From positions 124,001 to 188,000 of the IMG/VR virus record IMGVR_UViG_3300023184_004198: 64,000 bases of DNA; one strand, written 5' to 3'. The DNA is from a virus. Positions 1 to 64,000 of this stretch are shown here, piece by piece. Under the pieces are notes generated by a model that had not been told where the DNA came from, did no database searches, and worked only from the letters and a program-made list of their open reading frames with translations. The translations under genes and the position numbers were made by a program. Positions within the stretch are counted from its first letter, which is position 1; the number at the start of each line of letters is the position of its first letter.

Positions 1-1022
1 CACCTAGAATTGGCTTTTGTTGCAAGTGGCTAAATGATCCCGCCGAATGTGGCGGCATGAAAGTCAATGCAGTGGACCGTGACTTAAACGGCAGATCAAC
101 TACTATGAGGTGGCTCCGCGAGCATGCGGGCGAAGCCGAACAACGTCAGTGGGACATCATGAACCACAATGCTCGTGCGGCTGTGCTCCTTATTGAGCGT
201 GTGGCCACACTGCCCCCTGAACGCAGAATGGTACGACTGGGCAGTGAAATGCTACAAGGCTACACTGAACCATCGTGGATTGACTGGTGGCAACGCCAGG
301 AGATACAAGACCACTGTGCAAAGATCTTTGCACCCATTGGCGAGACTGCCCGACGTCTTGGTGTACGCATATCGTTCCATCCCGGACAGTTTTGTGTGCT
401 GGCATCAGAGTCAGATGAAATTGTAGAACGCAGTATATTAGAGTTTGAATATCATGCAGACATGGCACGGTGGATGGGCTATGGCACGTCGTGGCATGAT
501 CATGGTTTCAAGATCAATGTGCATTTGTCAGGCAAAGGCGGGCCTGAGAAATTCTTACGCACTCTGGGTAGACTCACACCCGAGGCGAGGAACTTAATCG
601 CTATCGAGAATGATGAGATATCAAATGGCCTGGATACTGTTTTGCTTGTGGCTGAGCATGTTGCTCTTACGTTGGACGTCCATCACCACTGGATCAACTC
701 CGGCGAATACATCACCCCTAGCGACCCTAGGGCACAGCGTGTCGTGGAGTCTTGGCGCGGTGTTCGTCCTGTACTTCACTACAGTGTTAGTCGTGAAGAC
801 GTTTTGGTTGGTCACGATGACAGAACTAGACCCGATTTGGCTGACCTTCTTGCTAGAGGCTTTAAAAAGCAAAAGCTCCGCGCTCACAGCGATTTCATGT
901 GGAACCATGCTGTGAATGACTGGGCATTGACTTTCGCTGACCAGTGGGACATACAAGTAGAGGCCAAAGGAAAAAATCTTGCTTCAGAGCAGTTGTACCA
1001 ACAATGGAGACAAAATGTATAA
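1..1022 (+). CDS. uvsE: UV damage endonuclease (UvdE/UvsE family), 5' end outside window
   Basis: Nicks DNA next to UV photoproducts to start alternative excision repair. The open frame runs upstream of the first ATG (57): codons from base 3 encode PRIGFCCKW, typical of the UVDE N-terminus, so the true start lies before base 1. TIM-barrel hallmarks are visible: a SFHPGQFCVL strand with metal-site His, an IENDE strand, and LDVHHHWIN with clustered histidines. The C-terminus holds the HSDFMWN block. The stop overlaps the next start by eight bases, so the two genes are probably cotranscribed. Phage-borne UVDE would fit a virus of sunlit water (inference). Family assignment is firm; substrate range is not visible. 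Confidence 0.93.
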   Translation, partial: PRIGFCCKWLNDPAECGGMKVNAVDRDLNGRSTTMRWLREHAGEAEQRQWDIMNHNARAAVLLIERVATLPPERRMVRLGSEMLQGYTEPSWIDWWQRQEIQDHCAKIFAPIGETARRLGVRISFHPGQFCVLASESDEIVERSILEFEYHADMARWMGYGTSWHDHGFKINVHLSGKGGPEKFLRTLGRLTPEARNLIAIENDEISNGLDTVLLVAEHVALTLDVHHHWINSGEYITPSDPRAQRVVESWRGVRPVLHYSVSREDVLVGHDDRTRPDLADLLARGFKKQKLRAHSDFMWNHAVNDWALTFADQWDIQVEAKGKNLASEQLYQQWRQNV

Positions 1023-2175
1023 CGTATACCAACACTGGGATCCACTCAAAGTTTGTGTAGTAGGAAAATCATATCCGCCTGAGTTTTATTCTTGGATTAC
1101 CAAACCTGCTGTGCGAAGTTTGTTTGAAAAAATAGCCATCGAAACCGAAGAAGATTATCAAGTCATTATTAAAAAATTAAAAAGTTTTGGTGTAGAAGTA
1201 TTGAGACCTAACTTGCCTGCGAATTCATTTGTCAATGGTCAATTTGTAATGCCTCCAATGACTCCACGCGATGATACTGTTATGATTGGTGAAACATTCT
1301 ATTCTAAATTTAACTGGCACGAGGCTTCGTTTGAAGGTTTTTATAACAATGTCAAAGATACAAGCTGGCCAGAATGTGATTCTATTGAAAAGTTTTATCA
1401 TTTACCAAAACACATCCGAGACGAGTGTATTCAAGTACACAACATGCACAAATTTTTAGCTCGACACAAAAATATCAACGGAAATAACAGCAATGTGTAT
1501 CAAGATATTTTTGATCATGTTACATCTATTGGAAATCGTTTTGTAGAAGGTGCAGATTTAATTATCAACGGTGCCATGGTCACACGAATTGGTCGGGATT
1601 TGTATTTTGGAACAAAAAATTATGTAGAAGATCCATTTCGTATTATACAAGCAGTAGAAAAAGAATTTCCAGATAACAGAACTCATGTCGTTAATACTGG
1701 TGGTCATTCTGATGGAACTTATTGTCCTGTGTGCCCGGGTTTGATCATTAGTTTGTATGATGTGCCCACCTATGCTGACACCTTTCCGGACTGGGAAGTT
1801 GTGTATCTACCTGCTCAGGGATTTGATGCATTTGAAGACTTCATGGATCTCAAAGCCAAAAACAAAGGTAAATGGTGGATTCCAGGTTTTGAAAAAAACC
1901 AAGATGTCATTGACACTGTGGAAACTTGGCTAGGACATTGGACCGGCTATGTTGAAGAAACTGTATTTGATGTCAACATGTTGATCATTGATCCAAAAAA
2001 CGTCATGGTGTTTAATTATAATAAACAAGTATTTGACGCACTAGAAAAGTACGGTATTACTCCGCACATTGTACCATTTAGACATAGGTATTTTTGGGAT
2101 GGAGGTATCCACTGTGTCACAACAGATCTGCATAGGGAAGGTGGTATGCAAGATTATTTTCCACAGAGGGGATGA
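1015..2175 (+). CDS. Amidinotransferase-family enzyme (glycine amidinotransferase-like)
   Basis: Guanidino-group-modifying superfamily protein of 386 residues. I start it at ATG 1015 because GGAG sits just upstream; an earlier ATG at 979 lies inside the uvsE end. Catalytic features: GGHSDGT with His231 and GGIHCVTTDLHRE with Cys367, the usual His/Cys pair of glycine and inosamine amidinotransferases and arginine deiminases. Known members move an amidino group from arginine to an amine. The acceptor cannot be read from sequence, and deiminase activity is an alternative. Base composition is more AT-rich than the upstream gene, suggesting separate acquisition. Likely an auxiliary metabolic gene acting in the host cytoplasm. 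Confidence 0.82.
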   Translation: MYNVYQHWDPLKVCVVGKSYPPEFYSWITKPAVRSLFEKIAIETEEDYQVIIKKLKSFGVEVLRPNLPANSFVNGQFVMPPMTPRDDTVMIGETFYSKFNWHEASFEGFYNNVKDTSWPECDSIEKFYHLPKHIRDECIQVHNMHKFLARHKNINGNNSNVYQDIFDHVTSIGNRFVEGADLIINGAMVTRIGRDLYFGTKNYVEDPFRIIQAVEKEFPDNRTHVVNTGGHSDGTYCPVCPGLIISLYDVPTYADTFPDWEVVYLPAQGFDAFEDFMDLKAKNKGKWWIPGFEKNQDVIDTVETWLGHWTGYVEETVFDVNMLIIDPKNVMVFNYNKQVFDALEKYGITPHIVPFRHRYFWDGGIHCVTTDLHREGGMQDYFPQRG

Positions 2176-2465
2176 TGCCCGATATTTTAACTGGAATTTT
2201 TGATTGGATAAGAGATGACTATCGAACTAATCGCATTAGGTTTGTTGTTGAGCTCTTGGCTTGGGCTGTTAGTATTGGCTGCTCAATTACCATGGCACTC
2301 ACCGTACCAAATCCACCTCTTCTGTACATGTATCCTGTGTGGATCAGTGGTTGTGCCATGTATGCTTGGGCTGCCTGGACTCGAAAGAGTTTTGGCATGC
2401 TGGCCAACTACATCTTGTTGACCACAATAGATAGTGTTGGCCTAGCCCGGATGCTGTTAAACTGA
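2172..2465 (+). CDS. Small membrane protein, PnuC-like
   Basis: Protein of 97 residues with an amphipathic N-terminus (ILTGIFDWIRDDYRTNRIRF) and three hydrophobic segments at about 25-43, 50-68 and 76-93. The pattern of Trp/Tyr-rich segments and the ending SFGMLANYILLTTIDSVG resembles small PnuC-like proteins of phages. ATGA-type overlap couples it to the amidinotransferase. Start 2172 or 2175, both ATG after GAGGGG. Function unknown; inner-membrane location is inferred from hydrophobicity. Confidence 0.65.
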   Translation: MMPDILTGIFDWIRDDYRTNRIRFVVELLAWAVSIGCSITMALTVPNPPLLYMYPVWISGCAMYAWAAWTRKSFGMLANYILLTTIDSVGLARMLLN

Positions 2466-2786
2466 TTTCTTTTTGGCAGGTGCTTTTTTAGCGGCTGCCG
2501 GCTTTTTAGCAGGTGCTTTTTTGGCAGCAGGCTTTTTGGCAGGTTTGGCAACTGGTACATTGTCTGCAGGGTTGCTGTTGGTCACAACTGGTGCAGGTTC
2601 TTCTACTCGGTCATCTGCTGACTTTCCAGGTGCAACATCAGCAGACTTGACGTGAATCTTGCCTTCAGACAATGTTTCACCAAACGGCCAAAGTTTGTCT
2701 TTTTCGGTGTCTTTCTTCTTTTGGCTCATGTCATACATCCAATATGCTGCCAATCCCAACACCGCCAATATGATAATAATTTCCAT
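2457..2786 (-). CDS. Membrane-anchored Lys/Ala/Pro-rich protein
   Basis: 109 residues. A hydrophobic segment at 2-18 (EIIIILAVLGLAAYWMY) anchors a polar stretch, then a low-complexity tail from about residue 78 of alternating KPAAKKAPAK blocks, like histone H1 or eukaryotic-type basic tails. Such tails can bind nucleic acid or envelope polyanions. An AGGAG site precedes the ATG and a late-type TAAATA lies further upstream on the same strand. Converges with the preceding plus-strand gene, overlapping it by nine bases. Function unknown. Confidence 0.7.
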   Translation of the reverse strand: MEIIIILAVLGLAAYWMYDMSQKKKDTEKDKLWPFGETLSEGKIHVKSADVAPGKSADDRVEEPAPVVTNSNPADNVPVAKPAKKPAAKKAPAKKPAAAKKAPAKKKSV

Positions 2787-2805
2787 GTGTAAATCTCCTA
2801 TGAAA

Positions 2806-2811
2806 TATTTA
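2806..2811 (-). promoter_or_regulatory. T4-late-like promoter element TAAATA
   Basis: CTAAATATTT on the minus strand, about 20 bases before the start of the 2786 gene. Same core as elements at 10646, 13030, 39196, 53073 and others in this window. Confidence 0.6.
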
Positions 2812-2818
2812 GTGACAG

Positions 2819-2840
2819 AATTAGTGAGTGTACACTAATT
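2819..2840. repeat. Inverted repeat between divergent genes
   Basis: Arms AATTAGTG and CACTAATT flank a six-base centre. It lies between the minus-strand late promoter and the plus-strand promoter at 2863, so it may be an operator or a transcript-end hairpin; no T-tract beyond TT is present. Confidence 0.5.
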
Positions 2841-2856
2841 TGCCAGAAAACCTAGA

Positions 2857-2891
2857 TTTATGTTGCATTGCAACATAAATAATGCTACAAT
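2857..2891 (+). promoter_or_regulatory. Sigma70-type promoter overlapped by a palindrome
   Basis: TTGCAT (2863-2868), 17-base spacer, TACAAT (2886-2891). An almost perfect palindrome (arm TTTATGTTGCA, one-base centre, then its complement; 2857-2879) covers the -35 region, which suggests control by a dimeric DNA-binding protein. The TGCAACAT half-site recurs at 13073-13082 and 26386-26407. Confidence 0.6.
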
Positions 2892-2958
2892 AGAAACACA
2901 AGGCGCTGAATGGTTCGGGTCTTGTGCTCTAGAACTTGCTTAATTTAAGGAGAAAAAC

Positions 2959-3216
2959 ATGTTCAATTCTGTAATCGAAGCTGTACAAACAGCACAAAAA
3001 ACTTTTGTCAACACCGTTGTCACCAACGAAGAAATTGCCAAGCCCATGATCAAAATGATCGACAGCCAGTGCGATGCTGCCAAATTGACTGCCAAGGCTG
3101 TGTTGGATATCACCACTTCGATGGCTGCCGTGACCACTGAGAAAGTGCAGGAAGCAATGAAGTTTGACTGGACCAAATTTGCTGACGCATTTACACCAGC
3201 CACTGCTAAAAAGTAA
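2959..3216 (+). CDS. Phasin-like small protein
   Basis: 85 residues, almost entirely amphipathic helix (FNSVIEAVQTAQKTFVNTVV ... MAAVTTEKVQEAMKFDWTKFADAF) with Ala/Thr-rich composition, resembling short phasins or apolipoprotein-like helical proteins. AAGGAG precedes the ATG. Own promoter with palindrome upstream and a terminator downstream, so it is a monocistronic unit and may be strongly expressed. The stop codon sits inside a hairpin. Phasin homology is suggested by pattern only; it could instead be a phage-specific membrane- or DNA-associated helix. Confidence 0.6.
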   Translation: MFNSVIEAVQTAQKTFVNTVVTNEEIAKPMIKMIDSQCDAAKLTAKAVLDITTSMAAVTTEKVQEAMKFDWTKFADAFTPATAKK

Positions 3217-3262
3217 TACTCAAGTAGTACTTTTAGAGACCCTGCCTTGTGCAGGGTTTTTC
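3211..3262 (+). terminator. Tandem hairpins, second an intrinsic terminator
   Basis: First hairpin AAGTAATACT/AAGTAGTACTTTT (3211-3234) contains the phasin-like gene stop codon. Second, ACCCTGC-CTTGT-GCAGGGT followed by TTTT (3239-3261), is a classical rho-independent terminator ending just before the next -35. Confidence 0.8.
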
Positions 3263-3291
3263 TTGACCAAAATTTCCCAAACTGCTATAAT
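3263..3291 (+). promoter_or_regulatory. Sigma70 promoter TTGACC-17-TATAAT, leaderless
   Basis: TTGACC 3263-3268, TATAAT 3286-3291. A +1 seven bases after the -10 falls on base 3298, the A of the ATG of the next mini-gene. Confidence 0.8.
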
Positions 3292-3297
3292 ACGAAC

Positions 3298-3405
3298 ATG
3301 AAAACAAAAAAACACAAAAAGAAAACCCTGGGTGAACTGCTTCGCAAGCGGTTAGGAATCAAACCAACTCTGGGCCAACTGCTTCGCAAGCGGTTGTCCA
3401 GTTGA
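3298..3405 (+). CDS. Leaderless mini-gene, 35-residue basic peptide with internal repeat
   Basis: Begins MKTKKHKKKTLGELLRKRL and then repeats the second half as TLGQLLRKRL, an internal duplication also clear in the DNA (GAACTGCTTCGCAAGCGGTT and its near copy). No ribosome binding site; the ATG is the predicted transcription start. Its TGA stop is inside the TTGACC of the next promoter. Very basic amphipathic peptide, possibly nucleic-acid binding. Too short to prove coding, but the spacing argues for it. Confidence 0.45.
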   Translation: MKTKKHKKKTLGELLRKRLGIKPTLGQLLRKRLSS

Positions 3406-3430
3406 CCAATAAAGATCAATCTGCTATAAT
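3402..3430 (+). promoter_or_regulatory. Sigma70 promoter TTGACC-17-TATAAT, leaderless
   Basis: TTGACC 3402-3407, TATAAT 3425-3430, predicted +1 on base 3437, the A of the next ATG. The spacer begins AATAAAGATCAA, as at 20822. Confidence 0.8.
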
Positions 3431-3436
3431 TACAAC

Positions 3437-3586
3437 ATGAAAACACTCAGCTTCACTATACAACTGCCAAAGCAACGCCGACGTGCGGTGGAGTTGTACA
3501 GTCGCGACACTCCGTTCAAGCCAAAGATTGAACGTGTGAAGACAGTGTACAATCGCAAAGTCAAACATCGGAACCGTGATGAATAA
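3437..3586 (+). CDS. Leaderless 49-residue basic protein, possible ArfA-like ribosome rescue factor
   Basis: Reads MKTLSFTIQLPKQRRRAVEL and then RDTPFKPKIERVKTVYNRK with a KHRNRDE end. The C-terminal half (D-PF-K-E-K-Y-RK-KH-NR) resembles the core of ArfA, which rescues stalled ribosomes with RF2. This is my pattern match, not a search result; a generic basic phage peptide is the alternative. No Shine-Dalgarno; transcription is predicted to start at the ATG. The end overlaps the start of the following lipoprotein gene. Confidence 0.5.
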   Translation: MKTLSFTIQLPKQRRRAVELYSRDTPFKPKIERVKTVYNRKVKHRNRDE

Positions 3587-3827
3587 ACTGTTGATCGCAC
3601 TATTGACCGTGACTGTGGTAGGCTGTGCAAGCCAGCCCTATCGTCCGCCCTTGGACGTCAGCACTATTCCCAACGATTGTGCCAATAAAAATTCTCTCAT
3701 AACCTGGCTTGATCGCCAGGCCTCAATCCCCCAGCAAGCATTAGAATCAAAGGAAGACTATGTTAGAAGCCGTGGACAAATTCGCTCGCGTATTTGGAGC
3801 CTGCGTTATTACTGCCAGCCTGTGTAG
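3579..3827 (+). CDS. Small lipoprotein
   Basis: 82 residues. N-terminus MNKLLIALLTVTVVGCAS is a lipoprotein signal peptide with lipobox VVGC, cleaved before Cys16. The mature part is short and polar (LITWLDRQASIPQQALESK ... QIRSRIWSLRYYC) with a second and third Cys. I use ATG 3579 rather than GTG 3576. First of four consecutive exported proteins. Membrane tethering is inferred; role unknown, perhaps envelope modification or superinfection exclusion. Confidence 0.75.
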   Translation: MNKLLIALLTVTVVGCASQPYRPPLDVSTIPNDCANKNSLITWLDRQASIPQQALESKEDYVRSRGQIRSRIWSLRYYCQPV

Positions 3828-4062
3828 TGGCTGTGCTACAGGCACACCAACCGCTCAACCTCAAGCACAAGATTTGAACCGCTTTCAACCCGACTGCAGA
3901 ATTGTTGCACAACAACGTGCTATGTTGGAGAGCATGCGTCCCACAGCAGAAGAAATTGCTTGGAACAAATTGAATCCATTTGCTGAAAAATTTGGCGACA
4001 TCAATACACAGATCAATTTCAATCTTCATCAACTGTCATATTGCGACAAACCATACTCATGA
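3760..4062 (+). CDS. Small lipoprotein
   Basis: 100 residues, starting inside the previous gene after AAGGA. Hydrophobic stretch 11-24 ends in LCSGCATG, a plausible lipobox with Cys25. The rest is polar with conserved-looking IAWNKLNPFAEKFGDINTQI. Its 68-base overlap with the upstream gene and the pairing of two small lipoproteins suggest translational coupling. Function unknown. Confidence 0.7.
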   Translation: MLEAVDKFARVFGACVITASLCSGCATGTPTAQPQAQDLNRFQPDCRIVAQQRAMLESMRPTAEEIAWNKLNPFAEKFGDINTQINFNLHQLSYCDKPYS

Positions 4063-4619
4063 AAAGATTACTTGCTCTTGCCCTAATTCCGGCTACTGTA
4101 CTGGCATCTGAATGTGTGTTACAAGATCGCACTGTAAGCCGTTCGGCTGTGACCATCTCAGAACGTAGTAAAATTACCCCAGAGGTTGTGCCCTCAATCA
4201 ACAACGGCAAGCGGTGCCTGGTCACATTCCGTGTACGCATTGGCACAGACTGGCACAGTGCTCACGGCGAATATGAGTGGGCAGGCGATCGACCCAGGGA
4301 AGAAGCCTGTGCTGTGGCTGTAAGACGTGCCGAAGATGAAGTACGTGAGCGTGTAGGTCGACAACAAACTGTGAGTGAAAAAACAATGATATGTACGGAT
4401 CGTCCAGACTTGGATGCACTACGTAGCACCAATCCAGGGACCATCGCAGAACTGCATCAGTTCAGACCGCATCCGGATTTTCCCCGAGAATTTTGGCATA
4501 ATGGCGCACCTTGCAGATACTTTTTGGACAGTGCATACGTCCAATCGGATGTGCGCACCTTTCAAGGAGTGATCTGCAAAATCCATGACTCAAAATGGGT
4601 AGTGGTGGATAAATGGTAG
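4059..4619 (+). CDS. Secreted periplasmic protein
   Basis: 186 residues from ATG 4059, overlapping the previous stop as ATGA. Signal peptide MKRLLALALIPATVLA followed by SECVLQDR. The mature protein has five Cys residues (for example ECVLQ, RCLVTF, EACAVAV, PCRYF, VICKI), consistent with disulfides in the periplasm. No family recognised. Ends immediately before the promoter of the next lipoprotein gene. Confidence 0.7.
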   Translation: MKRLLALALIPATVLASECVLQDRTVSRSAVTISERSKITPEVVPSINNGKRCLVTFRVRIGTDWHSAHGEYEWAGDRPREEACAVAVRRAEDEVRERVGRQQTVSEKTMICTDRPDLDALRSTNPGTIAELHQFRPHPDFPREFWHNGAPCRYFLDSAYVQSDVRTFQGVICKIHDSKWVVVDKW

Positions 4620-4648
4620 TTGACCAATTATTCACATTGTGTTAAACT
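4620..4648 (+). promoter_or_regulatory. Sigma70-type promoter TTGACC-17-TAAACT
   Basis: TTGACC 4620-4625 abuts the preceding stop codon; TAAACT 4643-4648 is a weaker -10. AAAGGA and ATG 4680 follow. Confidence 0.55.
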
Positions 4649-4679
4649 TGTGTTATTGTAAACTGTTCAAAGGAACATC

Positions 4680-5276
4680 ATGAAGAAAGTATTAGCAATT
4701 GTGCCCTTGGTAGCCCTTGTGGCCTGTAGTTCAACCAAGACTGCAAACACAGGTCCTGTATTACCCACAGAGACCTACGACAATCGTGCGGCTGTAAGCC
4801 AGATTGATCGAGAAGCCCAGGTCAACAAGTCTATTGCCCAGGCTCCTGACTGGATGACCAAGGTGCCTTCTAGCAACAATGCAGTCTACGCCAATGGCTC
4901 AGCAGTGAGCACAGACATGAGCATGGCTGACTACAAGGCCAAACTGTTTGCATACGGCAAGATCTGTATGGCAGCTGGTGGTCGGGTCAATCAACAAGCC
5001 AAGGTGTTCATGCAAGACACTGCTGTGGCCAGTACTGAAATTTCAGAACTTGCCATCAAGTCAATGTGTCCTGGGGTAGACATCACCGGCACTGAGATCA
5101 AAGAAGTCAAACGCATCTCTGAAGGTGGACGTTTTCGCACTTATGTGCTGTTGGCCCTGCCCACAGGTGATGCCAATGCACTGCAAAAACGCAAAGACCA
5201 GTTGAAACTCAATGAACGTGCGGAACAACGCAGTAAAGAAGCGTTTCAAGAACTAGATTCTGGCGACAAACTGTAA
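4680..5276 (+). CDS. LPP20-like outer-membrane lipoprotein
   Basis: 198 residues. Lipobox LVAC with Cys16 after MKKVLAIVPLVALVA. The mature region PDWMTKVPSSNNAVYANGSA, then a long helix-rich domain and RFRTYVLLALPTGDANAL, matches the layout of LPP20 lipoproteins. Preceded by its own promoter and AAGGA, followed by a terminator. A phage copy of such a host-type lipoprotein is unusual; it may alter the infected cell surface. Family call is by pattern. Confidence 0.7.
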   Translation: MKKVLAIVPLVALVACSSTKTANTGPVLPTETYDNRAAVSQIDREAQVNKSIAQAPDWMTKVPSSNNAVYANGSAVSTDMSMADYKAKLFAYGKICMAAGGRVNQQAKVFMQDTAVASTEISELAIKSMCPGVDITGTEIKEVKRISEGGRFRTYVLLALPTGDANALQKRKDQLKLNERAEQRSKEAFQELDSGDKL

Positions 5277-5284
5277 AAACGGCG

Positions 5285-5292
5285 TATAAATA
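5285..5292 (+). promoter_or_regulatory. Full T4-type late promoter TATAAATA
   Basis: The only complete TATAAATA I found. It sits just upstream of the terminator hairpin at 5295, so transcripts starting at about 5298 lack the hairpin's first bases and should escape termination, while read-through from upstream is stopped. Confidence 0.65.
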
Positions 5293-5294
5293 AC

Positions 5295-5318
5295 AGCGAC
5301 CTTCGGGTCGCTTTCTTC
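5295..5318 (+). terminator. Intrinsic terminator with TTCG tetraloop
   Basis: AGCGACC-TTCG-GGTCGCT followed by TTCTTCATTT. Ends the lipoprotein operon. Confidence 0.8.
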
Positions 5319-5322
5319 ATTT

Positions 5323-5895
5323 ATGAAAATGCCCACAGAAAACGAAACCATTGATTATGGCCAACAACTACATGAAAACGGCATGTATGTTTTCATGGGC
5401 GAGGTCAATGATGAAAACATCTTGCCAGTCATCGAGTGGATACTGCATGAAAACTATGTCAGCAAAAAGAAACGCAAAGAACTGTTGTTGATGATTTGCT
5501 CAGAAGGTGGTGACATGGGTGCCGCCTTTGCACTAATAGATGTCATGCAAAGCAGTACCATCCCAATCAAAACAGTGGGCCTGGGCATGATCGCCAGTGC
5601 TGGATTGTTGATTTTTATCTCAGGCAGCGCGGGTCGTAGAATACTCACTCCCAACACGTCTATATTGAGTCATCAGTTTTCCTGGATGAACGAAGGCAAA
5701 GCACACGAACTGTTTGCCACCATGCGAGAATTTGAACTCACACAACAACGCATGTTAAATCACTATAGATTGTGTACCGGACTCAGTGACGAAGAAATAA
5801 GACAACACCTGTTGCCACCCAATGATGTTTGGTTGAGTGCTACCGAAGCCATGAGCCTCAATGTGTGTGATCACATTTCGGCACTGTCACGCTGA
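5323..5895 (+). CDS. ClpP-like serine protease (divergent)
   Basis: 190 residues of ClpP/crotonase fold. Ser92 in MIASAGLL, His117 in ILSHQF and Asp168 in PPNDVWLSA keep the Ser-His spacing (25) of canonical ClpP, so it should be active. It is more divergent than the second ClpP at 8246: the usual oxyanion GG stretch reads SEGGDMGAA, and the N-terminal loops needed for Clp ATPase docking are not obvious. In phages such proteins can act as prohead or regulatory proteases. Late promoter upstream; the following genes converge on it. Confidence 0.82.
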   Translation: MKMPTENETIDYGQQLHENGMYVFMGEVNDENILPVIEWILHENYVSKKKRKELLLMICSEGGDMGAAFALIDVMQSSTIPIKTVGLGMIASAGLLIFISGSAGRRILTPNTSILSHQFSWMNEGKAHELFATMREFELTQQRMLNHYRLCTGLSDEEIRQHLLPPNDVWLSATEAMSLNVCDHISALSR

Positions 5896-5897
5896 CA

Positions 5898-7007
5898 TTA
5901 TTTGCCGGTAAATTTCTTGATGTAGTTTTGTGTTTCCGCTGGCAATAAGTCTTTCCAGTGTCGTCCAGTTTCTTTTGCTTTCTGCAAAATCTTGTCAATA
6001 CGTCCAGGGCCGGCATTGTAAGCAGCCGCGGCCAATTCTGAATTTCCATACTTGTTTTTCATTGCCGCAAAATAATCTTTACCCACGCGATTAGATTCTT
6101 CAGCACCAGTGTTGGCAGCAGGCTTGACTCCGTAACCAGGATTGGTGTTTGTGGCCGGCATGACCTGTGCTGCAAATTTTGCACCCTTGGGCGACGTAAT
6201 GGGCCTACCATAATCATCATAATCTCTGTTGCCGCTTTCGATGCCACGTATGGTATCAAACTCACTGCTGGAGGTTTTTGTACCTGCTGGAAGTTTTGGT
6301 GCTTTGTTTGGTCTTGAACGCTCTGGTGATTTTTGTAATCGTTTTTGTCTTTCACGATCCTGCTTTTCCAGTTTGTCCAACAGTTCTTGGTCTTTGGCAA
6401 ATTTTTTGGGATCCATTTTGTAACCAGGAATAGGTTGATCTGCACCAATGCGTTTTTTAATATCAGCGTCATCAACTGGTGTGTCAGGTGGTGCATCATA
6501 CACAGGATCATGATAGTCGGGCTTTGTGGGTTTTGTTGCAGCCTTGGGTGCATCAGGCGGCGGAGTTGCGGATTTTAATCTAGGATCATCTTTCATTGTG
6601 GGATGACCACGTTTGACTTCTGGTGGACCAACTCTAGGAAGGTTTATCTCCGGTGGCTTGGTCACCGGAGATGTTACCACTGAAGTACTTCTTTTAGCAA
6701 TGCCACCTGGATCTTTGCTGGGACTAGGTGTTGGGGGTTTTACCTGAGGAGATGGAATAGGCGCAGGTGGTTCCGCTGTGGTAGATGAACCAGAATTTGG
6801 GATTTGCCCCTTTCTGATGTTTTGCGCAATACCACTCAATGTGTCGCCAGGCTTTACTGTATAAGTCGTGCCTTTGGGCAATACTATGCCATCACCTATG
6901 TCGAGCACCTGGCCGGGAAGTATCAAATCAGGATTTGCTAGGTTATTGCGAGCCGCAATGGTCCGCCAGTTGGCCACTGTGTCGTTGGTGAATTCTTTCA
7001 ATCTCAT
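5898..7007 (-). CDS. LysM and soluble lytic transglycosylase domain protein
   Basis: 369 residues. N-terminus [13 protein letters not shown] (possible capsid-targeting motif), one degenerate LysM at about 13-40 and a second (TYTVKPGDTLSGIAQ) at about 48-65, a long Pro/Lys-rich linker to about 240, then an SLT domain: catalytic Glu257 in RGIESGNRDY, then a shortened MPATN block, AAAAYNAGPGRI and NYIKKFTGK at the end. It should cut peptidoglycan glycan strands. The long flexible linker suits a virion-carried enzyme used at entry. Stop and start overlap with the upstream gene 7007-8194. Confidence 0.85.
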   Translation of the reverse strand: MRLKEFTNDTVANWRTIAARNNLANPDLILPGQVLDIGDGIVLPKGTTYTVKPGDTLSGIAQNIRKGQIPNSGSSTTAEPPAPIPSPQVKPPTPSPSKDPGGIAKRSTSVVTSPVTKPPEINLPRVGPPEVKRGHPTMKDDPRLKSATPPPDAPKAATKPTKPDYHDPVYDAPPDTPVDDADIKKRIGADQPIPGYKMDPKKFAKDQELLDKLEKQDRERQKRLQKSPERSRPNKAPKLPAGTKTSSSEFDTIRGIESGNRDYDDYGRPITSPKGAKFAAQVMPATNTNPGYGVKPAANTGAEESNRVGKDYFAAMKNKYGNSELAAAAYNAGPGRIDKILQKAKETGRHWKDLLPAETQNYIKKFTGK

Positions 7008-8194
7008 TATCGTTTCCTTTTTTCTCTACCTAATGTGCCCACATCAGTTTTAGGTTCATTTTTCTTTCTGGCGGCCTTGGCTCCAGGACCTGTGAGCCGC
7101 TTATCTGCTACTGCATCCAGATCATCTGTGTCTAGTTCGGCATCAGGTTCAATCTCATCGGCTTTTTTACGTTCCACAACATTGCCATCTTTGTCCACCA
7201 GGATAACATCTTTGGTGCCTTTTTTGCCAATGCCACGTGTGAGTGTAACACCCATGATTCTAATGCCAGGTAGGCCCAAGGCTGTGCTGTTGCGATTGCT
7301 GTCGTTGCGCAACAACCAAACCATGAGATGACTTTCAGGAATGTCTGCCTTGTTGGTAATCACAGCGTGTGCTTCGATAGTAACATCCTGACCAGTTTGT
7401 ACAAAATGCTCAGGCTTGAATGTTTGAATCACAATACCGCCCTTGGGGTTTAAATCACTGCCAAATATGGCATTCATGGCTTCTTCCTCAGTGGGCTCTA
7501 CCACAATTTCTTTGCTGAGCGCATACACTGGCTGGCCATTGCGTGTTTTTTCTAATTTTTGTAATCGAACTTGCTTGTCCTTGACCAGGTCGTCAATGAT
7601 GCCGCGAGCCTTTTTACCAAACAAGTTGTCGGCGCTTTCCCATGCTTCGGCATTGAGTTTCTTGATGCTTATGGGCAAACTGCGTTCAGGACTCTGCAAC
7701 ACTACATCAGCTTTTTTGCGCCCACCAGTATCACGTCCTGCTACATCCACTGAATTGCAATCGTTGATTGTGAGTGTTTTGCCACGTGGATCCACAAATG
7801 TCACATTCACACTGCCATAGCGATCAATCACACTCTGTAATAAACTGGCCATTTCGATTTCGTTGGCCACCCCTGCACTTTGATCGCCTTGAATACCAGA
7901 ATCTTTGACTAAAATTTTAACCGGGGTATCAGCAAATTCAATGCCACCGATACTGCTGAGTCTGGGATCCATGCTCAATGTGGGACGACTCCGGGGAAAA
8001 TTCTGTTTCATTAGCCCTAGAATTTCCCTTAAAATTGCTGATCTAAATTGATCTTTTTTCTCACCGTCGGGAATCTGTACCAACACACCAATTTTGTTGC
8101 CAGACACTTTGAGATCTGAATACCCAGATTTTTTTAGCACTGATTCGATGTCAGGTTTGCTCAAGTTTTCGATTAAATTGATCAAGTCGCGCAT
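7007..8194 (-). CDS. Putative PD-(D/E)XK-like protein, virion-associated candidate
   Basis: 395 residues, not matched to a named family. The segment [16 protein letters not shown], then [20 protein letters not shown] (about 110-180), has the order helix-Glu, Asp strand, then I-x-K strand seen in PD-(D/E)XK nucleases. The start [19 protein letters not shown] resembles the short amphipathic leaders of the SOD and transglycosylase genes here. The C-terminal 80 residues are charged and low complexity. Cotranscribed with the transglycosylase. A DNA-end or host-DNA nuclease packaged in the virion is possible but unproven. Confidence 0.5.
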
Positions 8195-8222
8195 TGGTTT
8201 TCCGTGAGAAGTATGTTATACT
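8194..8222 (+). promoter_or_regulatory. Sigma70-type promoter TTGGTT-17-TATACT
   Basis: TTGGTT 8194-8199 and TATACT 8217-8222 with the optimal 17-base spacer, 23 bases before the GTG of clpP. Divergent from the 8194 minus-strand gene. Confidence 0.55.
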
Positions 8223-8245
8223 TATGCAACCAACAAGGAGACCGT

Positions 8246-8836
8246 GTGCCAAATTTAGTACCCATAGTTTTAGAAAACACCGCCAAGGGCGAACGCAGTT
8301 ATGACATTTACAGCCGCTTGCTCAAAGATCGTGTGATCATGCTGGACACAGAAGTTACAGAACATTCAGCCAGTTTAATCGTGGCGCAGTTGTTGTTTCT
8401 AGAAGCAGACAATCCTGACAAAGACATCAGTCTATATATTAACAGCCCTGGTGGCGTGGTCACAGCAGGCATGGCCATTTATGATACCATGCAGTTTATC
8501 AAACCCGACGTGCATACCATTGTGATGGGACAAGCCTGTAGTATGGGTTCATTGCTGGCACAAGCAGGTGCGCCGGGCAAGCGTTTTATGTTGCCCAATG
8601 CCAGACACATGATTCATCAACCGTCAGGTGGCGCACGTGGACAAGCCACAGACATGCTGATTCAAGTGGAAGAAATTCTTGCTATGAAACGGAACTTGAC
8701 CGGCATCTATGTCAAGCACAACTCAGCAGATCGAACCTTTGAAGAACTCACAGCCGACATGGAACGTGACAACTTTATGTCAGCACAACAAGCAGTTGAC
8801 TACGGCCTGGCTGACAAGATTGTGCAGAACCGTTAA
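8246..8836 (+). CDS. clpP: ATP-dependent Clp protease proteolytic subunit ClpP
   Basis: 196 residues from GTG 8246, chosen because AAGGAG lies five bases upstream and the protein then starts [20 protein letters not shown], the normal ClpP N-terminus. Triad Ser99 (QACSMGS), His124 (MIHQPSGG) and Asp175 (ERDNFMSA). [14 protein letters not shown] and [19 protein letters not shown] are canonical. Length equals host ClpP, so it could assemble with or replace the host tetradecamer and redirect proteolysis. A second, divergent ClpP lies at 5323. Confidence 0.96.
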
Positions 8837-9303
8837 GTGGGCCAGACCCAGCCCATGTTTTCAAGTTGATGTATCCATGAAAACACAGGTGCGTTGAACT
8901 GCAACTGCCATCGACCATTCCACCCCAGGTGTGTTTCCCCGGCTTGAACAGGATTCGGCTGGGGATTTTGCTGACTGTACCAGGGTTCAGGAAACACTGG
9001 CTCATAAGTGGCCAGCCAGTTGAAACGTGGCACATGTATGCTGTTGATTCTAATGGCACCAATGGTGATGTACTTGTCTAGCCCAAGGTGTGGTATGCAG
9101 TCTGAATCTTGTTTGTTCACAAAATCAACGATCACACTGTGTGGACCAGCAGTCAACAGTTGATCAAATCTCAAAGTAGTTGGCCGGCTTAGTTGCATGC
9201 GATCAACTGCATGATCAACGCCGTACATGATTTCAGGCACACTGCTGTGATATGTGGGCATGACATCTATTTCAATTTCAGTTTGATATTTTTTTGTATC
9301 CAT
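8833..9303 (-). CDS. Conserved-looking hypothetical, beta-rich
   Basis: 156 residues from ATG 9303, preceded by TTGGAA. Rich in beta-prone and aromatic residues ([65 protein letters not shown]). It overlaps the end of the radical SAM gene by 26 bases and is likely cotranscribed and functionally linked, perhaps as target or partner. Convergent with clpP. No family recognised. Confidence 0.6.
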
Positions 9304-10639
9304 ATTGTTCCAAGAAGTCAGTCCATTCTGGATAGTAGTCTCTGGCATCTAACTCGCAGTGGTGATCCCATTTGTTGAGCCAGCCAACCAGTTCTGTTTT
9401 GAGTGCTTCGGCATTGGGCAGTTCGGGCACTTGAATCATCTTGTACACACTGTTGAGTTCGTTGTACAGGTTAAGGGCATTCTTGCCATACTCTCTGCTT
9501 TGTGGCATGTCTGGATGTTGGTCTTGTTTGATATATGTACTCAATTTGTCAAGCACACGCTCGTATTCGGCAAAATAACTTTGTCTAATGTCCAAGGGCA
9601 ATGCGGCCGCCCGCAAATACGCAGGATTCCAGCAGGTGTTGTTTTCTGTGATGATGTTGCTGTCAAACATCCACTCCGTGAGTGCAGGAAATGTGGGCAC
9701 AGTGAGTGCAGTGATGGTGGGCTTCAAACACACGCAGAATGTTTCACTTTGATGCGACAAGAATGAACGGATGTTGTTCCAGTACAGTTCTTTGTCCAGA
9801 CCCTGGCGAATGTAAAAATTGTTATCTGACACAGACTCAATGCTGATGTCAATGTCTGCTCGGAAGAATCGAGCAAACTTTTCAGCAATCTCTCGACTGT
9901 ATATGGTGCCGTTGGAGATCAAACTCACAGCAAAGTCAGTGCGATCATGCTCAATAAAGAAATCCAAGAACTGTTCCAGTCTGGGACTCATAAAAGGCTC
10001 GCCGCCCATGAAGTGAACACTGCGCAGGTTCTTCATGCCCAGCAGTTCGTTCAGGAACCGTTGCCAAACTTCTTCATCATCCATCCAGTTCATTCTGGTA
10101 TGGTAGTCTTCTTTGCTGAGTATGCCCCAGATTTTGTATTTGGTTGCAATCTGTGTGCTGTAACTGGGGTTGCAATGTTTACAGTATAGGTTACATTCAT
10201 TGCCCATGTCAATATGCAGGTCCACAGGCATGCCATCGTAGTGCTCGTCCACGGCTTGACCAGATTGTTCACTGGTGAAAATATCATGGTGTGGGCTTTG
10301 TTCAAAACTTTGTTGAAAGTTTTGTTGGGTAAAGATAACACTGCGCCAATTGTGAGTGTTGCGATAACTGTCATTGCCATACTGTTCGTCTTGATAGCAG
10401 CCGGCACATTCAGCCAAAGGTTGGTCGCCCAGCATGGCAGCACGATAACGTTTCATTTTTTCACTGCGATACCACTCACGGATTGACGTGGTTTTGATAT
10501 TGGCTTTTACTTGTTCGGGTTGTTTGGCATAGCCATCGAACACAGGTGCTCGTTCACTGCAACACAGACCATAACTGCCGTCGTGGTAAAGTTGCATGTG
10601 GAACCAAGGCACATTACAGAATATTTTGGGATTTGGCAT
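9278..10639 (-). CDS. Radical SAM protein with N-terminal SPASM/twitch-like cysteines
   Basis: 453 residues. The CX3CX2C cluster-binding motif is CNLYCKHC (Cys149, 153, 156), followed by MGGEPFMS, SLISNGT and DISIES, all standard for radical SAM/SPASM enzymes. Unusually, an auxiliary-cluster-like Cys set (FCNVPW, LCCSE, CAGC at residues 8-81) lies before the core, giving a permuted order. Such enzymes modify peptides or sugars. TAAATA ends seven bases upstream of the ATG with no Shine-Dalgarno, predicting a near-leaderless late mRNA. The substrate may be its downstream neighbour. Confidence 0.85.
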   Translation of the reverse strand: MPNPKIFCNVPWFHMQLYHDGSYGLCCSERAPVFDGYAKQPEQVKANIKTTSIREWYRSEKMKRYRAAMLGDQPLAECAGCYQDEQYGNDSYRNTHNWRSVIFTQQNFQQSFEQSPHHDIFTSEQSGQAVDEHYDGMPVDLHIDMGNECNLYCKHCNPSYSTQIATKYKIWGILSKEDYHTRMNWMDDEEVWQRFLNELLGMKNLRSVHFMGGEPFMSPRLEQFLDFFIEHDRTDFAVSLISNGTIYSREIAEKFARFFRADIDISIESVSDNNFYIRQGLDKELYWNNIRSFLSHQSETFCVCLKPTITALTVPTFPALTEWMFDSNIITENNTCWNPAYLRAAALPLDIRQSYFAEYERVLDKLSTYIKQDQHPDMPQSREYGKNALNLYNELNSVYKMIQVPELPNAEALKTELVGWLNKWDHHCELDARDYYPEWTDFLEQYGYKKISN

Positions 10640-10645
10640 TGAAAA

Positions 10646-10651
10646 TATTTA
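10646..10651 (-). promoter_or_regulatory. Late element TAAATA, near-leaderless
   Basis: CACTAAATATTTTC on the minus strand. If +1 lies six bases after the last A, transcription begins one base before the radical SAM ATG. Confidence 0.6.
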
Positions 10652-10676
10652 GTGTGCCCTGGATGAGTGTGTTATT

Positions 10677-10859
10677 TCACACAATGCTTTGGCGATGTTG
10701 ATCGTAATGATACTGACGTTCCCAATGTTCCACATCAGCGGCGCTTTGTGGGTTGCGGTTGGCAATGTACTGTTCCAGTCTGCTTTGATAGTCAGACCCT
10801 GGGAACATTTCCGCCAAGCGCTCTATTAGCCCTAGCATAAAATCTGATAAAATCTTCAT
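10677..10859 (-). CDS. Small protein, DUF3563-like
   Basis: 60 residues from ATG 10859 with GAGGA upstream. MKILSDFMLGLIERLAEMFP followed by YIANRNPQSAADVEHWERQYHYD resembles DUF3563 peptides of Burkholderiales (short helix, then dLxDLErR-like motif). If right, it supports a betaproteobacterial host. A TAAATA element lies about 30 bases upstream. Confidence 0.55.
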   Translation of the reverse strand: MKILSDFMLGLIERLAEMFPGSDYQSRLEQYIANRNPQSAADVEHWERQYHYDQHRQSIV

Positions 10860-10887
10860 TGTGTATTTTCCTCTGTATTTGCACTGA

Positions 10888-10893
10888 TATTTA
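10888..10893 (-). promoter_or_regulatory. Late element TAAATA
   Basis: GATAAATATC on the minus strand, about 29 bases before the start of the 10859 gene. Confidence 0.5.
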
Positions 10894-10913
10894 TCTCTCA
10901 TGGTTTCTACTGA

Positions 10914-10971
10914 GTAATACTGAAGTGTTACACACTACCCACTTGACCGATAATTCACCAAATGTTATAAT
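10914..10971 (+). promoter_or_regulatory. Hairpin plus promoter cassette (copy 2)
   Basis: GTAATACTGAAGTGTTAC hairpin (10914-10931), then TTGACC (10943-10948), 17-base spacer and TATAAT (10966-10971). Part of the dispersed terminator-promoter family. Confidence 0.75.
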
Positions 10972-11002
10972 TGTGGCATACAAACAAACAAAGGAGTATT
11001 GT

Positions 11003-11227
11003 ATGAAGAATCTAAAAGTCAAAGCACTGGCCTTGTTGGCTGGTTGGATGGCCGCAGTGTTTGCAGGCGTAGCAGTGGTTCAATTGCTGGCGCACCAGTT
11101 TGGCAGTGAAATTGTAATGAACATGATTACAGGTGGCATCATGGCATGGTTGTTGTACATGGTGTATACTTTAATTTTAGCCAAATTGGAATGGGACTCC
11201 AAGGTTGATGAACTCAACAAAAAGTAA
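11003..11227 (+). CDS. Small two-TM membrane protein
   Basis: 74 residues from ATG 11003 after AAGGAG. Two hydrophobic helices (about 8-28 and 37-58) and a charged tail LEWDSKVDELNKK. Early promoter directly upstream; the stop codon is inside the next cassette hairpin. Possibly acts on the host membrane early in infection; function unknown. Confidence 0.7.
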   Translation: MKNLKVKALALLAGWMAAVFAGVAVVQLLAHQFGSEIVMNMITGGIMAWLLYMVYTLILAKLEWDSKVDELNKK

Positions 11228-11306
11228 TACTTGAGTATTACTAATTTGGTGGTTGACCAATAATTGCCAAAATGCTATAATATGGACATATTGTAACAAA
11301 AGGAGT
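11223..11306 (+). promoter_or_regulatory. Hairpin plus promoter and RBS cassette (copy 3)
   Basis: AGTAATACTTGAGTATTACT (11223-11242) is a perfect inverted repeat containing the preceding stop codon. Then TTGACC (11253-11258), TATAAT (11276-11281) and a leader ACATATTGTAACAAAAGGAG shared almost exactly with the copies at 23909, 24276 and 24810. Confidence 0.85.
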
Positions 11307-11311
11307 TCGAA

Positions 11312-11581
11312 ATGCGTAAACAGCGACTGATCCAAGGCTTGAACAACAGCCAAAAAATTCGTTTCATTGTTGACGGTGTTGGCATGTACTGTCGCATTTC
11401 GGACGTGGAAAATTTTGCTACTTACTCTGCCCAGCAGGCGGTGATCACAGCCCTGCAAAATCTGCAGGCTCAACGTGAACTGGCGTTTACCATGTGCAAG
11501 TCACAACCCACTGGCTGGGGCACCAACAGCATTTTTGCCGGCCGGCAACACAATGTTCAAGTTGATTTGCTCAAGGGCTAA
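11312..11581 (+). CDS. Hypothetical early protein
   Basis: 89 residues, AAGGAG before ATG. QKIRFIVDGVGMYCRISD suggests a beta-strand start, then a helical middle (SAQQAVITALQNLQAQREL). First gene of a run of five overlapping small genes. No family recognised. Confidence 0.65.
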   Translation: MRKQRLIQGLNNSQKIRFIVDGVGMYCRISDVENFATYSAQQAVITALQNLQAQRELAFTMCKSQPTGWGTNSIFAGRQHNVQVDLLKG

Positions 11582-11582
11582 T

Positions 11583-11753
11583 ATGAATTACAAAATCAAA
11601 CTCCAGCCACATCAAATTTGGCAACCTGAGAAACTGTACACTGTGCCCACTCTGGGCGTTCAGGTACAAGTTACCAACACCCCACAACTTGAACCCGAAC
11701 TCATGGACCTCTCCGAGGCTCGTGCAGTGTTAAAAAGGATCATGGCGCTATGA
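11583..11753 (+). CDS. Hypothetical small protein
   Basis: 56 residues from ATG 11583. Ends MDLSEARAVLKRIMAL, close to the end of the 19498 gene (DLSAARGVLKQFQL), so the two share a C-terminal module. Next gene overlaps by four bases. Confidence 0.6.
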   Translation: MNYKIKLQPHQIWQPEKLYTVPTLGVQVQVTNTPQLEPELMDLSEARAVLKRIMAL

Positions 11754-12028
11754 TGCAAGATTTTTACTTTGAAAAGACTCGTGACAGTGTAGATGATGAC
11801 TGGCCTGAAAGTTTTTCTTCAGACGACCTTGCCAAAGCATTGAATGTGGACCGGGTAAGTTATAGGATCTACTATAGCAAGGACAATCTTACTTGCCGAC
11901 TGTTTGTGTTTCGTGCTCACTGTACACCTGCTGAAATGGACACAATGTTAGATATGGGCTTTGTGTTTGCACAAGATAATGATACAGAAAATATCCCTGA
12001 TAAACCTGTAGAGGAAATTGAAGAATGA
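11750..12028 (+). CDS. Hypothetical acidic protein
   Basis: 92 residues, acidic (DDDWPESFSSDDLAKAL, ENIPDKPVEEIEE). ATGA coupling on both sides. No motif recognised. ATG 11750 or 11753 may be the start. Confidence 0.6.
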   Translation: MMQDFYFEKTRDSVDDDWPESFSSDDLAKALNVDRVSYRIYYSKDNLTCRLFVFRAHCTPAEMDTMLDMGFVFAQDNDTENIPDKPVEEIEE

Positions 12029-12375
12029 AATGGTTTGCTGAAACTACAGAATGGGCTGGTGCCACAGCACCCAACCATGTGTACTTGTTAGACGACTCAA
12101 AGAGCAAGATGTTTGCCTATGTGAAGTTTGGCACGGGACTGCCTGAAAAATTCAGCAAACCCATTCGCATTGACATTCGTGGACGCAAGTTCAAATTGAA
12201 CCCTGTGCAGTTCAAAGTTGACGTTGAGGCCGAAGTACCAGAAGGACGTGTGATTGAGGTGCAAGGCAGCAAAGGCGACATTTATCGAGTAACCGAACTT
12301 GGCGGCAACTACTCATGCACTTGCTCGGGATTCAAGTTCCGCGGTGACTGCAAACACATCAAAGGCGTGCAATGA
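12025..12375 (+). CDS. SWIM zinc-finger domain protein
   Basis: 116 residues. The C-terminus YSCTCSGFKFRGDCKHIKGV is a SWIM motif (CxC...CxH) that binds zinc and usually DNA or protein. The N-terminal 90 residues form a beta-rich part (AYVKFGTGLPEKF, IRIDIRGRKFKLN). Coupled to its neighbours by overlaps. Possibly involved in recombination or transcription; the exact role is not visible. Confidence 0.8.
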   Translation: MKWFAETTEWAGATAPNHVYLLDDSKSKMFAYVKFGTGLPEKFSKPIRIDIRGRKFKLNPVQFKVDVEAEVPEGRVIEVQGSKGDIYRVTELGGNYSCTCSGFKFRGDCKHIKGVQ

Positions 12376-12713
12376 TTGATTGGCGAAACCGAGACCTGCG
12401 TGACATAGGCATGGAACTGAGCTTGGAAACGCAACAAAGCATTGAGAGTTATTTGCTACGTGGTTGGGCTCCGGGCGGCTATGTTGAGAGCATGTTGGCA
12501 CACGACTACGAACGTGCGTTTGCCTGTGCTGATGTTGCCAACCGACAGACCATTTGGGTGCTATGGCGTTGGCTCAGAGACGATGCACCCCCACTGTGTC
12601 ATGGCAGTTATCAGGATATTGACCTGTGGCGTGATGACGTTGGTGGCCGCAGAACCGATTATGCCCGAAAGGTAGAACAAGCGGCAATTTGGCAAAAGTT
12701 GAGCACTGTATAA
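12372..12713 (+). CDS. Hypothetical protein
   Basis: 113 residues, Trp/Arg-rich (WRNRDLRDIGMELSLETQQS, MLAHDYERAFACADVANRQ, WVLWRWLRDD). Last gene of the 11312 operon; ends just before a bidirectional terminator. No family recognised. Confidence 0.6.
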   Translation: MIDWRNRDLRDIGMELSLETQQSIESYLLRGWAPGGYVESMLAHDYERAFACADVANRQTIWVLWRWLRDDAPPLCHGSYQDIDLWRDDVGGRRTDYARKVEQAAIWQKLSTV

Positions 12714-12718
12714 CAAGA

Positions 12719-12747
12719 AAGCCCCTTGCGGGGCTTTCATTTTTTAC
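12719..12747. terminator. Bidirectional intrinsic terminator
   Basis: GAAAGCCCC-TTGC-GGGGCTTTC with A-rich left side and ATTTTTT right side, between convergent genes ending at 12713 and 12744. Confidence 0.9.
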
Positions 12748-12971
12748 GCCTGGTCTACAAACTTTTTAAGTTCTTCGGCCTTGGCCACAATGTCCGTACT
12801 GGACGGAAAATCGGGCAAGGTTGGGAACGGATACAATTCGCGATTGGCTTCGGTCAACTTGGAATGGTATTCGTCTGTGAGTGCTTGGCGCTTTTGAAAG
12901 ACGGGTGTAACAAGAATCTCGTTAGCCATCTTGAGTAGTTCGAGACGGATCTCGTAAGGTGTTTTGCTCAT
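12744..12971 (-). CDS. Hypothetical phage protein
   Basis: 75 residues from ATG 12971, with AAGGAGAAAAAT upstream; the longer open frame to 13085 crosses the promoter region and is rejected. MSKTPYEIRLELLKMANEI followed by helices looks like a small helical phage protein. TAAATA upstream suggests late expression. Confidence 0.65.
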   Translation of the reverse strand: MSKTPYEIRLELLKMANEILVTPVFQKRQALTDEYHSKLTEANRELYPFPTLPDFPSSTDIVAKAEELKKFVDQA

Positions 12972-13029
12972 ATTTTTCTCCTTTGTGTGTATGTGTGTTA
13001 AACACGAGCCGTGATTTGCATCACGCAAA

Positions 13030-13035
13030 TATTTA
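13030..13035 (-). promoter_or_regulatory. Late element TAAATA
   Basis: GAACTAAATATTTG on the minus strand, about 60 bases upstream of the 12971 start. Confidence 0.5.
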
Positions 13036-13063
13036 GTTCGGCAAAACTGATCCCCAAAATATC

Positions 13064-13092
13064 TTGCATTGCTCTGCAACATCACTTATACT
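13064..13092 (+). promoter_or_regulatory. Sigma70-type promoter TTGCAT-17-TATACT with TGCAACAT half-site
   Basis: TTGCAT 13064-13069, TATACT 13087-13092. The spacer contains CTGCAACATC, the half-site also found at the 2863 promoter and at 26401. Confidence 0.6.
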
Positions 13093-13136
13093 AGTGGAAT
13101 GCTGTATGTGACAGCTATTTTTTAAAGGAACTTTTT

Positions 13137-13403
13137 ATGACTATCAATCCAGGAACTAAAACCTACAAGTTGTTCTCCGCTCTCAGCAACGGCGAACGTG
13201 TCAGCGCCAGCCAGGCCGCCAAACGTTTTGGCATCAAGAACATCTCTGCTGAGGTGAGCCGTATTCGTCACAGCGGATTCGCAGTGTACGCAAACACACG
13301 CAAGGCCGGCAATGGCGTGCAAGTGACCGAGTACCGCATTGGTACACCAAGCCGCAAGTTGGTTGCCGCTGGTTACAAAGCCATGGCACTTGGTTTGGTC
13401 TAA
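13137..13403 (+). CDS. Helix-turn-helix DNA-binding protein
   Basis: 88 residues. SASQAAKRFGIKNISAEVSR matches the rhythm of a helix-turn-helix, followed by a wing-like SGFAVYANTRKAGNGVQVTE and basic end. Monocistronic with its own promoter and a terminator. Candidate phage transcription regulator; because its promoter carries the TGCAACAT site it could be autoregulated (inference). Confidence 0.65.
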   Translation: MTINPGTKTYKLFSALSNGERVSASQAAKRFGIKNISAEVSRIRHSGFAVYANTRKAGNGVQVTEYRIGTPSRKLVAAGYKAMALGLV

Positions 13404-13441
13404 ACCAACTCGCTGTCCAATTCACAGTGGACACACATGAA

Positions 13442-13470
13442 CAAAACCCTGCAACCGGCAGGGTTTTTTC
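13442..13470 (+). terminator. Intrinsic terminator
   Basis: AAAACCCTGC-AACC-GGCAGGGTTTTTTC, directly followed by the next promoter. Confidence 0.9.
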
Positions 13471-13499
13471 TTGACCGTTTATTCAACATAGTGTATAAT
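13471..13499 (+). promoter_or_regulatory. Sigma70 promoter TTGACC-17-TATAAT, leaderless
   Basis: TTGACC 13471-13476, TATAAT 13494-13499. Predicted +1 is 13506, the A of the cupin ATG. Confidence 0.8.
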
Positions 13500-13505
13500 A
13501 ACGCT

Positions 13506-13964
13506 ATGATTAAAGAACTCTTTGAACGTTGGGGCAGGCACCGTGTTATCATGGACAGGGTAAATGGCGAACCTTATTTGGAACGCTACTACGTGTTCTT
13601 GAAAGACCGCAAACGTTTTCCCTTCAACATCTTTGTGCATAAATTTCTCAAGTCAGATCCCGACGATGTGCATGACCATCCCTGGCCCTATGCCACATTG
13701 ATTCTCAAAGGTGGCTACTATGAATGGACACCACAGTTTGATGCACAAGGTAATAAAATTGGTGAGATAGCCAAATGGTGTAAACCAGGCAGTTTTAGAT
13801 TTGCTGGTGCCCGAACATATCATAGAATTGAATTGGATCCTGAGGTGGAATGTTGGACCTTGTTCATGCCTGGTGTCAAACAACGTGACTGGGGTTTTCT
13901 TGTTAAAAATAAATGGGTGCAGTGGCAAGAATACTTGGCACAACGCAAGAGTCAACAAAACTGA
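13506..13964 (+). CDS. Cupin-fold metalloprotein
   Basis: 152 residues from ATG 13506, with no Shine-Dalgarno and the ATG at the predicted +1. Cupin motif 1 is HDHPWPYATLILKGGYYE; motif 2 is GSFRFAGARTYHRIEL; the metal ligands would be the two His of HDH and the later His. LFMPGVKQRDWGF closes the barrel. Known small cupins are dioxygenases, isomerases or binding proteins; the substrate is unknown. Confidence 0.8.
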   Translation: MIKELFERWGRHRVIMDRVNGEPYLERYYVFLKDRKRFPFNIFVHKFLKSDPDDVHDHPWPYATLILKGGYYEWTPQFDAQGNKIGEIAKWCKPGSFRFAGARTYHRIELDPEVECWTLFMPGVKQRDWGFLVKNKWVQWQEYLAQRKSQQN

Positions 13965-13974
13965 AAGTAAATAA

Positions 13975-14382
13975 ATGGAAGACTTAGGAACTTTTTTCAT
14001 GGAATTTGTCAATTTTTTGATTTACTTTGGACTTGCATACTTTGTGATTAGTATAGCATTTGGCCTGCTGGAGGCATGGCTGATGCACAGGCTTTCTCAA
14101 GGGCTTGGCGAAGAGTTAAATTCAGTGGGCCAGGCTCTGGATGAAGAACGACTGATTGCACTCACCGTGGAAGTTGATAACGATCAGTATTTTTGTTACA
14201 ACAGTATCACAAAAGATTTTGTGTGTCAAGGGCGGGACTTGAAAGAAATCCGAGAACGATTTCGTGCCAGATACCCCGACAAAGATGCAGCCATATATGA
14301 TGGCGACAAATCGGCAGTGGCCATATTAAAATCACAGTTAAAAGATTTGAAAGCAAAAAATGAAAATAGCATTAGTGTCTGA
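13975..14382 (+). CDS. Membrane-anchored hypothetical protein
   Basis: 135 residues. One long hydrophobic segment at about 8-35 (MEFVNFLIYFGLAYFVISIA), then a soluble domain with VEVDNDQYFCYNSITKDFVC and a charged C-terminus. The 3' end overlaps the phosphoesterase gene by 23 bases. Function unknown. Confidence 0.65.
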   Translation: MEDLGTFFMEFVNFLIYFGLAYFVISIAFGLLEAWLMHRLSQGLGEELNSVGQALDEERLIALTVEVDNDQYFCYNSITKDFVCQGRDLKEIRERFRARYPDKDAAIYDGDKSAVAILKSQLKDLKAKNENSISV

Positions 14383-15193
14383 CGTACACTTGGAATTTGG
14401 CGATTTAGACTTTGACAACGACAGCGGTGCCGATGTTTTAATCCTGAGCGGCGACATCTGCATTGCCTCAGACATTGTTCAACGTGATCCTTACAACACC
14501 ATGGGTGAGGAATACCGTAGCAACCGTTTTCATGCGTTCTTCCAACGATGCTGTGCTCGTTTCCCACATGTGATTTTCATTGTGGGCAATCACGAACACT
14601 ATCATGGCGACTTTGCCAAAACCATTCCACACTTTCGAGATGTGTTGGGTTATTTGAAGAATTTGCACATTCTGGAAAAAGAAACCGTTGTGCTGGATGA
14701 CATCACATTTATCGGTGGCACATTATGGACTGACATGAACCGGCGCGACACACGCACCTTGCATGAGATTTCACGAATGATGAACGATTTCCGGTGTGTC
14801 AGCAACAGTGCCAGATTGGATGATCATCGTGGATGGGCTGACCGTTTTACCACCACAGACGCCGCCGATGATCATGCGGCTATGGTGGCATTTATTGACC
14901 AAACCATTGCTGCCAATCCCTCTGGACGCTATGTTGTGGTGGGGCATCATGCACCCAGCAGGCTCAGCACTCATCCAAGATACCAACATCAACATATCAT
15001 GAATGGTGGCTACAGTAGTGAGCTGGATGACTTTATTCAGGACCGTCCACAGATCAAACTTTGGACACACGGCCACACACATGAAGATTTTGACTATATG
15101 ATTGCTGGTTGCCGAATCCTGTGCAACCCAAGAGGCTATGTTAACTATGAAGAAAGGGCAGATCAATGGCGACTGAAAACAGTAGAAGTATAA
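14360..15193 (+). CDS. Calcineurin-like metallophosphoesterase
   Basis: 277 residues. Motifs in order: SDVHLEF, LSGDICI, FIVGNHEHYHGDF, VVVGHHAPS, WTHGHTHEDFDY, all five needed for the two-metal site. Close in layout to phosphoesterases of phages and bacteria with nucleotide or nucleic-acid substrates. Substrate not predictable. No obvious SD because the start lies inside the upstream gene. Confidence 0.92.
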   Translation: MKIALVSDVHLEFGDLDFDNDSGADVLILSGDICIASDIVQRDPYNTMGEEYRSNRFHAFFQRCCARFPHVIFIVGNHEHYHGDFAKTIPHFRDVLGYLKNLHILEKETVVLDDITFIGGTLWTDMNRRDTRTLHEISRMMNDFRCVSNSARLDDHRGWADRFTTTDAADDHAAMVAFIDQTIAANPSGRYVVVGHHAPSRLSTHPRYQHQHIMNGGYSSELDDFIQDRPQIKLWTHGHTHEDFDYMIAGCRILCNPRGYVNYEERADQWRLKTVEV

Positions 15194-15375
15194 AAAACTG
15201 GTTGCGTTATTCGGGATTTAGTGTTATACTAGTAGGAAATCCTTGTCATTGGAGTCTACTGCCCTGGTGGCGACGAGAAGCCAATGACGGATGGCCCAGT
15301 CCCAACGAACGCACTTGGAGTGTGGGTTGGATTTTTTTAACTGTAAGAATATGGATCGATGATGGAAGCTGGTAA
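15166..15375 (+). CDS. Hypothetical Trp-rich protein
   Basis: 69 residues, 10 Trp. Contains WRREANDGWPSPNERTWSVGW and a hydrophobic stretch near the end. Overlaps both neighbours. Start of a run of ten tiny genes. Coding status moderately likely from the chain of overlaps. Confidence 0.5.
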   Translation: MATENSRSIKNWLRYSGFSVILVGNPCHWSLLPWWRREANDGWPSPNERTWSVGWIFLTVRIWIDDGSW

Positions 15376-15568
15376 AACAAAAACTCGTTTTGACATGGAA
15401 CAAGAAATCATGCAGGCCTGGCAAGTGCTGGATGATATCAAGATGTTGAGTGCTCGTGAGGGCACTGACAAGGAAGACTGGGACGCAGTGTATCGACTGT
15501 ACCAAATTCGTTTTGAAACCTTGTTTGAAACATTTGAACAACTGATCAAAGCAGGCACCATACTGTGA
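15362..15568 (+). CDS. Hypothetical helical protein
   Basis: 68 residues, mostly helix with charged heptads (EQEIMQAWQVLDDIKMLSA, RFETLFETFEQLIKAG). Overlaps the previous gene by 14 bases. No family recognised. Confidence 0.55.
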   Translation: MEAGKTKTRFDMEQEIMQAWQVLDDIKMLSAREGTDKEDWDAVYRLYQIRFETLFETFEQLIKAGTIL

Positions 15569-15762
15569 TGCGCAGAATGAACCTGACCCGCCATCAGTGG
15601 GAACAGGTAAGTGTGTGGTTGGCCTTGAATCAACAGGTAAACGAAGTGGAAATTGTGGAATCAAAGACCACAGGCATTGGACTGGATCACACTGCCAAGT
15701 TTTTTTACAAAGAACACATACTGTTGAGTGAGATGGACATAACTGATGTATCAAACTGGTAA
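15568..15762 (+). CDS. Hypothetical protein
   Basis: 64 residues from ATG 15568 overlapping the previous TGA. MRRMNLTRHQWEQVSVWLA then a beta-like VNEVEIVESKTTGIGL. No family recognised. Confidence 0.55.
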   Translation: MRRMNLTRHQWEQVSVWLALNQQVNEVEIVESKTTGIGLDHTAKFFYKEHILLSEMDITDVSNW

Positions 15763-15767
15763 ATGTG

Positions 15768-16319
15768 ATGTTTACGGAATCTATTGCAACTGATCGATTT
15801 GTTTTGAGAGTGCCAAGATCCACAGATGGTGTGGCAGTACATAATGCTGTGGTAGAAGTGATTGAGCAACTTCGTGCCTGGCCTGGATCATGGCCTTGGG
15901 CTGGACAAGAGCAAAGTGTAGCAGTTTCCACAGCACATTGTGAACAAGCACGTGATCGTTTTGAGCGTCAACAAAAATGGAACTTGTTTGTACATGATCG
16001 AGACACCGAGTCGGTGGTTGGCAATGTAGAGTTTCATACCATACATGCACAGTCGAACATGTGGGAACTGGGGGTGTGGACAAGGCCTTCTTGGCAACAC
16101 CGTGGAGTGATGGGCGAGGCGTTGACGGCTGTGTTGTCATGGATGAGATCAAACAATCCTGACATTGAAATAGTTATAAAAATTGATGCCGCCAATACTG
16201 TGAGTTGGAAGTTGGCAGAAAAAGTAGGATTTAAATCAGTTGGCGTTTATCAAATTGACGGATTTACAATTAAAATGTATTCCAGCAACCCACAGGGAGT
16301 TGATCATGTGGGCCCGTGA
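15768..16319 (+). CDS. GNAT-family N-acetyltransferase (RimJ/RimL type)
   Basis: 183 residues. VVGNVEFHTIHAQSNMWELGVW is the GNAT beta4, WQHRGVMGEALTAVLSWM the acetyl-CoA loop (R-x-x-G-x-G/A pattern, here HRGVMGEA), and NTVSWKLAEKVGFKSVGV the C-terminal motif of RimJ/RimL enzymes that acetylate N-terminal amines. Could modify a host protein or an antibiotic-like compound. Start at ATG 15768. Confidence 0.88.
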   Translation: MFTESIATDRFVLRVPRSTDGVAVHNAVVEVIEQLRAWPGSWPWAGQEQSVAVSTAHCEQARDRFERQQKWNLFVHDRDTESVVGNVEFHTIHAQSNMWELGVWTRPSWQHRGVMGEALTAVLSWMRSNNPDIEIVIKIDAANTVSWKLAEKVGFKSVGVYQIDGFTIKMYSSNPQGVDHVGP

Positions 16320-16518
16320 ACAAAGTGTGCGTTATCTCCGGCAGTATATCCATGCTAGAAATGAAACACCTTGGGTGACAAGGATGTGCCCTGATATTGA
16401 AGATCGTGCTAGATGTGCATTGCAATATCTAGGCGGCATGGCAGGAGATTGGTACGGCCAACGGAGCGACTGCACCTACTACTATCCACAAAGGAATGCT
16501 AATGAACGAAAAGTTTAA
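16306..16518 (+). CDS. Hypothetical small protein
   Basis: 70 residues from ATG 16306 after GGAG. MWAREQSVRYLRQYIHARNE, then a Cys/Tyr-rich end (CALQYLGGMAGDWYGQRSDC). Overlaps the GNAT end. No family recognised. Confidence 0.5.
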   Translation: MWAREQSVRYLRQYIHARNETPWVTRMCPDIEDRARCALQYLGGMAGDWYGQRSDCTYYYPQRNANERKV

Positions 16519-16720
16519 ACTGTTGGCTCTAGAGGCCAAGATGGGCACTGCTGACTTTGATGCAGGGTCGTACTATGTGGCCACACCAGACCGCATGCAA
16601 CTGTTTGCCGAGTTGATTGTGCGGAAATGTATGGATGTTTTGGATCCAGGCGAACATCAATTGATAGCACGTTTTCAAGCAAGACAATGGCTGGCAGAAC
16701 ATTTCGGAGTTGAAGAATGA
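16502..16720 (+). CDS. Hypothetical small protein
   Basis: 72 residues from ATG 16502, AAAGGA upstream. FAELIVRKCMDVLDPGEHQL is helical. Overlaps both neighbours. No family recognised. Confidence 0.55.
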   Translation: MNEKFKLLALEAKMGTADFDAGSYYVATPDRMQLFAELIVRKCMDVLDPGEHQLIARFQARQWLAEHFGVEE

Positions 16721-17442
16721 AAATTTACATCAGCGGATATCGAGATCATTGGATCTCACCTTACACCATGTTGGACTATGTGTTCTTCTGGACTGACTGG
16801 TCCAAGTGTGCTCGTTGGACTGTGGAACAATCACTTGAAGATCATCGCAGAGAAAAATCTCAGTTTGTGGAACGTCCAGACTGGTGTGAAAAGTGGAGTG
16901 ACCGACTCACACCCATCAGCCGGGCCATCATGTGGGTGCTGGATCGTGTGCATCCAGAGATCAGGTATATCAAGATTGACCGCTATGATACCTGGAGCAT
17001 GGATCAGACCCTCAGTCCCATCATCCTGCCCATGCTGAAACAACTGAAAGAAACCAAACACGGTAGTCCATTTGTGGACGATGAGGATGTGCCCGAAGAA
17101 CTCAAGTCAACCTCTGCACCAGCCAAAGAAAACGAGTGGGACACAGATGCCAACCACTTTGCACGTTGGGACTGGGTCATGGATGAAATGATCTTTGCAT
17201 TTGAGTGCAAGGTAGATGACTCCTGGCAAGATGCTTTCCGCGAAGGTGAACATGATATCTTGTGGGTGCCAGTGGACCGGGAAGGCAACGAAGTCGCCAA
17301 AGGTGAGCACAAGTACTACCAAATGAAGGATGGACCAAACAACACATACAAGTGCGATTACGAAGGCATGAAGGTGGTAGAAACACGCATCCAAAACGGC
17401 TTCCGCTTGTTTGGCAAATACTATCAAGGTCTCTGGGACTGA
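16717..17442 (+). CDS. Conserved-looking phage hypothetical protein
   Basis: 241 residues, Trp-rich. MKIYISGYRDHWISPYTMLD, a central RAIMWVLDRVHPEIRYIKID and FECKVDDSWQDAFREGEHDI blocks. I believe similar proteins occur in other large phages, but I know no function. Overlaps: ATGA with the previous gene and one base with the next. Confidence 0.65.
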   Translation: MKIYISGYRDHWISPYTMLDYVFFWTDWSKCARWTVEQSLEDHRREKSQFVERPDWCEKWSDRLTPISRAIMWVLDRVHPEIRYIKIDRYDTWSMDQTLSPIILPMLKQLKETKHGSPFVDDEDVPEELKSTSAPAKENEWDTDANHFARWDWVMDEMIFAFECKVDDSWQDAFREGEHDILWVPVDREGNEVAKGEHKYYQMKDGPNNTYKCDYEGMKVVETRIQNGFRLFGKYYQGLWD

Positions 17443-17717
17443 TGTTTGGTAGCAACTACAACGATCACAGGGCCAGCCTGGGATACTCAGTTAGAAGTAT
17501 GGAAGAAGCGGACCGCGCATTTTATAGCCGTGCTCGGTGGTCAATGAAATTTGCTATATTGCCGCACAGGTGTGACGTAACTAAAAAAATCATTTGGTTA
17601 GAATATGCTTATTGTGGTGTTGCTATATGGACCGGACCCGGGGACGATGCGGTAGAAGTTCGTTGGCATGATCGCCATGAACATTTGATTTACACACTAA
17701 AAGGTCCTTATGGGTGA
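17442..17717 (+). CDS. Small protein of the FxFR...LxW-like family
   Basis: 91 residues from ATG 17442, which shares a base with the previous TGA. Ends DDAVEVRWHDRHEHLIYTLK, comparable to the C-termini of the 18153 and 31090 genes. See the finding on the paralogous family. Confidence 0.55.
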   Translation: MFGSNYNDHRASLGYSVRSMEEADRAFYSRARWSMKFAILPHRCDVTKKIIWLEYAYCGVAIWTGPGDDAVEVRWHDRHEHLIYTLKGPYG

Positions 17718-17964
17718 TTCAGTATTTGAAAACATGACAGCGGGCTTGATGGCCATTGACAACAAAGTCAACCGTGCATACAGCATTACTGAAGCAGAAT
17801 ATAGTGAGTGGAAGCGAGCATTTACATTTGAAGGTATCAAAGGATTAAGATACGGACAGAGTTTTTGCAATCATTTTGGATTGACAGACTATGTGCTGTT
17901 TTACAAAGTGGATTGGGCCAGTGCTGACCAACACATTAGGGCGGTGTATCTTGCGAAACCCTGA
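17710..17964 (+). CDS. Small protein of the same family
   Basis: 84 residues. Contains ITEAEYSEWKRAF and ends DQHIRAVYLAKP, again a strand-helix-strand ending. Overlaps the previous gene by eight bases. Confidence 0.55.
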   Translation: MGDSVFENMTAGLMAIDNKVNRAYSITEAEYSEWKRAFTFEGIKGLRYGQSFCNHFGLTDYVLFYKVDWASADQHIRAVYLAKP

Positions 17965-17977
17965 ATATTCACATGGC

Positions 17978-18181
17978 ATGACCTTGGACTGGAACGATTC
18001 CTACAATGAAATGTTGCGATGGAATGAAATGATGGCCAATGTAGTACAAGTGTTTGGCCTGCCCGGCGACAGATACATCACAGACGTCAATGTCAACGAC
18101 ATGACCTTTTGGTTCCGCGATCTGCACGATGCACTGCTGTTTAAACTAAGCCATGGACACAGTAGACTACATCCGGCTTAA
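17978..18181 (+). CDS. Small protein of the FxFR family
   Basis: 67 residues from ATG 17978; TTG 17951 is an alternative that would overlap the previous gene. NEMLRWNEMMANVVQVFGLP, then MTFWFRDLHDALLFKL, the clearest match to the 31090 gene (KFWFRDEADRTWFLLRW). Confidence 0.55.
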   Translation: MTLDWNDSYNEMLRWNEMMANVVQVFGLPGDRYITDVNVNDMTFWFRDLHDALLFKLSHGHSRLHPA

Positions 18182-18380
18182 TTGCGATGCGCAACGGGCC
18201 TTGGCATACAAGCATCAGTTGGATCTGGACGGACTCATTGTGAACCAAGACTATGAGTGGCGCTATCAAAAACCCGTGTACGATGAATTTGCTTGGACCG
18301 ACTCAGAAGTCAGCAATGTGACTTTTACGTTTCGTAATCCTGCTCTGGCCACATTTTATCAACTCAAATGGGCTCGGTAA
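18153..18380 (+). CDS. Small protein of the FxFR family
   Basis: 75 residues. Ends VTFTFRNPALATFYQLKWAR, aligned with the ends of the 17978 and 31090 genes. The stop codon nearly abuts the TAAATA element for the next gene. Confidence 0.55.
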   Translation: MDTVDYIRLNCDAQRALAYKHQLDLDGLIVNQDYEWRYQKPVYDEFAWTDSEVSNVTFTFRNPALATFYQLKWAR

Positions 18381-18383
18381 ATA
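18378..18383 (+). promoter_or_regulatory. Late element TAAATA, leaderless
   Basis: GGTAAATATCC with the ATG of the endopeptidase gene at 18388; the predicted +1 (18389) falls inside the start codon. Confidence 0.55.
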
Positions 18384-18387
18384 TCCT

Positions 18388-19179
18388 ATGAGGTATTTAA
18401 TATTGACCCTTTTGTTTGTTTTCAGCACTGCTCATGCACGTGAGCCCAGTGTCTACGTTTACAATGAAACCACAGACCGTGTGGAATACCAACGCAACTC
18501 AACAGAGTATCGTCCCATTGCCAGCATCACCAAGCTGATGACTGCCATGGTGGCCTTAGATCACAGCAAAGACCTGTTTCGTCAGCTGCCACTCAATACC
18601 ACGGTAAAAAGCAACTTGCTACGTGGCAACTACACTAGGCAAGAACTGTTCACGGCCATGCTGGTGCGAAGTGACAATGCAGCCGCAGAAACACTGGCTG
18701 CAGACTATCCTGGTGGTCGTAAAGAGTTTGTATGGCGCATGAATCAACAGGCCCGGGAATGGGGTATCAATGCTGTATTCCGTGACCCCACTGGCTTGGA
18801 CGCACACAACATGGCCACTGCTGGTGATGTTGGCACCATGGCTGGATATGCCGCGGGCTATTGGGTCATACGTGAAGCCAGTGTGAAAAAGACCGTGGCG
18901 TTTGAACGCAAGTTCAAAAAGAAATTACGCAAGATTCAACTCAACAATACCAACCGCCCATTGTTGATGGAGTTTGACGAAATCATTGCTTCAAAAACTG
19001 GATTTACCAATCCTGCAGGATATTGTGTTGCACTTGTGGTAGAACACAAAAAACAACGGCGAGTGATTGTGGTCTTGGGCGAACGAAACAAAAGCCGTAG
19101 AATAGACACTGTACAGGATATCATGTACAATCATGTGCTGGACCAAAATTTACAGGATCCCAAGTACATCAATAACTAA
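18388..19179 (+). CDS. Exported D-alanyl-D-alanine endopeptidase (PBP7-like, peptidase S11)
   Basis: 263 residues. Signal peptide MRYLILTLLFVFSTAHA. Penicillin-binding motifs: SITK (Ser46, Lys49), SDN (95-97) and KTG (203-205). Length and spacing match PBP7/DacD-type low-mass PBPs, which cut peptide crosslinks in the periplasm. A phage copy would remodel host peptidoglycan from inside, for lysis, slower lysis or superinfection exclusion. Upstream TAAATA and no SD suggest late, leaderless expression. Carboxypeptidase activity is the alternative. Confidence 0.92.
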   Translation: MRYLILTLLFVFSTAHAREPSVYVYNETTDRVEYQRNSTEYRPIASITKLMTAMVALDHSKDLFRQLPLNTTVKSNLLRGNYTRQELFTAMLVRSDNAAAETLAADYPGGRKEFVWRMNQQAREWGINAVFRDPTGLDAHNMATAGDVGTMAGYAAGYWVIREASVKKTVAFERKFKKKLRKIQLNNTNRPLLMEFDEIIASKTGFTNPAGYCVALVVEHKKQRRVIVVLGERNKSRRIDTVQDIMYNHVLDQNLQDPKYINN

Positions 19180-19184
19180 AGTTG

Positions 19185-19421
19185 ATGCAACTGCAACACC
19201 CCATAGGCACCATACGGCTCGGCGAAAGTTTTAACCATGCTCGAGAAATTGCCCGACCTTTTGGGCAAATAGATCGAATCATAGAGTGGTGCAAAACTGA
19301 ACTCACAGGCGACTGGCGCTGGCAGGTTGTGACAACCAGTAGTGACCGTGCTCCGGGACGCTACATTTTCTACTTTGACTCAGACCGAGACGCCGCTGCC
19401 TTATTGCTGTTTTGGGCCTAA
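19185..19421 (+). CDS. Small protein of the FxFR-like family
   Basis: 78 residues from ATG 19185. DRIIEWCKTELTGDWRWQVV, then ending YIFYFDSDRDAAALLLFWA, similar in layout to the family members near 18153 and 31090. Confidence 0.55.
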   Translation: MQLQHPIGTIRLGESFNHAREIARPFGQIDRIIEWCKTELTGDWRWQVVTTSSDRAPGRYIFYFDSDRDAAALLLFWA

Positions 19422-19435
19422 TGCTTTTTACTGAC

Positions 19436-19464
19436 TTGACTAGATATTTCTGATCTGTTATACT
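19436..19464 (+). promoter_or_regulatory. Sigma70 promoter TTGACT-17-TATACT
   Basis: TTGACT 19436-19441, TATACT 19459-19464, before the 19498 gene. Confidence 0.65.
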
Positions 19465-19497
19465 AGACGCATTGTATTGCATAGTATAGGACATGAT

Positions 19498-19716
19498 ATG
19501 AATTCGTGGGATCGTGAAAATCTACATTTTATTCTAGATTCAGACGAGGAGACCTTGGCTGATTTTTATTCCTGGGCCACTGAAGATGACTTGACCTATG
19601 CGCTGGAACTGGTGCGCACTGCTATGTCTGAACTCATAGTGCAGGAAGCAGAACTCATGGATGAAGTTGAGGACTTGAGTGCGGCCCGTGGTGTATTAAA
19701 ACAATTTCAACTATGA
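19498..19716 (+). CDS. Hypothetical acidic helical protein
   Basis: 72 residues from ATG 19498. Acidic coiled-coil-like (SELIVQEAELMDEVEDLSAA) with terminal ARGVLKQFQL shared with the 11583 gene. ATGA overlap with the next gene. Confidence 0.6.
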   Translation: MNSWDRENLHFILDSDEETLADFYSWATEDDLTYALELVRTAMSELIVQEAELMDEVEDLSAARGVLKQFQL

Positions 19717-20048
19717 GCCATCAGTTTCTCATAGTGTGGGACAATCTGGGTCTTGAGTGTTGCATAGACATCACTGAGGACCAACAACGCCGCATGTGGC
19801 AAACACTGCAAGGTGAGCCAGTGAGTGGAAGCACAATTCCCAACATCAATCACCTCATGCTACGTGCTAGATTCAACACTCACAGGCACTATGAGATCTA
19901 CACTTGCGAAGCAGTGGATGGTATCACTGCTGAGGATATTCGAGAAATGTTTGAAGCCAATCCGCAGAACGCGGCTGACACAATTCGACGCTTGGGACAC
20001 TGTATTCACAGTGATCGAGCAGAAAAACACAGGGTGTTGATCACCTAA
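19713..20048 (+). CDS. Hypothetical phage protein
   Basis: 111 residues. SHQFLIVWDNLGLECCIDIT, then a helical C-terminal half (ITAEDIREMFEANPQNAADT). No family recognised. Followed by a 212-base non-coding, structured-looking gap. Confidence 0.6.
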   Translation: MSHQFLIVWDNLGLECCIDITEDQQRRMWQTLQGEPVSGSTIPNINHLMLRARFNTHRHYEIYTCEAVDGITAEDIREMFEANPQNAADTIRRLGHCIHSDRAEKHRVLIT

Positions 20049-20255
20049 CTGAACGTTCTGCCTAATCAGCAGATAGTATGACCCGTACGATGAGAAGTGG
20101 TGTGATAGCCAAGGGTGGTAGTCTTCTTACCGAAAGGCCGCTGGCAATGCGAGAACGGACCCTGTCGGGAAGCGGGTGGAAGGTGTGTGAGATTTGCGGG
20201 GCAACCCAAGAGATGATACACTAAATTACCGCCGGGGGTCGCAGAGCATTAAGTA
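20049..20255 (+). ncRNA. Candidate structured RNA (hairpin-rich, GNRA tetraloop)
   Basis: No convincing ORF. Hairpins readable by eye: TCTGC/GCAGA (20057-20073), GCCA/TGGC (20108-20145) enclosing GGTA/TACC, CCC-TGTC-GGG (20160-20169), and GTGT/ACAC (20183-20221) enclosing GGG-GCAA-CCC with a GNRA loop. A GACCC/GGGTC long-range pair is an alternative. Composition is purine- and G-rich compared with the coding around it. I recognise no named RNA class. It directly precedes a possible nuclease gene and may be a transcribed RNA or a long 5' leader. Confidence 0.4.
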
Positions 20256-20260
20256 TCACA

Positions 20261-20811
20261 TGAACTCACAAATAATCAACGACTTTAAACAGTTTTCTTG
20301 GCAAAAAATCATAGACTACAGCAACAGCCTTGAAGACTTAAATGATGCCCAGTTAAGATTTGCCAAAGGATTGGCAATTGAAGCCGCGGTAGAAAAACTC
20401 AGCAACAGTGATCTTACCTATGTAGGAGAACCACACAGAGATTATCACTGGCCCAAACACAACGTTGATGTAGAACTTAAAAGCATTGTCAGTCAAAAAA
20501 TGTATGATCGCAATGGTCAACTCAAAGCACCTCCCAGTGTTCGTCTCAATAACAGTATGGGCAGTAACAGCAATCAACTAGATCCTGATACTATTGCAGA
20601 CATCATTGTCATAGTGTGTGCAGACGGAGCATTTGCAGCCAGCAGACAAGATGTTTTGGACACTGCATCACATCGTGGTGATGGATGGTATCTCCGGCTC
20701 AAACAAAATCAAATTGTAGAACTGTCCGGTCACATTGTACAACAAAACAAGTACGATCTTAATCTTGCTACCAAAGTTCGGGACGCAATCAAGGAAAGTA
20801 TATTGATTTAA
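20261..20811 (+). CDS. Putative PD-(D/E)XK-like nuclease
   Basis: 183 residues from ATG 20261 (an upstream ATG at 20194 lies in the structured region). FAKGLAIEAAVEKLSNSDL supplies a helix with Glu, and HNVDVELKSIVS a D-x-E-L-K strand, the active-site pattern of PD-(D/E)XK nucleases; later ADIIVIVCADGAF looks like the core strand. No SD is obvious. More AT-rich than its neighbours. Could be a homing or restriction-like enzyme; unproven. Confidence 0.5.
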
Positions 20812-20815
20812 CTGG

Positions 20816-20844
20816 TTGACCAATAAAGATCAAAGTGCTATAAT
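20816..20844 (+). promoter_or_regulatory. Sigma70 promoter TTGACC-17-TATAAT
   Basis: TTGACC 20816-20821, TATAAT 20839-20844; spacer starts AATAAAGATCAA as at 3408. AAAGGA precedes the next start. Confidence 0.8.
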
Positions 20845-20874
20845 TTTAACATCTATTAACCACAAAGGACTGTG

Positions 20875-22017
20875 ATGATTCCTGCCTACGAAAAAGTTCA
20901 ACGTCGACCCAACGTGATGAGAAATCGCAATCCGCTGAAATCCACCACCAGCAAAGTTATCAAACTTGCCCAACGGGTAAAAGAACTACAAAACTACAAA
21001 GCATGGCAACGATTAATGGCCGAATACAGAGCACAAGGCATTGTGTTGAGTCCAAAACTTCGTCCTTTAATTAAAATGGTCAAACTTGGTGCTATCTGCA
21101 TCGATGAAGATATTCAACGAGCACTTGATGCCAGTCATTGTACAAAGATTTGTAAAATTGGCAATTTTAATCCCATGTATCTTCAGGTTATCTACTGTGT
21201 GAAGATTCCCGGAAAAGATGAATATCATGCTGTAGATGCACAACACACGGCCACTTTTTTGGCTGCCATGATTGACGCTGGCGTGTTTGATGGCGAAGCA
21301 GACTGGCAAGAAGTTGAAATGCCTGTGTTGTACATCGAAACAACCAGTAAGGCATTTGCTCGTAAAGCATTTGCATTGATCAATGGCAAAGGCAAAAAGA
21401 AAATCAGTCCTTGGTACGAACACCGTACCAAGGTGATGAGTGCTAGAATCGATGGCAGTCAAGATGATGACGATCAAGAAGCACTGCGAAAACAGAAAAT
21501 TTGCGAAAAATACGATTGTTACCCAGTGGACAAAGAAAGTGATTTTGTAGGCTTACCAGGTACATTCACTCACATGGAAGCCCTGCGTCTCAACGAAAAT
21601 GTTCTTGAACTGGCCTGCAAGTTTCACAATGATTATTTCCACTATGACGAGATCAACGGTGCGCTGTGGTTTATGATTGAAGATTTGCACAAATCATTTG
21701 ATGCCGCACACATTAAAATCACTGACAAGTTTTTAAGAGAACTTGCTGGCATCATACAAGGATACTTTGCAGGCATTGCACAGTTTCATGATGCAGTACA
21801 CAATGCCCATGTCAAATGGGGAGAGTACACTTATGGGTATAGAGTGAGTTGGCAGGATGATGCTATTGCTTCAGTGTTGGTGTTGCTGTATCAGAAACTT
21901 GGTGGTACCCAACAAATTCCCAAACCTTTGTTGGATCGATTTGAAAAGATTTTGGATTTTTTTGATGATGACATCAAAGCGTTGTTTGAAGAACAAGAAG
22001 AACTGGCAGTGGCCTAA
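20875..22017 (+). CDS. ParB/nuclease-like domain protein
   Basis: 380 residues from ATG 20875. The segment IDEDIQRALDASHCTKICKI ... YLQVIYCVKIPGKDEYHAVDAQHTATFL has the ParB N-terminal shape (constraint helix, strand, then the DGxHR-like box here DAQHT). The C-terminal half is helical. Such phage proteins can bind or nick DNA or act as ATP-cleaving switches; function not determined. ATGA overlap with the next gene. Confidence 0.6.
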   Translation: MIPAYEKVQRRPNVMRNRNPLKSTTSKVIKLAQRVKELQNYKAWQRLMAEYRAQGIVLSPKLRPLIKMVKLGAICIDEDIQRALDASHCTKICKIGNFNPMYLQVIYCVKIPGKDEYHAVDAQHTATFLAAMIDAGVFDGEADWQEVEMPVLYIETTSKAFARKAFALINGKGKKKISPWYEHRTKVMSARIDGSQDDDDQEALRKQKICEKYDCYPVDKESDFVGLPGTFTHMEALRLNENVLELACKFHNDYFHYDEINGALWFMIEDLHKSFDAAHIKITDKFLRELAGIIQGYFAGIAQFHDAVHNAHVKWGEYTYGYRVSWQDDAIASVLVLLYQKLGGTQQIPKPLLDRFEKILDFFDDDIKALFEEQEELAVA

Positions 22018-22325
22018 TGAAATTTTACATATTGCCAGGACCCTTTAGAGTAGGATTTGGTATCACCGGAGATCATGACCGCAGAGAAAAAGATTACACT
22101 GGTGCCTGGGGAGGTATTGCTCAATTCAAATATTTGTTTGAAGGGCCAGGCCCACATGTCAAACGCCTTGAAAATATTATCAAAAAACAAAACAGAGACA
22201 TGTTGTGGAAAGTAGACGAGTGGGAAACTGAATGGCTGGACAATGGCTGGACTGCCGAACAGTTGTTGGAATTTGTACAAGCCACTATTGCAGAACGTCA
22301 TTTAAAAATTCAACAGATACGATAA
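22017..22325 (+). CDS. Small protein, possibly GIY-YIG-like
   Basis: 102 residues. FYILPGPFRVGFGITGDHDR followed by R, Y and Glu-containing helices (HVKRLENIIKK) resembles the GIY-YIG core (strand, G-IT, Arg, Glu) in minimal form. It lacks a clear GIY tyrosine pair, so activity is doubtful. Confidence 0.45.
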   Translation: MKFYILPGPFRVGFGITGDHDRREKDYTGAWGGIAQFKYLFEGPGPHVKRLENIIKKQNRDMLWKVDEWETEWLDNGWTAEQLLEFVQATIAERHLKIQQIR

Positions 22326-22326
22326 T

Positions 22327-22560
22327 ATGAGCTCACTACATCTCAATGCTAGACCTTGGGTAGTATTTGATCCTGCCAATGACGACCATCGTCGTTATTA
22401 CTATGATTTTGTATCCACTGGTACATGGGGTCGATGTCCGGTGCGTTTTGTAGTGCCTGATGCACACGGTGACTTGATCTCAATGATTCAACGCAGCCTG
22501 ATCAAGTGGTACGTGATCAACGAGTTCAAACCCAAACCCAAGCGCCGACGCACTGCATGA
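22327..22560 (+). CDS. Hypothetical small protein
   Basis: 77 residues, ends in a basic KPKPKRRRTA tail. RPWVVFDPANDDHRRYYYDF at the start. Overlaps the amidase start as ATGA. Confidence 0.55.
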   Translation: MSSLHLNARPWVVFDPANDDHRRYYYDFVSTGTWGRCPVRFVVPDAHGDLISMIQRSLIKWYVINEFKPKPKRRRTA

Positions 22561-23891
22561 CAGATCTAACTCAAGCCACAGCCACAGAATTATTCCAACT
22601 ATACCAATCTGGTGCTGTGAGTCCTGTTGCTGTGGCCGAGCAAGTGTTGTCCAAAATCGAACGTGTAAATCCTGTGATCAATGCGTTTTGTTTTGTAGAT
22701 CCTGAGACTACAATGATTCAAGCACAGGATAGCGAACAACGCTGGCAACAAAATTGTCCACTGGGACCACTGGACGGAATACCTATAGCAGTCAAAGATT
22801 CAATACTTACACACGGCTGGCCCACTCTTCATGCAAGTCAAGCCATTGATCCTGATCAGTCTTGGGCAGAAGATGCACCAGCAGTGGCAAGATTACGTGA
22901 AGCAGGTGCAGTATTTGTGGGCAAAACTACAATGAGTGAATTTGGATTCAATGCACATGATTCAAATTCGTTACTGTATGGCAAGGTACACAATCCATGG
23001 AACCTTGCAAATTCTCCAGGTGGCAGCTCGGGAGGATCCGCAGTGGCAGTGGCCGCTGGTCTGGTTCCTATTGCACTGGCTTCGGATCTTGGAGGTAGCA
23101 TTGCAGTGCCAAGTGCTTGGTGTGGCGTGGTTGGCATCAAACCAAGCACCGGACTGGTGTCACAGTTTCCTACGGATGTTCTTGAACTTACCACTGTGGG
23201 ACTTATGGCAAGATCGTGTCAGGATCTTTCAACAGGCATGAACATAATCTCAAGATCCGATTGGCGTGACAGCACTGCATTTGCTGGCGGAAGTTTGGTG
23301 TTTGATTTAAATTCTCCATACACTTTAAAAAACAAAAAAATAGCATGCCTTGCACCCATTGACCAGTCAAACAATGTTGTTCAATATCTAATTGATCAAT
23401 CAGCCATGATCGATTTTGTTCAAATTGATGCCGGTGTCGCAACAGAAGTGTTTGCCAAATTACTAGATCCAAAATTATTACAACAGTGGTCAGATATCCC
23501 TGAATCTTTGCGGCAAAAAACTGGTCGTAAAATACAACAACTGGCGGTGATTGCACACAAAAAAGAAAAAACGTATTCTCATCTCTTAGAGCGCCACAAG
23601 TTAATTGCACACATGCGCAGATTTATGGAATCTTATGATTTGATTATTTGTCCTGCAACTGTAGACAGTGCAGACAACGCTAATAACATTGTGTCAGATG
23701 TTTCGCCTATGTCGGTATTTTTTTGTATGACCAAACAACCCACAGTGACTATGCCCATTGGTGTAGATTCAGATGGTGCCCCAATGGCTATAATGATAGC
23801 CGGTGCAGTATACAAAGATCACGATCTCATGTGTGCGGCGCACATGATTCAATCTGCTTTTCCCATTCCTGCTTGTCCGGTAATACTGTAG
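22557..23891 (+). CDS. Amidase signature family hydrolase
   Basis: 444 residues from ATG 22557. Ser-cisSer-Lys triad: Lys80 in PIAVKDS, the GGSSGGS box (155-161) and nucleophile Ser181 in SDLGGSIAVP. Here Leu replaces the usual Thr/Ile before GGS. The C-terminus keeps TVTMPIG and GAPMAIMIAG. Family members hydrolyse amides, including GatA, allophanate or indoleacetamide substrates; no specific substrate is visible. An intact metabolic amidase on a phage is unusual. Its stop codon (TAG) is inside the hairpin of the next cassette. Confidence 0.92.
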   Translation: MTDLTQATATELFQLYQSGAVSPVAVAEQVLSKIERVNPVINAFCFVDPETTMIQAQDSEQRWQQNCPLGPLDGIPIAVKDSILTHGWPTLHASQAIDPDQSWAEDAPAVARLREAGAVFVGKTTMSEFGFNAHDSNSLLYGKVHNPWNLANSPGGSSGGSAVAVAAGLVPIALASDLGGSIAVPSAWCGVVGIKPSTGLVSQFPTDVLELTTVGLMARSCQDLSTGMNIISRSDWRDSTAFAGGSLVFDLNSPYTLKNKKIACLAPIDQSNNVVQYLIDQSAMIDFVQIDAGVATEVFAKLLDPKLLQQWSDIPESLRQKTGRKIQQLAVIAHKKEKTYSHLLERHKLIAHMRRFMESYDLIICPATVDSADNANNIVSDVSPMSVFFCMTKQPTVTMPIGVDSDGAPMAIMIAGAVYKDHDLMCAAHMIQSAFPIPACPVIL

Positions 23892-23962
23892 TATTACTTT
23901 TGTAGTGGTTGACCAATAATTGCCAAAATGCTATAATATGGACATATTGTAACAACAAGGAG
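23880..23962 (+). promoter_or_regulatory. Hairpin plus promoter and RBS cassette (copy 4)
   Basis: GTAATACTGTAGTATTAC followed by TTTT (23880-23901) is a terminator-like hairpin holding the amidase stop; TTGACC 23909-23914; TATAAT 23932-23937; then ACATATTGTAACAACAAGGA. Confidence 0.85.
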
Positions 23963-23967
23963 CCCAA

Positions 23968-24240
23968 ATGAAAGCACTCAACGCATTGATCAAACAAGAG
24001 AACGACTGGTCCAGCATTTTTAATAGCAAGTTTGTGGCTTACGAAGTTGCCACTGCTCAAGGACGCGAACGTGTGGCAAAAATGATTGACTGCAAGCTCA
24101 GCCCAGAAAATCTTTCCTGTGACGGCGAACTGCCCCGTGCAGAAGTCAACCGTCGTTATCGTGCGCTGACCAGTGCCGCACAAGATCTGCTGAAACTGGA
24201 CCCCAGCATGGCTCAGTTCATGTACGAGTTTGGTGAGTAA
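23968..24240 (+). CDS. Hypothetical early protein
   Basis: 90 residues. WSSIFNSKFVAYEVATAQGR, then helices to FMYEFGE. Isolated between a cassette promoter and a terminator, so expressed as a single early gene. No family recognised. Confidence 0.65.
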   Translation: MKALNALIKQENDWSSIFNSKFVAYEVATAQGRERVAKMIDCKLSPENLSCDGELPRAEVNRRYRALTSAAQDLLKLDPSMAQFMYEFGE

Positions 24241-24244
24241 CAAA

Positions 24245-24304
24245 AAGTAGTACTTTTGCAGTACTACTTTTGTGGTTGACCAAAAATAGCCGAAATGCTA
24301 TAAT
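24245..24304 (+). promoter_or_regulatory. Terminator hairpin plus promoter cassette (copy 5)
   Basis: AAGTAGTAC-TTTTGCA-GTACTACTTTT (24245-24271), TTGACC 24276-24281, TATAAT 24299-24304, then ACATATTGTAACAAAAGGAG. Confidence 0.85.
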
Positions 24305-24331
24305 ATAGACATATTGTAACAAAAGGAGTTG

Positions 24332-24820
24332 ATGATGGGAACACGCAGTCGAATTGGTGTCATGCACGGTGACAAAGTCAAAAGCATTTACTGTCATTGG
24401 GACGGTTATCTGGGCTACAATGGTCAGGTCCTGCAAGAGCACTATGACAGTGCCAAGGCCAACAATCTTGTGGCCTTGGGCGACATGTCAAGCCTGCGAG
24501 CCGACATTGGTGAGAAGCATGCGTTCAGCAAGTTTGAACTTCCTGCAGAAGAAGTTGAAGCATTTGAAACACTGACCGAAAACTGGTGTACATTTTACGG
24601 CCGTGATCGTGGCGAGAAGGACACTGAGTGGCAAGTGGCCACCACGTTTGATCAGTTCCTGGAACAATGCGACAACTGTGGTGCTGAATACTACTACATC
24701 ATGAAAGATGGCGTTTGGTATTGCGGTGACACTTACGAGTCTAGCCCGTTAAGCAAAAAGTTAACAGTTTTGGCTGAAGCTTTGGAACAGTTTGCAGACG
24801 CTGAAGAGGTTGACCAATAA
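24332..24820 (+). CDS. Conserved-looking phage protein (MGTRSRIGV type)
   Basis: 162 residues from ATG 24332 (24335 also possible), after AAGGAG. MGTRSRIGVMHGDKVKSIYC then HWDGYLGYNG; I believe proteins starting this way are common in phages and plasmids, with no known function. Two Cys pairs (QCDNCGAEYYY) could bind metal. Its last codons, VDQ-stop, are encoded by TTGACCAATAA, so the next promoter's -35 lies inside the gene. Confidence 0.75.
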   Translation: MMGTRSRIGVMHGDKVKSIYCHWDGYLGYNGQVLQEHYDSAKANNLVALGDMSSLRADIGEKHAFSKFELPAEEVEAFETLTENWCTFYGRDRGEKDTEWQVATTFDQFLEQCDNCGAEYYYIMKDGVWYCGDTYESSPLSKKLTVLAEALEQFADAEEVDQ

Positions 24821-24862
24821 TTGCCAAAATGCTATAATATGAACATATTGTAACAAAAGGAG
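24810..24862 (+). promoter_or_regulatory. Promoter and RBS cassette (copy 6, no hairpin)
   Basis: TTGACC 24810-24815 inside the preceding ORF, TATAAT 24833-24838, leader ACATATTGTAACAAAAGGAG. The only long-leader copy lacking the AGTAnTACT hairpin. Confidence 0.85.
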
Positions 24863-24868
24863 CCCACA

Positions 24869-25093
24869 ATGCAAGACACAAAAGAAATCTATTACGGCAT
24901 GTTTTCAGATGCAGGCAACCAGGCTGTGCATGCTATCGTTGAACAGGCTCGTGAGAGCAAAATGGCTTGGCTCGAAGTGTACCAAGAACTGTGTCGTCTT
25001 GCTGATGTCAAGGCATTTGGTGAAGCCACTGACACCATGGTGCGTGAGATTGTTTATGACGCCCTGGGTTTCAATTCTGATTTTTACGTTTAA
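24869..25093 (+). CDS. Hypothetical early protein
   Basis: 74 residues, helical (GNQAVHAIVEQARESKMAWL). First gene of an operon of five to 26314. No family recognised. Confidence 0.65.
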   Translation: MQDTKEIYYGMFSDAGNQAVHAIVEQARESKMAWLEVYQELCRLADVKAFGEATDTMVREIVYDALGFNSDFYV

Positions 25094-25103
25094 GGAGATC
25101 ACA

Positions 25104-25289
25104 ATGCGTGAAGAATATTTTTGGCTTGCACTGTTGATAGTTGTTGTTGTTGCAGGTCCGCTGTTGAGTATTTGGGCCTTGAACACCTTGTTCCCAGTGT
25201 TGGCTATTCCCTACACCATGGAAACTTGGGCCGCAATGGCCTTGGTTGGTGGCGTGTTTCAAGGTTTGAGAATTGGTAAGAAAGACTAA
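25104..25289 (+). CDS. Small two-TM membrane protein
   Basis: 61 residues from ATG 25104 after GGAG. Hydrophobic segments about 5-28 and 35-55. The basic end RIGKKD should face the cytoplasm. Function unknown. Confidence 0.65.
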   Translation: MREEYFWLALLIVVVVAGPLLSIWALNTLFPVLAIPYTMETWAAMALVGGVFQGLRIGKKD

Positions 25290-25290
25290 T

Positions 25291-26058
25291 ATGTTTGTAG
25301 ATGTTTCTAACATGACAGCCCGCGAAATACAACGCCTGGGCCACGAGGACGATGAAGGTCCTGTGCAACGCCGGTGGACTTCACGTACCACTGCCGGTAG
25401 TGGGCATCGCGGCTACAGTATCAGCGATGTGTGGGGTGCGGCATGCCATGCGCAACGCATCAACGGTGCCTACATCAAACAAGATGAATGGGAACTGCCT
25501 TCAGAGTCGGCCACTGCTGTGCAACTCAAACGCAAGAGCAATCGCAACATCATGATGGAAGCACTGGAAAATCCTTTCATGATCACAGATGAAGATCGAG
25601 TGGCAGGTGCGGAGTGCCTAAAGTTCTTGCAAAATGACTTAACTTTCCGCGCACTGCAAAACCGGCTCACAGACTTTGACCGCGGTGTGATCAAGATCAC
25701 TGCTTGGTCAGACCAATTCTTTCCGCAGGCACACAAACTGGAATTGGCCACAGTGGCTTGTTTGCCCAACAGTCACCAACGTGCCCTGAAACGCATTGAA
25801 GAACAGGACAGACTCAATCAAACTGCTGGCTATATTGGCGCCATTAGTGACAAAGTCACAGTCACAGTGGACATTGTTCGTTGTGTTTTCAGTCAAAAGT
25901 GGAACACCTACTACGCCACTGGTATCACCAGCAACAACGAAACAGTGTTCTTTTCCATCCGTGAACCACTAAACACCGGCACACTGCTGACCGTCCGTGG
26001 TACTGTGAAAGCACACAGGGACGGACAGACTCAACTCAACCGTGTAGCAGTGGTATGA
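25291..26058 (+). CDS. Phage hypothetical protein with OB-fold-like C-terminus
   Basis: 255 residues from ATG 25291. N-terminal helical part to about 160, then a beta-rich block (VTVTVDIVRCVFSQKWNTYY, ETVFFSIREPLNTGTLLTVR, VKAHRDGQTQLNRVAVV) resembling a five-strand OB fold that could bind single-stranded DNA. I believe similar proteins occur in T4-like phages. Role in replication or recombination is inferred. Confidence 0.6.
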   Translation: MFVDVSNMTAREIQRLGHEDDEGPVQRRWTSRTTAGSGHRGYSISDVWGAACHAQRINGAYIKQDEWELPSESATAVQLKRKSNRNIMMEALENPFMITDEDRVAGAECLKFLQNDLTFRALQNRLTDFDRGVIKITAWSDQFFPQAHKLELATVACLPNSHQRALKRIEEQDRLNQTAGYIGAISDKVTVTVDIVRCVFSQKWNTYYATGITSNNETVFFSIREPLNTGTLLTVRGTVKAHRDGQTQLNRVAVV

Positions 26059-26189
26059 GGGCTGTGCTGATTGCGTTTGTGTTAACCGGATGCAGTGTGT
26101 TTCACGATGCCCGTGATGAGCTCCGAAAAGACATCATAGGCGTTCAGGCAGAATTTGCTAGACTTTACAACAAGGAGAACTCGCAATGA
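26055..26189 (+). CDS. Tiny lipoprotein
   Basis: 44 residues. MRAVLIAFVLTGCSVF has a lipobox (LTGC, Cys13) after a short signal. The mature part is a charged helix (DARDELRKDIIGVQAEFARL). ATGA coupling to the preceding gene and ATGA overlap with the next. Possibly a small envelope or spanin-like partner of the next membrane protein. Confidence 0.6.
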   Translation: MRAVLIAFVLTGCSVFHDARDELRKDIIGVQAEFARLYNKENSQ

Positions 26190-26314
26190 GAGGATACTTA
26201 ATTGGTTTTGTATTGGGCTTGGTTGTGGCGTCAGTGGGTTTTTCGGGCATTGCTCGAATTGCCGACCGCGGTGTCCAAACCATCCAAACACAGAGCCGAG
26301 AATTGGCCCAGTAA
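26186..26314 (+). CDS. Tiny membrane protein
   Basis: 42 residues. AAGGAG before the ATG. Hydrophobic 4-22 (YLIGFVLGLVVASVGFSGIA), then polar RGVQTIQTQSRELAQ. Paired with the tiny lipoprotein upstream. Confidence 0.55.
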   Translation: MRGYLIGFVLGLVVASVGFSGIARIADRGVQTIQTQSRELAQ

Positions 26315-26350
26315 AACGGGCAACCAGAACCAAAATTATGCAAAAAGTAG

Positions 26351-26407
26351 TTGACCAATATATCATCTTTTGCTATAATAATGGTATGTTGTGCAGTAGT
26401 GCAACAT
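26351..26407 (+). promoter_or_regulatory. Promoter TTGACC-17-TATAAT with downstream palindrome
   Basis: TTGACC 26351-26356, TATAAT 26374-26379. Directly after, ATGTTG...CAACAT arms (26386-26407) form a palindrome containing the TGCAACAT half-site seen at 2857 and 13073. Its position at +1 suggests an operator. Confidence 0.7.
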
Positions 26408-26447
26408 TTTTTAAACGTGATAGGCAACTTTTTTGAAAGGCAACACC

Positions 26448-26801
26448 ATGTCAAATGACAAAACTTTTACCGTAGCAGGTACTGCAACTAACAAAGATGG
26501 CACCGTCAAGGTCCGCTTTGCAAACGACCTTGTGGCTCGTATCAAGATCCTGAACAAGGCAGGTTGTAGCAACATCAACTTGATCGAATTGCCCCGTGCA
26601 ATGACCAAGTTGGAAGCTCTGCAACACCTGCAGGCACAAGGCATCACCGGTGGTGATGAAGGCTATGCTGTGGCCAATAAATTGGCTGAAAAGAGCAAGG
26701 TCGCTAAGAAAGGCGAAGTCAAGGTCTCTGCAAAGAGTGCCAAGGCCAAGAGTGCTCCTGCAACTGTTAAGTCAGATGCAGTTGAAAGCACCAACGCCTA
26801 A
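26448..26801 (+). CDS. Phage protein with basic Lys/Ala tail
   Basis: 117 residues from ATG 26448. KVRFANDLVARIKILNKAGC then INLIELPRAMTKLEALQHLQ; I have seen this type in T4-like marine phages, function unknown. The last 40 residues (VAKKGEVKVSAKSAKAKSAP) form a basic H1-like tail, suggesting nucleic-acid binding. Own promoter with operator-like palindrome and own terminator. Confidence 0.7.
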   Translation: MSNDKTFTVAGTATNKDGTVKVRFANDLVARIKILNKAGCSNINLIELPRAMTKLEALQHLQAQGITGGDEGYAVANKLAEKSKVAKKGEVKVSAKSAKAKSAPATVKSDAVESTNA

Positions 26802-26817
26802 TCTACTAGGCTCCCAC

Positions 26818-26842
26818 AGCGCCGTTTAATACGGCGCTTTTT
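26818..26842 (+). terminator. Intrinsic terminator
   Basis: GCGCCGT-TTAAT-ACGGCGC followed by TTTTT. Confidence 0.9.
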
Positions 26843-26859
26843 ATTGGCCGCACAAAAGA

Positions 26860-26865
26860 GATAAT
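26860..26865 (+). promoter_or_regulatory. Possible -10 (GATAAT), leaderless
   Basis: GATAAT placed so that +1 would be 26872, the A of the next ATG. No good -35 at 17 bases (CTTTTT), so this is tentative. Confidence 0.35.
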
Positions 26866-26871
26866 TACTGT

Positions 26872-27132
26872 ATGCACGATTTTGAAGATGACCCCATTTA
26901 CGAATATGCAAAAACTGTGATGTTTCAAATCATGACAGTGCTGTACATGAACGGTCGCCGGGAAGCACATGTGGGTGCCATAATGCGCCTGTTGGGCGTG
27001 GATGAAGACCACGCCCGCCTGCACGATGATGAGCGCATAGAGTTGGATGAAAATTTTGCCAGGATGGCGGCAGAATTAAATATGCATGAGCTTGTGTCTG
27101 CTCAAATCCCCCTAGGAACCACAATCCATTAA
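26872..27132 (+). CDS. Hypothetical protein
   Basis: 86 residues, acidic helical start (MHDFEDDPIYEYAKTVMFQI), then REAHVGAIMRLLGVDEDHAR. No SD. Stop shares its last base with the next ATG. No family recognised. Confidence 0.6.
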   Translation: MHDFEDDPIYEYAKTVMFQIMTVLYMNGRREAHVGAIMRLLGVDEDHARLHDDERIELDENFARMAAELNMHELVSAQIPLGTTIH

Positions 27133-27377
27133 TGTCCATACCCACGTACCGTGCAGTTGAACCGCTGTACATTGTAATGTTACGCAACACCCAAGCAGAA
27201 CCCATGTTCAAGACTTGGATACGTAAAAATCAAATCGAGCATGCCACGGTCGCCGGCAACAAGATGATGCTTCACCACCAGCAGGCATTTGATCGATTTC
27301 TTGTGACTTGGACCCATGAGTGGAATATGATCACTGTATGGGATACGTGGAACCGCAGACACATCTACGTTGACTAG
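27132..27377 (+). CDS. Hypothetical protein
   Basis: 81 residues. LYIVMLRNTQAEPMFKTWIR and VTWTHEWNMITVWDTWNRRH give a Trp-rich beta-like protein. No family recognised. Confidence 0.6.
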   Translation: MSIPTYRAVEPLYIVMLRNTQAEPMFKTWIRKNQIEHATVAGNKMMLHHQQAFDRFLVTWTHEWNMITVWDTWNRRHIYVD

Positions 27378-27405
27378 GCTGGAGTGCCAAAATCAATGAT
27401 TTTTC

Positions 27406-27434
27406 TTGACATGCTCACACAAGGCATGTATAAT
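27406..27434 (+). promoter_or_regulatory. Consensus sigma70 promoter TTGACA-17-TATAAT
   Basis: Both hexamers match the consensus exactly (27406-27411, 27429-27434). Followed by AAAGGAG and ATG 27460. Confidence 0.85.
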
Positions 27435-27459
27435 TACTATTCACAACAAAGGAGTCTCG

Positions 27460-27651
27460 ATGACTAATCATGAACAAATCGTAGCCGCTTACGAAACATA
27501 CATTGCGGAAAATGAAAAATTCACAGCCAAGGGTGTCAAAGCCGCGGCTGCCCGTGCCAGAAAAGCCTTGCAAGAAATGAGCAAAGGCATCAAAGAACGT
27601 CGCAAGGAAATCACAGCGGAGAAGGAAGCTCTTGCGGCAGCACCCAAGTAA
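27460..27651 (+). CDS. Histone H1-like (Hc1-type) small basic protein
   Basis: 63 residues from ATG 27460. KGVKAAAARARKALQEMSKG and KERRKEITAEKEA resemble the Hc1/HctA family of bacterial histone-like proteins. Strongest consensus promoter of the window drives it, so abundant early synthesis is likely; it may coat or compact DNA. Family call is by composition and motif. Confidence 0.6.
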   Translation: MTNHEQIVAAYETYIAENEKFTAKGVKAAAARARKALQEMSKGIKERRKEITAEKEALAAAPK

Positions 27652-27664
27652 CGCCCAGCCTGAG

Positions 27665-27844
27665 ATGCATGAACTACATTCATGGCCAGTGCATCTCACT
27701 GCCGACCTCAGGCAGAAACTGTTGGATGACAAACTGCGTCGAGCCCAGCATTACTGGCAGGCGCAACAAAAATCCGCAGTGCCAAAAATCGCAAATTCCC
27801 ATGTCAATATCAGCAACACCAATTCCCACGCTAACATTAGATGA
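27665..27844 (+). CDS. Hypothetical small protein
   Basis: 59 residues. MHELHSWPVHLTADLRQKLL, then an Asn/Ser/His repeat end (NSHVNISNTNSHANIR). Its 3' end overlaps the next start by 44 bases. Weak SD; moderately supported. Confidence 0.45.
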   Translation: MHELHSWPVHLTADLRQKLLDDKLRRAQHYWQAQQKSAVPKIANSHVNISNTNSHANIR

Positions 27845-28289
27845 AGTTAATGAGTTGACCACTAGTATAACCAGTGGTATAGGAACCGACACTATCACCT
27901 ACAGTCCAATCTGGAGCACAACAGGCACAGTGGTACCAGGTTATGGTGCTGCCATTGGTAATGGTGGAACTGGATACACCTACACAACCAATACAACCGG
28001 TCCTTGGATTGCCACTGGTAGTAGCCCTGGTACTTTAAGTGTCGAACAAAGCGGTACCATTGATCTGCGAGGCGAAAACCCTGACATCAAGATCAACGGC
28101 AAAAGCATGGTGGCCTGGATGGAAAAGGTAGAGGAACGACTAAACATCCTCACACCTAATCCTGAGCTGGAAAAAGAATGGGACGATTTGCGCAGACTGG
28201 GTGAACGCTATAGAGCATTGGAAAAGAAGTGTAAGGAAAAAGCCCAGATGTGGGAAGCCTTGAAAAAAGTACAACCTAAACAACCATGA
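27801..28289 (+). CDS. Phage structural-type hypothetical protein
   Basis: 162 residues from ATG 27801; the longer frame from 27669 has an unconvincing Cys/Arg-rich extension. Gly/Thr-rich N-terminal half, then DIKINGKSMVAWMEKVEERL and a coiled coil (DLRRLGERYRALEKKCKEKA). I recall this C-terminal block in T4-like phage proteins near structural genes; function unknown. ATGA overlap with nadE. Confidence 0.65.
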   Translation: MSISATPIPTLTLDEVNELTTSITSGIGTDTITYSPIWSTTGTVVPGYGAAIGNGGTGYTYTTNTTGPWIATGSSPGTLSVEQSGTIDLRGENPDIKINGKSMVAWMEKVEERLNILTPNPELEKEWDDLRRLGERYRALEKKCKEKAQMWEALKKVQPKQP

Positions 28290-29074
28290 TACCCAAGCAA
28301 ATGACACCCAAACAACGCATCAAACACATCTCCAAATGGATCCGAGACTATGCCCGCAAGGCCAAGGTAGATACTTTGGTAGTAGGCATTTCGGGCGGTA
28401 TTGATTCATCAGTTGTCAGTGCCTTGTGTGCAGAAACTGGCCTAAAAACTGTTGTGGTACAAATGCCTATTCGGCAGAATCGCAAATTGGACAATCTAAG
28501 TTCAGCACAAGCAGGCTGGCTGTTGGAGCACTATCCCAACAACGTCACGCACATGAGCATGGATCTAACTCCAGTGTTCACTGCATTTGAGAAAAAAGTT
28601 TCTCCTTTTGGAGACAGTGAATTAGCGTTTGCTAATAGCAGAGCCAGATTGCGCATGATGACCCTGTATCAAATTGCACAAAGTCATGGTGGTATTGTGG
28701 TGGGCACAGGCAACCGAGTGGAAGACTTTGGCGTGGGATTCTTTACCAAGTATGGTGATGGCGGTGTGGATATTTCCCCCATTGGCGACTGCATGAAAAC
28801 TGAAGTGTGGGACCTGGGCCGCGAACTGGGCCTGCTGAAAGAAATCATTGATGCACCACCCACAGACGGCTTGTGGGCTGATGGTCGCAACGACGAAGAT
28901 CAGTTAGGCATGACTTATCCTGAACTGGAAAAGGCCATGTTGCAAGACACTTACTCAGGCATTCGCGAGTATGCCACTGCGCCAGAAAAGAAGTTACTCA
29001 AACGTTATCGTGAGATACGTGCAAGAAATCTGCACAAGATGACACCTATTCCTGTTTGCACAATACCTCATTAA
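28286..29074 (+). CDS. nadE: NH3-dependent NAD+ synthetase
   Basis: 262 residues. SGGIDSSV (36-43) is the adenylation P-loop of N-type ATP pyrophosphatases; ANSRARLRMMTLYQIA, VVGTGNRVEDFGVGFFTKYG and PTDGLWADGRNDEDQLGMTY are NadE-specific. No glutaminase domain, so ammonia is the amide donor. It converts deamido-NAD to NAD+, likely supporting NAD supply or countering NAD-depleting defence (inference). Followed by the structured 29150 region. Confidence 0.95.
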   Translation: MIPKQMTPKQRIKHISKWIRDYARKAKVDTLVVGISGGIDSSVVSALCAETGLKTVVVQMPIRQNRKLDNLSSAQAGWLLEHYPNNVTHMSMDLTPVFTAFEKKVSPFGDSELAFANSRARLRMMTLYQIAQSHGGIVVGTGNRVEDFGVGFFTKYGDGGVDISPIGDCMKTEVWDLGRELGLLKEIIDAPPTDGLWADGRNDEDQLGMTYPELEKAMLQDTYSGIREYATAPEKKLLKRYREIRARNLHKMTPIPVCTIPH

Positions 29075-29104
29075 CTACAATGTTAATGACAAAAACACAC
29101 CATT

Positions 29105-29144
29105 TTGACAGTTTTTTGACCGGCCTAGTGCCAAATAAAATAAG
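29105..29144 (+). promoter_or_regulatory. Weak promoter candidate for the 29150 RNA
   Basis: TTGACC 29116-29121 and AATAAG 29139-29144 with 17-base spacer; -10 matches four of six. A +1 near 29151 coincides with the start of the hairpin-rich stretch. Confidence 0.35.
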
Positions 29145-29149
29145 TAAAA

Positions 29150-29455
29150 GTGGTGGTAGAACAACACATTGCAATCAAATAGGATCTTCTACTGCTGATT
29201 GGTATCTTGTCCAATTGAAAAAAACAAGTACCCGTAGCACTGGCAGAGGTTTGTCCAAGCCAACATCAGTGTTCGAAAGAGACTCTCGGAAAGTCTCTTC
29301 GTTGACAACTAGAATTGGACAGGGTCATTTCTCAGGACGCGACCTTGTCCCAAACGAGTATGCCAAGGAGGCCCGAGGTCTATCTATGCTCATCTCAATC
29401 CCTAATCTGTCAACGTGATTTACTCGGGTAACCGCGTACGGCCACGTATTGGCTT
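29150..29455 (+). ncRNA. Candidate large structured RNA, about 300 nt
   Basis: Successive stems readable by eye: GTAGAA/TTCTAC (29156-29192), ATTGG/CCAAT (29198-29215), CACTG/CAGTG (29238-29271) enclosing GGTTT/AAGCC, AGAGACT/AGTCTCT with CGAA/TTCG extension (29274-29301), ten-pair GGACAGGGTC/GACCTTGTCC (29317-29350), TTAC-TCGG-GTAA (29420-29431), GCCA/TGGC (29441-29453). A 120-codon frame crosses it, but its Ser/Thr/Arg-rich product looks unlike a real protein. Not recognised as tmRNA, RNase P or a known intron. Fills the longest gap in the window. Confidence 0.5.
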
Positions 29456-29469
29456 CTAAAGGAAATCTA

Positions 29470-30045
29470 ATGAAATTGAATGTTAATCGACCCAATGCTC
29501 TAGCAACTTGGGCAGGTAGAATTATCAAAACTGTGGCTCTGTTTGCAGTGGCATTTACAGTATGGTCAGTGTGTCAATCACGCATGGAAGACCTAAGACA
29601 GAATCAAAACAATTGGGACCAGTCACATGTGAGTGCCGCAGAACGACTGCGCCAGTTGAACTGCTTGACCCAAAACATCTACTGGGAGGCAGCCTCAGAA
29701 CCATTTGAGGGCAAAGTAGCAGTGGCGCAGGTCACGTTAAATAGAGTGGAATCAGGTAGATTTGCACCCACAGTATGCGGTGTGGTTTACCAGAAGAATG
29801 TGTTTTACGAAAAGGTAGTTTGCCAATTCAGCTGGTTGTGTGAGAGCACACACAAAACACGCCCAGTTTATCAGCCCATGTGGCAAGAGAGCGAACTAGT
29901 GGCCAAGAAAGTGTTGTTGGAAAACTTCCGATTGCCCAGCATGAAAAATGCGTTATACTATCACGCTGACTACGTAAACCCCAACTGGCGCAAGCCAAAA
30001 ATTGACCAAATTGGTCGTCACATCTTTTATGGAGAACGTTCATGA
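29470..30045 (+). CDS. SleB-type cell wall hydrolase, membrane-anchored
   Basis: 191 residues from ATG 29470, AAAGGAAAT upstream. Hydrophobic anchor at about 18-38 (IIKTVALFAVAFTVWSV), then the SleB domain: LTQNIYWEAASEPFEGKVAV with catalytic-type Glu, VTLNRVESGRFAPTVCGVVY, CQFSWLC, and YHADYVNPNW. Family members hydrolyse peptidoglycan. Probably faces the periplasm and aids lysis or wall remodelling. ATGA overlap with the next gene. Confidence 0.88.
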   Translation: MKLNVNRPNALATWAGRIIKTVALFAVAFTVWSVCQSRMEDLRQNQNNWDQSHVSAAERLRQLNCLTQNIYWEAASEPFEGKVAVAQVTLNRVESGRFAPTVCGVVYQKNVFYEKVVCQFSWLCESTHKTRPVYQPMWQESELVAKKVLLENFRLPSMKNALYYHADYVNPNWRKPKIDQIGRHIFYGERS

Positions 30046-30353
30046 ACAACTGGCCCTTTAATCTGCAAACTATCCGTGATTTTTTGAACAACCATTTGCA
30101 CAAAATTTCGGCAGACACCCTGGGCTGGTTGGCAGCCATTGTGTTGCATTGTGCCACTGTGCCTACATTGCTGGCACTAATGACTGGACTTTCAGATCGA
30201 GTGCCCAGTTTGGATGTGGTGGCATTTCTTTGGGCAGGACTGGTCATGCTGTTCCTGCGAGCCATTGTGTTAAAAGACACCCTAAACATCATCACAATTG
30301 GGGTGGGTTTTATAGTGCAAGCCGGGCTCATGGCCTTGATCCTGTTTAGGTAA
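30042..30353 (+). CDS. Three-TM membrane protein
   Basis: 103 residues. N-terminal amphipathic helix, then hydrophobic segments about 28-50, 60-76 and 82-102. Coupled to the wall hydrolase, so it could be a holin or holin-like partner (inference). The stop codon lies in the next cassette hairpin. Confidence 0.65.
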   Translation: MNNWPFNLQTIRDFLNNHLHKISADTLGWLAAIVLHCATVPTLLALMTGLSDRVPSLDVVAFLWAGLVMLFLRAIVLKDTLNIITIGVGFIVQAGLMALILFR

Positions 30354-30395
30354 TACTTCAGTAGTATTGACCGGAAATTGCGATCATGCTATAAT
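30350..30395 (+). promoter_or_regulatory. Hairpin plus promoter cassette (copy 7)
   Basis: GTAATACT-TC-AGTAGTATTGACC: the hairpin runs into the -35 TTGACC (30367-30372); TATAAT 30390-30395. Here hairpin and promoter overlap. Confidence 0.75.
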
Positions 30396-30400
30396 ACAGC

Positions 30401-30430
30401 ATGATTAGCAACTCTGGAGTACTGCAATGA
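30401..30430 (+). CDS. Possible leaderless leader peptide
   Basis: ATG at the predicted +1 encodes MISNSGVLQ then TGA, which overlaps the next ATG (30427). This would couple leaderless initiation to the downstream gene. Too short to prove. Confidence 0.3.
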   Translation: MISNSGVLQ

Positions 30431-30819
30431 CTATGCATCTTGAAGGTCCGTGGCTCAGCATGAGCGGTAAAAAGCGCGGCAAGGTCAAGTTCCGCAATGC
30501 CGAAGAGGCCCGGCGTGCCCGCGAACTAGAACAGTCGTGGCGAGAACTGCTGAAACGCCAAGGCGTTGAAGCAGAAGAAAAGAAACGTGCTAGAGCCATG
30601 AAGGCACCTGCACTGGATTACAAACTGAGTGCCCCTCCTGGGCGTACAACCAGCACACACATTCCCAGCCGCGACACAGGTGGCAACGCTACACTGGCCG
30701 CACCCAAGGTTTACACAGGCACCAAGGTCAAGGGCATTGCCACCATGCACAAGTCAAATGCTGTGCCAGTGTTCTCGGACGAGGAGGCAGTGGAGATTTC
30801 CAGGATGCGCCGTGGCTAA
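30427..30819 (+). CDS. Hypothetical phage protein, basic
   Basis: 130 residues. EGPWLSMSGKKRGKVKFRNA followed by a charged helix (EEARRARELEQSWRELLKRQ) and a flexible C-terminus ending VFSDEEAVEISRMRRG. I believe similar proteins occur in other large phages, with no function known. GGAG upstream. Confidence 0.65.
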   Translation: MTMHLEGPWLSMSGKKRGKVKFRNAEEARRARELEQSWRELLKRQGVEAEEKKRARAMKAPALDYKLSAPPGRTTSTHIPSRDTGGNATLAAPKVYTGTKVKGIATMHKSNAVPVFSDEEAVEISRMRRG

Positions 30820-31093
30820 TACTTACTACGGGGTCGCTGGTGCTGTTGTATGGAAACTACAATGGCAACACGTATCGGGTTCCTTGGAACGAAACTGGTA
30901 TCATCAACCCCGACTCATACGTGAAAGTGAACAGGTGTGGTGTCAAGGCCCACGTGGTGGCGTCAAGTTGGTCAAAGACAGCAGTGAATCACTTCCCTGG
31001 AATGTATGGGCACCGTATCTGCGGCAGGATTCAGAAAAAATGAAACAGTTTGCCTGGATCAAACTACGAGCACGGGCGTTGAAGCAATCATGA
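30812..31093 (+). CDS. Hypothetical protein, GTG start
   Basis: 93 residues from GTG 30812 in the frame MANTYYGVAGAVVWKLQWQH; VWCQGPRGGVKLVKDSSESL and MKQFAWIKLRARALKQS. The competing 67-codon frame at 30840 is less convincing. Overlaps the genes on both sides. No family recognised. Confidence 0.5.
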   Translation: MANTYYGVAGAVVWKLQWQHVSGSLERNWYHQPRLIRESEQVWCQGPRGGVKLVKDSSESLPWNVWAPYLRQDSEKMKQFAWIKLRARALKQS

Positions 31094-31332
31094 TGCTACT
31101 GGGACATGGCACAGTGTATGGCGCACAGTATTATACTGTGGCTCCGCCCATGGCAGGTGTGTCATGGAGTGATATGGAAGAATGGTGTACGGAAACTTTT
31201 GGGTCCAGCACTGGCAGTATTTGGTTCAAGGCCAATATACAGGCACCTAATGAACGTTGGTATCAAAACAACAGCAAGTTTTGGTTCCGTGATGAAGCAG
31301 ATAGAACTTGGTTCTTGTTGAGGTGGTCATGA
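31090..31332 (+). CDS. Small protein of the FxFR family
   Basis: 80 residues from ATG 31090 (ATGA-type). VSWSDMEEWCTETFGSSTGS, then SKFWFRDEADRTWFLLRWS, the reference C-terminus of the paralogous family near 17978-18380. Confidence 0.6.
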   Translation: MMLLGHGTVYGAQYYTVAPPMAGVSWSDMEEWCTETFGSSTGSIWFKANIQAPNERWYQNNSKFWFRDEADRTWFLLRWS

Positions 31333-31568
31333 AACGATATCACAGTGAAGGTGGCACACAAAATCCTGACTTCCTGTATCAGGTTCGAGTGCGCGATTTC
31401 ACCACAGAAATGTATGACTGGTGTGAGGCCTATGATGATCAAGGCGAAACATTTTGTAGATTTCATGTGAAATGGAATCTGTATGACGATCACAATGAAT
31501 ATGATCGTGTGACATTTGAGCAGGAAGCACCGGCCATAATGTTTGCACTGAGATTTGGCAAGGCATGA
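31329..31568 (+). CDS. Small protein of the FxFR-like family
   Basis: 79 residues from ATG 31329. EMYDWCEAYDDQGETFCRFH and end RVTFEQEAPAIMFALRFGKA; same layout as the 31090 gene with Glu-Gln in place of Phe-Arg. Confidence 0.6.
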   Translation: MKRYHSEGGTQNPDFLYQVRVRDFTTEMYDWCEAYDDQGETFCRFHVKWNLYDDHNEYDRVTFEQEAPAIMFALRFGKA

Positions 31569-31603
31569 AAAAGAAACGTTTATTAACCTATAGAGGAGAA
31601 CCT

Positions 31604-32011
31604 ATGTTTGAAGAACCATTGAGCTGGGAACAGCAAGAAGTGTTTAGGTTGTTGAAAGCACAACCGGGCACCACTTACCAAGAAGCCGATGAAACAGGCC
31701 GGCACGTTTTTAGAGACTGGATGCGCGGCCTGCTGAATGTGGCAGAAATCACAGTGACGTTTGTCAAAGCAGATGGCACACTGCGTGACATGCGATGCAC
31801 CCTGGACCAGGATCGTATTCCGCCCCAGCCACCACGTGCAGCCAAGCCTGCTAAGGAAGCACCAGTAGATGGTATTGTGCGTGAGAGCAAAGAAGTCACC
31901 AAGCCCGAAGAAAACCACACCCAAAAAGTGTTTGATTTAGACGCAGGTGCTTGGCGCAGTTTTCGTTATGATCGGCTCAAAAAGGTCAGTGCCAGCATGA
32001 GTTTTGAATAA
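31604..32011 (+). CDS. SH3-barrel-type phage protein with WRSFRYD motif
   Basis: 135 residues from ATG 31604, preceded by GAGGAGAACC; ATG 31565 (ATGA overlap, 13 residues longer) is the alternative. EITVTFVKADGTLRDMRCTL and the C-terminal VFDLDAGAWRSFRYDRLKKV are two halves of a small barrel I associate with phage SH3-barrel/WYL-like proteins, split by a Pro/Glu-rich insert. Function unknown; nucleic-acid binding is possible. Confidence 0.65.
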   Translation: MFEEPLSWEQQEVFRLLKAQPGTTYQEADETGRHVFRDWMRGLLNVAEITVTFVKADGTLRDMRCTLDQDRIPPQPPRAAKPAKEAPVDGIVRESKEVTKPEENHTQKVFDLDAGAWRSFRYDRLKKVSASMSFE

Positions 32012-32037
32012 GTAATAGTATCACTTTAAGGAAACGC

Positions 32038-33033
32038 ATGGCCGCAGAATTAACTATCAAATATGTTGTAGACTCTATTGAAGGCAATTCATTGAGTACC
32101 ACTGTCACTGGACCGGAACATGGTTGGGTAGAATATTGCAATCAACGAGGACAACTTGTTTATGCTGATGCGGTCAGTGAAGAGTTTTATAAAAAATGCC
32201 ACCAACAAGTCATTGAACTCATTACCAAACATGCCATAGAAGATAACAAAAAAAATCTTGGATTTATAAATCACATAAGCAACATACTAGTCAATGATGA
32301 TTTTGTATTTCCCATGTTCGGATCAGTGCCCAACGGCGGCAGTGAACTTGAAATTACCACGGGGGTTACAAGATTAATTGCCAGCATAATGAATGGTCGT
32401 ACCGCTCGAGAATTAAAGACTGTGGCATTTACACCTAAAGGACAATCAGCAACGCAATTAGAAAATTTAAAACCTTTGACCAGTACTGCTAATTTTGAAA
32501 AAATATACAATCTTGCAGATATTGATTACGAAATCAGCATGTCGGACTCCCCAGCTGGCGATATGAGTGAGTTTCGATTTGATCGAAGTGTGCTGAAATA
32601 TTCAATCTATGACAAAAAAGATCAGGCACTGCCACATACTCAAATAGGAGCAAACGTTTCAAATTTTTGGAGTAGACATATTAAAAAAGATAAAATTCAA
32701 TTGAACATAAGATGTACTCCTGAAGTAGAAAAATTAATTCAACCCAGTAAAATTTTTAACTGGAATGTAGTGCATGAAAAACACGAAGAATGGCAATGGA
32801 GTTATGGAAGAATTTTGGGTGCATATCGAAAAACAGAAGTACCTTTGTCCTTTGATGAGTCTCAAATTCATCTCTGGTTGTACGATGTGTCTGAACCTGT
32901 GTACTTGGAATTGTTATTGCCTTGGGTCACTGGACAATATACTTGTTGCCATACCAAAAATAAAAAAGCATTGTTTTTTGACACTTCCAGTGATGTGACC
33001 AGTATGCAAATTGTTGGAGACTGGGTCAAATAA
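32038..33033 (+). CDS. Hypothetical protein, AT-rich
   Basis: 331 residues. AAGGAA upstream. Mixed alpha/beta with [60 protein letters not shown] and a C-terminal beta block. No family recognised. Noticeably more AT-rich than the early genes before it, suggesting different origin. The last base overlaps the infA start. Confidence 0.65.
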
Positions 33034-33251
33034 TGGCCAAGGAAGAAACAATTAATATGGAAGGCAAGGTGCAAGAAATTCTACCCAATGCCATGTTTAG
33101 AGTATTGCTGGATGATGTCAACACAGAAGTTATAGGATACTTGTCGGGAAAAATGCGCACTCATAATATCAAGGTGTTGCTGGGTGATAGGGTTGCCATG
33201 GAATTTAGTCCTTACGATTTGACACGTGGGCGTATTACAAGAAGAAGATGA
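33033..33251 (+). CDS. infA: Translation initiation factor IF-1
   Basis: 72 residues, exactly the bacterial IF-1 length. [48 protein letters not shown] and [14 protein letters not shown] align along the whole IF-1 S1/OB fold. IF-1 sits in the ribosomal A site and modulates start selection with IF-2 and IF-3. A phage copy could replace or outcompete the host factor and change start-site preference, notable next to the leaderless mRNAs predicted here. Overlaps both neighbours, so it belongs to an operon. Confidence 0.95.
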
Positions 33252-33868
33252 TAACAGAGTACAGTGCAAAGAAACCCAATATACGAGGATTGATTTTATT
33301 AGATTGTTGGGAACCGGAAGTTCGCGATCATTTTTATAAAGACAAGTATTATGTAAATCTCATTGAAAAACTCAAAGATAAAAATTTTGAGTACATAGTT
33401 CACAGCGCCCATGGATTACAAATAGATTTAAATGATACTGTCATGTCCAACACCTTCAAAGTTTGCGACTACTCTGACAATCATTCAATCATGCGTAGTT
33501 TGTTGGAACACGCAGGGGATCTTAGAACATCAAATTTGTTGGAAAAATATCTTCTCAAGCAAAATGGAGCTTCAATTAACATCATAAACATCCACGACTT
33601 TGTTTGGTTCTCTAAGGATTATTTGTTAAACCGGATAAAAAACTGGTTGATTGTAGGACATACCTGGCAGATGTGTACGCATGACCATGCACTTGGGTTG
33701 CCTCGACTGGCCAACTTATCAAAAACATATAATTTAAATTTTTATGCTACTGATTACAGTTTTTGCACTATGACCGAGCAAACAGCAGGATTAAAAGAGT
33801 TTGAACAAGACAGTCTGAATTGGTGTTTGATTGAAGATTTTGGATATCAATTACTGCCGCAGGACTAA
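33248..33868 (+). CDS. Hypothetical protein, AT-rich
   Basis: 206 residues. [60 protein letters not shown]: alternating strands and helices like a Rossmann-type hydrolase, with two His-rich loops, but I cannot place it. ATGA coupled to infA. AT-rich like the 32038 gene. Confidence 0.6.
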
Positions 33869-33873
33869 CTAGA

Positions 33874-33879
33874 TAAATA
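33874..33879 (+). promoter_or_regulatory. Late element TAAATA, leaderless
   Basis: AGATAAATATCTAC; predicted +1 is 33885, exactly the A of the SOD ATG. Confidence 0.65.
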
Positions 33880-33884
33880 TCTAC

Positions 33885-34433
33885 ATGGAACTGAGAGATC
33901 ACATTAACCTAGTAGAGGCCAGTACTAGACCGGCCAAGTTGGAAACCACTCCCTTGCCTTATGGTCCCAAAGACTTGGCACCGGTGATGAGTGCTGACAC
34001 AATTAATTATCATTTTGAACACTTGGCCAAGGGCTATGCAAAACGTTATAATGCTGGAGAAGGCAATGCAGATTTCAATCGTGCTGGCAGTTTTTTACAC
34101 AATAAGTTTTTCCCTCAGCTTCGCGCTCCCAAAGGTGCCAACAGACCCCGTGGTGCTGTACTTGCCTTGATTGAAGAGCATTTCAAAACCTACGAAGACT
34201 TCAAAGAGGCTGTTAAAGAAAAGGCCATGAAGATACAGGGTTCAGGTTGGGTGTATTTGAGCACTGGTGGTGAAATCAAAACCATTGCCAACCATGCTGT
34301 GCGCACAGATATCTGTGTGCTCATTGACTGGTGGGAACACGCCTGGGCATTGGATTATCAAAGCGACAAAGAACGCTATCTAGATAACATCTGGAAAATA
34401 ATAGATTGGGACGTCTGTAACGAACGTCTGTAA
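33885..34433 (+). CDS. Fe/Mn-type superoxide dismutase
   Basis: 182 residues. Metal ligands His43 (INYHFEHL), His72 (FLHNKFF), Asp148 and His152 (IDWWEHAWALDY), in standard spacing. The first 15 residues (MELRDHINLVEAS) precede the normal SOD start LPYGPKDLAP and resemble the N-terminal motif of other likely virion proteins here. It would convert superoxide to peroxide; a virion-carried or late enzyme protecting DNA or the cell is possible. It lacks some C-terminal SOD residues, so check activity. Confidence 0.88.
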   Translation: MELRDHINLVEASTRPAKLETTPLPYGPKDLAPVMSADTINYHFEHLAKGYAKRYNAGEGNADFNRAGSFLHNKFFPQLRAPKGANRPRGAVLALIEEHFKTYEDFKEAVKEKAMKIQGSGWVYLSTGGEIKTIANHAVRTDICVLIDWWEHAWALDYQSDKERYLDNIWKIIDWDVCNERL

Positions 34434-34442
34434 GGAGTCGGC

Positions 34443-34706
34443 ATGTGGCAACTACTGTGGGTACTACTGCCCGTTGTGGCACATGCGGACATGAATGATT
34501 GTGTGAGAGAACCCAACCAGGATAAAAAGAATTATTGTATGGCTACTTACAGCGGGAGTGCCGCTTTTTGCGATCGAATACGAGGCTACGAATATCGAAC
34601 ACAATGCATGCGAATGGTCATTGCCAAGCAACGAGAAGTCGCATATCAAACACCCAAACCACCCACAAAGGAAAAAAAGAATGAACCTGCAACCAGCGGC
34701 CATTAG
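34443..34706 (+). CDS. Small secreted Cys-containing protein
   Basis: 87 residues. Signal peptide [15 protein letters not shown] then DMNDC. Four Cys (DCVRE, NYCMAT, AFCDRI, QCMRMV) suggest two disulfides in the periplasm; [11 protein letters not shown] tail. AAGGAG upstream. Overlaps the next gene by 26 bases. Function unknown. Confidence 0.65.
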
Positions 34707-35001
34707 CAAACTAAAAGAACTTGTTGCTGAAGAAGGCAACCCTGAACTAAAACTACGAGTATTTGTACAAGGTGGAGGATGTTCAGGATTCAGTTATGGT
34801 TTTACATTTGATGAAGCTCGAAACGAAGATGATTTTGATTTCTCTTACGACACTGTGCAAGTTGTTGTAGATGCCATGAGCATGCAGTATCTACAAGGAT
34901 CAGAGATTGATTACAAAGAAGATATGATGGGCGCCAGCTTTGTGATCAACAATCCGCAAGCAGTCAGCACTTGCGGATGTGGATCAAGTTTTAGCATTTA
35001 A
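34681..35001 (+). CDS. A-type iron-sulfur carrier (ErpA/IscA family)
   Basis: 106 residues from ATG 34681 (AAGGAA upstream). Cys34 ([10 protein letters not shown]), Cys98 and Cys100 (STCGCGSSF) match the three IscA cysteines in position. [19 protein letters not shown] is the signature. It would deliver Fe-S clusters to apo-enzymes; two radical SAM enzymes in this window are candidate clients. I recall similar carriers in T4-like cyanophages. Confidence 0.95.
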
Positions 35002-37775
35002 ACTGTTTCACCATTTTCGCGGATGAACTCAGTGTCTCCGCCTACAATATCAAACACACGCATCCAGAAGCGTTCCACTGGTCGGAATATCCAACCCCAG
35101 CGGTTTTCGCCGTAATAGTATTTGCCATAGCATACCAAGGGATCTGCAAAAGTCTTTGTGACCAAGAACTTGAACACACGTGACTCACGCATGAGTGGCA
35201 CCAGTACTTCTGCCAGTCGGTAGTAGCCTCTGCGGTTTCGACCAGTCATCTTCTCATCACGGTATCTGCGTACCACTGAATCCATGGTGCCATCACCGTA
35301 GCGAGCTTCAAGCATGATGAAGCAGCAACCACCACCACCACCGCCGCCGCCACCTGCACTGCAACCACTGCCGGCTGAACTGCTGCAACTGCCTGCACTG
35401 CCGTCGCCACCAAATCCTGTTTGTCCCTTGTTATGAACCACAAGGTTGTTGGCTATGTAAGTGTTGTTGCCATCTAGTTTGAAATTATAGATTACTTGTT
35501 GTTGATCTTGATCGCTGTATTCTTCAATTGAGTCGATTACAACCCCCACGCCGTCTTCAGTTTCGACTACATCGCCCACGGCATATTTGCCCACGGTCAT
35601 TTTATACTTGGCGTAGGTCATTACAGGGTCAAAAGATCGCCAACCATGGCCACGTATCCATACTGGGTGATCGCTGGTCATAAATGGTGTGCTGCCGTTG
35701 AATGCCATCATGGTGGCACCGGTTTCGCCCAAAGTGGGTCGCAAAAACTCCAGCACGGTGTTGTGTGCGCCATCCATACCCAGCACAACTTCCCCTAGCG
35801 CAACATCTTCGATATTTTTGCGTGAACCGTCGGCCATGGTAATTTGTGTACCAGCCACAAAGCAACAACAAATACGAACAGTGTCATACACTTTTGGTGG
35901 GGGAGGAGGCAACGCTCTCAAATCCGGGGGTCTAGATACTCTGGCCCAATCATCTGATTGAGATATAAAATAGGGCACAAAAGTTCCAACCACCGGTTCC
36001 CATACCCCAGCTTCGTTTACATACATGCCGTCAATTTGTTTCCACTCGCCATCTACATTAACAAAAATAGTTTTAACTTCTTGCCAACCGCCGGCAGTTC
36101 TCACTCTAGGACCAAAACTGTTGAATATGAACACAGCGCCACCGTTGCCACCTTGCACCGAACCTGGCAGTCCACCTTGTCCTACTCCGGGCAACAGGTT
36201 ATGATATGGACCAGTAAAAGCCACACCCGCACCATTGGGACTTAATGCTGTGCCAGTGGCAATTGGATTTAGATAACTTACTCCTACACCACCGGCTTGT
36301 CCGTAAGCATCACCTTCGCTACTGTAACCATTTTTTCCAGCGCCGCCAGGACCGCCAGGACCGCCTGCCCCTCCACCGCCACCATCTTTGTAGAAATCGC
36401 CTTGATTTTGGCCAACTTGTCCATTGGAAATTCCAGCGGCAGTCTGTCCACGTGGTCCTGGTGCATTGGATTCAGAAATACCAGTATCACTGTTGCCAGC
36501 ACCACCGCCACCAGCGCCACCTACTGCAACTGCTATCAATGTTTCATTTGGTGTTTGTGGATTTAGTACCAATGTGGTACAACCGCCAGACCCACCACCA
36601 CCACCTGAACTGCCCACAGGACCTGCCAGTCCACCAGTGGCGCCTGACCAACTTTTACTAATGACAATGGCCACACCTGCACTTGGCAAAGCTGTTTGAC
36701 TAAATGAAGCAAAGAATGAAATTGTGTGATAGCCTTGACTTACTGTAACATTTGTAGTGTATGCTGTGCTGTATGAATCAGAACCCGGTGTGGTATACAC
36801 CACAACACCATCAATGCTGAGTGTGGCTGTGTTGGCAGCAGCCATCTCAACTTGATAAGACCCAGTGTAAGGAAAATACACATTGGCATAGGTTCTAGCG
36901 CATGAACTGGCTTTGAAATTTTGTTCCCACATACCAAAGTCCAACATCAAATTGCTGTAAATATTGTCAGGCTCTGTGTCAGGATTTGGCACGTATAAAG
37001 GCGGACTGGCTACAGCACTTCTAGTATCAAATACATTTCTCACCAAACCATATCCACCCAACCCTGCATTGCCAGTTGTGGCTATGGTAAGTCCTACTCC
37101 AAATACGCCGTATGTGGCTCCAACATTGGCATTGGCAAGAATACGTATGGTATGATTACCCGGAGTTATAGTGCGTACAAATTGCACACCGCCTGACTCT
37201 TGTGTCTTCCAACTGTCAACACCGGATTCCAACAATACTTCGCCGTCAAGAAAAACTGTGGCTTGGTAATACGCTGCTAATCTAAAAACATAAGTGATAG
37301 AAAAAGGAAAAAATACAGTAAATGATTGATCAAAGTTTAAAGTATTGGCTAAACTGGTGGTACTGCCATCCAATGCTGTGCCAGTGTTCCACACACCAGT
37401 GTCATTCAAAAATTTTGACCAGCGAGCAACCGTGGTAGCACTGGCACGAGGCAGTGCTGTGGTTCTTCCAATAGGAACAGCGGTGCGTGTGTTAAAAATA
37501 CTGTCTTCGTAAGAATTGGCTATGCTACTGTTTCGGCCACTGCCACCAGCAGCGCCCACTGCAATCTCAATCACATCACCAGGATTAACAGTAAACGACG
37601 CTGATACATATCCACCACCAGAGCCTGAGCCACCTTGACGACTCCCGTCGCTGCCGCCGGAACCTCCGCCTGCACCCCAGAGATAAGCCTGTACAGTTTG
37701 TGAATATCCGGCAGCAGGCAAAGTCAGGGTTTGCCGAGCGTTGATCATGCTCAAAGGTCTAATTAGTGTGGTCAT
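34998..37775 (-). CDS. Glycine-rich tail adhesin with PA14-like modules and intein-like Hint domain
   Basis: 925 residues. Gly-rich regions at about 34-100 and 385-560 ([22 protein letters not shown]) alternate with PA14-like segments ([20 protein letters not shown]). A Hint domain spans about 638-782: Cys638 in [19 protein letters not shown] box B, and terminal VVHN. The next residue is Lys783, not Cys/Ser/Thr, so cleavage rather than splicing is expected. The last 143 residues ([20 protein letters not shown] ... FIRENGETV) follow a poly-Gly linker. Convergent with the Fe-S carrier gene. Confidence 0.85.
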
Positions 37776-37778
37776 TGT

Positions 37779-39176
37779 TTACGCTACAATTTGATACCAA
37801 ATATCTCCAGTGACACCAGCAATGTTGGGTCCTGTGGTTCCAATGTAACGTGTGCCGTATCCGTTACTGGTGGTGGCGATAGTAATAGTTCGATCGGCAC
37901 TGAGATCGCCACCACCAGTCAAACCACCTGTGCCTGTAATTGTTCTAGTGTTGGGTGGCACGCCAAGATTGGTTCTTGCCACTGCGGCAGTTGCACCACC
38001 GGTACCACCATCTGCCACAGCCAGTGGAGTGATACCACTTACAGCACCGCCAGTTATGACAACAGCATTGGCATTTTGCACTGCCATGGTGCCCACTGTT
38101 GTGATAGCACCTGTGGCTAGTCCAAGATTGGTTCTTGCATCAGCAGCATTGCTGGCGCCAGTGCCGCCATCTGCTACAGCCAGGTCTGTAATGCCTGAAA
38201 TACTTCCGCCCAAAATAGACACAGCAGTTCTATCTTGTGTGGACATCGTGCCCAGGCCGAGGTTGGTTCTTGCGCCGGCTGCGGTACTAGCACCTGTACC
38301 GCCATCTGCTACAGCCAGATCTGCAATACCTACAATGAACCCACCAGTGATAGCAACCACAGTGGAGTCTTGGAATGCCATGGTGCCTAGAGTGTTTATG
38401 TTGTTGATTACAAACTCAGTACTGGCAATTTGTGTGGTGCTGGTTCCATTGGCAGCAGTGGGCGCTCTAGGTATTCCAGTAAAAACAGGACTGACTTTTT
38501 CATTTTGCACAAAACTAGTTGTGGCAATTTGTGTGGTGTTAGTGCCATATGCCGCAGTGGGTGCAGTGGGTACACCGTTGAATGCTGGACTGTTGGACAC
38601 AAACGCTGTGGTAGCAATTTGTGTGGTGTTGGTTCCTGCCACAGCAGTGGGTGCTGTGGGTGTGCCAGTAAATGCAGGTGAAACTTTTTCTCCTTGTACA
38701 AATGCTGTGGTAGCAATTTGTGTTGTTCCGGTTCCTGCTGTGGCTGTGGGTGCAGTAGGTGTGCCCGAAAATGCAGGAGATACTTTGTTGTTTTGTACAA
38801 ATGCTGTAGTAGCAAGTTGTGTAGTACTGGTGCTGGTGCTGGCTGTGGGTGCAGTGGGTGTGCCTGAGAATGCAGGACTAATTTTTTGTAATTGCACATA
38901 ATCTTGACTGGCCAGCGCAACCCAAACATTTGCTGTGCTGTAAGCACTGATGATATCATTGCCGGAATCATACCAAAGTTGACCCAAAATAGGCTGGGTA
39001 GGTGCAGTACCGTTGGCAAAATTTTCCAACAAATATACATAGTTTTCGTTTTGATAATCCCCGTAGTTGGTAACAGCACGACCCACTAGGGCAAGATCTG
39101 TGGCAGTGGTGTTAACTGTGCCGTCTCCTACAACTGCTACAATTTGTCCACGAGTGTTATTGATGATATATGACAT
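37779..39176 (-). CDS. Tail fibre protein with TAPT/TTQIATTAFV repeats
   Basis: 465 residues. After an N-terminal domain (residues 1-90) come about five repeats of roughly 28 residues, consensus SPAFSGTPTAPTA...TTQIATTAFVQ (about 98-260), known in phage long tail fibres, then ARTNLGLGT-type repeats (three copies, LAVADGGTGAS) and a beta-rich end. These form elongated trimeric shafts. Late element upstream on the same strand. It lies three bases from the Hint adhesin and is likely cotranscribed. Confidence 0.88.
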   Translation of the reverse strand: MSYIINNTRGQIVAVVGDGTVNTTATDLALVGRAVTNYGDYQNENYVYLLENFANGTAPTQPILGQLWYDSGNDIISAYSTANVWVALASQDYVQLQKISPAFSGTPTAPTASTSTSTTQLATTAFVQNNKVSPAFSGTPTAPTATAGTGTTQIATTAFVQGEKVSPAFTGTPTAPTAVAGTNTTQIATTAFVSNSPAFNGVPTAPTAAYGTNTTQIATTSFVQNEKVSPVFTGIPRAPTAANGTSTTQIASTEFVINNINTLGTMAFQDSTVVAITGGFIVGIADLAVADGGTGASTAAGARTNLGLGTMSTQDRTAVSILGGSISGITDLAVADGGTGASNAADARTNLGLATGAITTVGTMAVQNANAVVITGGAVSGITPLAVADGGTGGATAAVARTNLGVPPNTRTITGTGGLTGGGDLSADRTITIATTSNGYGTRYIGTTGPNIAGVTGDIWYQIVA

Positions 39177-39195
39177 TGACCGCTCCGATTGTCAG

Positions 39196-39226
39196 TATTT
39201 AGCGGCACGCAAAGTTTTGGTAAATA
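39196..39226. promoter_or_regulatory. Divergent late promoters
   Basis: TAAATA on the minus strand (39196-39201) serving the 39176 gene, and on the plus strand (39221-39226) serving the 39245 gene. They sit back to back 19 bases apart. Confidence 0.65.
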
Positions 39227-39244
39227 CTCAACTGGAACACAAAC

Positions 39245-41434
39245 ATGGCACAAGAAATTATCAACATCGGAGCAGTGGCCAACGACGGCGCTGGAGATCC
39301 TTTACGCACTGCGTTTACCAAAACCAACAACAACTTCAGTCAGTTGTTTGCAGCAGGTGGCGTGTCAGGTATTTCAAACGGCACTAGTAATATCAACATA
39401 TTAAACAGTGGTGCTATATTGATGAGCCCACAAGGCGTGGCCAATGTGATCACTGTCACTGCAACTGGCGCTACTGTTACAGGAACACTGATTGGAAACA
39501 CCACAATCAGTGCCGTGGGCAACGTTTTAGCAGGTCAGTTTTTCATTGGCAATGGATCACAACTTACTGGTGTTGTGTCTGTGGCTGCTGCGGCTCTGAT
39601 TACCGGAAACACATTGAGTTCTAACGTTGTAACCAGCAGTTTGACCACAGTGGGCACATTGGGTACGCTCAGTGTCACTGGTAATATTCGCGGTGGCAAT
39701 ATCAATACTCCTGGTGCAGTAGTTGCATCAGGTGATGTTTCTGGCACAAATGTCAATGCAGGCAGCAATGTTAACGCTTCAGGCAATGTCACTGGTGGAA
39801 ATGTAATAGTTGTAGCAGATGTATCAGCAGGTGGTGTTGTCAGTGCTGTGGGCAATGTCAGTGGCGCATATTTCATTGGCAATGGATCACAACTATCAGG
39901 TATTTCTGTAAGCTCTAATGCAGCATTATTGACTTATACCACATTGAGTAGTAATGTTACAGACAGTAGTCTGCGACAACTTGGTACATTGAATTATTTA
40001 AATGTTGGAAATGCATTAGGTGGCAATGGTGCCATCAACTCCAACAGTATTTCTGCTGGAACAACCATTGTGGCCACCGGCAACATCACTGGTGGTAACA
40101 TCAACACTGGAGGCATAGTCACCGCCACAGGGAATATTAATTCAGGTGCAATTATTTCTGCATTTGGCAACATTGCCACAGCAGCCAATATCTCAGGAGG
40201 CAATTTAAATATTGCTACTCAAATTTTCAGTGCTGGAGACATCAACGCTGTTGGTAATATTACAGGCGGTAATGTCAACACCGGTGGCGAATTGTTTGCT
40301 GCTGGCAATGTTTATGGCGCCAATATTCAAGGTGGTGCCAATGTATTTGCTACATTGCACACAGGAACCACAGTGTCAATGACTGGTAATATACGTGGTG
40401 GTAACCTGATCACAGCCGGTTTGGCCAATGTAGCAGGACGAGTAGAAGCTGGCAACATTTTAACTTATGGTACAGTTACTGCTATTGGCAACGTCACAGC
40501 ACCAAACTTCATAGGCAATGTTGTTGGTAATATCACTGGTACATTGTCTGCACCAGGATCCAATACACAAGTGGTGTTTAACGATTCTGGTACAGCCAAT
40601 GCCAATGCAAGTTTAACATTCAACAAGACCACTGGAGCACTCACAGCCAATGGTACTATAACAGGCGGCAATATTAACACAGCAGGCACACTCAGTGTTG
40701 GTGGTAGCACCATTATTGCTGGCAACTTGACAGTGAGTGGCACAACTGAATATACCAACGTTTCCACTTTGGCCATACAAGATCCTATCATCAGCATAGG
40801 TCGTGGTGCCAACAATGCTGCGCTGTTGAGCAGTGACGGCAAAGATCGCGGCGAACAATTGTATTATTTTAGTTCTGCTGAGCGATCGGCGTTTATTGGT
40901 TATCAAGCCAGCTCAGGCAAATTGATAGCAGCAGTACAAACTACCATTACCAACGAAGTTGTAACAGTCAACAGTTATGGAACCATTGTGGTTGGCACAG
41001 TAGAAGGCACAGCACTCAATGTCACCGGCAATGTACAAGGTGGCAATGTGATATCCAATGCTCTGGTGCAAGGTGCAAGCCTCAGCGTTACTGGTAACAC
41101 CGCCACAGTCACAAGTGCCAATTATCAAATTGGCTACAGAGACTTGCCGCAGATTACCACATTCAGCACTTTGGTTGCAGATGCCGGTGGCAAACATTAC
41201 TACGGTTCGGGCACTATTACTATCCCTGCCAGTGGTACACTGAATTTTGCTGTGGGCACTGCTATCTTGATTATTGCTAGTAACAGCACTACCATTGCTA
41301 ATGCCGCTGGTGTCACACTGATTCAAGCCGGCACTGGATCCACAGGATCAAGAACTTTGGCACAATACGGTGAGGCCAGCTTGGTCAAAGTGGCCACAGA
41401 TACCTGGTACATATCAGGCGTAGGAATAAGTTAA
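39245..41434 (+). CDS. Tail fibre/appendage protein with GNxTGGNxNT repeats
   Basis: 729 residues. The N-terminus MAQEIINIGAVANDGAGDPL then TAFTKTNNNFSQLFA is a common adaptor domain of T4-like phage appendages. From about 100 to 450, many short repeats (GNITGGNINTGGIVTATGNI type, 15-20 residues) predict a beta-helical shaft. The C-terminus ends TLAQYGEASLVKVATDTWYI, typical of structural fibres. Late element upstream, no strong SD. Confidence 0.88.
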   Translation: MAQEIINIGAVANDGAGDPLRTAFTKTNNNFSQLFAAGGVSGISNGTSNINILNSGAILMSPQGVANVITVTATGATVTGTLIGNTTISAVGNVLAGQFFIGNGSQLTGVVSVAAAALITGNTLSSNVVTSSLTTVGTLGTLSVTGNIRGGNINTPGAVVASGDVSGTNVNAGSNVNASGNVTGGNVIVVADVSAGGVVSAVGNVSGAYFIGNGSQLSGISVSSNAALLTYTTLSSNVTDSSLRQLGTLNYLNVGNALGGNGAINSNSISAGTTIVATGNITGGNINTGGIVTATGNINSGAIISAFGNIATAANISGGNLNIATQIFSAGDINAVGNITGGNVNTGGELFAAGNVYGANIQGGANVFATLHTGTTVSMTGNIRGGNLITAGLANVAGRVEAGNILTYGTVTAIGNVTAPNFIGNVVGNITGTLSAPGSNTQVVFNDSGTANANASLTFNKTTGALTANGTITGGNINTAGTLSVGGSTIIAGNLTVSGTTEYTNVSTLAIQDPIISIGRGANNAALLSSDGKDRGEQLYYFSSAERSAFIGYQASSGKLIAAVQTTITNEVVTVNSYGTIVVGTVEGTALNVTGNVQGGNVISNALVQGASLSVTGNTATVTSANYQIGYRDLPQITTFSTLVADAGGKHYYGSGTITIPASGTLNFAVGTAILIIASNSTTIANAAGVTLIQAGTGSTGSRTLAQYGEASLVKVATDTWYISGVGIS

Positions 41435-41973
41435 TGACTGGCATAATGACCGCTATCTCAGGATCAGTTGCTGGGAGAGTTTACGCCAGTGGCCTGTATC
41501 GAAGAACATATTCTGGATATTTCGCGGACAATGTAAACTATTTTGATGGTGCCTCACCCACTGCCTCGGCAGTGGACACATCACCTGTTGCTGTGCCAGG
41601 AACAATCCCCGCCGCAACCAGTTATCAATGGCTGGGCTACTGGTTGTCCACAGCAGACACACTGGTTGGTGGCACTAATACATTTTTTGGAATCACCTCA
41701 GATGATGCCAGTTACATGTGGGTTGGCAATACTGCAATCACAGGATATACCACAGGCAATGCCTTGATCAACAACGGTGGCCTTCATTCACCGGCTAGCA
41801 TTTATGCTGCATACCCAATGACTGCAGGAGTGTATTATCCCATTAGAATACAATATGGCAATAGTGGCAGCGGTGGCGCATTTGAATTTGTTGTGTACAG
41901 CAATTCTCTAGGGCTCTATACCACCACAATGACCAGTAATATCTTTTATAATTTGGTGCTAAATGGCTTCTAA
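41434..41973 (+). CDS. PA14/GLEYA-like carbohydrate-binding tail protein
   Basis: 179 residues overlapping the previous stop by one base. Contains SYQWLGYWLSTADTLVGG, FFGITSDDASYMWVGNTAIT and AGVYYPIRIQYGNSGSGGAF, the pattern of PA14/GLEYA domains (DD loop binding sugar with calcium). Probably a receptor-binding or fibre-tip subunit. The Hint adhesin has similar modules. Confidence 0.75.
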   Translation: MTGIMTAISGSVAGRVYASGLYRRTYSGYFADNVNYFDGASPTASAVDTSPVAVPGTIPAATSYQWLGYWLSTADTLVGGTNTFFGITSDDASYMWVGNTAITGYTTGNALINNGGLHSPASIYAAYPMTAGVYYPIRIQYGNSGSGGAFEFVVYSNSLGLYTTTMTSNIFYNLVLNGF

Positions 41974-41981
41974 CGTCACAA

Positions 41982-41987
41982 TAAATA
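41982..41987 (+). promoter_or_regulatory. Late element TAAATA
   Basis: CAATAAATATG, 21 bases before the start of the 1276-codon fibre gene. Confidence 0.5.
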
Positions 41988-42008
41988 TGTCAAAGGCTTA
42001 ATAACAAC

Positions 42009-45000
42009 ATGGCACAACCTGTTTGGATCACCCCCGCTGGAAGCCTAGGCATCATACCTGAAGGCATATTTTATCAAAACAGCATGCGGGCCTACGATCC
42101 TGATCCTGCACCAGGCACAGATCTGTATTATCGAGTCATATCAGGTACCTTGCCAGCCGGAATTCAATGCAGTGTCACTGGTTTAATTGCCGGCGTACCT
42201 CAGGCTGTGGCCAGTTTGCAAGGTGTACCACAACCAGTTAATCGCAACGAAACCAGCAAATTTACTCTGCGTGCCTACACTGAAAATGAAGCCACTGGGC
42301 AAATTTTGCGCATTGCGGATCGTACATTTACTCTCACAGTCAGTGGCAATGACATACCTGAATTTACCACGCCTATTGGATCATTCACCGCTAGTAATAC
42401 TGCACAGTTTGTGGGTGCAATTTCCGGCACAGAACTCACTGTAAGTTCTATTACATCAGGCACATTGAGCAATGGCATGGTTTTGCGCGGAACCAATATT
42501 GTTCCTGGAACAACCATTGTTGACACAGGAACAGCCAATGGCGGCACAGGCAAATACACTGTAAATATCAGTCAAACCAATTTAGGTACAACAATCACCG
42601 GCTGGATAGGCACCTATTACGACGGAGACCTTGTTGATCTAACATTTGGGTATACCAGTTTGGATCCCGACGAAACTATCACAGTCAGGCTGGTGTCAGG
42701 TGAATTACCATTGGGGCTGACACTCAGTACTTCAGGGCGTTTGTATGGATACATAGAACCTGCTGCCAATGTAAACAAAACTCCAGGTTACGACGAAACA
42801 CAAATTGACACAGTGCCTTATGACTTTGTAGTGTCTGCTATCAACAAAAATTATCAATTCACACTAGAAGTCACTGATGGGAAAAGCAGTAGTCTAAGAA
42901 CATTTACAATTTATGTTTACAACAAAAGTGATCTCACAGCAGACAATTCAATAGTAACAGGGGACAACACATTTGTCACAACTGATCAAATTGTGGATCG
43001 AAATCCATTCTTGGTCAATGCTGAGCCCAGTTATCTTGGTCGTGTGCGTTCTGACAACTATTTTGCCTATCAATTCAGGGCCAATGACTACGACACTGTG
43101 GATCTCACATATTCAATTGAAGTCAATCAAGGTGAGGGTCTTCCACCAGGATTAACACTGGATCCCACAACTGGTTGGTACTACGGATACATTCCAGATC
43201 AGGGACTGTTGGAAGTTACCTACAGTTTCAACATCACGGTAAGTCAAACTGACAATCCCACAATTACCAGTCAGCCATATCCTTTTACCTTGACCATTGT
43301 GGGCATTACCGACAGTGAATGTACTTGGATAACAGATTCAGATCTTGGTGTACTGGAAAATGGTGCCACAAGTTTGCTCAAAGTTGAAGCCATCAATCGT
43401 GGCAACAAACCACTGAGTTACAGATTAAAGAGTGGTGCATTCAATGAGTTACCACAGGGACTGACATTGTTGCCATCGGGAGAAATTGCCGGACGAGCAA
43501 CATTCAACACGTTTTCAGTGGACTTGGGATTTACCACATTTGATAAATCACAAAGCAACATCACCGGTATTAGTGAAACCACGTTTGACAGCTCATACAC
43601 GTTTACTGTAAACGCTTATGCTGAGGATCCCAGCCAAGATGTTTACAATGTGGCCAGTGTCACTGTGACCAATGGTGGTTCAGGCTACAGCGGCATCAAT
43701 TTACCTACATTGGAATTTTCAGCACCAATTGGTGCTGATGCAGAGCGAGCACAAGGAACGGCAGTGGTTTCAGGAGGTCAAATAGTTGCGGTTAATGTGA
43801 CCAATCAAGGTGCTGGTTACTACAGTCAACCCACACTGACAGTGACTCAAGGATTTGGTGGATCAGGTGCTGTGCTTACGCCGGTGATACAACCCTATGG
43901 CGCCAGAGATGCTATCTCAGTGTTCAAAACTTTCACTATCAGAGTATTCAGAGCTTACAACTATCCATATCAAAACTTGTATGTGGTGGCCATGCCGCCT
44001 GTAAATGACCGTGTACTGTTGGATCAACTGCTGACTAATCAAGAAATTTTTGTACCTGAATACATTTATCGCCCAGACGATGCCAACTTTGGTGTCAGTA
44101 CCGCGGTAAAATACGAGCATGCATATGGATTAGCACCTGAAACAATCGACACTTACGTGGCTAGTTTGTATCTGAATCATTATTGGAAGAATTTGATCTT
44201 AGGATCAATTGAAACAGCCCAGGCATTGGATGCCAATGGCAACGTGGTGTATGAAGTTGTTTACAGTAAAATTGTTGATGACCTTGTAAATTCAGCCGGA
44301 GAAAGTGTGAGCAAAATTGTAAATTTGCCATATTCCATAACTGATCCTGCAGATGGCAGCACAGAAATCACACAGGTGTATCCCAACAGTCTTGTGAACA
44401 TGCGAGATCAAGTTATTGACGTTGTGGGACAAATCAGCACAAAACTACCACTGTGGATGACTTCAAAACAAACCAATGGTCGTGTGTTGGGCTTTACCCC
44501 TGCTTGGGTGATATGTTATGCCAATCCTGGGCGATCAAAACAGATTGCTTATTATATTTCTGAATATTTTGCTCAACAATTAAACAGTGTAGATTTCAAA
44601 GTTGATAGGTATGTGCTAGACCGTACATTGAGCAAAAATTGGAATACCGAAACACAACAATGGACTCCCACAGGAAGTCTTACCACATTTGACTACTATA
44701 ATACCACTGGATATGTTGACATTGGTCTAGTGGAATGTGCTACCAATCTAGCCTATGACGACATCAATTACAGAACCCTGGACGAAATAAATGCCTTGGG
44801 CGGCATAGATGGACTGACCTGGATCGATGATGGTGGTGTAGCACCATTTGGCACCAAGGTAGTAATCAGAGATGGTACACGAATTATTTTTGTCAAACAA
44901 GAAGGATATTTCAATTATAGCACACCAGACGATGCTTGGCAACAATACACTTCTTTGTATGATGAAACTTCATTTGACCCTGTGTTGATAAATGATGCTG

Positions 45001-45839
45001 TGGGCAGTTTTGATAGTGCTTACACCATTCCCGGCGGATATCAAGTGCAATGTTCTGCCACTGTTGCTGCCACAGATCGAATCACTTGTTCAGATACCAC
45101 AGACATGACTGTGGGGGACATTATTTGGTTCACTGGTTCAACATTTGGTGGAGTCGTAGGATTTGGCACCAACAATCAAATTTATTGTGTGTATGACAAA
45201 CCCAATGCCACTCAATTCCGTATTGCAGAAATTGATGGCACTTTTCGAGCATCAATTTCAGGAACCACACTTGTTGTGAGCACTGTGCTCACTGGTGTTT
45301 TACAAGTTGGTGACGTTTTATTAGGAAGCGGAATTGCGGCTGGCACCCAGATCACTGCTTTTGCTAATGGCAGTGGGGGGACAGGAACATACACTGTTAG
45401 CATAAGTCAAACTGTGGCTCTTTCTACTGTGACTGCTACTGCCAGTCCGCCTTTGCAACTGACCACTGCCACAGGAGATATGACCGCTAGTTGGGGCAAT
45501 TACCGCATGGACATTTATAAGATTTCTATACAACCTGCCACAGCAACTGATCCAGCAATTGTTACGTTGAATCCATTACAACAAGTTGCACCCAATGACT
45601 TTGTCACAGTCACGCAAGGTACAACGTACGGTACAGCACAGTTGTACAGACCCACTGCACCAGGATCTGGGCTGAACTTAATAAATTGGCAGTCACTGAT
45701 CACTGTGATCACTGTGATTGGCAATGAAACCACATTTGATGAAGCCAGTATGCAGTTCATTGAGCCTGTGGATATGTACGATACTAGCGATGCACTAGAT
45801 AAATATCTGGTATTTCCCAAACAGAATATTTTGGTATAA
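42009..45839 (+). CDS. Giant tail/baseplate adhesin with Ig-like repeats
   Basis: 1276 residues. Several cadherin/He_PIG-like Ig modules ([80 protein letters not shown]) cover about 25-560. A related insert appears twice ([20 protein letters not shown] about 137 and [20 protein letters not shown] about 1080), evidence of internal duplication. The C-terminal half has baseplate-like [18 protein letters not shown]. Virion location inferred from context. Confidence 0.82.
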
Positions 45840-45851
45840 CAAGGATAACCA

Positions 45852-47354
45852 ATGTCAAGTAATATTAACCCAAACAACATTGACGGCACATACCCCATTG
45901 CTGGTCAAGACAATAACTCACAAGGTTTTCGTGACAATTTCACGCAGACCAAAGTTAACTTTCAGTATGCAGCCGATGAAATCAATGACTTGCAGGCCAA
46001 GGGTATTTTCAAAGCAGCACTTACTGGTACCACACTTGACAACAACATGAATGATGCGCTGTTGTATGCTGCCTTGATTCAAGATTTTGCCGCGGTAAAA
46101 ATTGCACCCAGTCCGATTTCAGGCACATTAACATTGAATTATGCATCAGCACACTATCAAAGTTATACCACTGCCTCAGCAGGCAGTGTAACTCTGGCAT
46201 TTTCTAACTTTCCACCGTCGGGTACATATGGTTACATGAAATTGCAATTTACTGTGACCAATGTGAGTTACACATTGACCTTGCCTGCCGCAGTGAGTTT
46301 GGGTATCACAGGTGTGCAAGGTATTAGTCCTGGCACAGCAGGTATTCCCAATACCATTACATTTGGAACTACTGGTGTATATGAATTTGGTTTTGGCAGT
46401 TATGATGGTGGTAGCACCATAACCGTGTTTGACTTGAATCGTCCGTTGACATCCTTAGGAGGTGGTGCAGTCACTGTAGGTAGCCTAACTGCCAGTAGTT
46501 TTGTCAGCGCAACAGGCAATGTGATTGGTGGCAACATCAACTCAGCAGGTCTAGCATCAATCACTGGCAATGTGATTGGTGGCAACATCAACTCAGCAGG
46601 TCTAGCATCAATCACTGGCAACATTCAAGGTGGCAATCTTCGCACAGTTGGCTTGGTCAGTGCCACAGGCAATGTCACAGGTGGCAACATTAATGGATTT
46701 GTCAGACCCTCCGTAGGCACTGCAACAGTTCCTGCATTGTCATTTACCACAGGCCTCAATATGACCACTCCTACAGCAGGTGCTGTAGAGTATGACGGTG
46801 TTACATTCTATGGTACTCCCAATGCCAGCAATCGCGGTGTTTTAAACACATCGCACTTCATGGTCCTGGCCAGCGATTACATTGGCAGCGATACAAGTTC
46901 TGCACAAAAAGTTTTTAACCTAGGCACAGGATCAGCAGGTGCAATCACACTGCCTGCCAGCACCGCTTATTTCATGGAAGCAGTGTACTACATCACACGA
47001 GGAGTGGGATCAAATTCACACACATTGAGCACACTGTTTGCACTGAGTTCAGCATTGACCGGTATTACATACACTGCCGATACTACTAGTACCACTGGTA
47101 ATACCCTGGGTGCTGTGAGTAGAATATATGGTACAGCGGCCACAGCAGTGGCAGTCACTGGTGCCAGTACCAGTACAACTGAAAACATCACTGTGGTAAT
47201 TCGTGGCATTGTTCGTACCAATGCATCTACAACCTTTACACCACAAGTGCAATACAGTTCGGCACCAGGTGGCGCTCCCACATTCTTGACCAACAGTTAT
47301 ATTCGATTGACACCAATCGGTAGCGGTGCTGTGACTTATGTGGGCAACTGGTAA
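45852..47354 (+). CDS. Tail fibre protein with recent 51-base duplication
   Basis: 500 residues. N-terminus MSSNINPNNIDGTYPIAGQD then DNSQGFRDNFTQTKVNFQYA is another common T4-like appendage start. Central GNVIGGNINSAGLASIT repeats, two of which are identical at DNA level. C-terminal domain from about 310 (FMVLASDYIGSDTSSAQKVF) is a compact beta head likely used for binding. AAGGATAACC upstream. Confidence 0.85.
   Translation: MSSNINPNNIDGTYPIAGQDNNSQGFRDNFTQTKVNFQYAADEINDLQAKGIFKAALTGTTLDNNMNDALLYAALIQDFAAVKIAPSPISGTLTLNYASAHYQSYTTASAGSVTLAFSNFPPSGTYGYMKLQFTVTNVSYTLTLPAAVSLGITGVQGISPGTAGIPNTITFGTTGVYEFGFGSYDGGSTITVFDLNRPLTSLGGGAVTVGSLTASSFVSATGNVIGGNINSAGLASITGNVIGGNINSAGLASITGNIQGGNLRTVGLVSATGNVTGGNINGFVRPSVGTATVPALSFTTGLNMTTPTAGAVEYDGVTFYGTPNASNRGVLNTSHFMVLASDYIGSDTSSAQKVFNLGTGSAGAITLPASTAYFMEAVYYITRGVGSNSHTLSTLFALSSALTGITYTADTTSTTGNTLGAVSRIYGTAATAVAVTGASTSTTENITVVIRGIVRTNASTTFTPQVQYSSAPGGAPTFLTNSYIRLTPIGSGAVTYVGNW
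46518..46619 (+). repeat. Exact 51-base tandem duplication
   Basis: Two identical 51-base units (46518-46568 and 46569-46619), each encoding 17 residues of the fibre shaft. Identity at synonymous sites indicates a very recent event or ongoing slippage. Confidence 0.95.
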
Positions 47355-47364
47355 TCCAAACGCC

Positions 47365-47394
47365 TTGACTTTCATCAGCGGTCTGCTGTATAAT
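47365..47394 (+). promoter_or_regulatory. Sigma70 promoter TTGACT-18-TATAAT, leaderless
   Basis: TTGACT 47365-47370, TATAAT 47389-47394; predicted +1 about 47401, at the ATG (47400). Starts the replication-related operon. Confidence 0.7.
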
Positions 47395-47399
47395 ATACT

Positions 47400-47636
47400 A
47401 TGGAACATCCGCTGATAGGCCCACTTGATGAATTAACGCTGGAAGAACTCGGCGCCAAAGTCAACGAACTGGGTAAAAAATTGGGCATTGCTGCCCGCAC
47501 TGGAAATGGCCATTTGTGTAATCAAATACGCATGGCCATGGAAAACTATCAAAACATGTATCAAACCCGGTTGCAAGAGAGTTATAAAAAAGCTCAAGGT
47601 GACTCAAACTTCGACGACAAAATAAACATCCAATGA
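47400..47636 (+). CDS. Hypothetical helical protein
   Basis: 78 residues, leaderless start. LDELTLEELGAKVNELGKKL then IRMAMENYQNMYQTRLQESY: two helices. First gene of the operon running toward the clamp loader. ATGA overlap with the next gene. Confidence 0.65.
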   Translation: MEHPLIGPLDELTLEELGAKVNELGKKLGIAARTGNGHLCNQIRMAMENYQNMYQTRLQESYKKAQGDSNFDDKINIQ

Positions 47637-48235
47637 ACGTTAGACTACAATACGACCTAGATTTCCTGGCAGGAATCTACTACGACGACCGATTGCAATT
47701 AAACAGTTACTCAGTGAGCATGAGTTTGTTGACCAAAACCATGGATGCTGCCAACACTAACATTGCCATGGATCGACTGAAAATGTTCATGCACGGTGAA
47801 TTGGCCAATACTGTGTTCGTTAACCAAGCACACAGAGAACGTGCTGAAATGTTGCAGATCATGGGTGTGAATGTGACCACATTGCCCGAAGAACCAGTAG
47901 ACCAGATTGTGGGCATGATGCTATACTACAAGCTCAATGCCATCATGGAAGGACGCATGAGTGTGACCAGATTGGATCTCATGAGTGCATTAGGCGATTC
48001 AGTTTGGTATCAACATGACGCTGATGAAGACTCACCAGGTCCATTCAGAGCCGAAGGCTGGTGGCATGAACCCACTGTGCAACATGACACTGTGGCTCAG
48101 GGAGATGCTGGAGACAACGTGGTCAAAGTCATACCCAATGCCTGGATTGAATACGGCTTGACCTGGCCCGAAAACACACCTGAACCCACTGCCAACACTG
48201 TGGTATTTGCCAATTTCTCAAAAAATGAAGACTAA
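47633..48235 (+). CDS. Phage hypothetical protein
   Basis: 200 residues. RLQYDLDFLAGIYYDDRLQL and AMDRLKMFMHGELANTVFVN, then an acidic C-terminus. I believe homologues sit near replication genes in T4-like marine phages, but no function is known to me. Overlaps the next start by about 11 bases. Confidence 0.65.
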   Translation: MNVRLQYDLDFLAGIYYDDRLQLNSYSVSMSLLTKTMDAANTNIAMDRLKMFMHGELANTVFVNQAHRERAEMLQIMGVNVTTLPEEPVDQIVGMMLYYKLNAIMEGRMSVTRLDLMSALGDSVWYQHDADEDSPGPFRAEGWWHEPTVQHDTVAQGDAGDNVVKVIPNAWIEYGLTWPENTPEPTANTVVFANFSKNED

Positions 48236-48737
48236 TCAATACGGCGAAATTATATATAACGAAAGTGATCTTGTGAACATGATCATGAGTGGCGCTACTA
48301 TAGATGGCTTGAAAGGCATGCTGGTTGAGTCAGGCGTGAATTTAGAAACAGCGTCAGCATATTTAGAGCAGGTGCCGGAACTAATTGAATACTCATTTAC
48401 AGACATGACTGTGGAAGAGTTTGATGTAATGAAACAGAACTCCTGGCACATGCCTGAAGAGTACAAACAGTTGGACATTGCCGAATATGTGTTGAGCCTG
48501 TGCGACTCAGATGCTCGACTGCAACGCTGTGGTCAAGAACTGTTGTTGTTTCAAGAACGCAACTTGTTTGATTTGTTGCGTTATCTCAAATATCTTGTGG
48601 ATACGTTGACAGCCAACCACATGATTTGGGGAGTAGGACGTGGGTCCAGTGTGGCCAGTTACGTGTTGTACTTGTTGGGTGTGCATAGAATTGACAGTAT
48701 GTTCTATGATTTAGATCCCACAGAGTTCTTGCGTTAA
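48225..48737 (+). CDS. Stand-alone fragment resembling DNA polymerase III alpha (DnaE)
   Basis: 170 residues from ATG 48225. The C-terminus WGVGRGSSVASYVLYLLGVH then YDLDPTEFLR mirrors the DnaE/PolC palm motif GRGSAAGSLVAYLLGI...FERFL that helps bind incoming nucleotide. The preceding region is helical. The PHP, catalytic Asp pair and fingers are absent, so it cannot be a polymerase alone. May be a decoy, inhibitor or accessory that contacts polymerase partners. Confidence 0.6.
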   Translation: MKTNQYGEIIYNESDLVNMIMSGATIDGLKGMLVESGVNLETASAYLEQVPELIEYSFTDMTVEEFDVMKQNSWHMPEEYKQLDIAEYVLSLCDSDARLQRCGQELLLFQERNLFDLLRYLKYLVDTLTANHMIWGVGRGSSVASYVLYLLGVHRIDSMFYDLDPTEFLR

Positions 48738-48758
48738 ATAGAGTTTTAGGAGAAAGAC

Positions 48759-48986
48759 ATGACCAAAGAAGTATACAAAAGTGCTCGTGGCAAACCTGTG
48801 GACATGGGAGCATTGCGTTTAAAAAATGAAAAAGAACGTGCAGTAGGCAATATGAAAGTGAATGCTCGTGGTGACGCTGTGGATGAAGGCAATCACCCAG
48901 TTCAAAGCCGACCACAACAGGTGCATAAACAATATCAACAACAGATTCAAGCAAAAACTTCTTCACACAAATGGGATTTAGATTAA
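48759..48986 (+). CDS. Hypothetical basic protein
   Basis: 75 residues with AGGAG upstream. Lys/Arg-rich, unstructured-looking (SARGKPVDMGALRLKNEKER, GNMKVNARGDAVDEGNHPVQ). Overlaps the co-chaperonin start by one base. Possibly virion-associated or DNA-binding; unknown. Confidence 0.6.
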   Translation: MTKEVYKSARGKPVDMGALRLKNEKERAVGNMKVNARGDAVDEGNHPVQSRPQQVHKQYQQQIQAKTSSHKWDLD

Positions 48987-49363
48987 TGAAAGCAGCATAC
49001 AGCGCACATAGAGTTAGCAAGTTACAAGCATTAAATGATTCAGTGTTAGTAGAAGATATGGTATTTGATGAACGCCTTTCAAATGGCGGTATTGTGCTGT
49101 TAAACGACAATGGCAAGAGTTCAGGTATTCGTCCACGCTGGGGGCGAGTGTATGCCATTGGTCCTGAGCAGCAAGATGTGCGGGTAGGTGAGTGGATTTG
49201 TGTGGCACACGGACGTTGGACACGTGGCCTGGACATTGAAGATGACAAAGGCAAACGTACCATTCGCAAAATTGACCCCAAAGATATCTTGATGTCAGCA
49301 GATGAAAAACCATCAGATGTCACATTCTCTGATGCTATTCACGTTGAACGCAAAGAACGATGA
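48986..49363 (+). CDS. GroES-like co-chaperonin (T4 gp31 analogue)
   Basis: 125 residues from ATG 48986. LNDSVLVEDMVFDERLSNGG ... PRWGRVYAIGPEQQDVRVGE follows the GroES barrel (D-V-V-, K/L-GGI-, GxVxAxGxG, V-xG-). The VWLxxHGRWTRGL-type ending and the long loop between strands resemble phage gp31-type proteins that partner with host GroEL for capsid protein folding. Assigned by fold pattern. Confidence 0.75.
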   Translation: MKAAYSAHRVSKLQALNDSVLVEDMVFDERLSNGGIVLLNDNGKSSGIRPRWGRVYAIGPEQQDVRVGEWICVAHGRWTRGLDIEDDKGKRTIRKIDPKDILMSADEKPSDVTFSDAIHVERKER

Positions 49364-49593
49364 AAATTGACTGGAACGTTGACCAAGTGATTGGTGAATG
49401 TCAAAAAATGTATTACGGGGCAACGGATCCATATGTCACAGGTTGGAACAATTGGCCTTGCAAACAAGACTTGTATCGTGTAAAATTTGCTGTGGACGAA
49501 ATGTTAAAAAACACCAGTACGTTCACTGGTGAAGAAAAGTGGTTGTTGGAACAAGAACAACAACAGATGTGGAAAATACTAAAATCAAGGTAA
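49360..49593 (+). CDS. Hypothetical small protein
   Basis: 77 residues. MKIDWNVDQVIGECQKMYYG, GWNNWPCKQDLYRVKFAVDE. ATGA coupling to the co-chaperonin gene. No family recognised. Confidence 0.6.
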   Translation: MKIDWNVDQVIGECQKMYYGATDPYVTGWNNWPCKQDLYRVKFAVDEMLKNTSTFTGEEKWLLEQEQQQMWKILKSR

Positions 49594-49596
49594 AAC

Positions 49597-50520
49597 ATGA
49601 AACAGTTATGGACAGAAAAATATCGGCCCAACACTTTGGCGGATTATGTTTTTCGTGACCAAGCACAGCGAGAGCAGGTAGAGGGTTGGGTCAAATCTGG
49701 CGCTATCCCACACTTGCTGTTCTCTGGATCACCAGGTGTGGGCAAGACCACCTTGGCCAAGATCCTGATACATGAACTAGGCATTGATCCGTTTGATGTC
49801 ATGGAAATCAATGCGTCAAGAGAAAACAACATTGATACTATTCGTGCCAAGATCACAGGCTTTGTGCAGACCATGCCGTTTGGTGATTTTAAAATTGTGT
49901 TGTTGGACGAAGCAGATTACATCACTCCCAACGGCCAAGCAGCCTTGCGTGGTGTAATGGAAACCTACTCCAGCACTGCCAGATTCATACTCACTTGCAA
50001 TTATCCCAATCGTGTTATCCCGGCCTTGCACAGCAGATGTCAAGGATTCCACATTGAGAAAGTGGATGTCACAGAATTCACTGCTAGAATGGCCACCATC
50101 TTGGTAACAGAGAGTGTGGAGTTTGACCTGGATACCTTGGACAGTTATGTCAAGGCCACATATCCAGACCTGCGCAAGTGTATCAACTTGTGCCAAATGA
50201 ACACAGTGGATGGCAGGTTGTCAGCCCCTCATGGGGACGAAGGTGGCGCAACATCTGACTATTTGTTGGCGGCTGTGGACATGTTCAAACGTGGCAAAAT
50301 ACGTGAAGCCAGAACATTGTTGTGCCAAAATGTGCGCAGTGAGGACATGGAAGCCCTGTTCCGCTGGATGTACGACAACTTGGACTTGTGGGGCACAACA
50401 CCCGAACGCCAGGACCAAGCCATTATAATCATACGCAACAGTGCGGCCAATAACAGCCTTGTGGCGGATCACGAAATCAACTTGAGCGCAACCATTGTAG
50501 AACTGTGCAACATTCAATGA
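49597..50520 (+). CDS. Sliding-clamp loader ATPase subunit (T4 gp44-like)
   Basis: 307 residues, AAA+ RFC small-subunit type. EKYRPNTLADYVFRDQ start, Walker A GSPGVGKT (44-51), Walker B VLLDEADY (Asp104), sensor 1 TCNYPNR and SRC arginine finger (LHSRCQGF). It loads the clamp for replication and late transcription in T4-like phages. Matches the use of TAAATA late promoters in this window. The gp45 clamp gene is not in the window. ATGA overlap with the next gene. Confidence 0.95.
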   Translation: MKQLWTEKYRPNTLADYVFRDQAQREQVEGWVKSGAIPHLLFSGSPGVGKTTLAKILIHELGIDPFDVMEINASRENNIDTIRAKITGFVQTMPFGDFKIVLLDEADYITPNGQAALRGVMETYSSTARFILTCNYPNRVIPALHSRCQGFHIEKVDVTEFTARMATILVTESVEFDLDTLDSYVKATYPDLRKCINLCQMNTVDGRLSAPHGDEGGATSDYLLAAVDMFKRGKIREARTLLCQNVRSEDMEALFRWMYDNLDLWGTTPERQDQAIIIIRNSAANNSLVADHEINLSATIVELCNIQ

Positions 50521-50807
50521 GATACTTACTTTTAACCTATTACAAAAAACCCGACGGCAAGATTGACGAAGTCATGGCCGTGGCCAAAAACTTGAAAAAA
50601 CGCGACATTGCAACTTGCAACGTCATACTTGACTTTAAAAAATTAGAAGTGATCAAAGCCAGTATGTCGGGCACAGATGTACCAAAAGATTTTGACCGCA
50701 TTGCAGGGTATTACCATCAACACTATGCTGCCACCATAGAGCGATTGTTCAACGAGAATGGCTACGAAGTTGAAGTCAACAAACCCCAACAAGATGCGGC
50801 TGGATGA
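50517..50807 (+). CDS. Phage hypothetical protein next to clamp loader
   Basis: 96 residues from ATG 50517. MRYLLLTYYKKPDGKIDEVM, CNVILDFKKLEVIKASMSGT, YHQHYAATIERL. In T4 gp62 and RegA follow gp44; this is too short for gp62 and not recognisable as RegA. I recall the same type of small protein in cyanophages. Confidence 0.65.
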   Translation: MRYLLLTYYKKPDGKIDEVMAVAKNLKKRDIATCNVILDFKKLEVIKASMSGTDVPKDFDRIAGYYHQHYAATIERLFNENGYEVEVNKPQQDAAG

Positions 50808-51732
50808 TTTAGATGGTTTACACATTGAACTGACCAATCTGTGTACGTTGAAATGTCCAGGTTGCCTGAGAACACAGTTGATTAAAAAATGGCCTCGCCA
50901 TTGGAAAAATTACAGTTTAGATTTGGATGTTGTTGCAAAATTCTTAGACGTTGATTTGCAGGGCAAAACCATTACCTTGTGTGGCAACACAGGCGATTCT
51001 ATATATCATCCCAAGTTTCATGACTTTGTGGCATATTTTAAAAATCGCGGTGCCCAGCTTCGAGTGTTTACCAATGGTAGTTATCGCAATCAGTCTTGGT
51101 GGGACACCACTGTTTCTTATTTGGACAGCGCAGATACAGTGATTTTTAGCGTGGATGGTCTGCCAGAAAATTTTACACAATATCGAATCAATGCAGATTG
51201 GCAATCAATTTTGATTGGCATGCAGGCTTGTATACAAGCATCTTGCAAAACTGTGTGGAAATACATTCCGTTCAATTTCAATGAAAATGACATTGCTGCC
51301 GCAGAACAACTCAGTCAAAACATGGGCTTTGATGTTTTTAAAATTGAACAAAGCAGCAGATTTGACGAACGCAATGGAGTAGATTATCAGTTGATGTCTT
51401 TCATGCCCAGCGGCAATCAACACATAGATGCAAGATATCAACATCAAGCAGAATGGAAAAACTCAAGGCTCACAATCCAGATTGATCCTGTTTGCAATGA
51501 TCAAAGAAGTCATTACATTTCGGCCAACGGGTTTTACAGTCCCTGTTGTTTTGTATCTGACTATGCATTTTATTACAAGACAGAATTTGGTAAAAACAAA
51601 AAAATGTACAACATTGCAGACCGTACACTCACCGGGTTGTTTCAACAAACAGAATTCAATGAGTTTTACAATAATTTACACGATCACGCAGTTTGTCAAT
51701 TTAGTTGTCCCGCTACACAGGAAAGAAAATGA
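50794..51732 (+). CDS. Radical SAM protein
   Basis: 312 residues from ATG 50794; ATG 50758 would add 12 residues and enlarge the overlap. CX3CX2C motif is CTLKCPGC (Cys17, 21, 24), followed by TLCGNTGDSIYHPKF and LRVFTNGSYR. The C-terminal part has Cys pairs (YSPCCFVSDY, VCQFSCPA) typical of a SPASM or twitch auxiliary cluster. Substrate unknown; possibly a peptide or sugar. Second radical SAM enzyme here; ATGA overlap with the HAD gene. Confidence 0.88.
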   Translation: MRLDDLDGLHIELTNLCTLKCPGCLRTQLIKKWPRHWKNYSLDLDVVAKFLDVDLQGKTITLCGNTGDSIYHPKFHDFVAYFKNRGAQLRVFTNGSYRNQSWWDTTVSYLDSADTVIFSVDGLPENFTQYRINADWQSILIGMQACIQASCKTVWKYIPFNFNENDIAAAEQLSQNMGFDVFKIEQSSRFDERNGVDYQLMSFMPSGNQHIDARYQHQAEWKNSRLTIQIDPVCNDQRSHYISANGFYSPCCFVSDYAFYYKTEFGKNKKMYNIADRTLTGLFQQTEFNEFYNNLHDHAVCQFSCPATQERK

Positions 51733-52310
51733 AAAAGAAATTAATATTAGTTGATGCAGATGGTGTATTGTTAGACTGGGAGTTTGCGTTCTCAGTGTGG
51801 ATGGAAGAACACGGGTTTGCCAAACAGGAAGGACATCAGTTTGAATACGATATTGGTGTTCGCTACGGCATTGATCGAGAGCAGAGTTTCAAACTGATCA
51901 AAATGTTCAACGAGTCGGCTGCAATTGGATTTTTGCCACCGCTGCGTGATGCCATGTACTATGTGAAACGCCTGCACGAAGAGCATGGCTATGTGTTTCA
52001 CTGCATCACCAGTTTGAGTACAGACGTCAATGCTGGTAGATTGAGAGAAATGAACCTGCGTAAGTTGTTTGGCAAGACTGCATTTACAGGTGTCACATGT
52101 TTGGCCACTGGTGCAGATAAACACTCGGCACTGGAGCCTTATACCAATTCGGGTCTGTGGTGGATTGAAGACAAGCCCGAAAATGCTGACCTAGGCTATG
52201 ATCTGGGTTTGCAGAGCATATTAATGGAACACGGGCACAACATGAATCATGAGTGCCCGTATCCTGTGGTTAAAAATTGGCGGGAAATCTACGCAATAAT
52301 CACCTCCTAA
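51729..52310 (+). CDS. HAD-superfamily phosphatase
   Basis: 193 residues from ATG 51729. Motif I DADGVLLD (Asp9, Asp11), motif II-like CITSLS, Lys near 139 and motif III IEDKPENADLG. Fits 5'-nucleotidase-type HAD enzymes of phages that supply or trim nucleotides. Converges with phoH (four-base overlap). Confidence 0.82.
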   Translation: MKKKLILVDADGVLLDWEFAFSVWMEEHGFAKQEGHQFEYDIGVRYGIDREQSFKLIKMFNESAAIGFLPPLRDAMYYVKRLHEEHGYVFHCITSLSTDVNAGRLREMNLRKLFGKTAFTGVTCLATGADKHSALEPYTNSGLWWIEDKPENADLGYDLGLQSILMEHGHNMNHECPYPVVKNWREIYAIITS

Positions 52311-53041
52311 GCGGCGTAGAGTTTCAACACTGACCCAATGATGCTGTGGCGTTGCACGTCACGAGTTTGCATTTCGCACACAGCAATTCCCGCCACTGGT
52401 GTTTGACCCAGTTTAGCGCATAGATCGTACAAGCCATTGTCCCCTCTAGCACGATCGGCTTGTTCCACATCTCCTGTAATCACTATCTTAGAGTTCTGTC
52501 CAATGCGTGTCATCAGCATTTTTACTTGTGCTGGTGTGGCATTTTGCATTTCGTCTGCGATGATCCACGAATTTTTGAAGGTTCGGCCTCTCATGTATGC
52601 CAGAGGAGATATTTCCAGAACTTGATCTTCAATCATGGCCACGATGTCTTGTGGCCTATAGTATTCACGCATGACATCCAATAAGGGACGAGTCCAAGGT
52701 TCCATTTTGGCAACTAAATTGCCGGGCAAAAAGCCATGGCTTTCGCCCTCTACACCCACTGCGGGTCTTGTCAGCACTATTCGATCGCATACTCCTTCTC
52801 TTAGATTTTTAACAGCAGCCAGCATCGCCAGGTACGTTTTACCTGTTCCAGCGGGACCTGCTGTGACGACAATGTGTTGATCAGGGTCCTGTAGTGCCAT
52901 GACCAGGCGCTCTTGATTTCGTGTTCGAGGGATCAAGTCTATGCGGCGAGGTTGTGCCCGCGGCGCTTGGTTAAAGTTAATGGTGTTTTCTACTGCCTGA
53001 TTCATACGTTTTTGTGCTTTTGTTGCTCGTTGTCTACTCAA
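52307..53041 (-). CDS. phoH: PhoH-like ATPase
   Basis: 244 residues. Start is TTG 53041, supported by AGGAG eight bases upstream. Walker A GPAGTGKT (62-69), RPAVGVEGESHGFLPG, Walker B-like WIIADEMQNATP and TGDVEQADRARGDNGLYD are PhoH signatures. PhoH is an RNA/ATP-associated protein widespread in marine phages. A late element and a CCCTACAGGG hairpin precede it. Confidence 0.95.
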   Translation of the reverse strand: MSRQRATKAQKRMNQAVENTINFNQAPRAQPRRIDLIPRTRNQERLVMALQDPDQHIVVTAGPAGTGKTYLAMLAAVKNLREGVCDRIVLTRPAVGVEGESHGFLPGNLVAKMEPWTRPLLDVMREYYRPQDIVAMIEDQVLEISPLAYMRGRTFKNSWIIADEMQNATPAQVKMLMTRIGQNSKIVITGDVEQADRARGDNGLYDLCAKLGQTPVAGIAVCEMQTRDVQRHSIIGSVLKLYAA

Positions 53042-53072
53042 GTGTGATTCTCCTAAGCCCTGTAGGGCCAGG

Positions 53073-53078
53073 TATTTA
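53073..53078 (-). promoter_or_regulatory. Late element TAAATA
   Basis: CCGTAAATACC on the minus strand, 32 bases before the phoH TTG. Confidence 0.5.
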
Positions 53079-53122
53079 CGGTCAGCATTTTGATGATAAC
53101 GGAGTGGTATTCTTTAATTCTT

Positions 53123-53140
53123 GGTCACTAAATACTGACC
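53123..53140. promoter_or_regulatory. Late element inside an inverted repeat
   Basis: GGTCA-CTAAATAC-TGACC: a TAAATA element (53129-53134) framed by perfect five-base arms. It lies between divergent phoH and the 53208 gene and may be an operator for a late-promoter regulator. Confidence 0.45.
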
Positions 53141-53194
53141 AGGCCGCAAAAAGCACACAGGCCTAAGTCTATTGTGCGCTCACAACAACTTTGG

Positions 53195-53200
53195 TAAATA
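53195..53200 (+). promoter_or_regulatory. Late element TAAATA, near-leaderless
   Basis: GGTAAATAATGC; predicted +1 at 53206, two bases before ATG 53208. Confidence 0.6.
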
Positions 53201-53207
53201 ATGCATT

Positions 53208-53819
53208 ATGCAAACAAAGAACATACACGGCACCAACGACAAAGAACTGTTCAAGAATCACGAAGATTATTGGCAGGTCGCTGACAACATTCGTGACATT
53301 TACATGAGCGATGGCAGTCTGACCACGCTGTTGGACTTTGAACGTGTGTTGGACGAGATGGATATTTACGCATTTCGTAACTGGGAAATTGGCGAATTAG
53401 TTGCTGGCCCAGACATTGGCAAATACACAGTGGGTGTGACATTTATGTGGCCAGAAAAAATGATGCCTGACCCACGCGGCGGCAAAAGGCTGCTGCCATT
53501 TGATTGCAAAGTCACATACAAAAAACAAAAGATCAAAATCCCCATCAAAATTGATGATCCATCGGATTACATTCCTGGCACCAAGAAAGCCAAGATTGTT
53601 GAGAAGCCTGTGTGGCTGGTGGAGATTGTCATGCCCAAGCGCCTCATGAGCGAGATCCGTACAGGCTCAATTGAGATGGAAGATCAAGAAATTGACTTGG
53701 ATGAACTAGACGCAGCCTACGAGCAGGATCTAGACAAAGAAGACACACAAAGTGATGCAAAGGCACAAAATGCACAACAAAACTTACAACAAGACCTCCA
53801 ACCCGTCCCGGCTGCTTGA
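53208..53819 (+). CDS. Phage hypothetical protein
   Basis: 203 residues. LFKNHEDYWQVADNIRDIYM and VGVTFMWPEKMMPDPRGGKR blocks, beta-rich middle, then an acidic, Gln-rich tail (QNAQQNLQQDLQPV). No SD; late element just upstream. I recall similar proteins near structural genes in T4-like phages. Function unknown. Confidence 0.65.
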   Translation: MQTKNIHGTNDKELFKNHEDYWQVADNIRDIYMSDGSLTTLLDFERVLDEMDIYAFRNWEIGELVAGPDIGKYTVGVTFMWPEKMMPDPRGGKRLLPFDCKVTYKKQKIKIPIKIDDPSDYIPGTKKAKIVEKPVWLVEIVMPKRLMSEIRTGSIEMEDQEIDLDELDAAYEQDLDKEDTQSDAKAQNAQQNLQQDLQPVPAA

Positions 53820-54339
53820 AGGGTTGCAATATCGTGACCTAGAAGGCATGATGAAGCCTACCATTCATGTGGATGAATTTAGTGGCAAAATGGGCGATGA
53901 TGAGGATATCATTGTGTTGAGTTTCTTTGTGCGTGACAAACAAGCAGCCAAAGACCTAGTGGCCTGGTTTGAAAAAGGCTATGATTTTGTACTGGATGCT
54001 GACCGCAGCCCAGGTGAAATCAAACCCAGCCGCTATTTGGTGTATGTGGAAATGCGTCGCCGCAGTGCTGCACCACAGTATGTGGCCGAATTGATTAATG
54101 ATTTAACTACACTCACAGAACATGAACCTGAAGATTGGATAATGCGATATAATAATCAAACACAGCCTTGGAGTGAAGAAGCATTTGCAAGCACTGTGCC
54201 GCTGACTCCAGATGAGTATCGTAGAACACACGAATCAGATTTGAATGAGTGGCGCACTGCCGCTGGGTTGCCTGTAAAACAGATTCACGAAACCCGGCCT
54301 GACATGCGGGCACTACAGGCTGCTGCTGGACTTATCTAA
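53770..54339 (+). CDS. Phage hypothetical protein
   Basis: 189 residues from ATG 53770, inside the end of the previous gene. HVDEFSGKMGDDEDIIVLSF and YLVYVEMRRRSAAPQYVAEL give an alpha/beta first half; the C-terminal part is helical. Its pairing with the 53208 gene (translational coupling) suggests a joint role. No family recognised. Confidence 0.65.
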   Translation: MHNKTYNKTSNPSRLLEGLQYRDLEGMMKPTIHVDEFSGKMGDDEDIIVLSFFVRDKQAAKDLVAWFEKGYDFVLDADRSPGEIKPSRYLVYVEMRRRSAAPQYVAELINDLTTLTEHEPEDWIMRYNNQTQPWSEEAFASTVPLTPDEYRRTHESDLNEWRTAAGLPVKQIHETRPDMRALQAAAGLI

Positions 54340-54847
54340 TCCATTCACAGTAGATTCTATTGTTGCTGTCCTGCTGTAAATCAGCAACACGGAATCCAAA
54401 CTGGTCAGCATATTGATGCAACCGTTCAGGAGTCCAGTCAAAAAAATCAATAGACTTGCATTGTTCATTGCCGTGGTCTTGACGTCCAGGATTGCAACGC
54501 CAGTATATTCTAGCATGCGGAGTCAGCAATTGAACCACATGATCAATTTGCTTTAATATTGTTTCCTCACTACCAAAATTGATACTGCCCAGGCAAAATG
54601 CCACATTAAATTGTATATTGCTTTCAAACTCTTCAATGGTGCATTTGTAGTCAGCCTGATCAAACGCAGGATCTATGCCGGTTAGATTGGCAATGCGTCC
54701 TCGAAACGGATTGGTGCCGCAGCCTACATCCAGCACTGATTCGCCTAGTTTTATTTTTTGGAGAAGTGCCCATCCAGAATATTCATATTGATCAATGTTT
54801 GAGTGCCAATGAGTGCTGAAATATTTGTCTAAGGTGTGTTGGTCCAT
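54332..54847 (-). CDS. SAM-dependent methyltransferase
   Basis: 171 residues from ATG 54847 (54865 possible). VLDVGCGTNPF is motif I; LTGIDPAFDQADYKC motif II; NVAFCLGSINFGS the later strand. Small class I methyltransferase. Lies divergent to the next gene and convergent with the previous one. Substrate unknown; cell-surface glycan is possible from context. Confidence 0.85.
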   Translation of the reverse strand: MDQHTLDKYFSTHWHSNIDQYEYSGWALLQKIKLGESVLDVGCGTNPFRGRIANLTGIDPAFDQADYKCTIEEFESNIQFNVAFCLGSINFGSEETILKQIDHVVQLLTPHARIYWRCNPGRQDHGNEQCKSIDFFDWTPERLHQYADQFGFRVADLQQDSNNRIYCEWIR

Positions 54848-54863
54848 ATAATTAATTATACAC

Positions 54864-55439
54864 ATGCTTCCCAACAGAATATTTCTAACAGGCGTGCCCG
54901 GCTCACGCTGGTCAGGTATTGCACAAACACTAGAAACCATTCCAGGTTTTAATACCACAGACCGCACACCAGCACGTACATACAGTCATCATAGTTACAC
55001 AGGACACCAAGGTGCTTACTTTGGTCCAGGTATGGAACTGGAATGTAGATTAAATGACCAGTATATTGATGCGGCCTGGACTGAGCCTGGTGGCACACGA
55101 TTGATTAAAAGTCATGACTGGGCATATGTGTTGCCTCAAGTACAACATTATTTTCCCAAAGACTGGATCATGTTGGTGTATCGTCCAGACATGGCGTCAT
55201 ATGCATGGTGGCACGAAGCAGGCGGGTTTCAAATCAAATACCCTTGCTATAATGCTTACCAGGACAGTACAGGCATGTTGGCAGCCATAACAAGACAGAA
55301 TCAGTGCATACTTGAATATGCACACAGTCGTAATGCCACTTGGCATCACTTTACACCTGAATGGGTTGAAAGTACATTTGGACATAAGGTTGAAATTAAG
55401 AAGACTTTTCCAGATATTTTAGTAACGGTGCTCAAATGA
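54864..55439 (+). CDS. Possible sulfotransferase-like P-loop protein
   Basis: 191 residues. IFLTGVPGSRWSGIAQTLE resembles the 5' phosphosulfate-binding loop of sulfotransferases, and DWIMLVYRPDMASYAWWHE the 3' phosphate strand. Neighbouring APS-kinase-like protein would supply PAPS. A diverged kinase fold is the alternative. ATGA overlap with the next gene. Confidence 0.5.
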   Translation: MLPNRIFLTGVPGSRWSGIAQTLETIPGFNTTDRTPARTYSHHSYTGHQGAYFGPGMELECRLNDQYIDAAWTEPGGTRLIKSHDWAYVLPQVQHYFPKDWIMLVYRPDMASYAWWHEAGGFQIKYPCYNAYQDSTGMLAAITRQNQCILEYAHSRNATWHHFTPEWVESTFGHKVEIKKTFPDILVTVLK

Positions 55440-55666
55440 GAGATCATGTTTGGTATATCAAATACGCCAGTGCCATAACCATATTATGTGCAATGGTGTT
55501 ACACGTTTTGGGCATCACGCCCTGGAACAGTTTTGTGCAAATGATCGGAGCCGCTGGCTGGATCTATGTGGGCTATCGCTGGAATGAGCGAGCTCTGATG
55601 TTGAATTTCTTGCCCCAGTTCTTCATTATTATCCCGGGGCTGGTGTACATGTATTTTTTGCGATGA
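55436..55666 (+). CDS. Small membrane protein
   Basis: 76 residues, three hydrophobic segments (AITILCAMVLHVLGI, SFVQMIGAAGWIYVG, FLPQFFIIIPGLVYM). Overlaps both neighbours by four bases. Function unknown. Confidence 0.65.
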   Translation: MRDHVWYIKYASAITILCAMVLHVLGITPWNSFVQMIGAAGWIYVGYRWNERALMLNFLPQFFIIIPGLVYMYFLR

Positions 55667-56064
55667 AACGCATACTGATCATGGGTTTGAGTGGTACAGG
55701 CAAGACCACACTGGCTAAGTCACTGCAAACCAAATTGAACTCTGTACATTTTAATGCAGATCAAGTTAGAGGTATGTTCAATGACTGGGACTTCAGTGCA
55801 GAAGGACGCATACGTCAAAGTCAACGCATGCGAGATCTTGCTGATGCAGCCCAGGCTGACTATGTGATTGCTGATTTTATTGCACCATTGAATCGCATGC
55901 GAGTAATATTTGACGCTGATTTTACCATATGGATGGACACTGTACAGCGCAGTCGGTTTGCAGACACTGACCAAATGTTTGTACCTCCTACTAGTTGGGA
56001 ATATGACATGAGGATCACCTCATTTGACTACAATATAGATAATATCTTAAAGGAACTACCATGA
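55663..56064 (+). CDS. Adenylylsulfate kinase-like P-loop protein
   Basis: 133 residues, shorter than CysC (about 180-200). Walker A GLSGTGKTT (8-16), then NADQVRGMFNDWDFSAEGRI-RQSQRMRDL (split to match APS kinase DGDNVR...F...R). IADFIAPLNRMR corresponds to the SFISPYR motif and TIWMDT to the later strand. A kinase for adenylylsulfate or a small nucleotide-like molecule; truncated lid leaves activity open. Confidence 0.72.
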   Translation: MKRILIMGLSGTGKTTLAKSLQTKLNSVHFNADQVRGMFNDWDFSAEGRIRQSQRMRDLADAAQADYVIADFIAPLNRMRVIFDADFTIWMDTVQRSRFADTDQMFVPPTSWEYDMRITSFDYNIDNILKELP

Positions 56065-57026
56065 AACGATTACTCTTACTGTTATTAATGATTCCCATGA
56101 TGGCCCTGGCCTGGGAACCCAGCCGCCCAGTTACTGTGGTGATAGGCAATGCACCTGGTGCAGGCAATGAACTAGCATTTAGAAAACTGTCACAGATCAT
56201 CAATCGCACCAACAAAAAAATTACGTTTGTTGTTGAAAACCGTGCAGGCGCAGACAGCGTGATTGCAATGAATCACATGATGCAAGTATTGCCAGATGGG
56301 CATACCATTGCTGCTTTTAATCACATGAGCCAATATGTTACCCAGGACATTTGGCAGCGCGACATCAAAAAGTATGACTACAACACATTTGAGGATGTGC
56401 TTACCATAGGCAAAAGTCCCTTAGTGCTTGTTGCTATTTCCACCAGCGCAGTCAACACTCCAGATGAATTTGCTACACTGTTGCGTACCACACAACAACC
56501 CGTGTTTGTGGCTGTGGGGTCAGGCGCACATAGAATCACATTTGAGTATTTGATGCTGAAGACCGGGGGCAATAAAAACTTGGTTCGGCACATTGCTTTT
56601 AATGGGCCGGCACAGGCATTGCAAAGTGTTGCTAGTAGTGCAGGTGGCACAGAGTTTGGTATCATGCCCTTGACTGTGGCCCGTCCCTTGATCGAAGCAG
56701 GCCGGGTCAAAGCCATTGGCATCACTGGTGATCGAAAAATAGCGCAAATGCCAAATATCCCACTATTACGAAAGATCGCCCCGGGCATCAACATATTTGC
56801 TGCCTGGAACATTGTGTTGCCGCCACGCACTGATCGTGTGATTGTGGACTATTATGCGGATTTATTTGCTCGGGCTATAAATACTACAGAATACCAAGAA
56901 TGGATGGATCAAAACTTGGTATTTGTGGAAAGCCGAGAGTTAGATCCAGATGGTTTACGGCAACATGCCCAAGAACTACGCCGAACATTCCTACCCCTAG
57001 CAAACCAAATCAACCCCACCGAATAA
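56061..57026 (+). CDS. Bug/TctC-family periplasmic binding protein
   Basis: 321 residues. Signal peptide MKRLLLLLLMIPMMALA, then PSRPVTVVIGNAPGAGNELA and VVENRAGADSVIAMNHM, FGIMPLTVARPLIEAGRVKA, GITGDRKIAQMPNIPLLRK: typical Bug (TctC) solute receptor, a family greatly expanded in Burkholderiales. It binds carboxylates for tripartite transport. No transporter genes are present, so it may boost host uptake. Strong host-lineage clue; unusual in a phage. Confidence 0.92.
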   Translation: MKRLLLLLLMIPMMALAWEPSRPVTVVIGNAPGAGNELAFRKLSQIINRTNKKITFVVENRAGADSVIAMNHMMQVLPDGHTIAAFNHMSQYVTQDIWQRDIKKYDYNTFEDVLTIGKSPLVLVAISTSAVNTPDEFATLLRTTQQPVFVAVGSGAHRITFEYLMLKTGGNKNLVRHIAFNGPAQALQSVASSAGGTEFGIMPLTVARPLIEAGRVKAIGITGDRKIAQMPNIPLLRKIAPGINIFAAWNIVLPPRTDRVIVDYYADLFARAINTTEYQEWMDQNLVFVESRELDPDGLRQHAQELRRTFLPLANQINPTE

Positions 57027-57028
57027 CA

Positions 57029-57034
57029 TAAATA
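57029..57034 (+). promoter_or_regulatory. Late element TAAATA
   Basis: CATAAATATTC, followed by the inverted repeat GTGTATCGATACAC (57039-57052) and AAGGAG. Confidence 0.55.
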
Positions 57035-57065
57035 TTCGTGTATCGATACACTTAAGGAGAATTCC

Positions 57066-57761
57066 ATGGATGCAAAACAATTTGTTAAAAAACTAGTTGA
57101 GGACAATCAAGCATTGTTCAAGGCCAGCCAGTATAACGTTAAAGAATACTTCGACAGCAAACCTGCTCAAGAAGAATTAGTCGAGCACTTTGTTGGCCGC
57201 ATGGTCAACGAGCGCATGAACATGGTGGAAATTGCCAATGCAGTTGCTGCCATGCCTGCTGACACCCCAACAGAAGAACTAGAACTGTTGACACGTCAGG
57301 CACAAGACGAAGCCCGTCACTTCCGCATGGTCAAAGAAGTCATTGAGCACATGACTGGTCAGCCGCTAGACGTAGCCGCTGCCATCGCTGCTGAGGCTGC
57401 CAAACCCACTGCCAAAGGTGCTGGCTTGTTGGCCAAGTACGAAGCAGAAACTGATCCTGTTGCCCTGGCAGCATATCAGTTGGTTGCTGAAGGCCGCGCT
57501 GAGGCTGTATGGAACCAAATGGCTGACTGCATTGAAGACGAGTTCATCTCTACTAGTTACGCCAAGATTGCCAAAGACGAAGGTTTCCACGCCAACATTG
57601 GTGGTTGGAAACTGGAAAAATTGGTTCAAGACGAAGCCACACAACAACGTGTTGAAGTGTTGGTCGCTAAAATGCGCCGGGACTTGTATGACATTTCATG
57701 CCGGAACACCACTGCTGCTGCGGCAGGCAAGCAACTAGTGGCCGAAGCCTACGGTTGGTAA
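57066..57761 (+). CDS. Ferritin-like diiron protein
   Basis: 231 residues, four-helix bundle pattern. Iron ligands likely in EELVEHFVGRMVNERMNMVE, QAQDEARHFRMVKEVIE (ExxH) and EDEFISTSYAKIAKDEGFH (E...ExxH). Such proteins are oxygenases, demethylases or oxidases; the exact reaction is not visible. AAGGAG before ATG, own late promoter. High Ala content is unlike flanking genes, suggesting recent acquisition from a higher-GC donor. Confidence 0.78.
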   Translation: MDAKQFVKKLVEDNQALFKASQYNVKEYFDSKPAQEELVEHFVGRMVNERMNMVEIANAVAAMPADTPTEELELLTRQAQDEARHFRMVKEVIEHMTGQPLDVAAAIAAEAAKPTAKGAGLLAKYEAETDPVALAAYQLVAEGRAEAVWNQMADCIEDEFISTSYAKIAKDEGFHANIGGWKLEKLVQDEATQQRVEVLVAKMRRDLYDISCRNTTAAAAGKQLVAEAYGW

Positions 57762-58294
57762 TGAAGATAGGACTCACACAACGAGTCCTGTTTCACCAAG
57801 ATCGGGCGTATGATTCCTTGGAGCACTCGTGGTACGAGTTTTTGCAAGGACATACGCTCATTCCAATTGCAAACAGACTTCCTGTAAACATCACAGATCT
57901 AGACGCACTAATCATCACAGGTGGCGATGATCATGTCATACGCAACCAAGTAGAACATGAACTAGCAGATTGGATGTTTTTGCTCAATCTTCCTGTGTTA
58001 GGTATTTGTCATGGATGCCAATTCCTAACACAGAAACTGGGTGGCACAGTTGTGCCCGTTGACGATCACATGGACAGTTATCATGAAGTTGATTATCACG
58101 GTGAATCGCACCTGGTCAACAGTTATCATTCTCTGCGTATAGAACACCCACCCCCAGGCGCCACAGTGCTGGCACGTGACCCCGATGGCTATGTAGAATC
58201 CTGGATCCAGGGACGCACCGCTGGCATCATGTGGCATCCTGAGCGCATGTCACAACCTTGGATACCCCAAGAAATACAAAACTTACTAAATTGA
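57761..58294 (+). CDS. Class I glutamine amidotransferase-like protein
   Basis: 177 residues from ATG 57761. Cys83 in LGICHGCQF is the nucleophile; His159 and Glu161 in MWHPERM complete the triad. It is a stand-alone glutaminase domain like PuuD/HisH partners that release ammonia or cleave gamma-glutamyl bonds. A possible ammonia source for other enzymes, but no partner synthase is adjacent. Confidence 0.88.
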   Translation: MKIGLTQRVLFHQDRAYDSLEHSWYEFLQGHTLIPIANRLPVNITDLDALIITGGDDHVIRNQVEHELADWMFLLNLPVLGICHGCQFLTQKLGGTVVPVDDHMDSYHEVDYHGESHLVNSYHSLRIEHPPPGATVLARDPDGYVESWIQGRTAGIMWHPERMSQPWIPQEIQNLLN

Positions 58295-59292
58295 ATCGAC
58301 TGGTTTATTATCCCACAGGCAGTTACGGTACATTTATGCAGTGGCTGTGCAATACTCCCAATATTTCTTCAGCAGAAGATTTACCATTCCATGTTGATGG
58401 CAACAGTCATCAATATGTGCTGAGTGATCAATTCAAATTATTAGTGTCAGATCAAGACACTGAAGAATTTGTTTTGACTAAAAATTCTACTGTGGTATCC
58501 TGTATTCCTCCAGTAGACCACAACAGCAAACTTTACAACAAACATGAACAACAAGATTTTTATTACCAGACCACTTTACAACACATAGAATATTTTGATA
58601 AACGATTGGTAAAAATATTGGTACTTTATCCAACTGAAACTAGTAAAATATGGTGGTGGCATAACAACTGCAAAAAAGTATTTTACACCGAAGAAATGTT
58701 TGATAGAAAAATCAAACATGCTCATCCTGATATCCCTTGGTTGACCACAATAGATCCTGTACAACGTGCTAGGGTGCAAATGAATTATTATCAAAGTCGT
58801 GCATGGTATCAAACATTGTTAGAAAATTTTAACTGCGTAAATGCACATCAACTCAGGCCTGGGCAACTGCGCACAGTGATGGCGCAAGCAATACATTACG
58901 AAACATTTGACAGTTTGAGTCATTGGGCGCAATTGCCCCCACAATTGCCCAATGTTAAATTTGTGTCTTTAGATCAACTACGAGATTGCACAAAGCAAAC
59001 AGTACAAAACATATTTGAATATTTCAAAGTGCAATCTAATTTGCCATTGGATTTTGTTTTGGATCAGTGGACTATGCGACAAACAACTCGCAATAGAGAC
59101 GTCGAACACAGTAAAATTATAAACTGCATAGTTAACAATCAAACCTGTGATTGGAGCAATTTGAATTTTGATTTGTTTGACGAAGTGTACCTTTATTATG
59201 CATTAAAATATCAACACAATATCTTATTAGACACAGACAGCATAGATTGTTTGCCAACCAACTCACAGGATCTACTGCGCCTGGCCCGCTAA
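58291..59292 (+). CDS. Hypothetical protein, sulfotransferase-like N-terminus
   Basis: 333 residues from TTG 58291, which overlaps the previous TGA as TTGA. LNRLVYYPTGSYGTFMQWLC starts like P-loop sulfotransferase-type proteins (G-S-Y-G-T/S). The rest is Tyr/Gln-rich and AT-rich. Function uncertain. Ends beside the late element of the spanin-like gene. Confidence 0.5.
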   Translation: MNRLVYYPTGSYGTFMQWLCNTPNISSAEDLPFHVDGNSHQYVLSDQFKLLVSDQDTEEFVLTKNSTVVSCIPPVDHNSKLYNKHEQQDFYYQTTLQHIEYFDKRLVKILVLYPTETSKIWWWHNNCKKVFYTEEMFDRKIKHAHPDIPWLTTIDPVQRARVQMNYYQSRAWYQTLLENFNCVNAHQLRPGQLRTVMAQAIHYETFDSLSHWAQLPPQLPNVKFVSLDQLRDCTKQTVQNIFEYFKVQSNLPLDFVLDQWTMRQTTRNRDVEHSKIINCIVNNQTCDWSNLNFDLFDEVYLYYALKYQHNILLDTDSIDCLPTNSQDLLRLAR

Positions 59293-59295
59293 ATA
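59290..59295 (+). promoter_or_regulatory. Late element TAAATA, leaderless
   Basis: GCTAAATAATCAC overlaps the previous stop codon; predicted +1 is 59301, the A of the ATG. Confidence 0.65.
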
Positions 59296-59300
59296 ATCAC

Positions 59301-59759
59301 ATGTGGATTTTACACTTCTTACCGGACACACTCATACTTTGGATCTGCAACACGGTGTTGTTGGCAGGCATCTTGCTGACTGTGACAGCATTTTTTATCA
59401 AACGCATACCTGTCATAAACCAATACCGGATACCCGCACAAGTTCTGGGCATCGCACTGCTGGTGATAGGCGTATACTGGCGCGGTGGCTATGCTATCGA
59501 AATGGAATGGCGAGAACGTGTGGCCGAAGTAGAAGCCAAGGTAGCGGCTGCTGAAGCACAGAGCCGAGAAGCCAACACAAAAATTGTAACCAAAGTTGTT
59601 ACAAAAACACAGGTTATACGAACTCGTGGCGAAACTATCACCAAATACATTGACCGGGAAATTGTACAGTATGATACAAAGTTTGCCCCAGGTGGCCAGT
59701 GTGAAATACCACAAGAATTTATCAAAGCACACAACAGTGCAGCAGAGGCACCCAAATGA
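59301..59759 (+). CDS. Inner-membrane spanin-like protein
   Basis: 152 residues. Two hydrophobic segments (about 10-34 and 46-60), then a coiled coil (EWRERVAEVEAKVAAAEAQS) and periplasmic KVVTKTQVIRTRGETITKY. The layout with a small lipoprotein 0.5 kb downstream and an endolysin suggests an i-spanin (Rz role), although Rz normally has one membrane segment. Leaderless late start. Confidence 0.65.
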   Translation: MWILHFLPDTLILWICNTVLLAGILLTVTAFFIKRIPVINQYRIPAQVLGIALLVIGVYWRGGYAIEMEWRERVAEVEAKVAAAEAQSREANTKIVTKVVTKTQVIRTRGETITKYIDREIVQYDTKFAPGGQCEIPQEFIKAHNSAAEAPK

Positions 59760-60292
59760 AAATTAACGACATTATTACAGAAGCCAAATCGGCACATCCA
59801 CGACAGGCTGCAAAAGCCATAGCCATGAGAAATGCGGGCATAAAACCCAAGCACATGGGCGAGAGTGCAGAGTTGGCTGAAGAGTTTGATCTCATTGAAT
59901 CAATCATTGAACGCCTGGCCGAACACAACGGTGTGGATTCTGAAGTGATCTGGGAAGATTTAGAAACACTGTCAGAAGATGAACTGTATGTGTTTGCTGT
60001 GACATCAGAGCCCATCATGGAAAGTGAAGCCTGGCAAAAAGCCAACAACCGTGACAAAACAGATGGCATGAGTCGCAAAGCAGTGAAAACTTATCGCAGA
60101 GAACATCCAGGCAGTAAACTACAAACAGCAGTTACTACCAAGCCTAGTAAACTCAAGCGTGGTAGCAAGGCCAGCAAGCGTAGATCAAGTTATTGCAGTC
60201 GCAGTCGTGGACAGATGAAGATGCACAGCATTTCGTGTTCCAAGACTCCAGACAAAGCAATATGCAAAGCACGTCGTCGTTGGAACTGCTGA
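59756..60292 (+). CDS. DUF6321-like phage protein with possible capsid-targeting N-terminus
   Basis: 178 residues. MKINDIITEAKSAHP resembles T4 internal-protein leaders (MKTYQEFIAEA). Middle acidic helix; C-terminus MSRKAVKTYRREHPGSKLQT ... KASKRRSSYCSRSRGQMKMH, then KTPDKAICKARRRWNC, a basic Cys-rich block I associate with DUF6321. The basic part may bind packaged DNA. Embedded in the lysis block by ATGA overlaps. Confidence 0.68.
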   Translation: MKINDIITEAKSAHPRQAAKAIAMRNAGIKPKHMGESAELAEEFDLIESIIERLAEHNGVDSEVIWEDLETLSEDELYVFAVTSEPIMESEAWQKANNRDKTDGMSRKAVKTYRREHPGSKLQTAVTTKPSKLKRGSKASKRRSSYCSRSRGQMKMHSISCSKTPDKAICKARRRWNC

Positions 60293-60552
60293 TGCGAGTA
60301 CTACTGTTATCATTGCTACTCACCGGTTGCAGTACTGTGGTACCTGTCACTGCCAAGTTTCCTGAAGCACCGGGTAACATAGCAATGACCCCTTGTCCAC
60401 AACTGCAAAAATTAGCAGAAGATGCCAAGTTAAGTGACATCACAAAAACTGTCACAGTAAACTATGGCACGTATTATGAATGTGCTGTGAAAACAGATGC
60501 CTGGATTGAGTGGTATCAAAAACAACAACAAATATTCAACAACATAAAATAA
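60292..60552 (+). CDS. Outer-membrane lipoprotein, o-spanin-like
   Basis: 86 residues from ATG 60292. MRVLLLSLLLTGCSTVV has lipobox LTGC (Cys13). Mature domain is Pro-containing at first (KFPEAPGNIAMTPCPQL), then helical. Fits Rz1-like outer-membrane spanins working with the 59301 protein. Followed by GGAG and the endolysin. Confidence 0.72.
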   Translation: MRVLLLSLLLTGCSTVVPVTAKFPEAPGNIAMTPCPQLQKLAEDAKLSDITKTVTVNYGTYYECAVKTDAWIEWYQKQQQIFNNIK

Positions 60553-60562
60553 GGAGCCACAA

Positions 60563-61177
60563 ATGGAACTAACAATCGGTCAACTAAAACAAATGGTGCC
60601 CGGCATACCCTATGCTGAACACTGGTATGAAGCATTAGACCAATTATTACCCGACTATGAGATCAACACACCCGAACGCATTGCTGCCTTTATAGCACAG
60701 TGCGCACATGAGTCAGGCGGATTCCGGTTCATCAAAGAAAACTTGAACTACAAAGCAGAAAGTCTGCGTAAAATTTTTAGCAAGTATTTTCCCACAGATG
60801 AACTAGCACAGGCCTATGCTAAAAAGCCTGAAATGATTGCCAACAGAGTTTACGCTAATCGCATGGGCAACGGTGACGAGCACTCCGGTGACGGGTATCG
60901 CTACTGCGGACGTGGGCTGATCCAACTTACTGGCAAAAGCAATTACGAAAACTTTGCTGCCAGTTTGGAAATTTCCCCAGAAGAAGCCGCAGAGTACCTG
61001 GGCACATTTGAAGGTGCCGCACAAAGTGCCTGCTGGTTCTGGGAAAGCAACAACTTGAATGTGGAAGCCGACGCCGGCGACATCAAGAAAATGACCAAGA
61101 AGATCAATGGTGGTTACATTGGTTTGGAAGATCGTATCAAGCACTACGAACACGCATTACACATCATGGGAGCATAA
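60563..61177 (+). CDS. Endolysin, glycoside hydrolase family 19
   Basis: 204 residues. Catalytic Glu50 in QCAHESGGFRF; GDGYRYCGRGLIQLTGKSNY then the chitinase-like loop; C-terminal KKINGGYIGLEDRIKHYEHA. GH19 lysozyme-type enzymes cut glycan strands of peptidoglycan and are common phage endolysins. No signal peptide, so a holin is needed for release. AAGGAG upstream. Confidence 0.95.
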   Translation: MELTIGQLKQMVPGIPYAEHWYEALDQLLPDYEINTPERIAAFIAQCAHESGGFRFIKENLNYKAESLRKIFSKYFPTDELAQAYAKKPEMIANRVYANRMGNGDEHSGDGYRYCGRGLIQLTGKSNYENFAASLEISPEEAAEYLGTFEGAAQSACWFWESNNLNVEADAGDIKKMTKKINGGYIGLEDRIKHYEHALHIMGA

Positions 61178-61178
61178 C

Positions 61179-61892
61179 ATGCCAATACAAATTGGCGGCG
61201 GCATTAGTATAGGTGGTGGGATTACTATAGATCAGGGATTTGCACCAAGTGTGACCTTGTCGTATGATTTAGATGCTGCCAACTATTCAGCAGTGCCCAC
61301 AAACGGTTCATTGGATGCCACAGGTACCTATGCTATCACTGTGGCCAATGCTGGTGCTAGTATTTCTTGGCAGGCTGACAATGGTGGATTATTTAGAAAA
61401 AGCAACGCTACAGGCACAGATGTAATCTACGGTGGACCCAACTGGGTTACTGGGCAAAGTTATTCAGTATTCATGGCCTACAGACGCATAGCCACATCCA
61501 GTGGACGACTGCTGAACACACAAAGCGAAGCATCAAAAGACTGGCTCATGGGATTGTACAACGGCAACCCCAACACATTCTATCCCAACTTCTCAGTGAA
61601 CTTGCCTGCCACTGGTGCTGACCTTGTGTGGCGCTTTGGCTGGGCCACATGGAATACCTCTACCAGCACAGGACAGATATGGGGCGCCACTAATACTTTG
61701 CCCACAAATTACTTGTTCACAGGTACCAATGGTGCTGGCGGCGGCTTCAATCAACTGCGAATGTTCAGCAGATCCGCAGGCAGCGAAGTGCAAACCGCTG
61801 ACATAGGCTTTGTCAAAGCCTACAGTGGTATACTGACATTGGCAGACATACAAGGTCTATACAATCAATACCGAACAAGATTTGGATACTAA
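61179..61892 (+). CDS. Tail-associated lectin-like protein
   Basis: 237 residues from ATG 61179. Gly-rich start (MPIQIGGGISIGGGITIDQG), then a concanavalin-type beta sandwich (LSYDLDAANYSAVPTNGSLD, VFMAYRRIATSSGRLLNTQS, ADIGFVKAYSGILTLADIQG). The ending LADIQGLYNQYRTRFGY is typical of LamG-like phage domains. Probable virion adhesin, although placed after the endolysin. Confidence 0.72.
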   Translation: MPIQIGGGISIGGGITIDQGFAPSVTLSYDLDAANYSAVPTNGSLDATGTYAITVANAGASISWQADNGGLFRKSNATGTDVIYGGPNWVTGQSYSVFMAYRRIATSSGRLLNTQSEASKDWLMGLYNGNPNTFYPNFSVNLPATGADLVWRFGWATWNTSTSTGQIWGATNTLPTNYLFTGTNGAGGGFNQLRMFSRSAGSEVQTADIGFVKAYSGILTLADIQGLYNQYRTRFGY

Positions 61893-61903
61893 AGGAGAAT
61901 ACC

Positions 61904-62449
61904 ATGGCTGAAGAGCAAACACAACCCAAACCACTGTCACGTAGCGAACGTGAAGCAGCAATCAAAGACAAAGCAGGCCTAGTGATTGTGATCATGGCCC
62001 TGTTCATGGCTGTGACCACTTACTTTAGCAACAGTTACTCAGGTGCTGTGTTAAAGAACATGCTCAAGGCCACAGACACCTATGCTTTCTATCAGAGCAA
62101 AAGTATCAAGCAAAGCATTGCCGAAGGACAGTTAGAACAAACTCAAAATCCTCAGCGTCGAGCAGAACTCGAAGCCAAAATTGCACGTTACGAAAGTGAC
62201 CCTGCCAAGGGCGAAGGCAAACGTGAACTGTTGCAAAAGGCACAGGCCTATGAAGCAGCACGTGATGAAGCCACCCGACACTCGCCATGGTTGACATTTG
62301 CGTCCCTGGCATTTCAACTGGCCATTGTGCTGTTGAGTGCCAGCATTTTGAGTGTGAACAACACCATGTACAGAATAAGTGAAGTTGTGGCTGTGATTGG
62401 CACAGTGCTGTTGAGCCAGGGTATCTGGCTGTGGATTCCGTTCATCTAA
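61904..62449 (+). CDS. Membrane protein, DUF4337-like
   Basis: 181 residues. N-terminal polar region, TM at about 25-45 (VIVIMALFMAVTTYFSNS), helical cytoplasmic/periplasmic part (TYAFYQSKSIKQ), then two C-terminal TMs (LTFASLAFQLAIVLLSASIL and ISEVVAVIGTVLLSQGIWLW). The YxFYQxKxIKQ box and topology match DUF4337. AAGGAG upstream. Confidence 0.75.
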   Translation: MAEEQTQPKPLSRSEREAAIKDKAGLVIVIMALFMAVTTYFSNSYSGAVLKNMLKATDTYAFYQSKSIKQSIAEGQLEQTQNPQRRAELEAKIARYESDPAKGEGKRELLQKAQAYEAARDEATRHSPWLTFASLAFQLAIVLLSASILSVNNTMYRISEVVAVIGTVLLSQGIWLWIPFI

Positions 62450-62477
62450 CACGCACTTAATCTAGCACAAGATCCGT

Positions 62478-62483
62478 TAAATA
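62478..62483 (+). promoter_or_regulatory. Late element TAAATA
   Basis: GTTAAATACTC, 24 bases before ATG 62507. Confidence 0.5.
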
Positions 62484-62506
62484 CTCATAGCCACCATCGA
62501 AGTGGC

Positions 62507-63340
62507 ATGAGTTATAATAAGATGGATCCACTAACACTATTTGCATTAGCCAACGGTGCAGTTCAGGCTGTGAAAAAAGGATGTCAACTGTACAAGGACA
62601 TCAAATCCGCTGCGGGCGATGTAAAAGGCGTACTTAAAGATCTTGACAATCAGTTTCACAAAAAGTACGATGGCAAGCCTGTGCCTGACGCTGCTGTCAA
62701 ACAACTCAACGAAGAAAAAGCCCGGGTCAAAGACCTAAACAAACGCAGTGAAGAAAGCACCAATATCTACACAGAGATTGGAGATGCCTTGGGACAGTAC
62801 TACGACAACTATTTCAAATGTTTAGCAGTGCTGGAAGATGAAGAAAAACGTAGCAAAACTGAAGTATACAGTGGTGGTGACAGTCTGGCCAAACGTGCGT
62901 TGAAACGTGTGTTGATGAAAAAGCAACTGGAACAAATGGGCACTGAACTGCGTGAACTCATGATTTATCAAAGCCCACCTGAACTGGGTGCGCTGTTCAC
63001 TGAAGTAGAGGCCATGACCAAAGAACTAGGCAAAGAACAACGAGTTCTCATGGCACGTGAACTAGAAAAAGCACATCGTCGCCGGCAACGCATGGCCAAG
63101 TATCAATTTGAATTTGCATTAGGCATTGCTATTCTTGTGTTGATTCTCATCATGGGCGGATTTTTCATGTGGGTAGCCTATGATGCGCAACGTCGTTGGG
63201 GTAACCCCACTCAATACCGAGACACCTTGGCTGCGGTACAAAAACAAGAATGGTTTGAGCAACAGAAAAAACTCAAAGACTACGAACAATTTTTAGAACA
63301 ACGTCGGCGTGAGGCGGAACAAAATGAATCCAGTCGCTAA
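62507..63340 (+). CDS. Phage membrane protein with long coiled coil
   Basis: 277 residues. Soluble helical region (VQAVKKGCQLYKDIKSAAGD, QLNEEKARVKDLNKRSEEST), one TM at about 206-228 (FALGIAILVLILIMGGFFMW), then a charged coiled-coil tail. I believe homologues are frequent in large T4-like phages; function unknown, possibly membrane remodelling during lysis. Overlaps the next gene. Confidence 0.68.
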   Translation: MSYNKMDPLTLFALANGAVQAVKKGCQLYKDIKSAAGDVKGVLKDLDNQFHKKYDGKPVPDAAVKQLNEEKARVKDLNKRSEESTNIYTEIGDALGQYYDNYFKCLAVLEDEEKRSKTEVYSGGDSLAKRALKRVLMKKQLEQMGTELRELMIYQSPPELGALFTEVEAMTKELGKEQRVLMARELEKAHRRRQRMAKYQFEFALGIAILVLILIMGGFFMWVAYDAQRRWGNPTQYRDTLAAVQKQEWFEQQKKLKDYEQFLEQRRREAEQNESSR

Positions 63341-63659
63341 AACTCTGTTGTTGGTCATGGGCACAATACTTGCTGTGTTTGCAATACCTGCTGTATTAAT
63401 CATATTTCATGAGTACTTGAATGCGTTTTTTGCCATTGTGCTGGTGCTGGCCTGTTTTGTGTTGTTTGCCTATTACACCTATCAAGAGTTCTTGCCAGAG
63501 TTTCAGCGAGCACAATTAGAAGAAGAGCAAATTGTAGCCGGCTTTGACGGTGACCCTGAAAAAATACGTTTTTACCGGGGATTCAAAAAACACTTTGATG
63601 GTGATTTAAACTTAGATGAGTTAAAGCAGTGGTTAATTGATCATCCAAGAAAATATTAA
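63324..63659 (+). CDS. Membrane protein
   Basis: 111 residues from ATG 63324. Two TMs (about 7-29 and 33-52) and a soluble C-terminus (EEEQIVAGFDGDPEKIRFYR). Converges with a small minus-strand gene, overlapping by four bases. Function unknown. Confidence 0.65.
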   Translation: MNPVAKTLLLVMGTILAVFAIPAVLIIFHEYLNAFFAIVLVLACFVLFAYYTYQEFLPEFQRAQLEEEQIVAGFDGDPEKIRFYRGFKKHFDGDLNLDELKQWLIDHPRKY

Positions 63660-63796
63660 TGTCGGGTGTATACCCATACAAAGGTCAAAGTCACTGCGCC
63701 GGCCACAATAAAAATCAAACCCACGGTCAGCATGAATGACCATACAGCAACATTTTCTAAGTATTTTATAAGACGATCAACAAAGGATTTACGCAT
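63656..63796 (-). CDS. Small single-TM membrane protein, leaderless
   Basis: 46 residues: MRKSFVDRLIKYLENVAVWS then a TM (FMLTVGLIFIVAGAVTLTFV). Minus-strand TAAATA (63802-63807) puts +1 on the ATG (63796). The plus-strand frame across this stretch is a shadow. Possible holin or anti-holin; not provable. Confidence 0.6.
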   Translation of the reverse strand: MRKSFVDRLIKYLENVAVWSFMLTVGLIFIVAGAVTLTFVWVYTRH

Positions 63797-63801
63797 TTTA
63801 T

Positions 63802-63807
63802 TATTTA
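63802..63807 (-). promoter_or_regulatory. Late element TAAATA, leaderless
   Basis: TTTAAATAATAAA on the minus strand; predicted +1 is base 63796, the A of the ATG. Confidence 0.55.
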
Positions 63808-63857
63808 AATACAAGTTGTTTAAAGAATACACAGCAGTTATCTGTATGCAAAAACCA

Positions 63858-63863
63858 TAAATA
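63858..63863 (+). promoter_or_regulatory. Late element TAAATA
   Basis: CATAAATATTC, followed by AAGGAG and ATG 63882. Confidence 0.55.
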
Positions 63864-63881
63864 TTCTAAAAGGAGCCTGAC

Positions 63882-64000
63882 ATGGCAGAAGAACAAAAAC
63901 CAGAAAAGAAAGACGAAGACTGGATGCAGAAAAAATGGCGTCCAGCCATGGGATGGATGTACATGTTGGTATGTACCCTGGACATGGCAGTATTCCCTGT
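63882..64000 (+). CDS. Phage membrane protein, 3' end outside window (holin-like)
   Basis: First 39 codons only. Charged start MAEEQKPEKKDEDWMQKKWR, then PAMGWMYMLVCTLDMAVFP entering a membrane segment. I recall this start in three-TM phage holin-like proteins. AAGGAG and a late element upstream. Confidence 0.6.
   Translation, partial: MAEEQKPEKKDEDWMQKKWRPAMGWMYMLVCTLDMAVFP

Follow-up and report, generated by a model that had tools for sequence, protein, structure and literature searches.

A conserved structured RNA directly upstream of a phage cell-wall hydrolase gene, a candidate riboswitch-like leader

A folded RNA between nadE and a hydrolase gene

This locus raises the question of what a phage encodes in a gap between two genes, and what it might mean for the gene that follows. 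The window, i.e., the whole 64,000-nucleotide stretch of DNA analysed computationally here, comes from a virus record of 212,614 bases, and its gene-free gap (29075-29469) runs from the stop codon of a NAD synthetase gene (29074) to the ATG of a hydrolase gene (29470). The upstream neighbour, nadE (28286-29074, plus strand), matches Pfam NAD_synthase (E 2.5e-49). The product of the downstream gene (29470-30045, plus strand) is a SleB-like cell-wall hydrolase that has a single hydrophobic segment at its N-terminal end and matches Pfam Hydrolase_2 (E 1e-24), SleB, PDB 4f55 (E 6e-11) and PHROG endolysin families. Hydropathy shows three hydrophobic segments in the small protein specified by the next gene (30042-30353, plus strand), and the two genes therefore likely form a lysis cassette; this small protein gave no family match and is holin-like by position only. 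Protein comparison detected distant relatives of the next-but-one protein in Delftia, Acidovorax and Synechococcus phages. Elsewhere in the neighbourhood, a near-consensus sigma-70 promoter with an extended TG (TTGACC-17-TATAAT, 30367-30395) precedes a phrog_27048 gene two genes downstream of the hydrolase, and a histone H1-like protein of the Hc1 type (Pfam Hc1, E 4.6e-13) is encoded at 27406-27651.

A large structured RNA had been proposed for the gap by a first-pass annotation made from the window alone, and the gap really does encode a folded RNA, of about 330 bases, directly ahead of the hydrolase gene. The folding energy of the plus strand gave a z-score of -2.2, with 3 of 100 shuffles folding equally well, and the minus strand was similar (z -1.8). 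As the energy is only modestly above chance, we relied on comparative evidence. Relatives were found from NAD synthetase homologues and by RNA-only DNA-pattern scans of viral contigs, and 24 distinct RNA sequences, from the window and related uncultured phages, were compared in a plain MAFFT alignment. They fall into four sequence groups, namely clade A (the window, L002, L003, L004, L007, L087, L092 and L095), clade B (L030, L020, L036 and L089), clade C (L061, L088, L101, L103, L104 and L105) and clade D (L149, L177, L254 and L255), with L106 and L193 outside them; L256 is a copy of L193.

All elements of the RNA lie on the plus strand. Its core (29278-29415, about 140 nt) comprises hairpin A, a junction-closing stem (P_B), P_C, P_E and an invariant candidate pseudoknot, and is preceded by variable hairpins on the 5' side. 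The first of these (GUGGUGGUAGAA / UUCUACUGC, 29150-29195) was obtained with RNAalifold on clade A, and other clades have a hairpin of unlike sequence at its position; the second (GGUAUCUUGU / ACAAGUACC, 29201-29232) and the third (with a GUCCAA loop, 29238-29271) come from folding and clade A comparison. Within the core, hairpin A (AGAGAC / GUCUCU, loop UCUCGGAAA, 29278-29298) was defined by covariation across the 24 phages, and P_B pairs CGUUGACA (29300-29307) with UGUCAACG (29408-29415), with 99% of its cells paired. The ten-pair stem P_C (29317-29326/29341-29350) encloses a 14-base loop (29327-29340), exactly as first described, and the other stems of that description are likewise present, as are the three 5' hairpins, hairpin A and P_B. 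P_E is a small hairpin (GCC-AAGGA-GGC, 29362-29372) with 97% of its cells paired and little variation, and sits within the most conserved stretch of the RNA, GAGUAUGCCAARGAGGCCCGAGGUCU. Around it, the putative stem P_D (GAGUAU / AUGCUC, 29356-29391) is tentative: it is plausible in clade A and L193, and its pairing in clade C was unsupported in the 24-sequence comparison. Between the core and the ribosome-binding site, RNAalifold on clade A placed a further hairpin (UACUCGG-GUAA-CCGCGUA, 29421-29438), and the Shine-Dalgarno sequence of the hydrolase, AAAGGA (29458-29463), lies 6 bases before the ATG. A reading of the AAGGAGG of P_E as a CsrA decoy or Shine-Dalgarno mimic was considered and rejected, the motif being unconserved outside clade A.

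Selection on the RNA across 24 phages

The comparison shows that the stems are selected as RNA across the 24 phages. Helix cells were paired in 94.3% of cases, as opposed to 85.1% in shuffled alignments (none of 500 shuffles reached the observed value), and the proportion was 34-44% when the structure was slid along the alignment. Two-sided compensatory cells numbered 71, against 24.8 in shuffles (again 0/500), a count that, with kin sequences inside the clades, does not equal a number of independent events. The presence of three to four pair types at single positions, together with the slid controls, makes chance or relatedness an unlikely explanation. The compensatory changes are located in hairpin A, where the covarying pairs are CG/AU/UA and AU/GC, in P_B, where one pair changes from GC to AU, and in P_C, where nine of the ten pairs show two-sided changes, and RNAalifold recovers the named helices unaided. 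The covariation test to which the proposal of a structured RNA was open thus gave a strong positive result. Identity between the window and its seven clade A relatives is 93-96% in the core, as against 77-84% in the hydrolase gene and, for relatives that have it, 78-87% in nadE.

A pseudoknot between the loop of hairpin A and the core is also likely. The loop strand UCUCGG (29284-29289) and a second strand, CCGAGG (29373-29378), keep UCGG and CCGA complementary in 24/24 sequences, with four to seven pairs, and in clade D the motif is kept despite a one-base shift. We regard this pseudoknot as likely rather than proven because its pairs vary on one side only.

The RNA is a family absent from Rfam. 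No Rfam 15 covariance model matched the window at its gathering threshold; at relaxed thresholds the best match in the gap had an E-value of 1.5 (17.1 bits, the cut-off being 55), and the RNAs of the relatives gave no match either. ARAGORN and Rfam recognised neither tRNA-like ends nor a tag frame of tmRNA, in keeping with the initial impression that this is not tmRNA, RNase P or a group I or II intron. INPHARED phages hold no copy of the window RNA, and GenBank phages gave no match for it or for the RNA of L106. Scans of bacterial genome contigs returned 60 short-pattern matches, none of which has TTGACA in the 70 bases upstream of the motif, as the RNA would need; as far as tested, these are chance matches. 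The closest published precedent that we found is a glutamine riboswitch accompanying the Melnitz tmRNA, which is a different RNA and whose authors speculate on riboswitch-linked lysis control (PMC9004378). Matches of Melnitz to L193 were weak and mostly inside an annotated protein gene, and were dropped.

Linkage to the hydrolase gene and a second leader RNA

The RNA, referred to below as type 1, has a single copy in each genome that bears it, in every case immediately before a hydrolase gene. A covariance model found one strong copy in each RNA-bearing record, as single matches of 97-157 bits (E-values of the models built here are rough), and its match in the window spans 29277-29435 with 156.9 bits. 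Every type 1 copy directly precedes the hydrolase gene even though the upstream neighbour changes, and in the records tested there were no copies away from the hydrolase and no mobile stand-alone copies. In 22 large related phage records the model found no type 1 RNA; these have the hydrolase with a short leader only, or a hydrolase that does not adjoin nadE. On the hydrolase tree, clade A is placed among RNA-minus phages, and presence of the RNA needs three changes, e.g., one gain and two losses. NAD sensing, considered as a link between nadE and the RNA, found no support, since nadE also occurs in phages lacking the RNA, and a different gene lies upstream in RNA-bearing relatives such as L087, L092, L095 and L193.

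In other relatives, this place before homologous hydrolases is taken by a structured RNA of another kind, type 2. This leader, of about 250 bases, was present in 48 of 80 loci in a search of hydrolase relatives. In an alignment of L257:1204-1466 with 37 other loci (e.g., L258, L260 and L304), two-sided cells numbered 147 as compared to 42 in shuffles, and an invariant CUCC is complementary both to an invariant GGAG in the core and to the Shine-Dalgarno sequence in 38/38. A DNA-pattern scan detected the type 2 motif in at least 120 contig stretches; 106 of the 120 precede a hydrolase, 13 end at a contig edge, and the remaining one is L355. On the reverse strand of L355, the type 2 RNA is separated from a hydrolase-like ORF by a transposon-like insertion, whose own ORFs resemble, by eye, TnpA and TnpB of an IS200/IS605 element. 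Type 2 is absent from Rfam and had no match among GenBank phages. Neither covariance model recognises members of the other type, and the two did not co-occur in the records tested. The hydrolase leaders of six further loci (L300, L313, L317, L320, L324 and L330) belong to neither type and are hairpin-rich, and are possibly additional types of leader RNA.

A possible switch ahead of a lysis gene

The region downstream of the core differs among clades, and the putative expression platforms are unconserved between them. In clades C, D and L106, a CUCC is complementary to the GGAG of the Shine-Dalgarno sequence, and folding predicts this pairing with p>0.9 in L061, L088, L105, L106, L149 and L177. 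For the window, the Shine-Dalgarno sequence is not predicted to be firmly sequestered; here CACGUAUUGGC (29443-29453), just before it and identical in 8/8 clade A leaders, can form an alternative helix with 29409-29417. This helix and P_B are mutually exclusive, as both use the 3' strand of P_B, and are nearly equal in energy (forced energies of -58.5 and -57.0 kcal/mol, respectively, with a minimum free energy of -59.3 kcal/mol, the pseudoknot uncounted). In L193, an intrinsic terminator, a hairpin followed by T6, was read by eye after the core; it is missing from the list of an automatic terminator scan, a loop too long for that scan being the probable reason. These 3'-side features could gate expression.

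We lean towards reading the RNA as a riboswitch-like structured cis leader of the hydrolase mRNA that controls when the enzyme is made. The RNA is structured, conserved and placed in the 5' leader of the hydrolase gene, and we favour a cis leader over a free-standing RNA because it occurs only before the hydrolase and is followed by varying platform-like 3' elements. The analogous type 2 RNA, with its CUCC complementary to core and Shine-Dalgarno sequence alike, speaks for this reading as well. We infer a cis mode of action, an ability to switch, and lysis timing as the output. In such a mechanism, the conserved core (hairpin A, P_B, P_C, P_E and the loop-to-core pseudoknot) would fold during transcription of the leader, and the 3' strand of the core together with the sequence right after it would serve as the expression platform. 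The P_B 3' strand would pair instead with CACGUAUUGGC beside the Shine-Dalgarno sequence in the window, CUCC would sequester GGAG in other clades, and a terminator would follow the core in L193. A signal (metabolite, ion, or protein of the phage or the host) would stabilise or unfold the core and thus set the timing of hydrolase production and of lysis. Like riboswitches, the RNA has a conserved folded core with a candidate pseudoknot followed by putative, clade-variable platforms (anti-Shine-Dalgarno stem, alternative helix or terminator); unlike known riboswitches, it has no Rfam match, combines a core of about 140 nt with variable 5' hairpins and precedes a cell-wall hydrolase. T4 offers a parallel for structured RNA at the beginning of a lysis gene, a small local hairpin in early transcripts that limits translation of the lysozyme gene e, whereas here a large conserved multi-stem RNA lies upstream.

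A rather unlikely, if serious, alternative is a stand-alone phage RNA with a promoter of its own that acts in trans, be it as regulator, decoy or ribonucleoprotein scaffold, and only happens to lie before the hydrolase. Most relatives do have such a promoter: TTGACA-N17/18-TATAAT elements (9-12 of 12 matches) lie just upstream of the RNA in the non-clade A relatives with enough sequence. The weak promoter noted by the first-pass annotation is borne out at the equivalent place in these relatives, as a near-consensus one; for the window itself it did not hold, no sigma-70 site between 28900 and 29900 passing a promoter scan. Because the window has no recognisable promoter ahead of the RNA, the latter is possibly transcribed from an upstream gene. 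At the 5' edge of the RNA, the perfect palindrome ATTAAC-N6-GTTAAT (29070-29087) is the sole match in the 64 kb window, where 0.20 would be expected with up to one mismatch; it is kept with small changes in the seven clade A relatives and is possibly part of an unrecognised promoter or operator. The L193 terminator, which follows the RNA and precedes the gene, could just as well mark the end of a separate small RNA, and in its size and its several 5' hairpins the type 1 RNA is similar to other large phage RNAs. Against a trans-acting RNA stand the unvarying linkage of both RNA types to one gene, including the 106 type 2 stretches, and the Shine-Dalgarno-pairing elements found outside L193 in place of a U-run terminator, none of which was seen between RNA and gene in the other relatives. 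The large ornate RNAs GOLLD, ROOL, OLE and HEARO are likewise large, structured and partly phage-borne; the present RNA is smaller, has a different fold and no Rfam match, and is fixed before a lysis gene. The suggestion of a new large phage RNA is thus upheld as regards its absence from Rfam, while the evidence favours a cis leader over a free-standing ornate RNA.

Less probable still is a cis-acting RNA of processive antitermination, which would modify RNA polymerase for the downstream operon. The known antitermination RNAs HK022 put and Bacillus EAR are cis RNAs just after a promoter, and three features would suit this function: the position of a structured RNA right behind a promoter where an operon begins, a candidate pseudoknot and the terminator directly downstream in L193. 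However, the RNA accompanies one gene instead of a variety of long operons, Shine-Dalgarno-pairing elements would be unexpected, and there is no detectable similarity to put or EAR and no relation in sequence to any family in Rfam. The highly conserved unpaired core nucleotides and the candidate pseudoknot would fit a ribozyme that cleaves itself, or an RNA-processing element, within the leader, but this reading appears very improbable: the gap matches no ribozyme family in Rfam, and there is no evidence of cleavage. Finally, a short protein-coding gene in the frame 29056-29418, doubted from the outset, can be dismissed: although the frame from an ATG at 29089 is open for 110 codons in 6/8 clade A phages, the ORF is not under protein-level selection, with 157 nonsynonymous against 62 synonymous changes across relatives, an even spread over codon positions (71/80/68), shifts of the frame in L002 and L004, a different or broken frame in other clades and no Pfam match. 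The proposal of a structured RNA has thereby also withstood its second refuting test, conserved synonymous substitution in this frame.

Returning to the riboswitch-like leader, it is conceivable, though doubtful, that two unrelated riboswitch-type classes, neither of them listed, alternate in one slot, and that these phages make release of the hydrolase depend on a metabolite, ion or protein that they sense as infection ends. Phage lysis timing is known mainly through holin proteins; if true, this would be RNA-sensed lysis timing. A large conserved RNA before a lysis enzyme, exchangeable in related phages with a second RNA of unlike sequence, would make RNA-based lysis control directly testable by reporter, and the two families are compact, alignable and searchable elsewhere.

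RNA-minus phages illustrate what precedes the hydrolase when the RNA is missing. In many RNA-minus nadE relatives, the spacing between nadE and hydrolase is only about 75-120 bases, and this short leader contains a hairpin, a GAGUAAGUAAAAC motif ahead of the ATG and, in some, a promoter-like TATAAT. Comparison by eye of RNA-plus and RNA-minus leaders delimits a 5' leader module in the window (29088-29150, plus strand) ending in AUAAGUAAAAG, and RNA-minus phages have related sequence immediately ahead of the hydrolase ATG. RNA-bearing phages have the same module up to CUAAGUA, then about 250 bases of RNA and a strong Shine-Dalgarno sequence, again by eye. Among the RNA-minus loci (L005, L011, L016 and others), many lack a clear Shine-Dalgarno sequence and have GAGUAAGUAAAACUACC directly before the ATG.

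Follow-up and report, generated by a model that had tools for sequence, protein, structure and literature searches.

Conservation of a translation initiation factor IF-1 across one group of large T4-like phages from fresh water

Background

Genes for the translation initiation factors IF1 and IF3 have been reported from huge phages (Al-Shayeb et al. 2020, PMC7162821), and freshwater phages that encode the ribosomal protein bS21 have been predicted to infect Bacteroidetes (Chen et al. 2022, PMC9723584). Late promoters resembling those of T4, with the motif TATAAAT, have also been described (PMC9004378).

Here, we investigated a putative phage gene for IF-1 (infA) in a 64,000-nucleotide stretch of viral DNA, hereafter the window, which comprises positions 124001–188000 of a 212,614-bp IMG/VR virus record (IMGVR_UViG_3300023184_004198). 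A preliminary description made from the sequence of the window had proposed that the phage controls translation initiation and ribosome recycling by means of this IF-1, leaderless mRNAs and a possible ArfA-like peptide. We compared the predicted protein with sequence and structure databases, placed it in phylogenetic trees together with bacterial IF-1s, and surveyed the surrounding genes and promoter-like motifs in the window's genome and in related contigs. Coordinates refer to the window unless they are given as record positions.

Results

Identity of the infA product

The infA gene (33033..33251, plus strand) runs from an ATG start to a TGA stop and encodes a full-length protein of 72 residues, as the preliminary description had read it, and the product is confirmed as a genuine phage-encoded IF-1. 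It matches the Pfam family eIF-1a (PF01176) over profile positions 2–64 of 64 with 75.9 bits against a cut-off of 30.2 (E = 2e-21), this being the sole match to the family in the whole 212,614-bp record, and it also matches PHROG 30201 (E = 1.7e-25) and, in a sequence search, 12 IF-1 chains of the PDB. An AlphaFold model built from an alignment of 27 phage sequences gave a small basic OB fold with a mean pLDDT of 89, for which the top PDB matches were all IF-1, including E. coli IF1 bound to the 30S subunit (9fco; TM 0.93, rmsd 0.9) and Thermus IF1 on 30S (1hr0). The OB fold is five-stranded, with TM (query) values of 0.86–0.93 to crystal and 30S-bound IF-1s.

The window protein keeps R23, K39, R41, K46, D51, Y60, R64, R66 and R70, and among these are all of what we take to be the basic and aromatic contact residues of IF-1 (R23, K39, R41, Y60, R64, R66 and R70). 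Residues G11, R/K23, K/R39, R41, D51, Y60, D61, G65, R66 and R70 are common to phage and bacterial IF-1s. In E. coli numbering, the phage clade departs from bacterial IF-1 at positions 44 (Y/F to N), 69 (Y/F to R) and 49 (P to L), has lost H30 and carries one extra residue near 28–30. Aromatics at 44 and 69 are usual in bacteria without being strictly defining; the window protein and most of the clade have N and R there, and the window protein still matches the family profile in full. Because these clade-specific changes fall at usually constant sites, the phage protein may not act on host ribosomes exactly as cellular IF-1 does. The dN/dS of infA against near relatives was about 0.02–0.04, so the protein is evidently under strong constraint by purifying selection.

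Gene neighbourhood and conservation in relatives

The conserved neighbours of infA, all on the plus strand, were recognized by Pfam, PHROG or synteny. Upstream lie the genes for NAD synthase (NadE, 28286..29074), an endolysin-type cell wall hydrolase (29449..30045), the phage protein orf130 of phrog_27048 (30427..30819) and a WYL_2-domain protein (31565..32011); downstream lie those for an Fe/Mn superoxide dismutase (SOD, 33885..34433) and an IscA/HesB-like Fe-S carrier (34681..35001), the ORF of which opens at 34558 with the conserved start at 34681. Two AT-rich plus-strand genes with no function assigned border infA directly, one of 331 residues inserted between the WYL_2 gene and infA (32038..33033, preceded by a Shine-Dalgarno-like AAGGA at 32028..32032) and one of 206 residues inserted between infA and SOD (33248..33868), with GC contents of 0.367 and 0.356, respectively, against 0.451 for the window. 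Both are variable inserts that most of the best 80 of 222 relatives do without, the first being present in a minority and the second in 2 of 80. The operon of unknown AT-rich genes that had been described thus holds for the two immediate neighbours and not beyond them, where the WYL_2, FeSOD, IscA, cell wall hydrolase and NadE genes are conserved. In the window, the infA start overlaps the stop of the 331-residue gene (TAATG) and the infA stop overlaps the ATG of the 206-residue gene (ATGA), and infA is therefore probably translated there by coupling. Beyond the IscA gene, the minus strand (35001..37775) encodes a glycine-rich structural protein of 925 residues, seemingly with a Hint/intein-like segment that includes NNLVVHNKG.

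A scan of IMG/VR yielded 222 relatives of the window IF-1, and the locus counts rest on the best 80 of them. An unbroken IF-1 ORF of 71–73 residues is present in all 80, and in about 70 of these contigs it stands in a syntenic block of NadE, cell wall hydrolase, orf103, orf130, WYL_2, infA, SOD and IscA, of which individual contigs miss some members. Locus sets anchored on a neighbouring gene (SOD or orf130) were used to avoid selecting loci by IF-1. Where 4 kb or more of sequence was available upstream of SOD, infA lies there in 52 of 52 SOD-anchored loci, and the SOD gene is a near-constant partner of infA in this phage family; a literature search, with most subscription journals outside its coverage, found no published description of the pair. 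Among 46 wide loci anchored on orf130, infA was nearby in 15, and searches of the whole contigs for eight loci without infA nearby found IF-1 elsewhere in six. A set chosen by capsid protein, mostly fragments, gave an IF-1 match in 1 of 17 contigs. Absence of the gene from related phage genomes, which the preliminary description had named as one observation that would count against it, was checked in this way, and IF-1 is kept in the relatives. Initiation factors, which the same description had called rare in phages, are not so within this group. The pattern across these assembled contigs shows IF-1 to be a regular gene of one large T4-like freshwater phage group and not an isolated curiosity.

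The window's record carries a T4 gp23-type major capsid gene, the product of which is 61–66% identical to the capsid proteins of PA5oct, Vibrio phage 2.275, Phosso, GAP32 and CBB. The record looks incomplete, as a search for core genes known from related phages failed to find several of them. It also holds some twelve radical SAM genes (Pfam matches, 9 plus 3), the window copies including 9278..10639 (minus strand), and these, together with a NifU-like scaffold, IscA, a ferritin-like protein and Fe-SOD, make up an iron-sulphur and oxygen-protection set that is unusual for a phage.

Phylogeny and possible host

The phylogeny of IF-1 proposed as a check in the preliminary description was built carefully from 26 phage sequences and 31 bacterial ones, and in this tree the phage IF-1s form a separate clade on one side of a branch with a support of 100/98. 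This phage-only clade argues for an old phage gene, and its separation from the 31 bacterial IF-1s leaves a recent acquisition from a host unsupported. In a larger quick tree, 60 phage IF-1s including that of the window form one group. Several others, among them those of Lak, DAC16 and LR756511, lie outside it on long branches that make their placement unsure, so that IF-1 was probably acquired by phages more than once. Several records filed as phages hold bacterial chromosome including infA (CAKLQH020000005 and similar, Acinetobacter phage MD-2021a), and unannotated Listeria, Enterococcus and Staphylococcus "phage" records are probably bacterial chromosome sequence too; such IF-1 records were discounted.

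Forcing the phage clade together with three Burkholderiales IF-1s was not rejected (p 0.24), 72 residues being few for naming a donor. A Porin_4 gene at record positions 117604–118758 (minus strand) resembles Burkholderiales porins at 29–31% identity and may serve as a weak hint to the host. The comparison of a TctC-like gene (56061..57023) was uninformative in this respect.

TAAATA motifs and apparently leaderless genes

In the window's genome, TAAATA precedes the ATG by 9–14 nt in 16 of 170 genes, none of which (0/16) has a Shine-Dalgarno-like sequence, whereas such a sequence is found in 17 of the 23 genes with TAAATA or TAAGTA at 21–38 nt, all these counts being approximate since the gene calls are mechanical longest-ORF picks. 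The spacing is bimodal, with no gene having either motif at 15–20 nt, and controls with permuted letters gave counts of 0–2 at 9–14 nt, except for two permutations overlapping the motif itself, which gave 4 and 8. By two settings, the number of leaderless-type genes in the same genome was 16 or 22, overlapping stretches adding to the 22. A T4-late-promoter-like TAAATA with leaderless geometry lies 11 nt before the SOD start (33874..33879, plus strand), and further leaderless-type copies lie 10 nt before the gene 18388..19179 (18378..18383, plus strand), 13 nt before 53208..53819 (53195..53200, plus strand) and 12 nt before the minus-strand gene 9278..10639 (10646..10651, minus strand).

The arrangement recurs in the relatives. 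SOD has the leaderless motif geometry in 78 of 79, whereas some 0.4% per seven positions would be expected from the density of the motif. For infA, TAAGTA or TAAATA (TAARTA) stands 9–15 nt before the ATG in 39 of the best 80 of 222 relatives, and in 45 of the 80 the infA stop codon TAA is itself the first half of TAAATA or TAAGTA and is followed within 16 nt by an ATG, as a rule that of SOD. The window's own infA is without a late motif because a gene has been inserted before it. T4 late transcription starts about six bases past the promoter motif; if this also applies here, mRNAs of the near class would begin at or a few bases from the AUG. A gene for the T4-type late sigma factor gp55 (phrog_234) was found in 10 of 15 records, and BLAST gave no match to a homologue in the window's own, incomplete record. 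The leaderless mRNAs of the preliminary description are thus supported at the level of the promoter, where near-class spacing, the missing Shine-Dalgarno sequences and the same layout in relatives make the genes putatively leaderless.

Other translation genes

The gene for ribosomal protein bS21 (record positions G000:111080–111304, equivalent to L087:16080–16304) lies within a ClpX-bS21-Hsp20-ClpS cluster that is syntenic with Pseudomonas phage PA5oct, where SOD follows ClpS. We infer that the case for phage control of translation initiation is strengthened by bS21 in the same genome. Ribosome recycling by an ArfA-like peptide, by contrast, had been suggested without coordinates for the peptide and is unsupported, as the whole record has no match to ArfA (PF03889) up to E = 10 and none to the release factor family (PF00472). 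No IF-3 was found in 15 records of the window's phage group, and ARAGORN found no tRNA in the window. The record further encodes ClpA (G000:189466–191721), ClpS (G000:111933–112244) and ClpP-type proteins, possibly the phage's own full N-degron-type protease.

Discussion

We consider it likely that infA encodes a working IF-1 which the phages have long held and express late, and that this protein increases or retunes initiation at the 30S subunit for late phage mRNAs. The gene would have been gained long ago and then inherited vertically in the large T4-like freshwater phage group, and late-type promoters in most relatives make late expression probable. Like cellular IF-1, the protein probably attaches to the host 30S subunit on its A-site side, and it probably increases or retunes the capacity for initiation during translation of late mRNAs, such as those for capsid and tail proteins; the phage bS21 would act alongside it, targeting the same initiation step. 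Clade-wide conservation, purifying selection, the fold and the late-gene context are consistent with a protein that is not only phage-encoded, as first described, but also functional. Binding to 30S, late expression and a benefit to phage over host mRNA are what we infer for it.

A plainer account, which we hold to be possible though the less probable one, is that host IF-1 becomes limiting and that the phage supplies ordinary extra IF-1 that does not discriminate between its own mRNAs and those of the host. The near-canonical sequence and fold would suit an effect of dosage, and the IF-1s outside the main clade (Lak, DAC16, LR756511) imply that simple IF-1 supply may be repeatedly useful. However, the long isolation of the phage clade and its specific changes at normally constant positions suggest some specialisation, and bS21 in the same genome suggests remodelling.

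Alternatively, the phage IF-1 could be tuned towards initiation on the leaderless mRNAs of late phage genes, which is attractive because translation of leaderless mRNAs is, according to a review (PMC9031893), enhanced by IF1 and IF2 and inhibited by IF3, and searches of the group yielded no IF3. The near-class genes (16 of 170, none with a Shine-Dalgarno sequence, against 17 of 23 with one at the larger spacing) and the recurrence of their geometry at SOD (78/79) and infA (39/80) speak for such tuning, but we find it unlikely, as most phage genes are not leaderless, Phosso and a 437-kb contig (G024) bear IF-1 but have no leaderless class in their sampled parts, and the incomplete contigs G031, G032 and G035 show the leaderless class with no IF-1 found. 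A strict coupling of IF-1 to leaderless promoters finds no support in these genomes, and a role specific to leaderless mRNA, although conceivable, loses weight with this lack of strict co-occurrence. More speculative still is the broader idea that an IF-1 and a bS21 of their own let large T4-like phages remodel the 30S subunit of the host in favour of late leaderless mRNAs, including those of infA and SOD in most relatives, which would amount to a phage-specific initiation programme.

RNA chaperone and transcription antitermination activities have been reported for E. coli IF1 and have been the subject of reviews, and a small basic OB-fold protein would fit a non-ribosomal role of this kind. 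We regard it as improbable for the phage protein, the kept residues being those of 30S-binding IF-1s and the best structural matches being ribosome-bound IF-1, although it would be compatible as an additional role. The substitutions at 44, 49 and 69 and the loop insertion could also be those of an altered IF-1 that sits in the A site and prevents initiation by the host, a dominant-negative action that seems very improbable given that late-type promoters point to support of late phage translation and that phage mRNAs share the same ribosomes. An assembly chimera or bacterial contamination, as in public "phage" IF-1 matches that are clearly bacterial contigs (Acinetobacter phage MD-2021a with leuB/leuC beside infA), is ruled out for practical purposes by the phage gene order that about 70 of 80 independent contigs share, the gp23-type capsid gene in the record and the phage-only clade.

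Comparison with known systems

The working, late-expressed IF-1 that we favour resembles bacterial IF-1 (infA; E. coli IF1) in length, OB fold and contact-type residues, with 52% identity to E. coli IF1, but belongs to a separate clade, has N at 44, R at 69, L at 49 and a changed 28–30 loop with one more residue, and is encoded by a phage gene beside SOD. The IF1 of huge phages (Al-Shayeb et al. 2020, PMC7162821) is likewise phage-encoded and comes from large genomes with other translation genes; in contrast to that set, the window's T4-like group pairs IF-1 with SOD, has late-promoter-like motifs and yielded no IF3 in 15 records. Sinorhizobium phage Phosso (PV764938; 469 kb) has an annotated IF-1 and a major capsid protein 65% identical to that of the window's record, but its IF-1 is 51% identical, has a Clp ATPase and MutT as neighbours and goes with no leaderless promoter class in the 62 kb sampled. 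The freshwater phages of Chen et al. (2022, PMC9723584) share bS21, a small-subunit initiation component, with the window's genome, whereas IF-1 is unmentioned in that paper.

Vibrio phage 2.275.O and PA5oct are related T4-like phages in which SOD, as in the window's group, lies near initiation-related genes, but their SOD loci hold a different initiation gene and no IF-1. IF-3 and bS21 are close to SOD in Vibrio phage 2.275.O (L459, 2619–5537), as is bS21 in PA5oct (L458, 2965–5537), so that related phages carry different initiation components in SOD-linked neighbourhoods. This suggests that such components may have been swapped around SOD.

What appears to be new in the present group is an IF-1 kept for a long time in one T4-like freshwater lineage and joined to SOD by overlapping signals, together with bS21 and apparently leaderless late genes. 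It would be a clean case of a core initiation factor held under strong selection by a phage lineage, and it enables a concrete test of the idea, so far mostly proposed rather than shown, that initiation itself is a step which phages retune.
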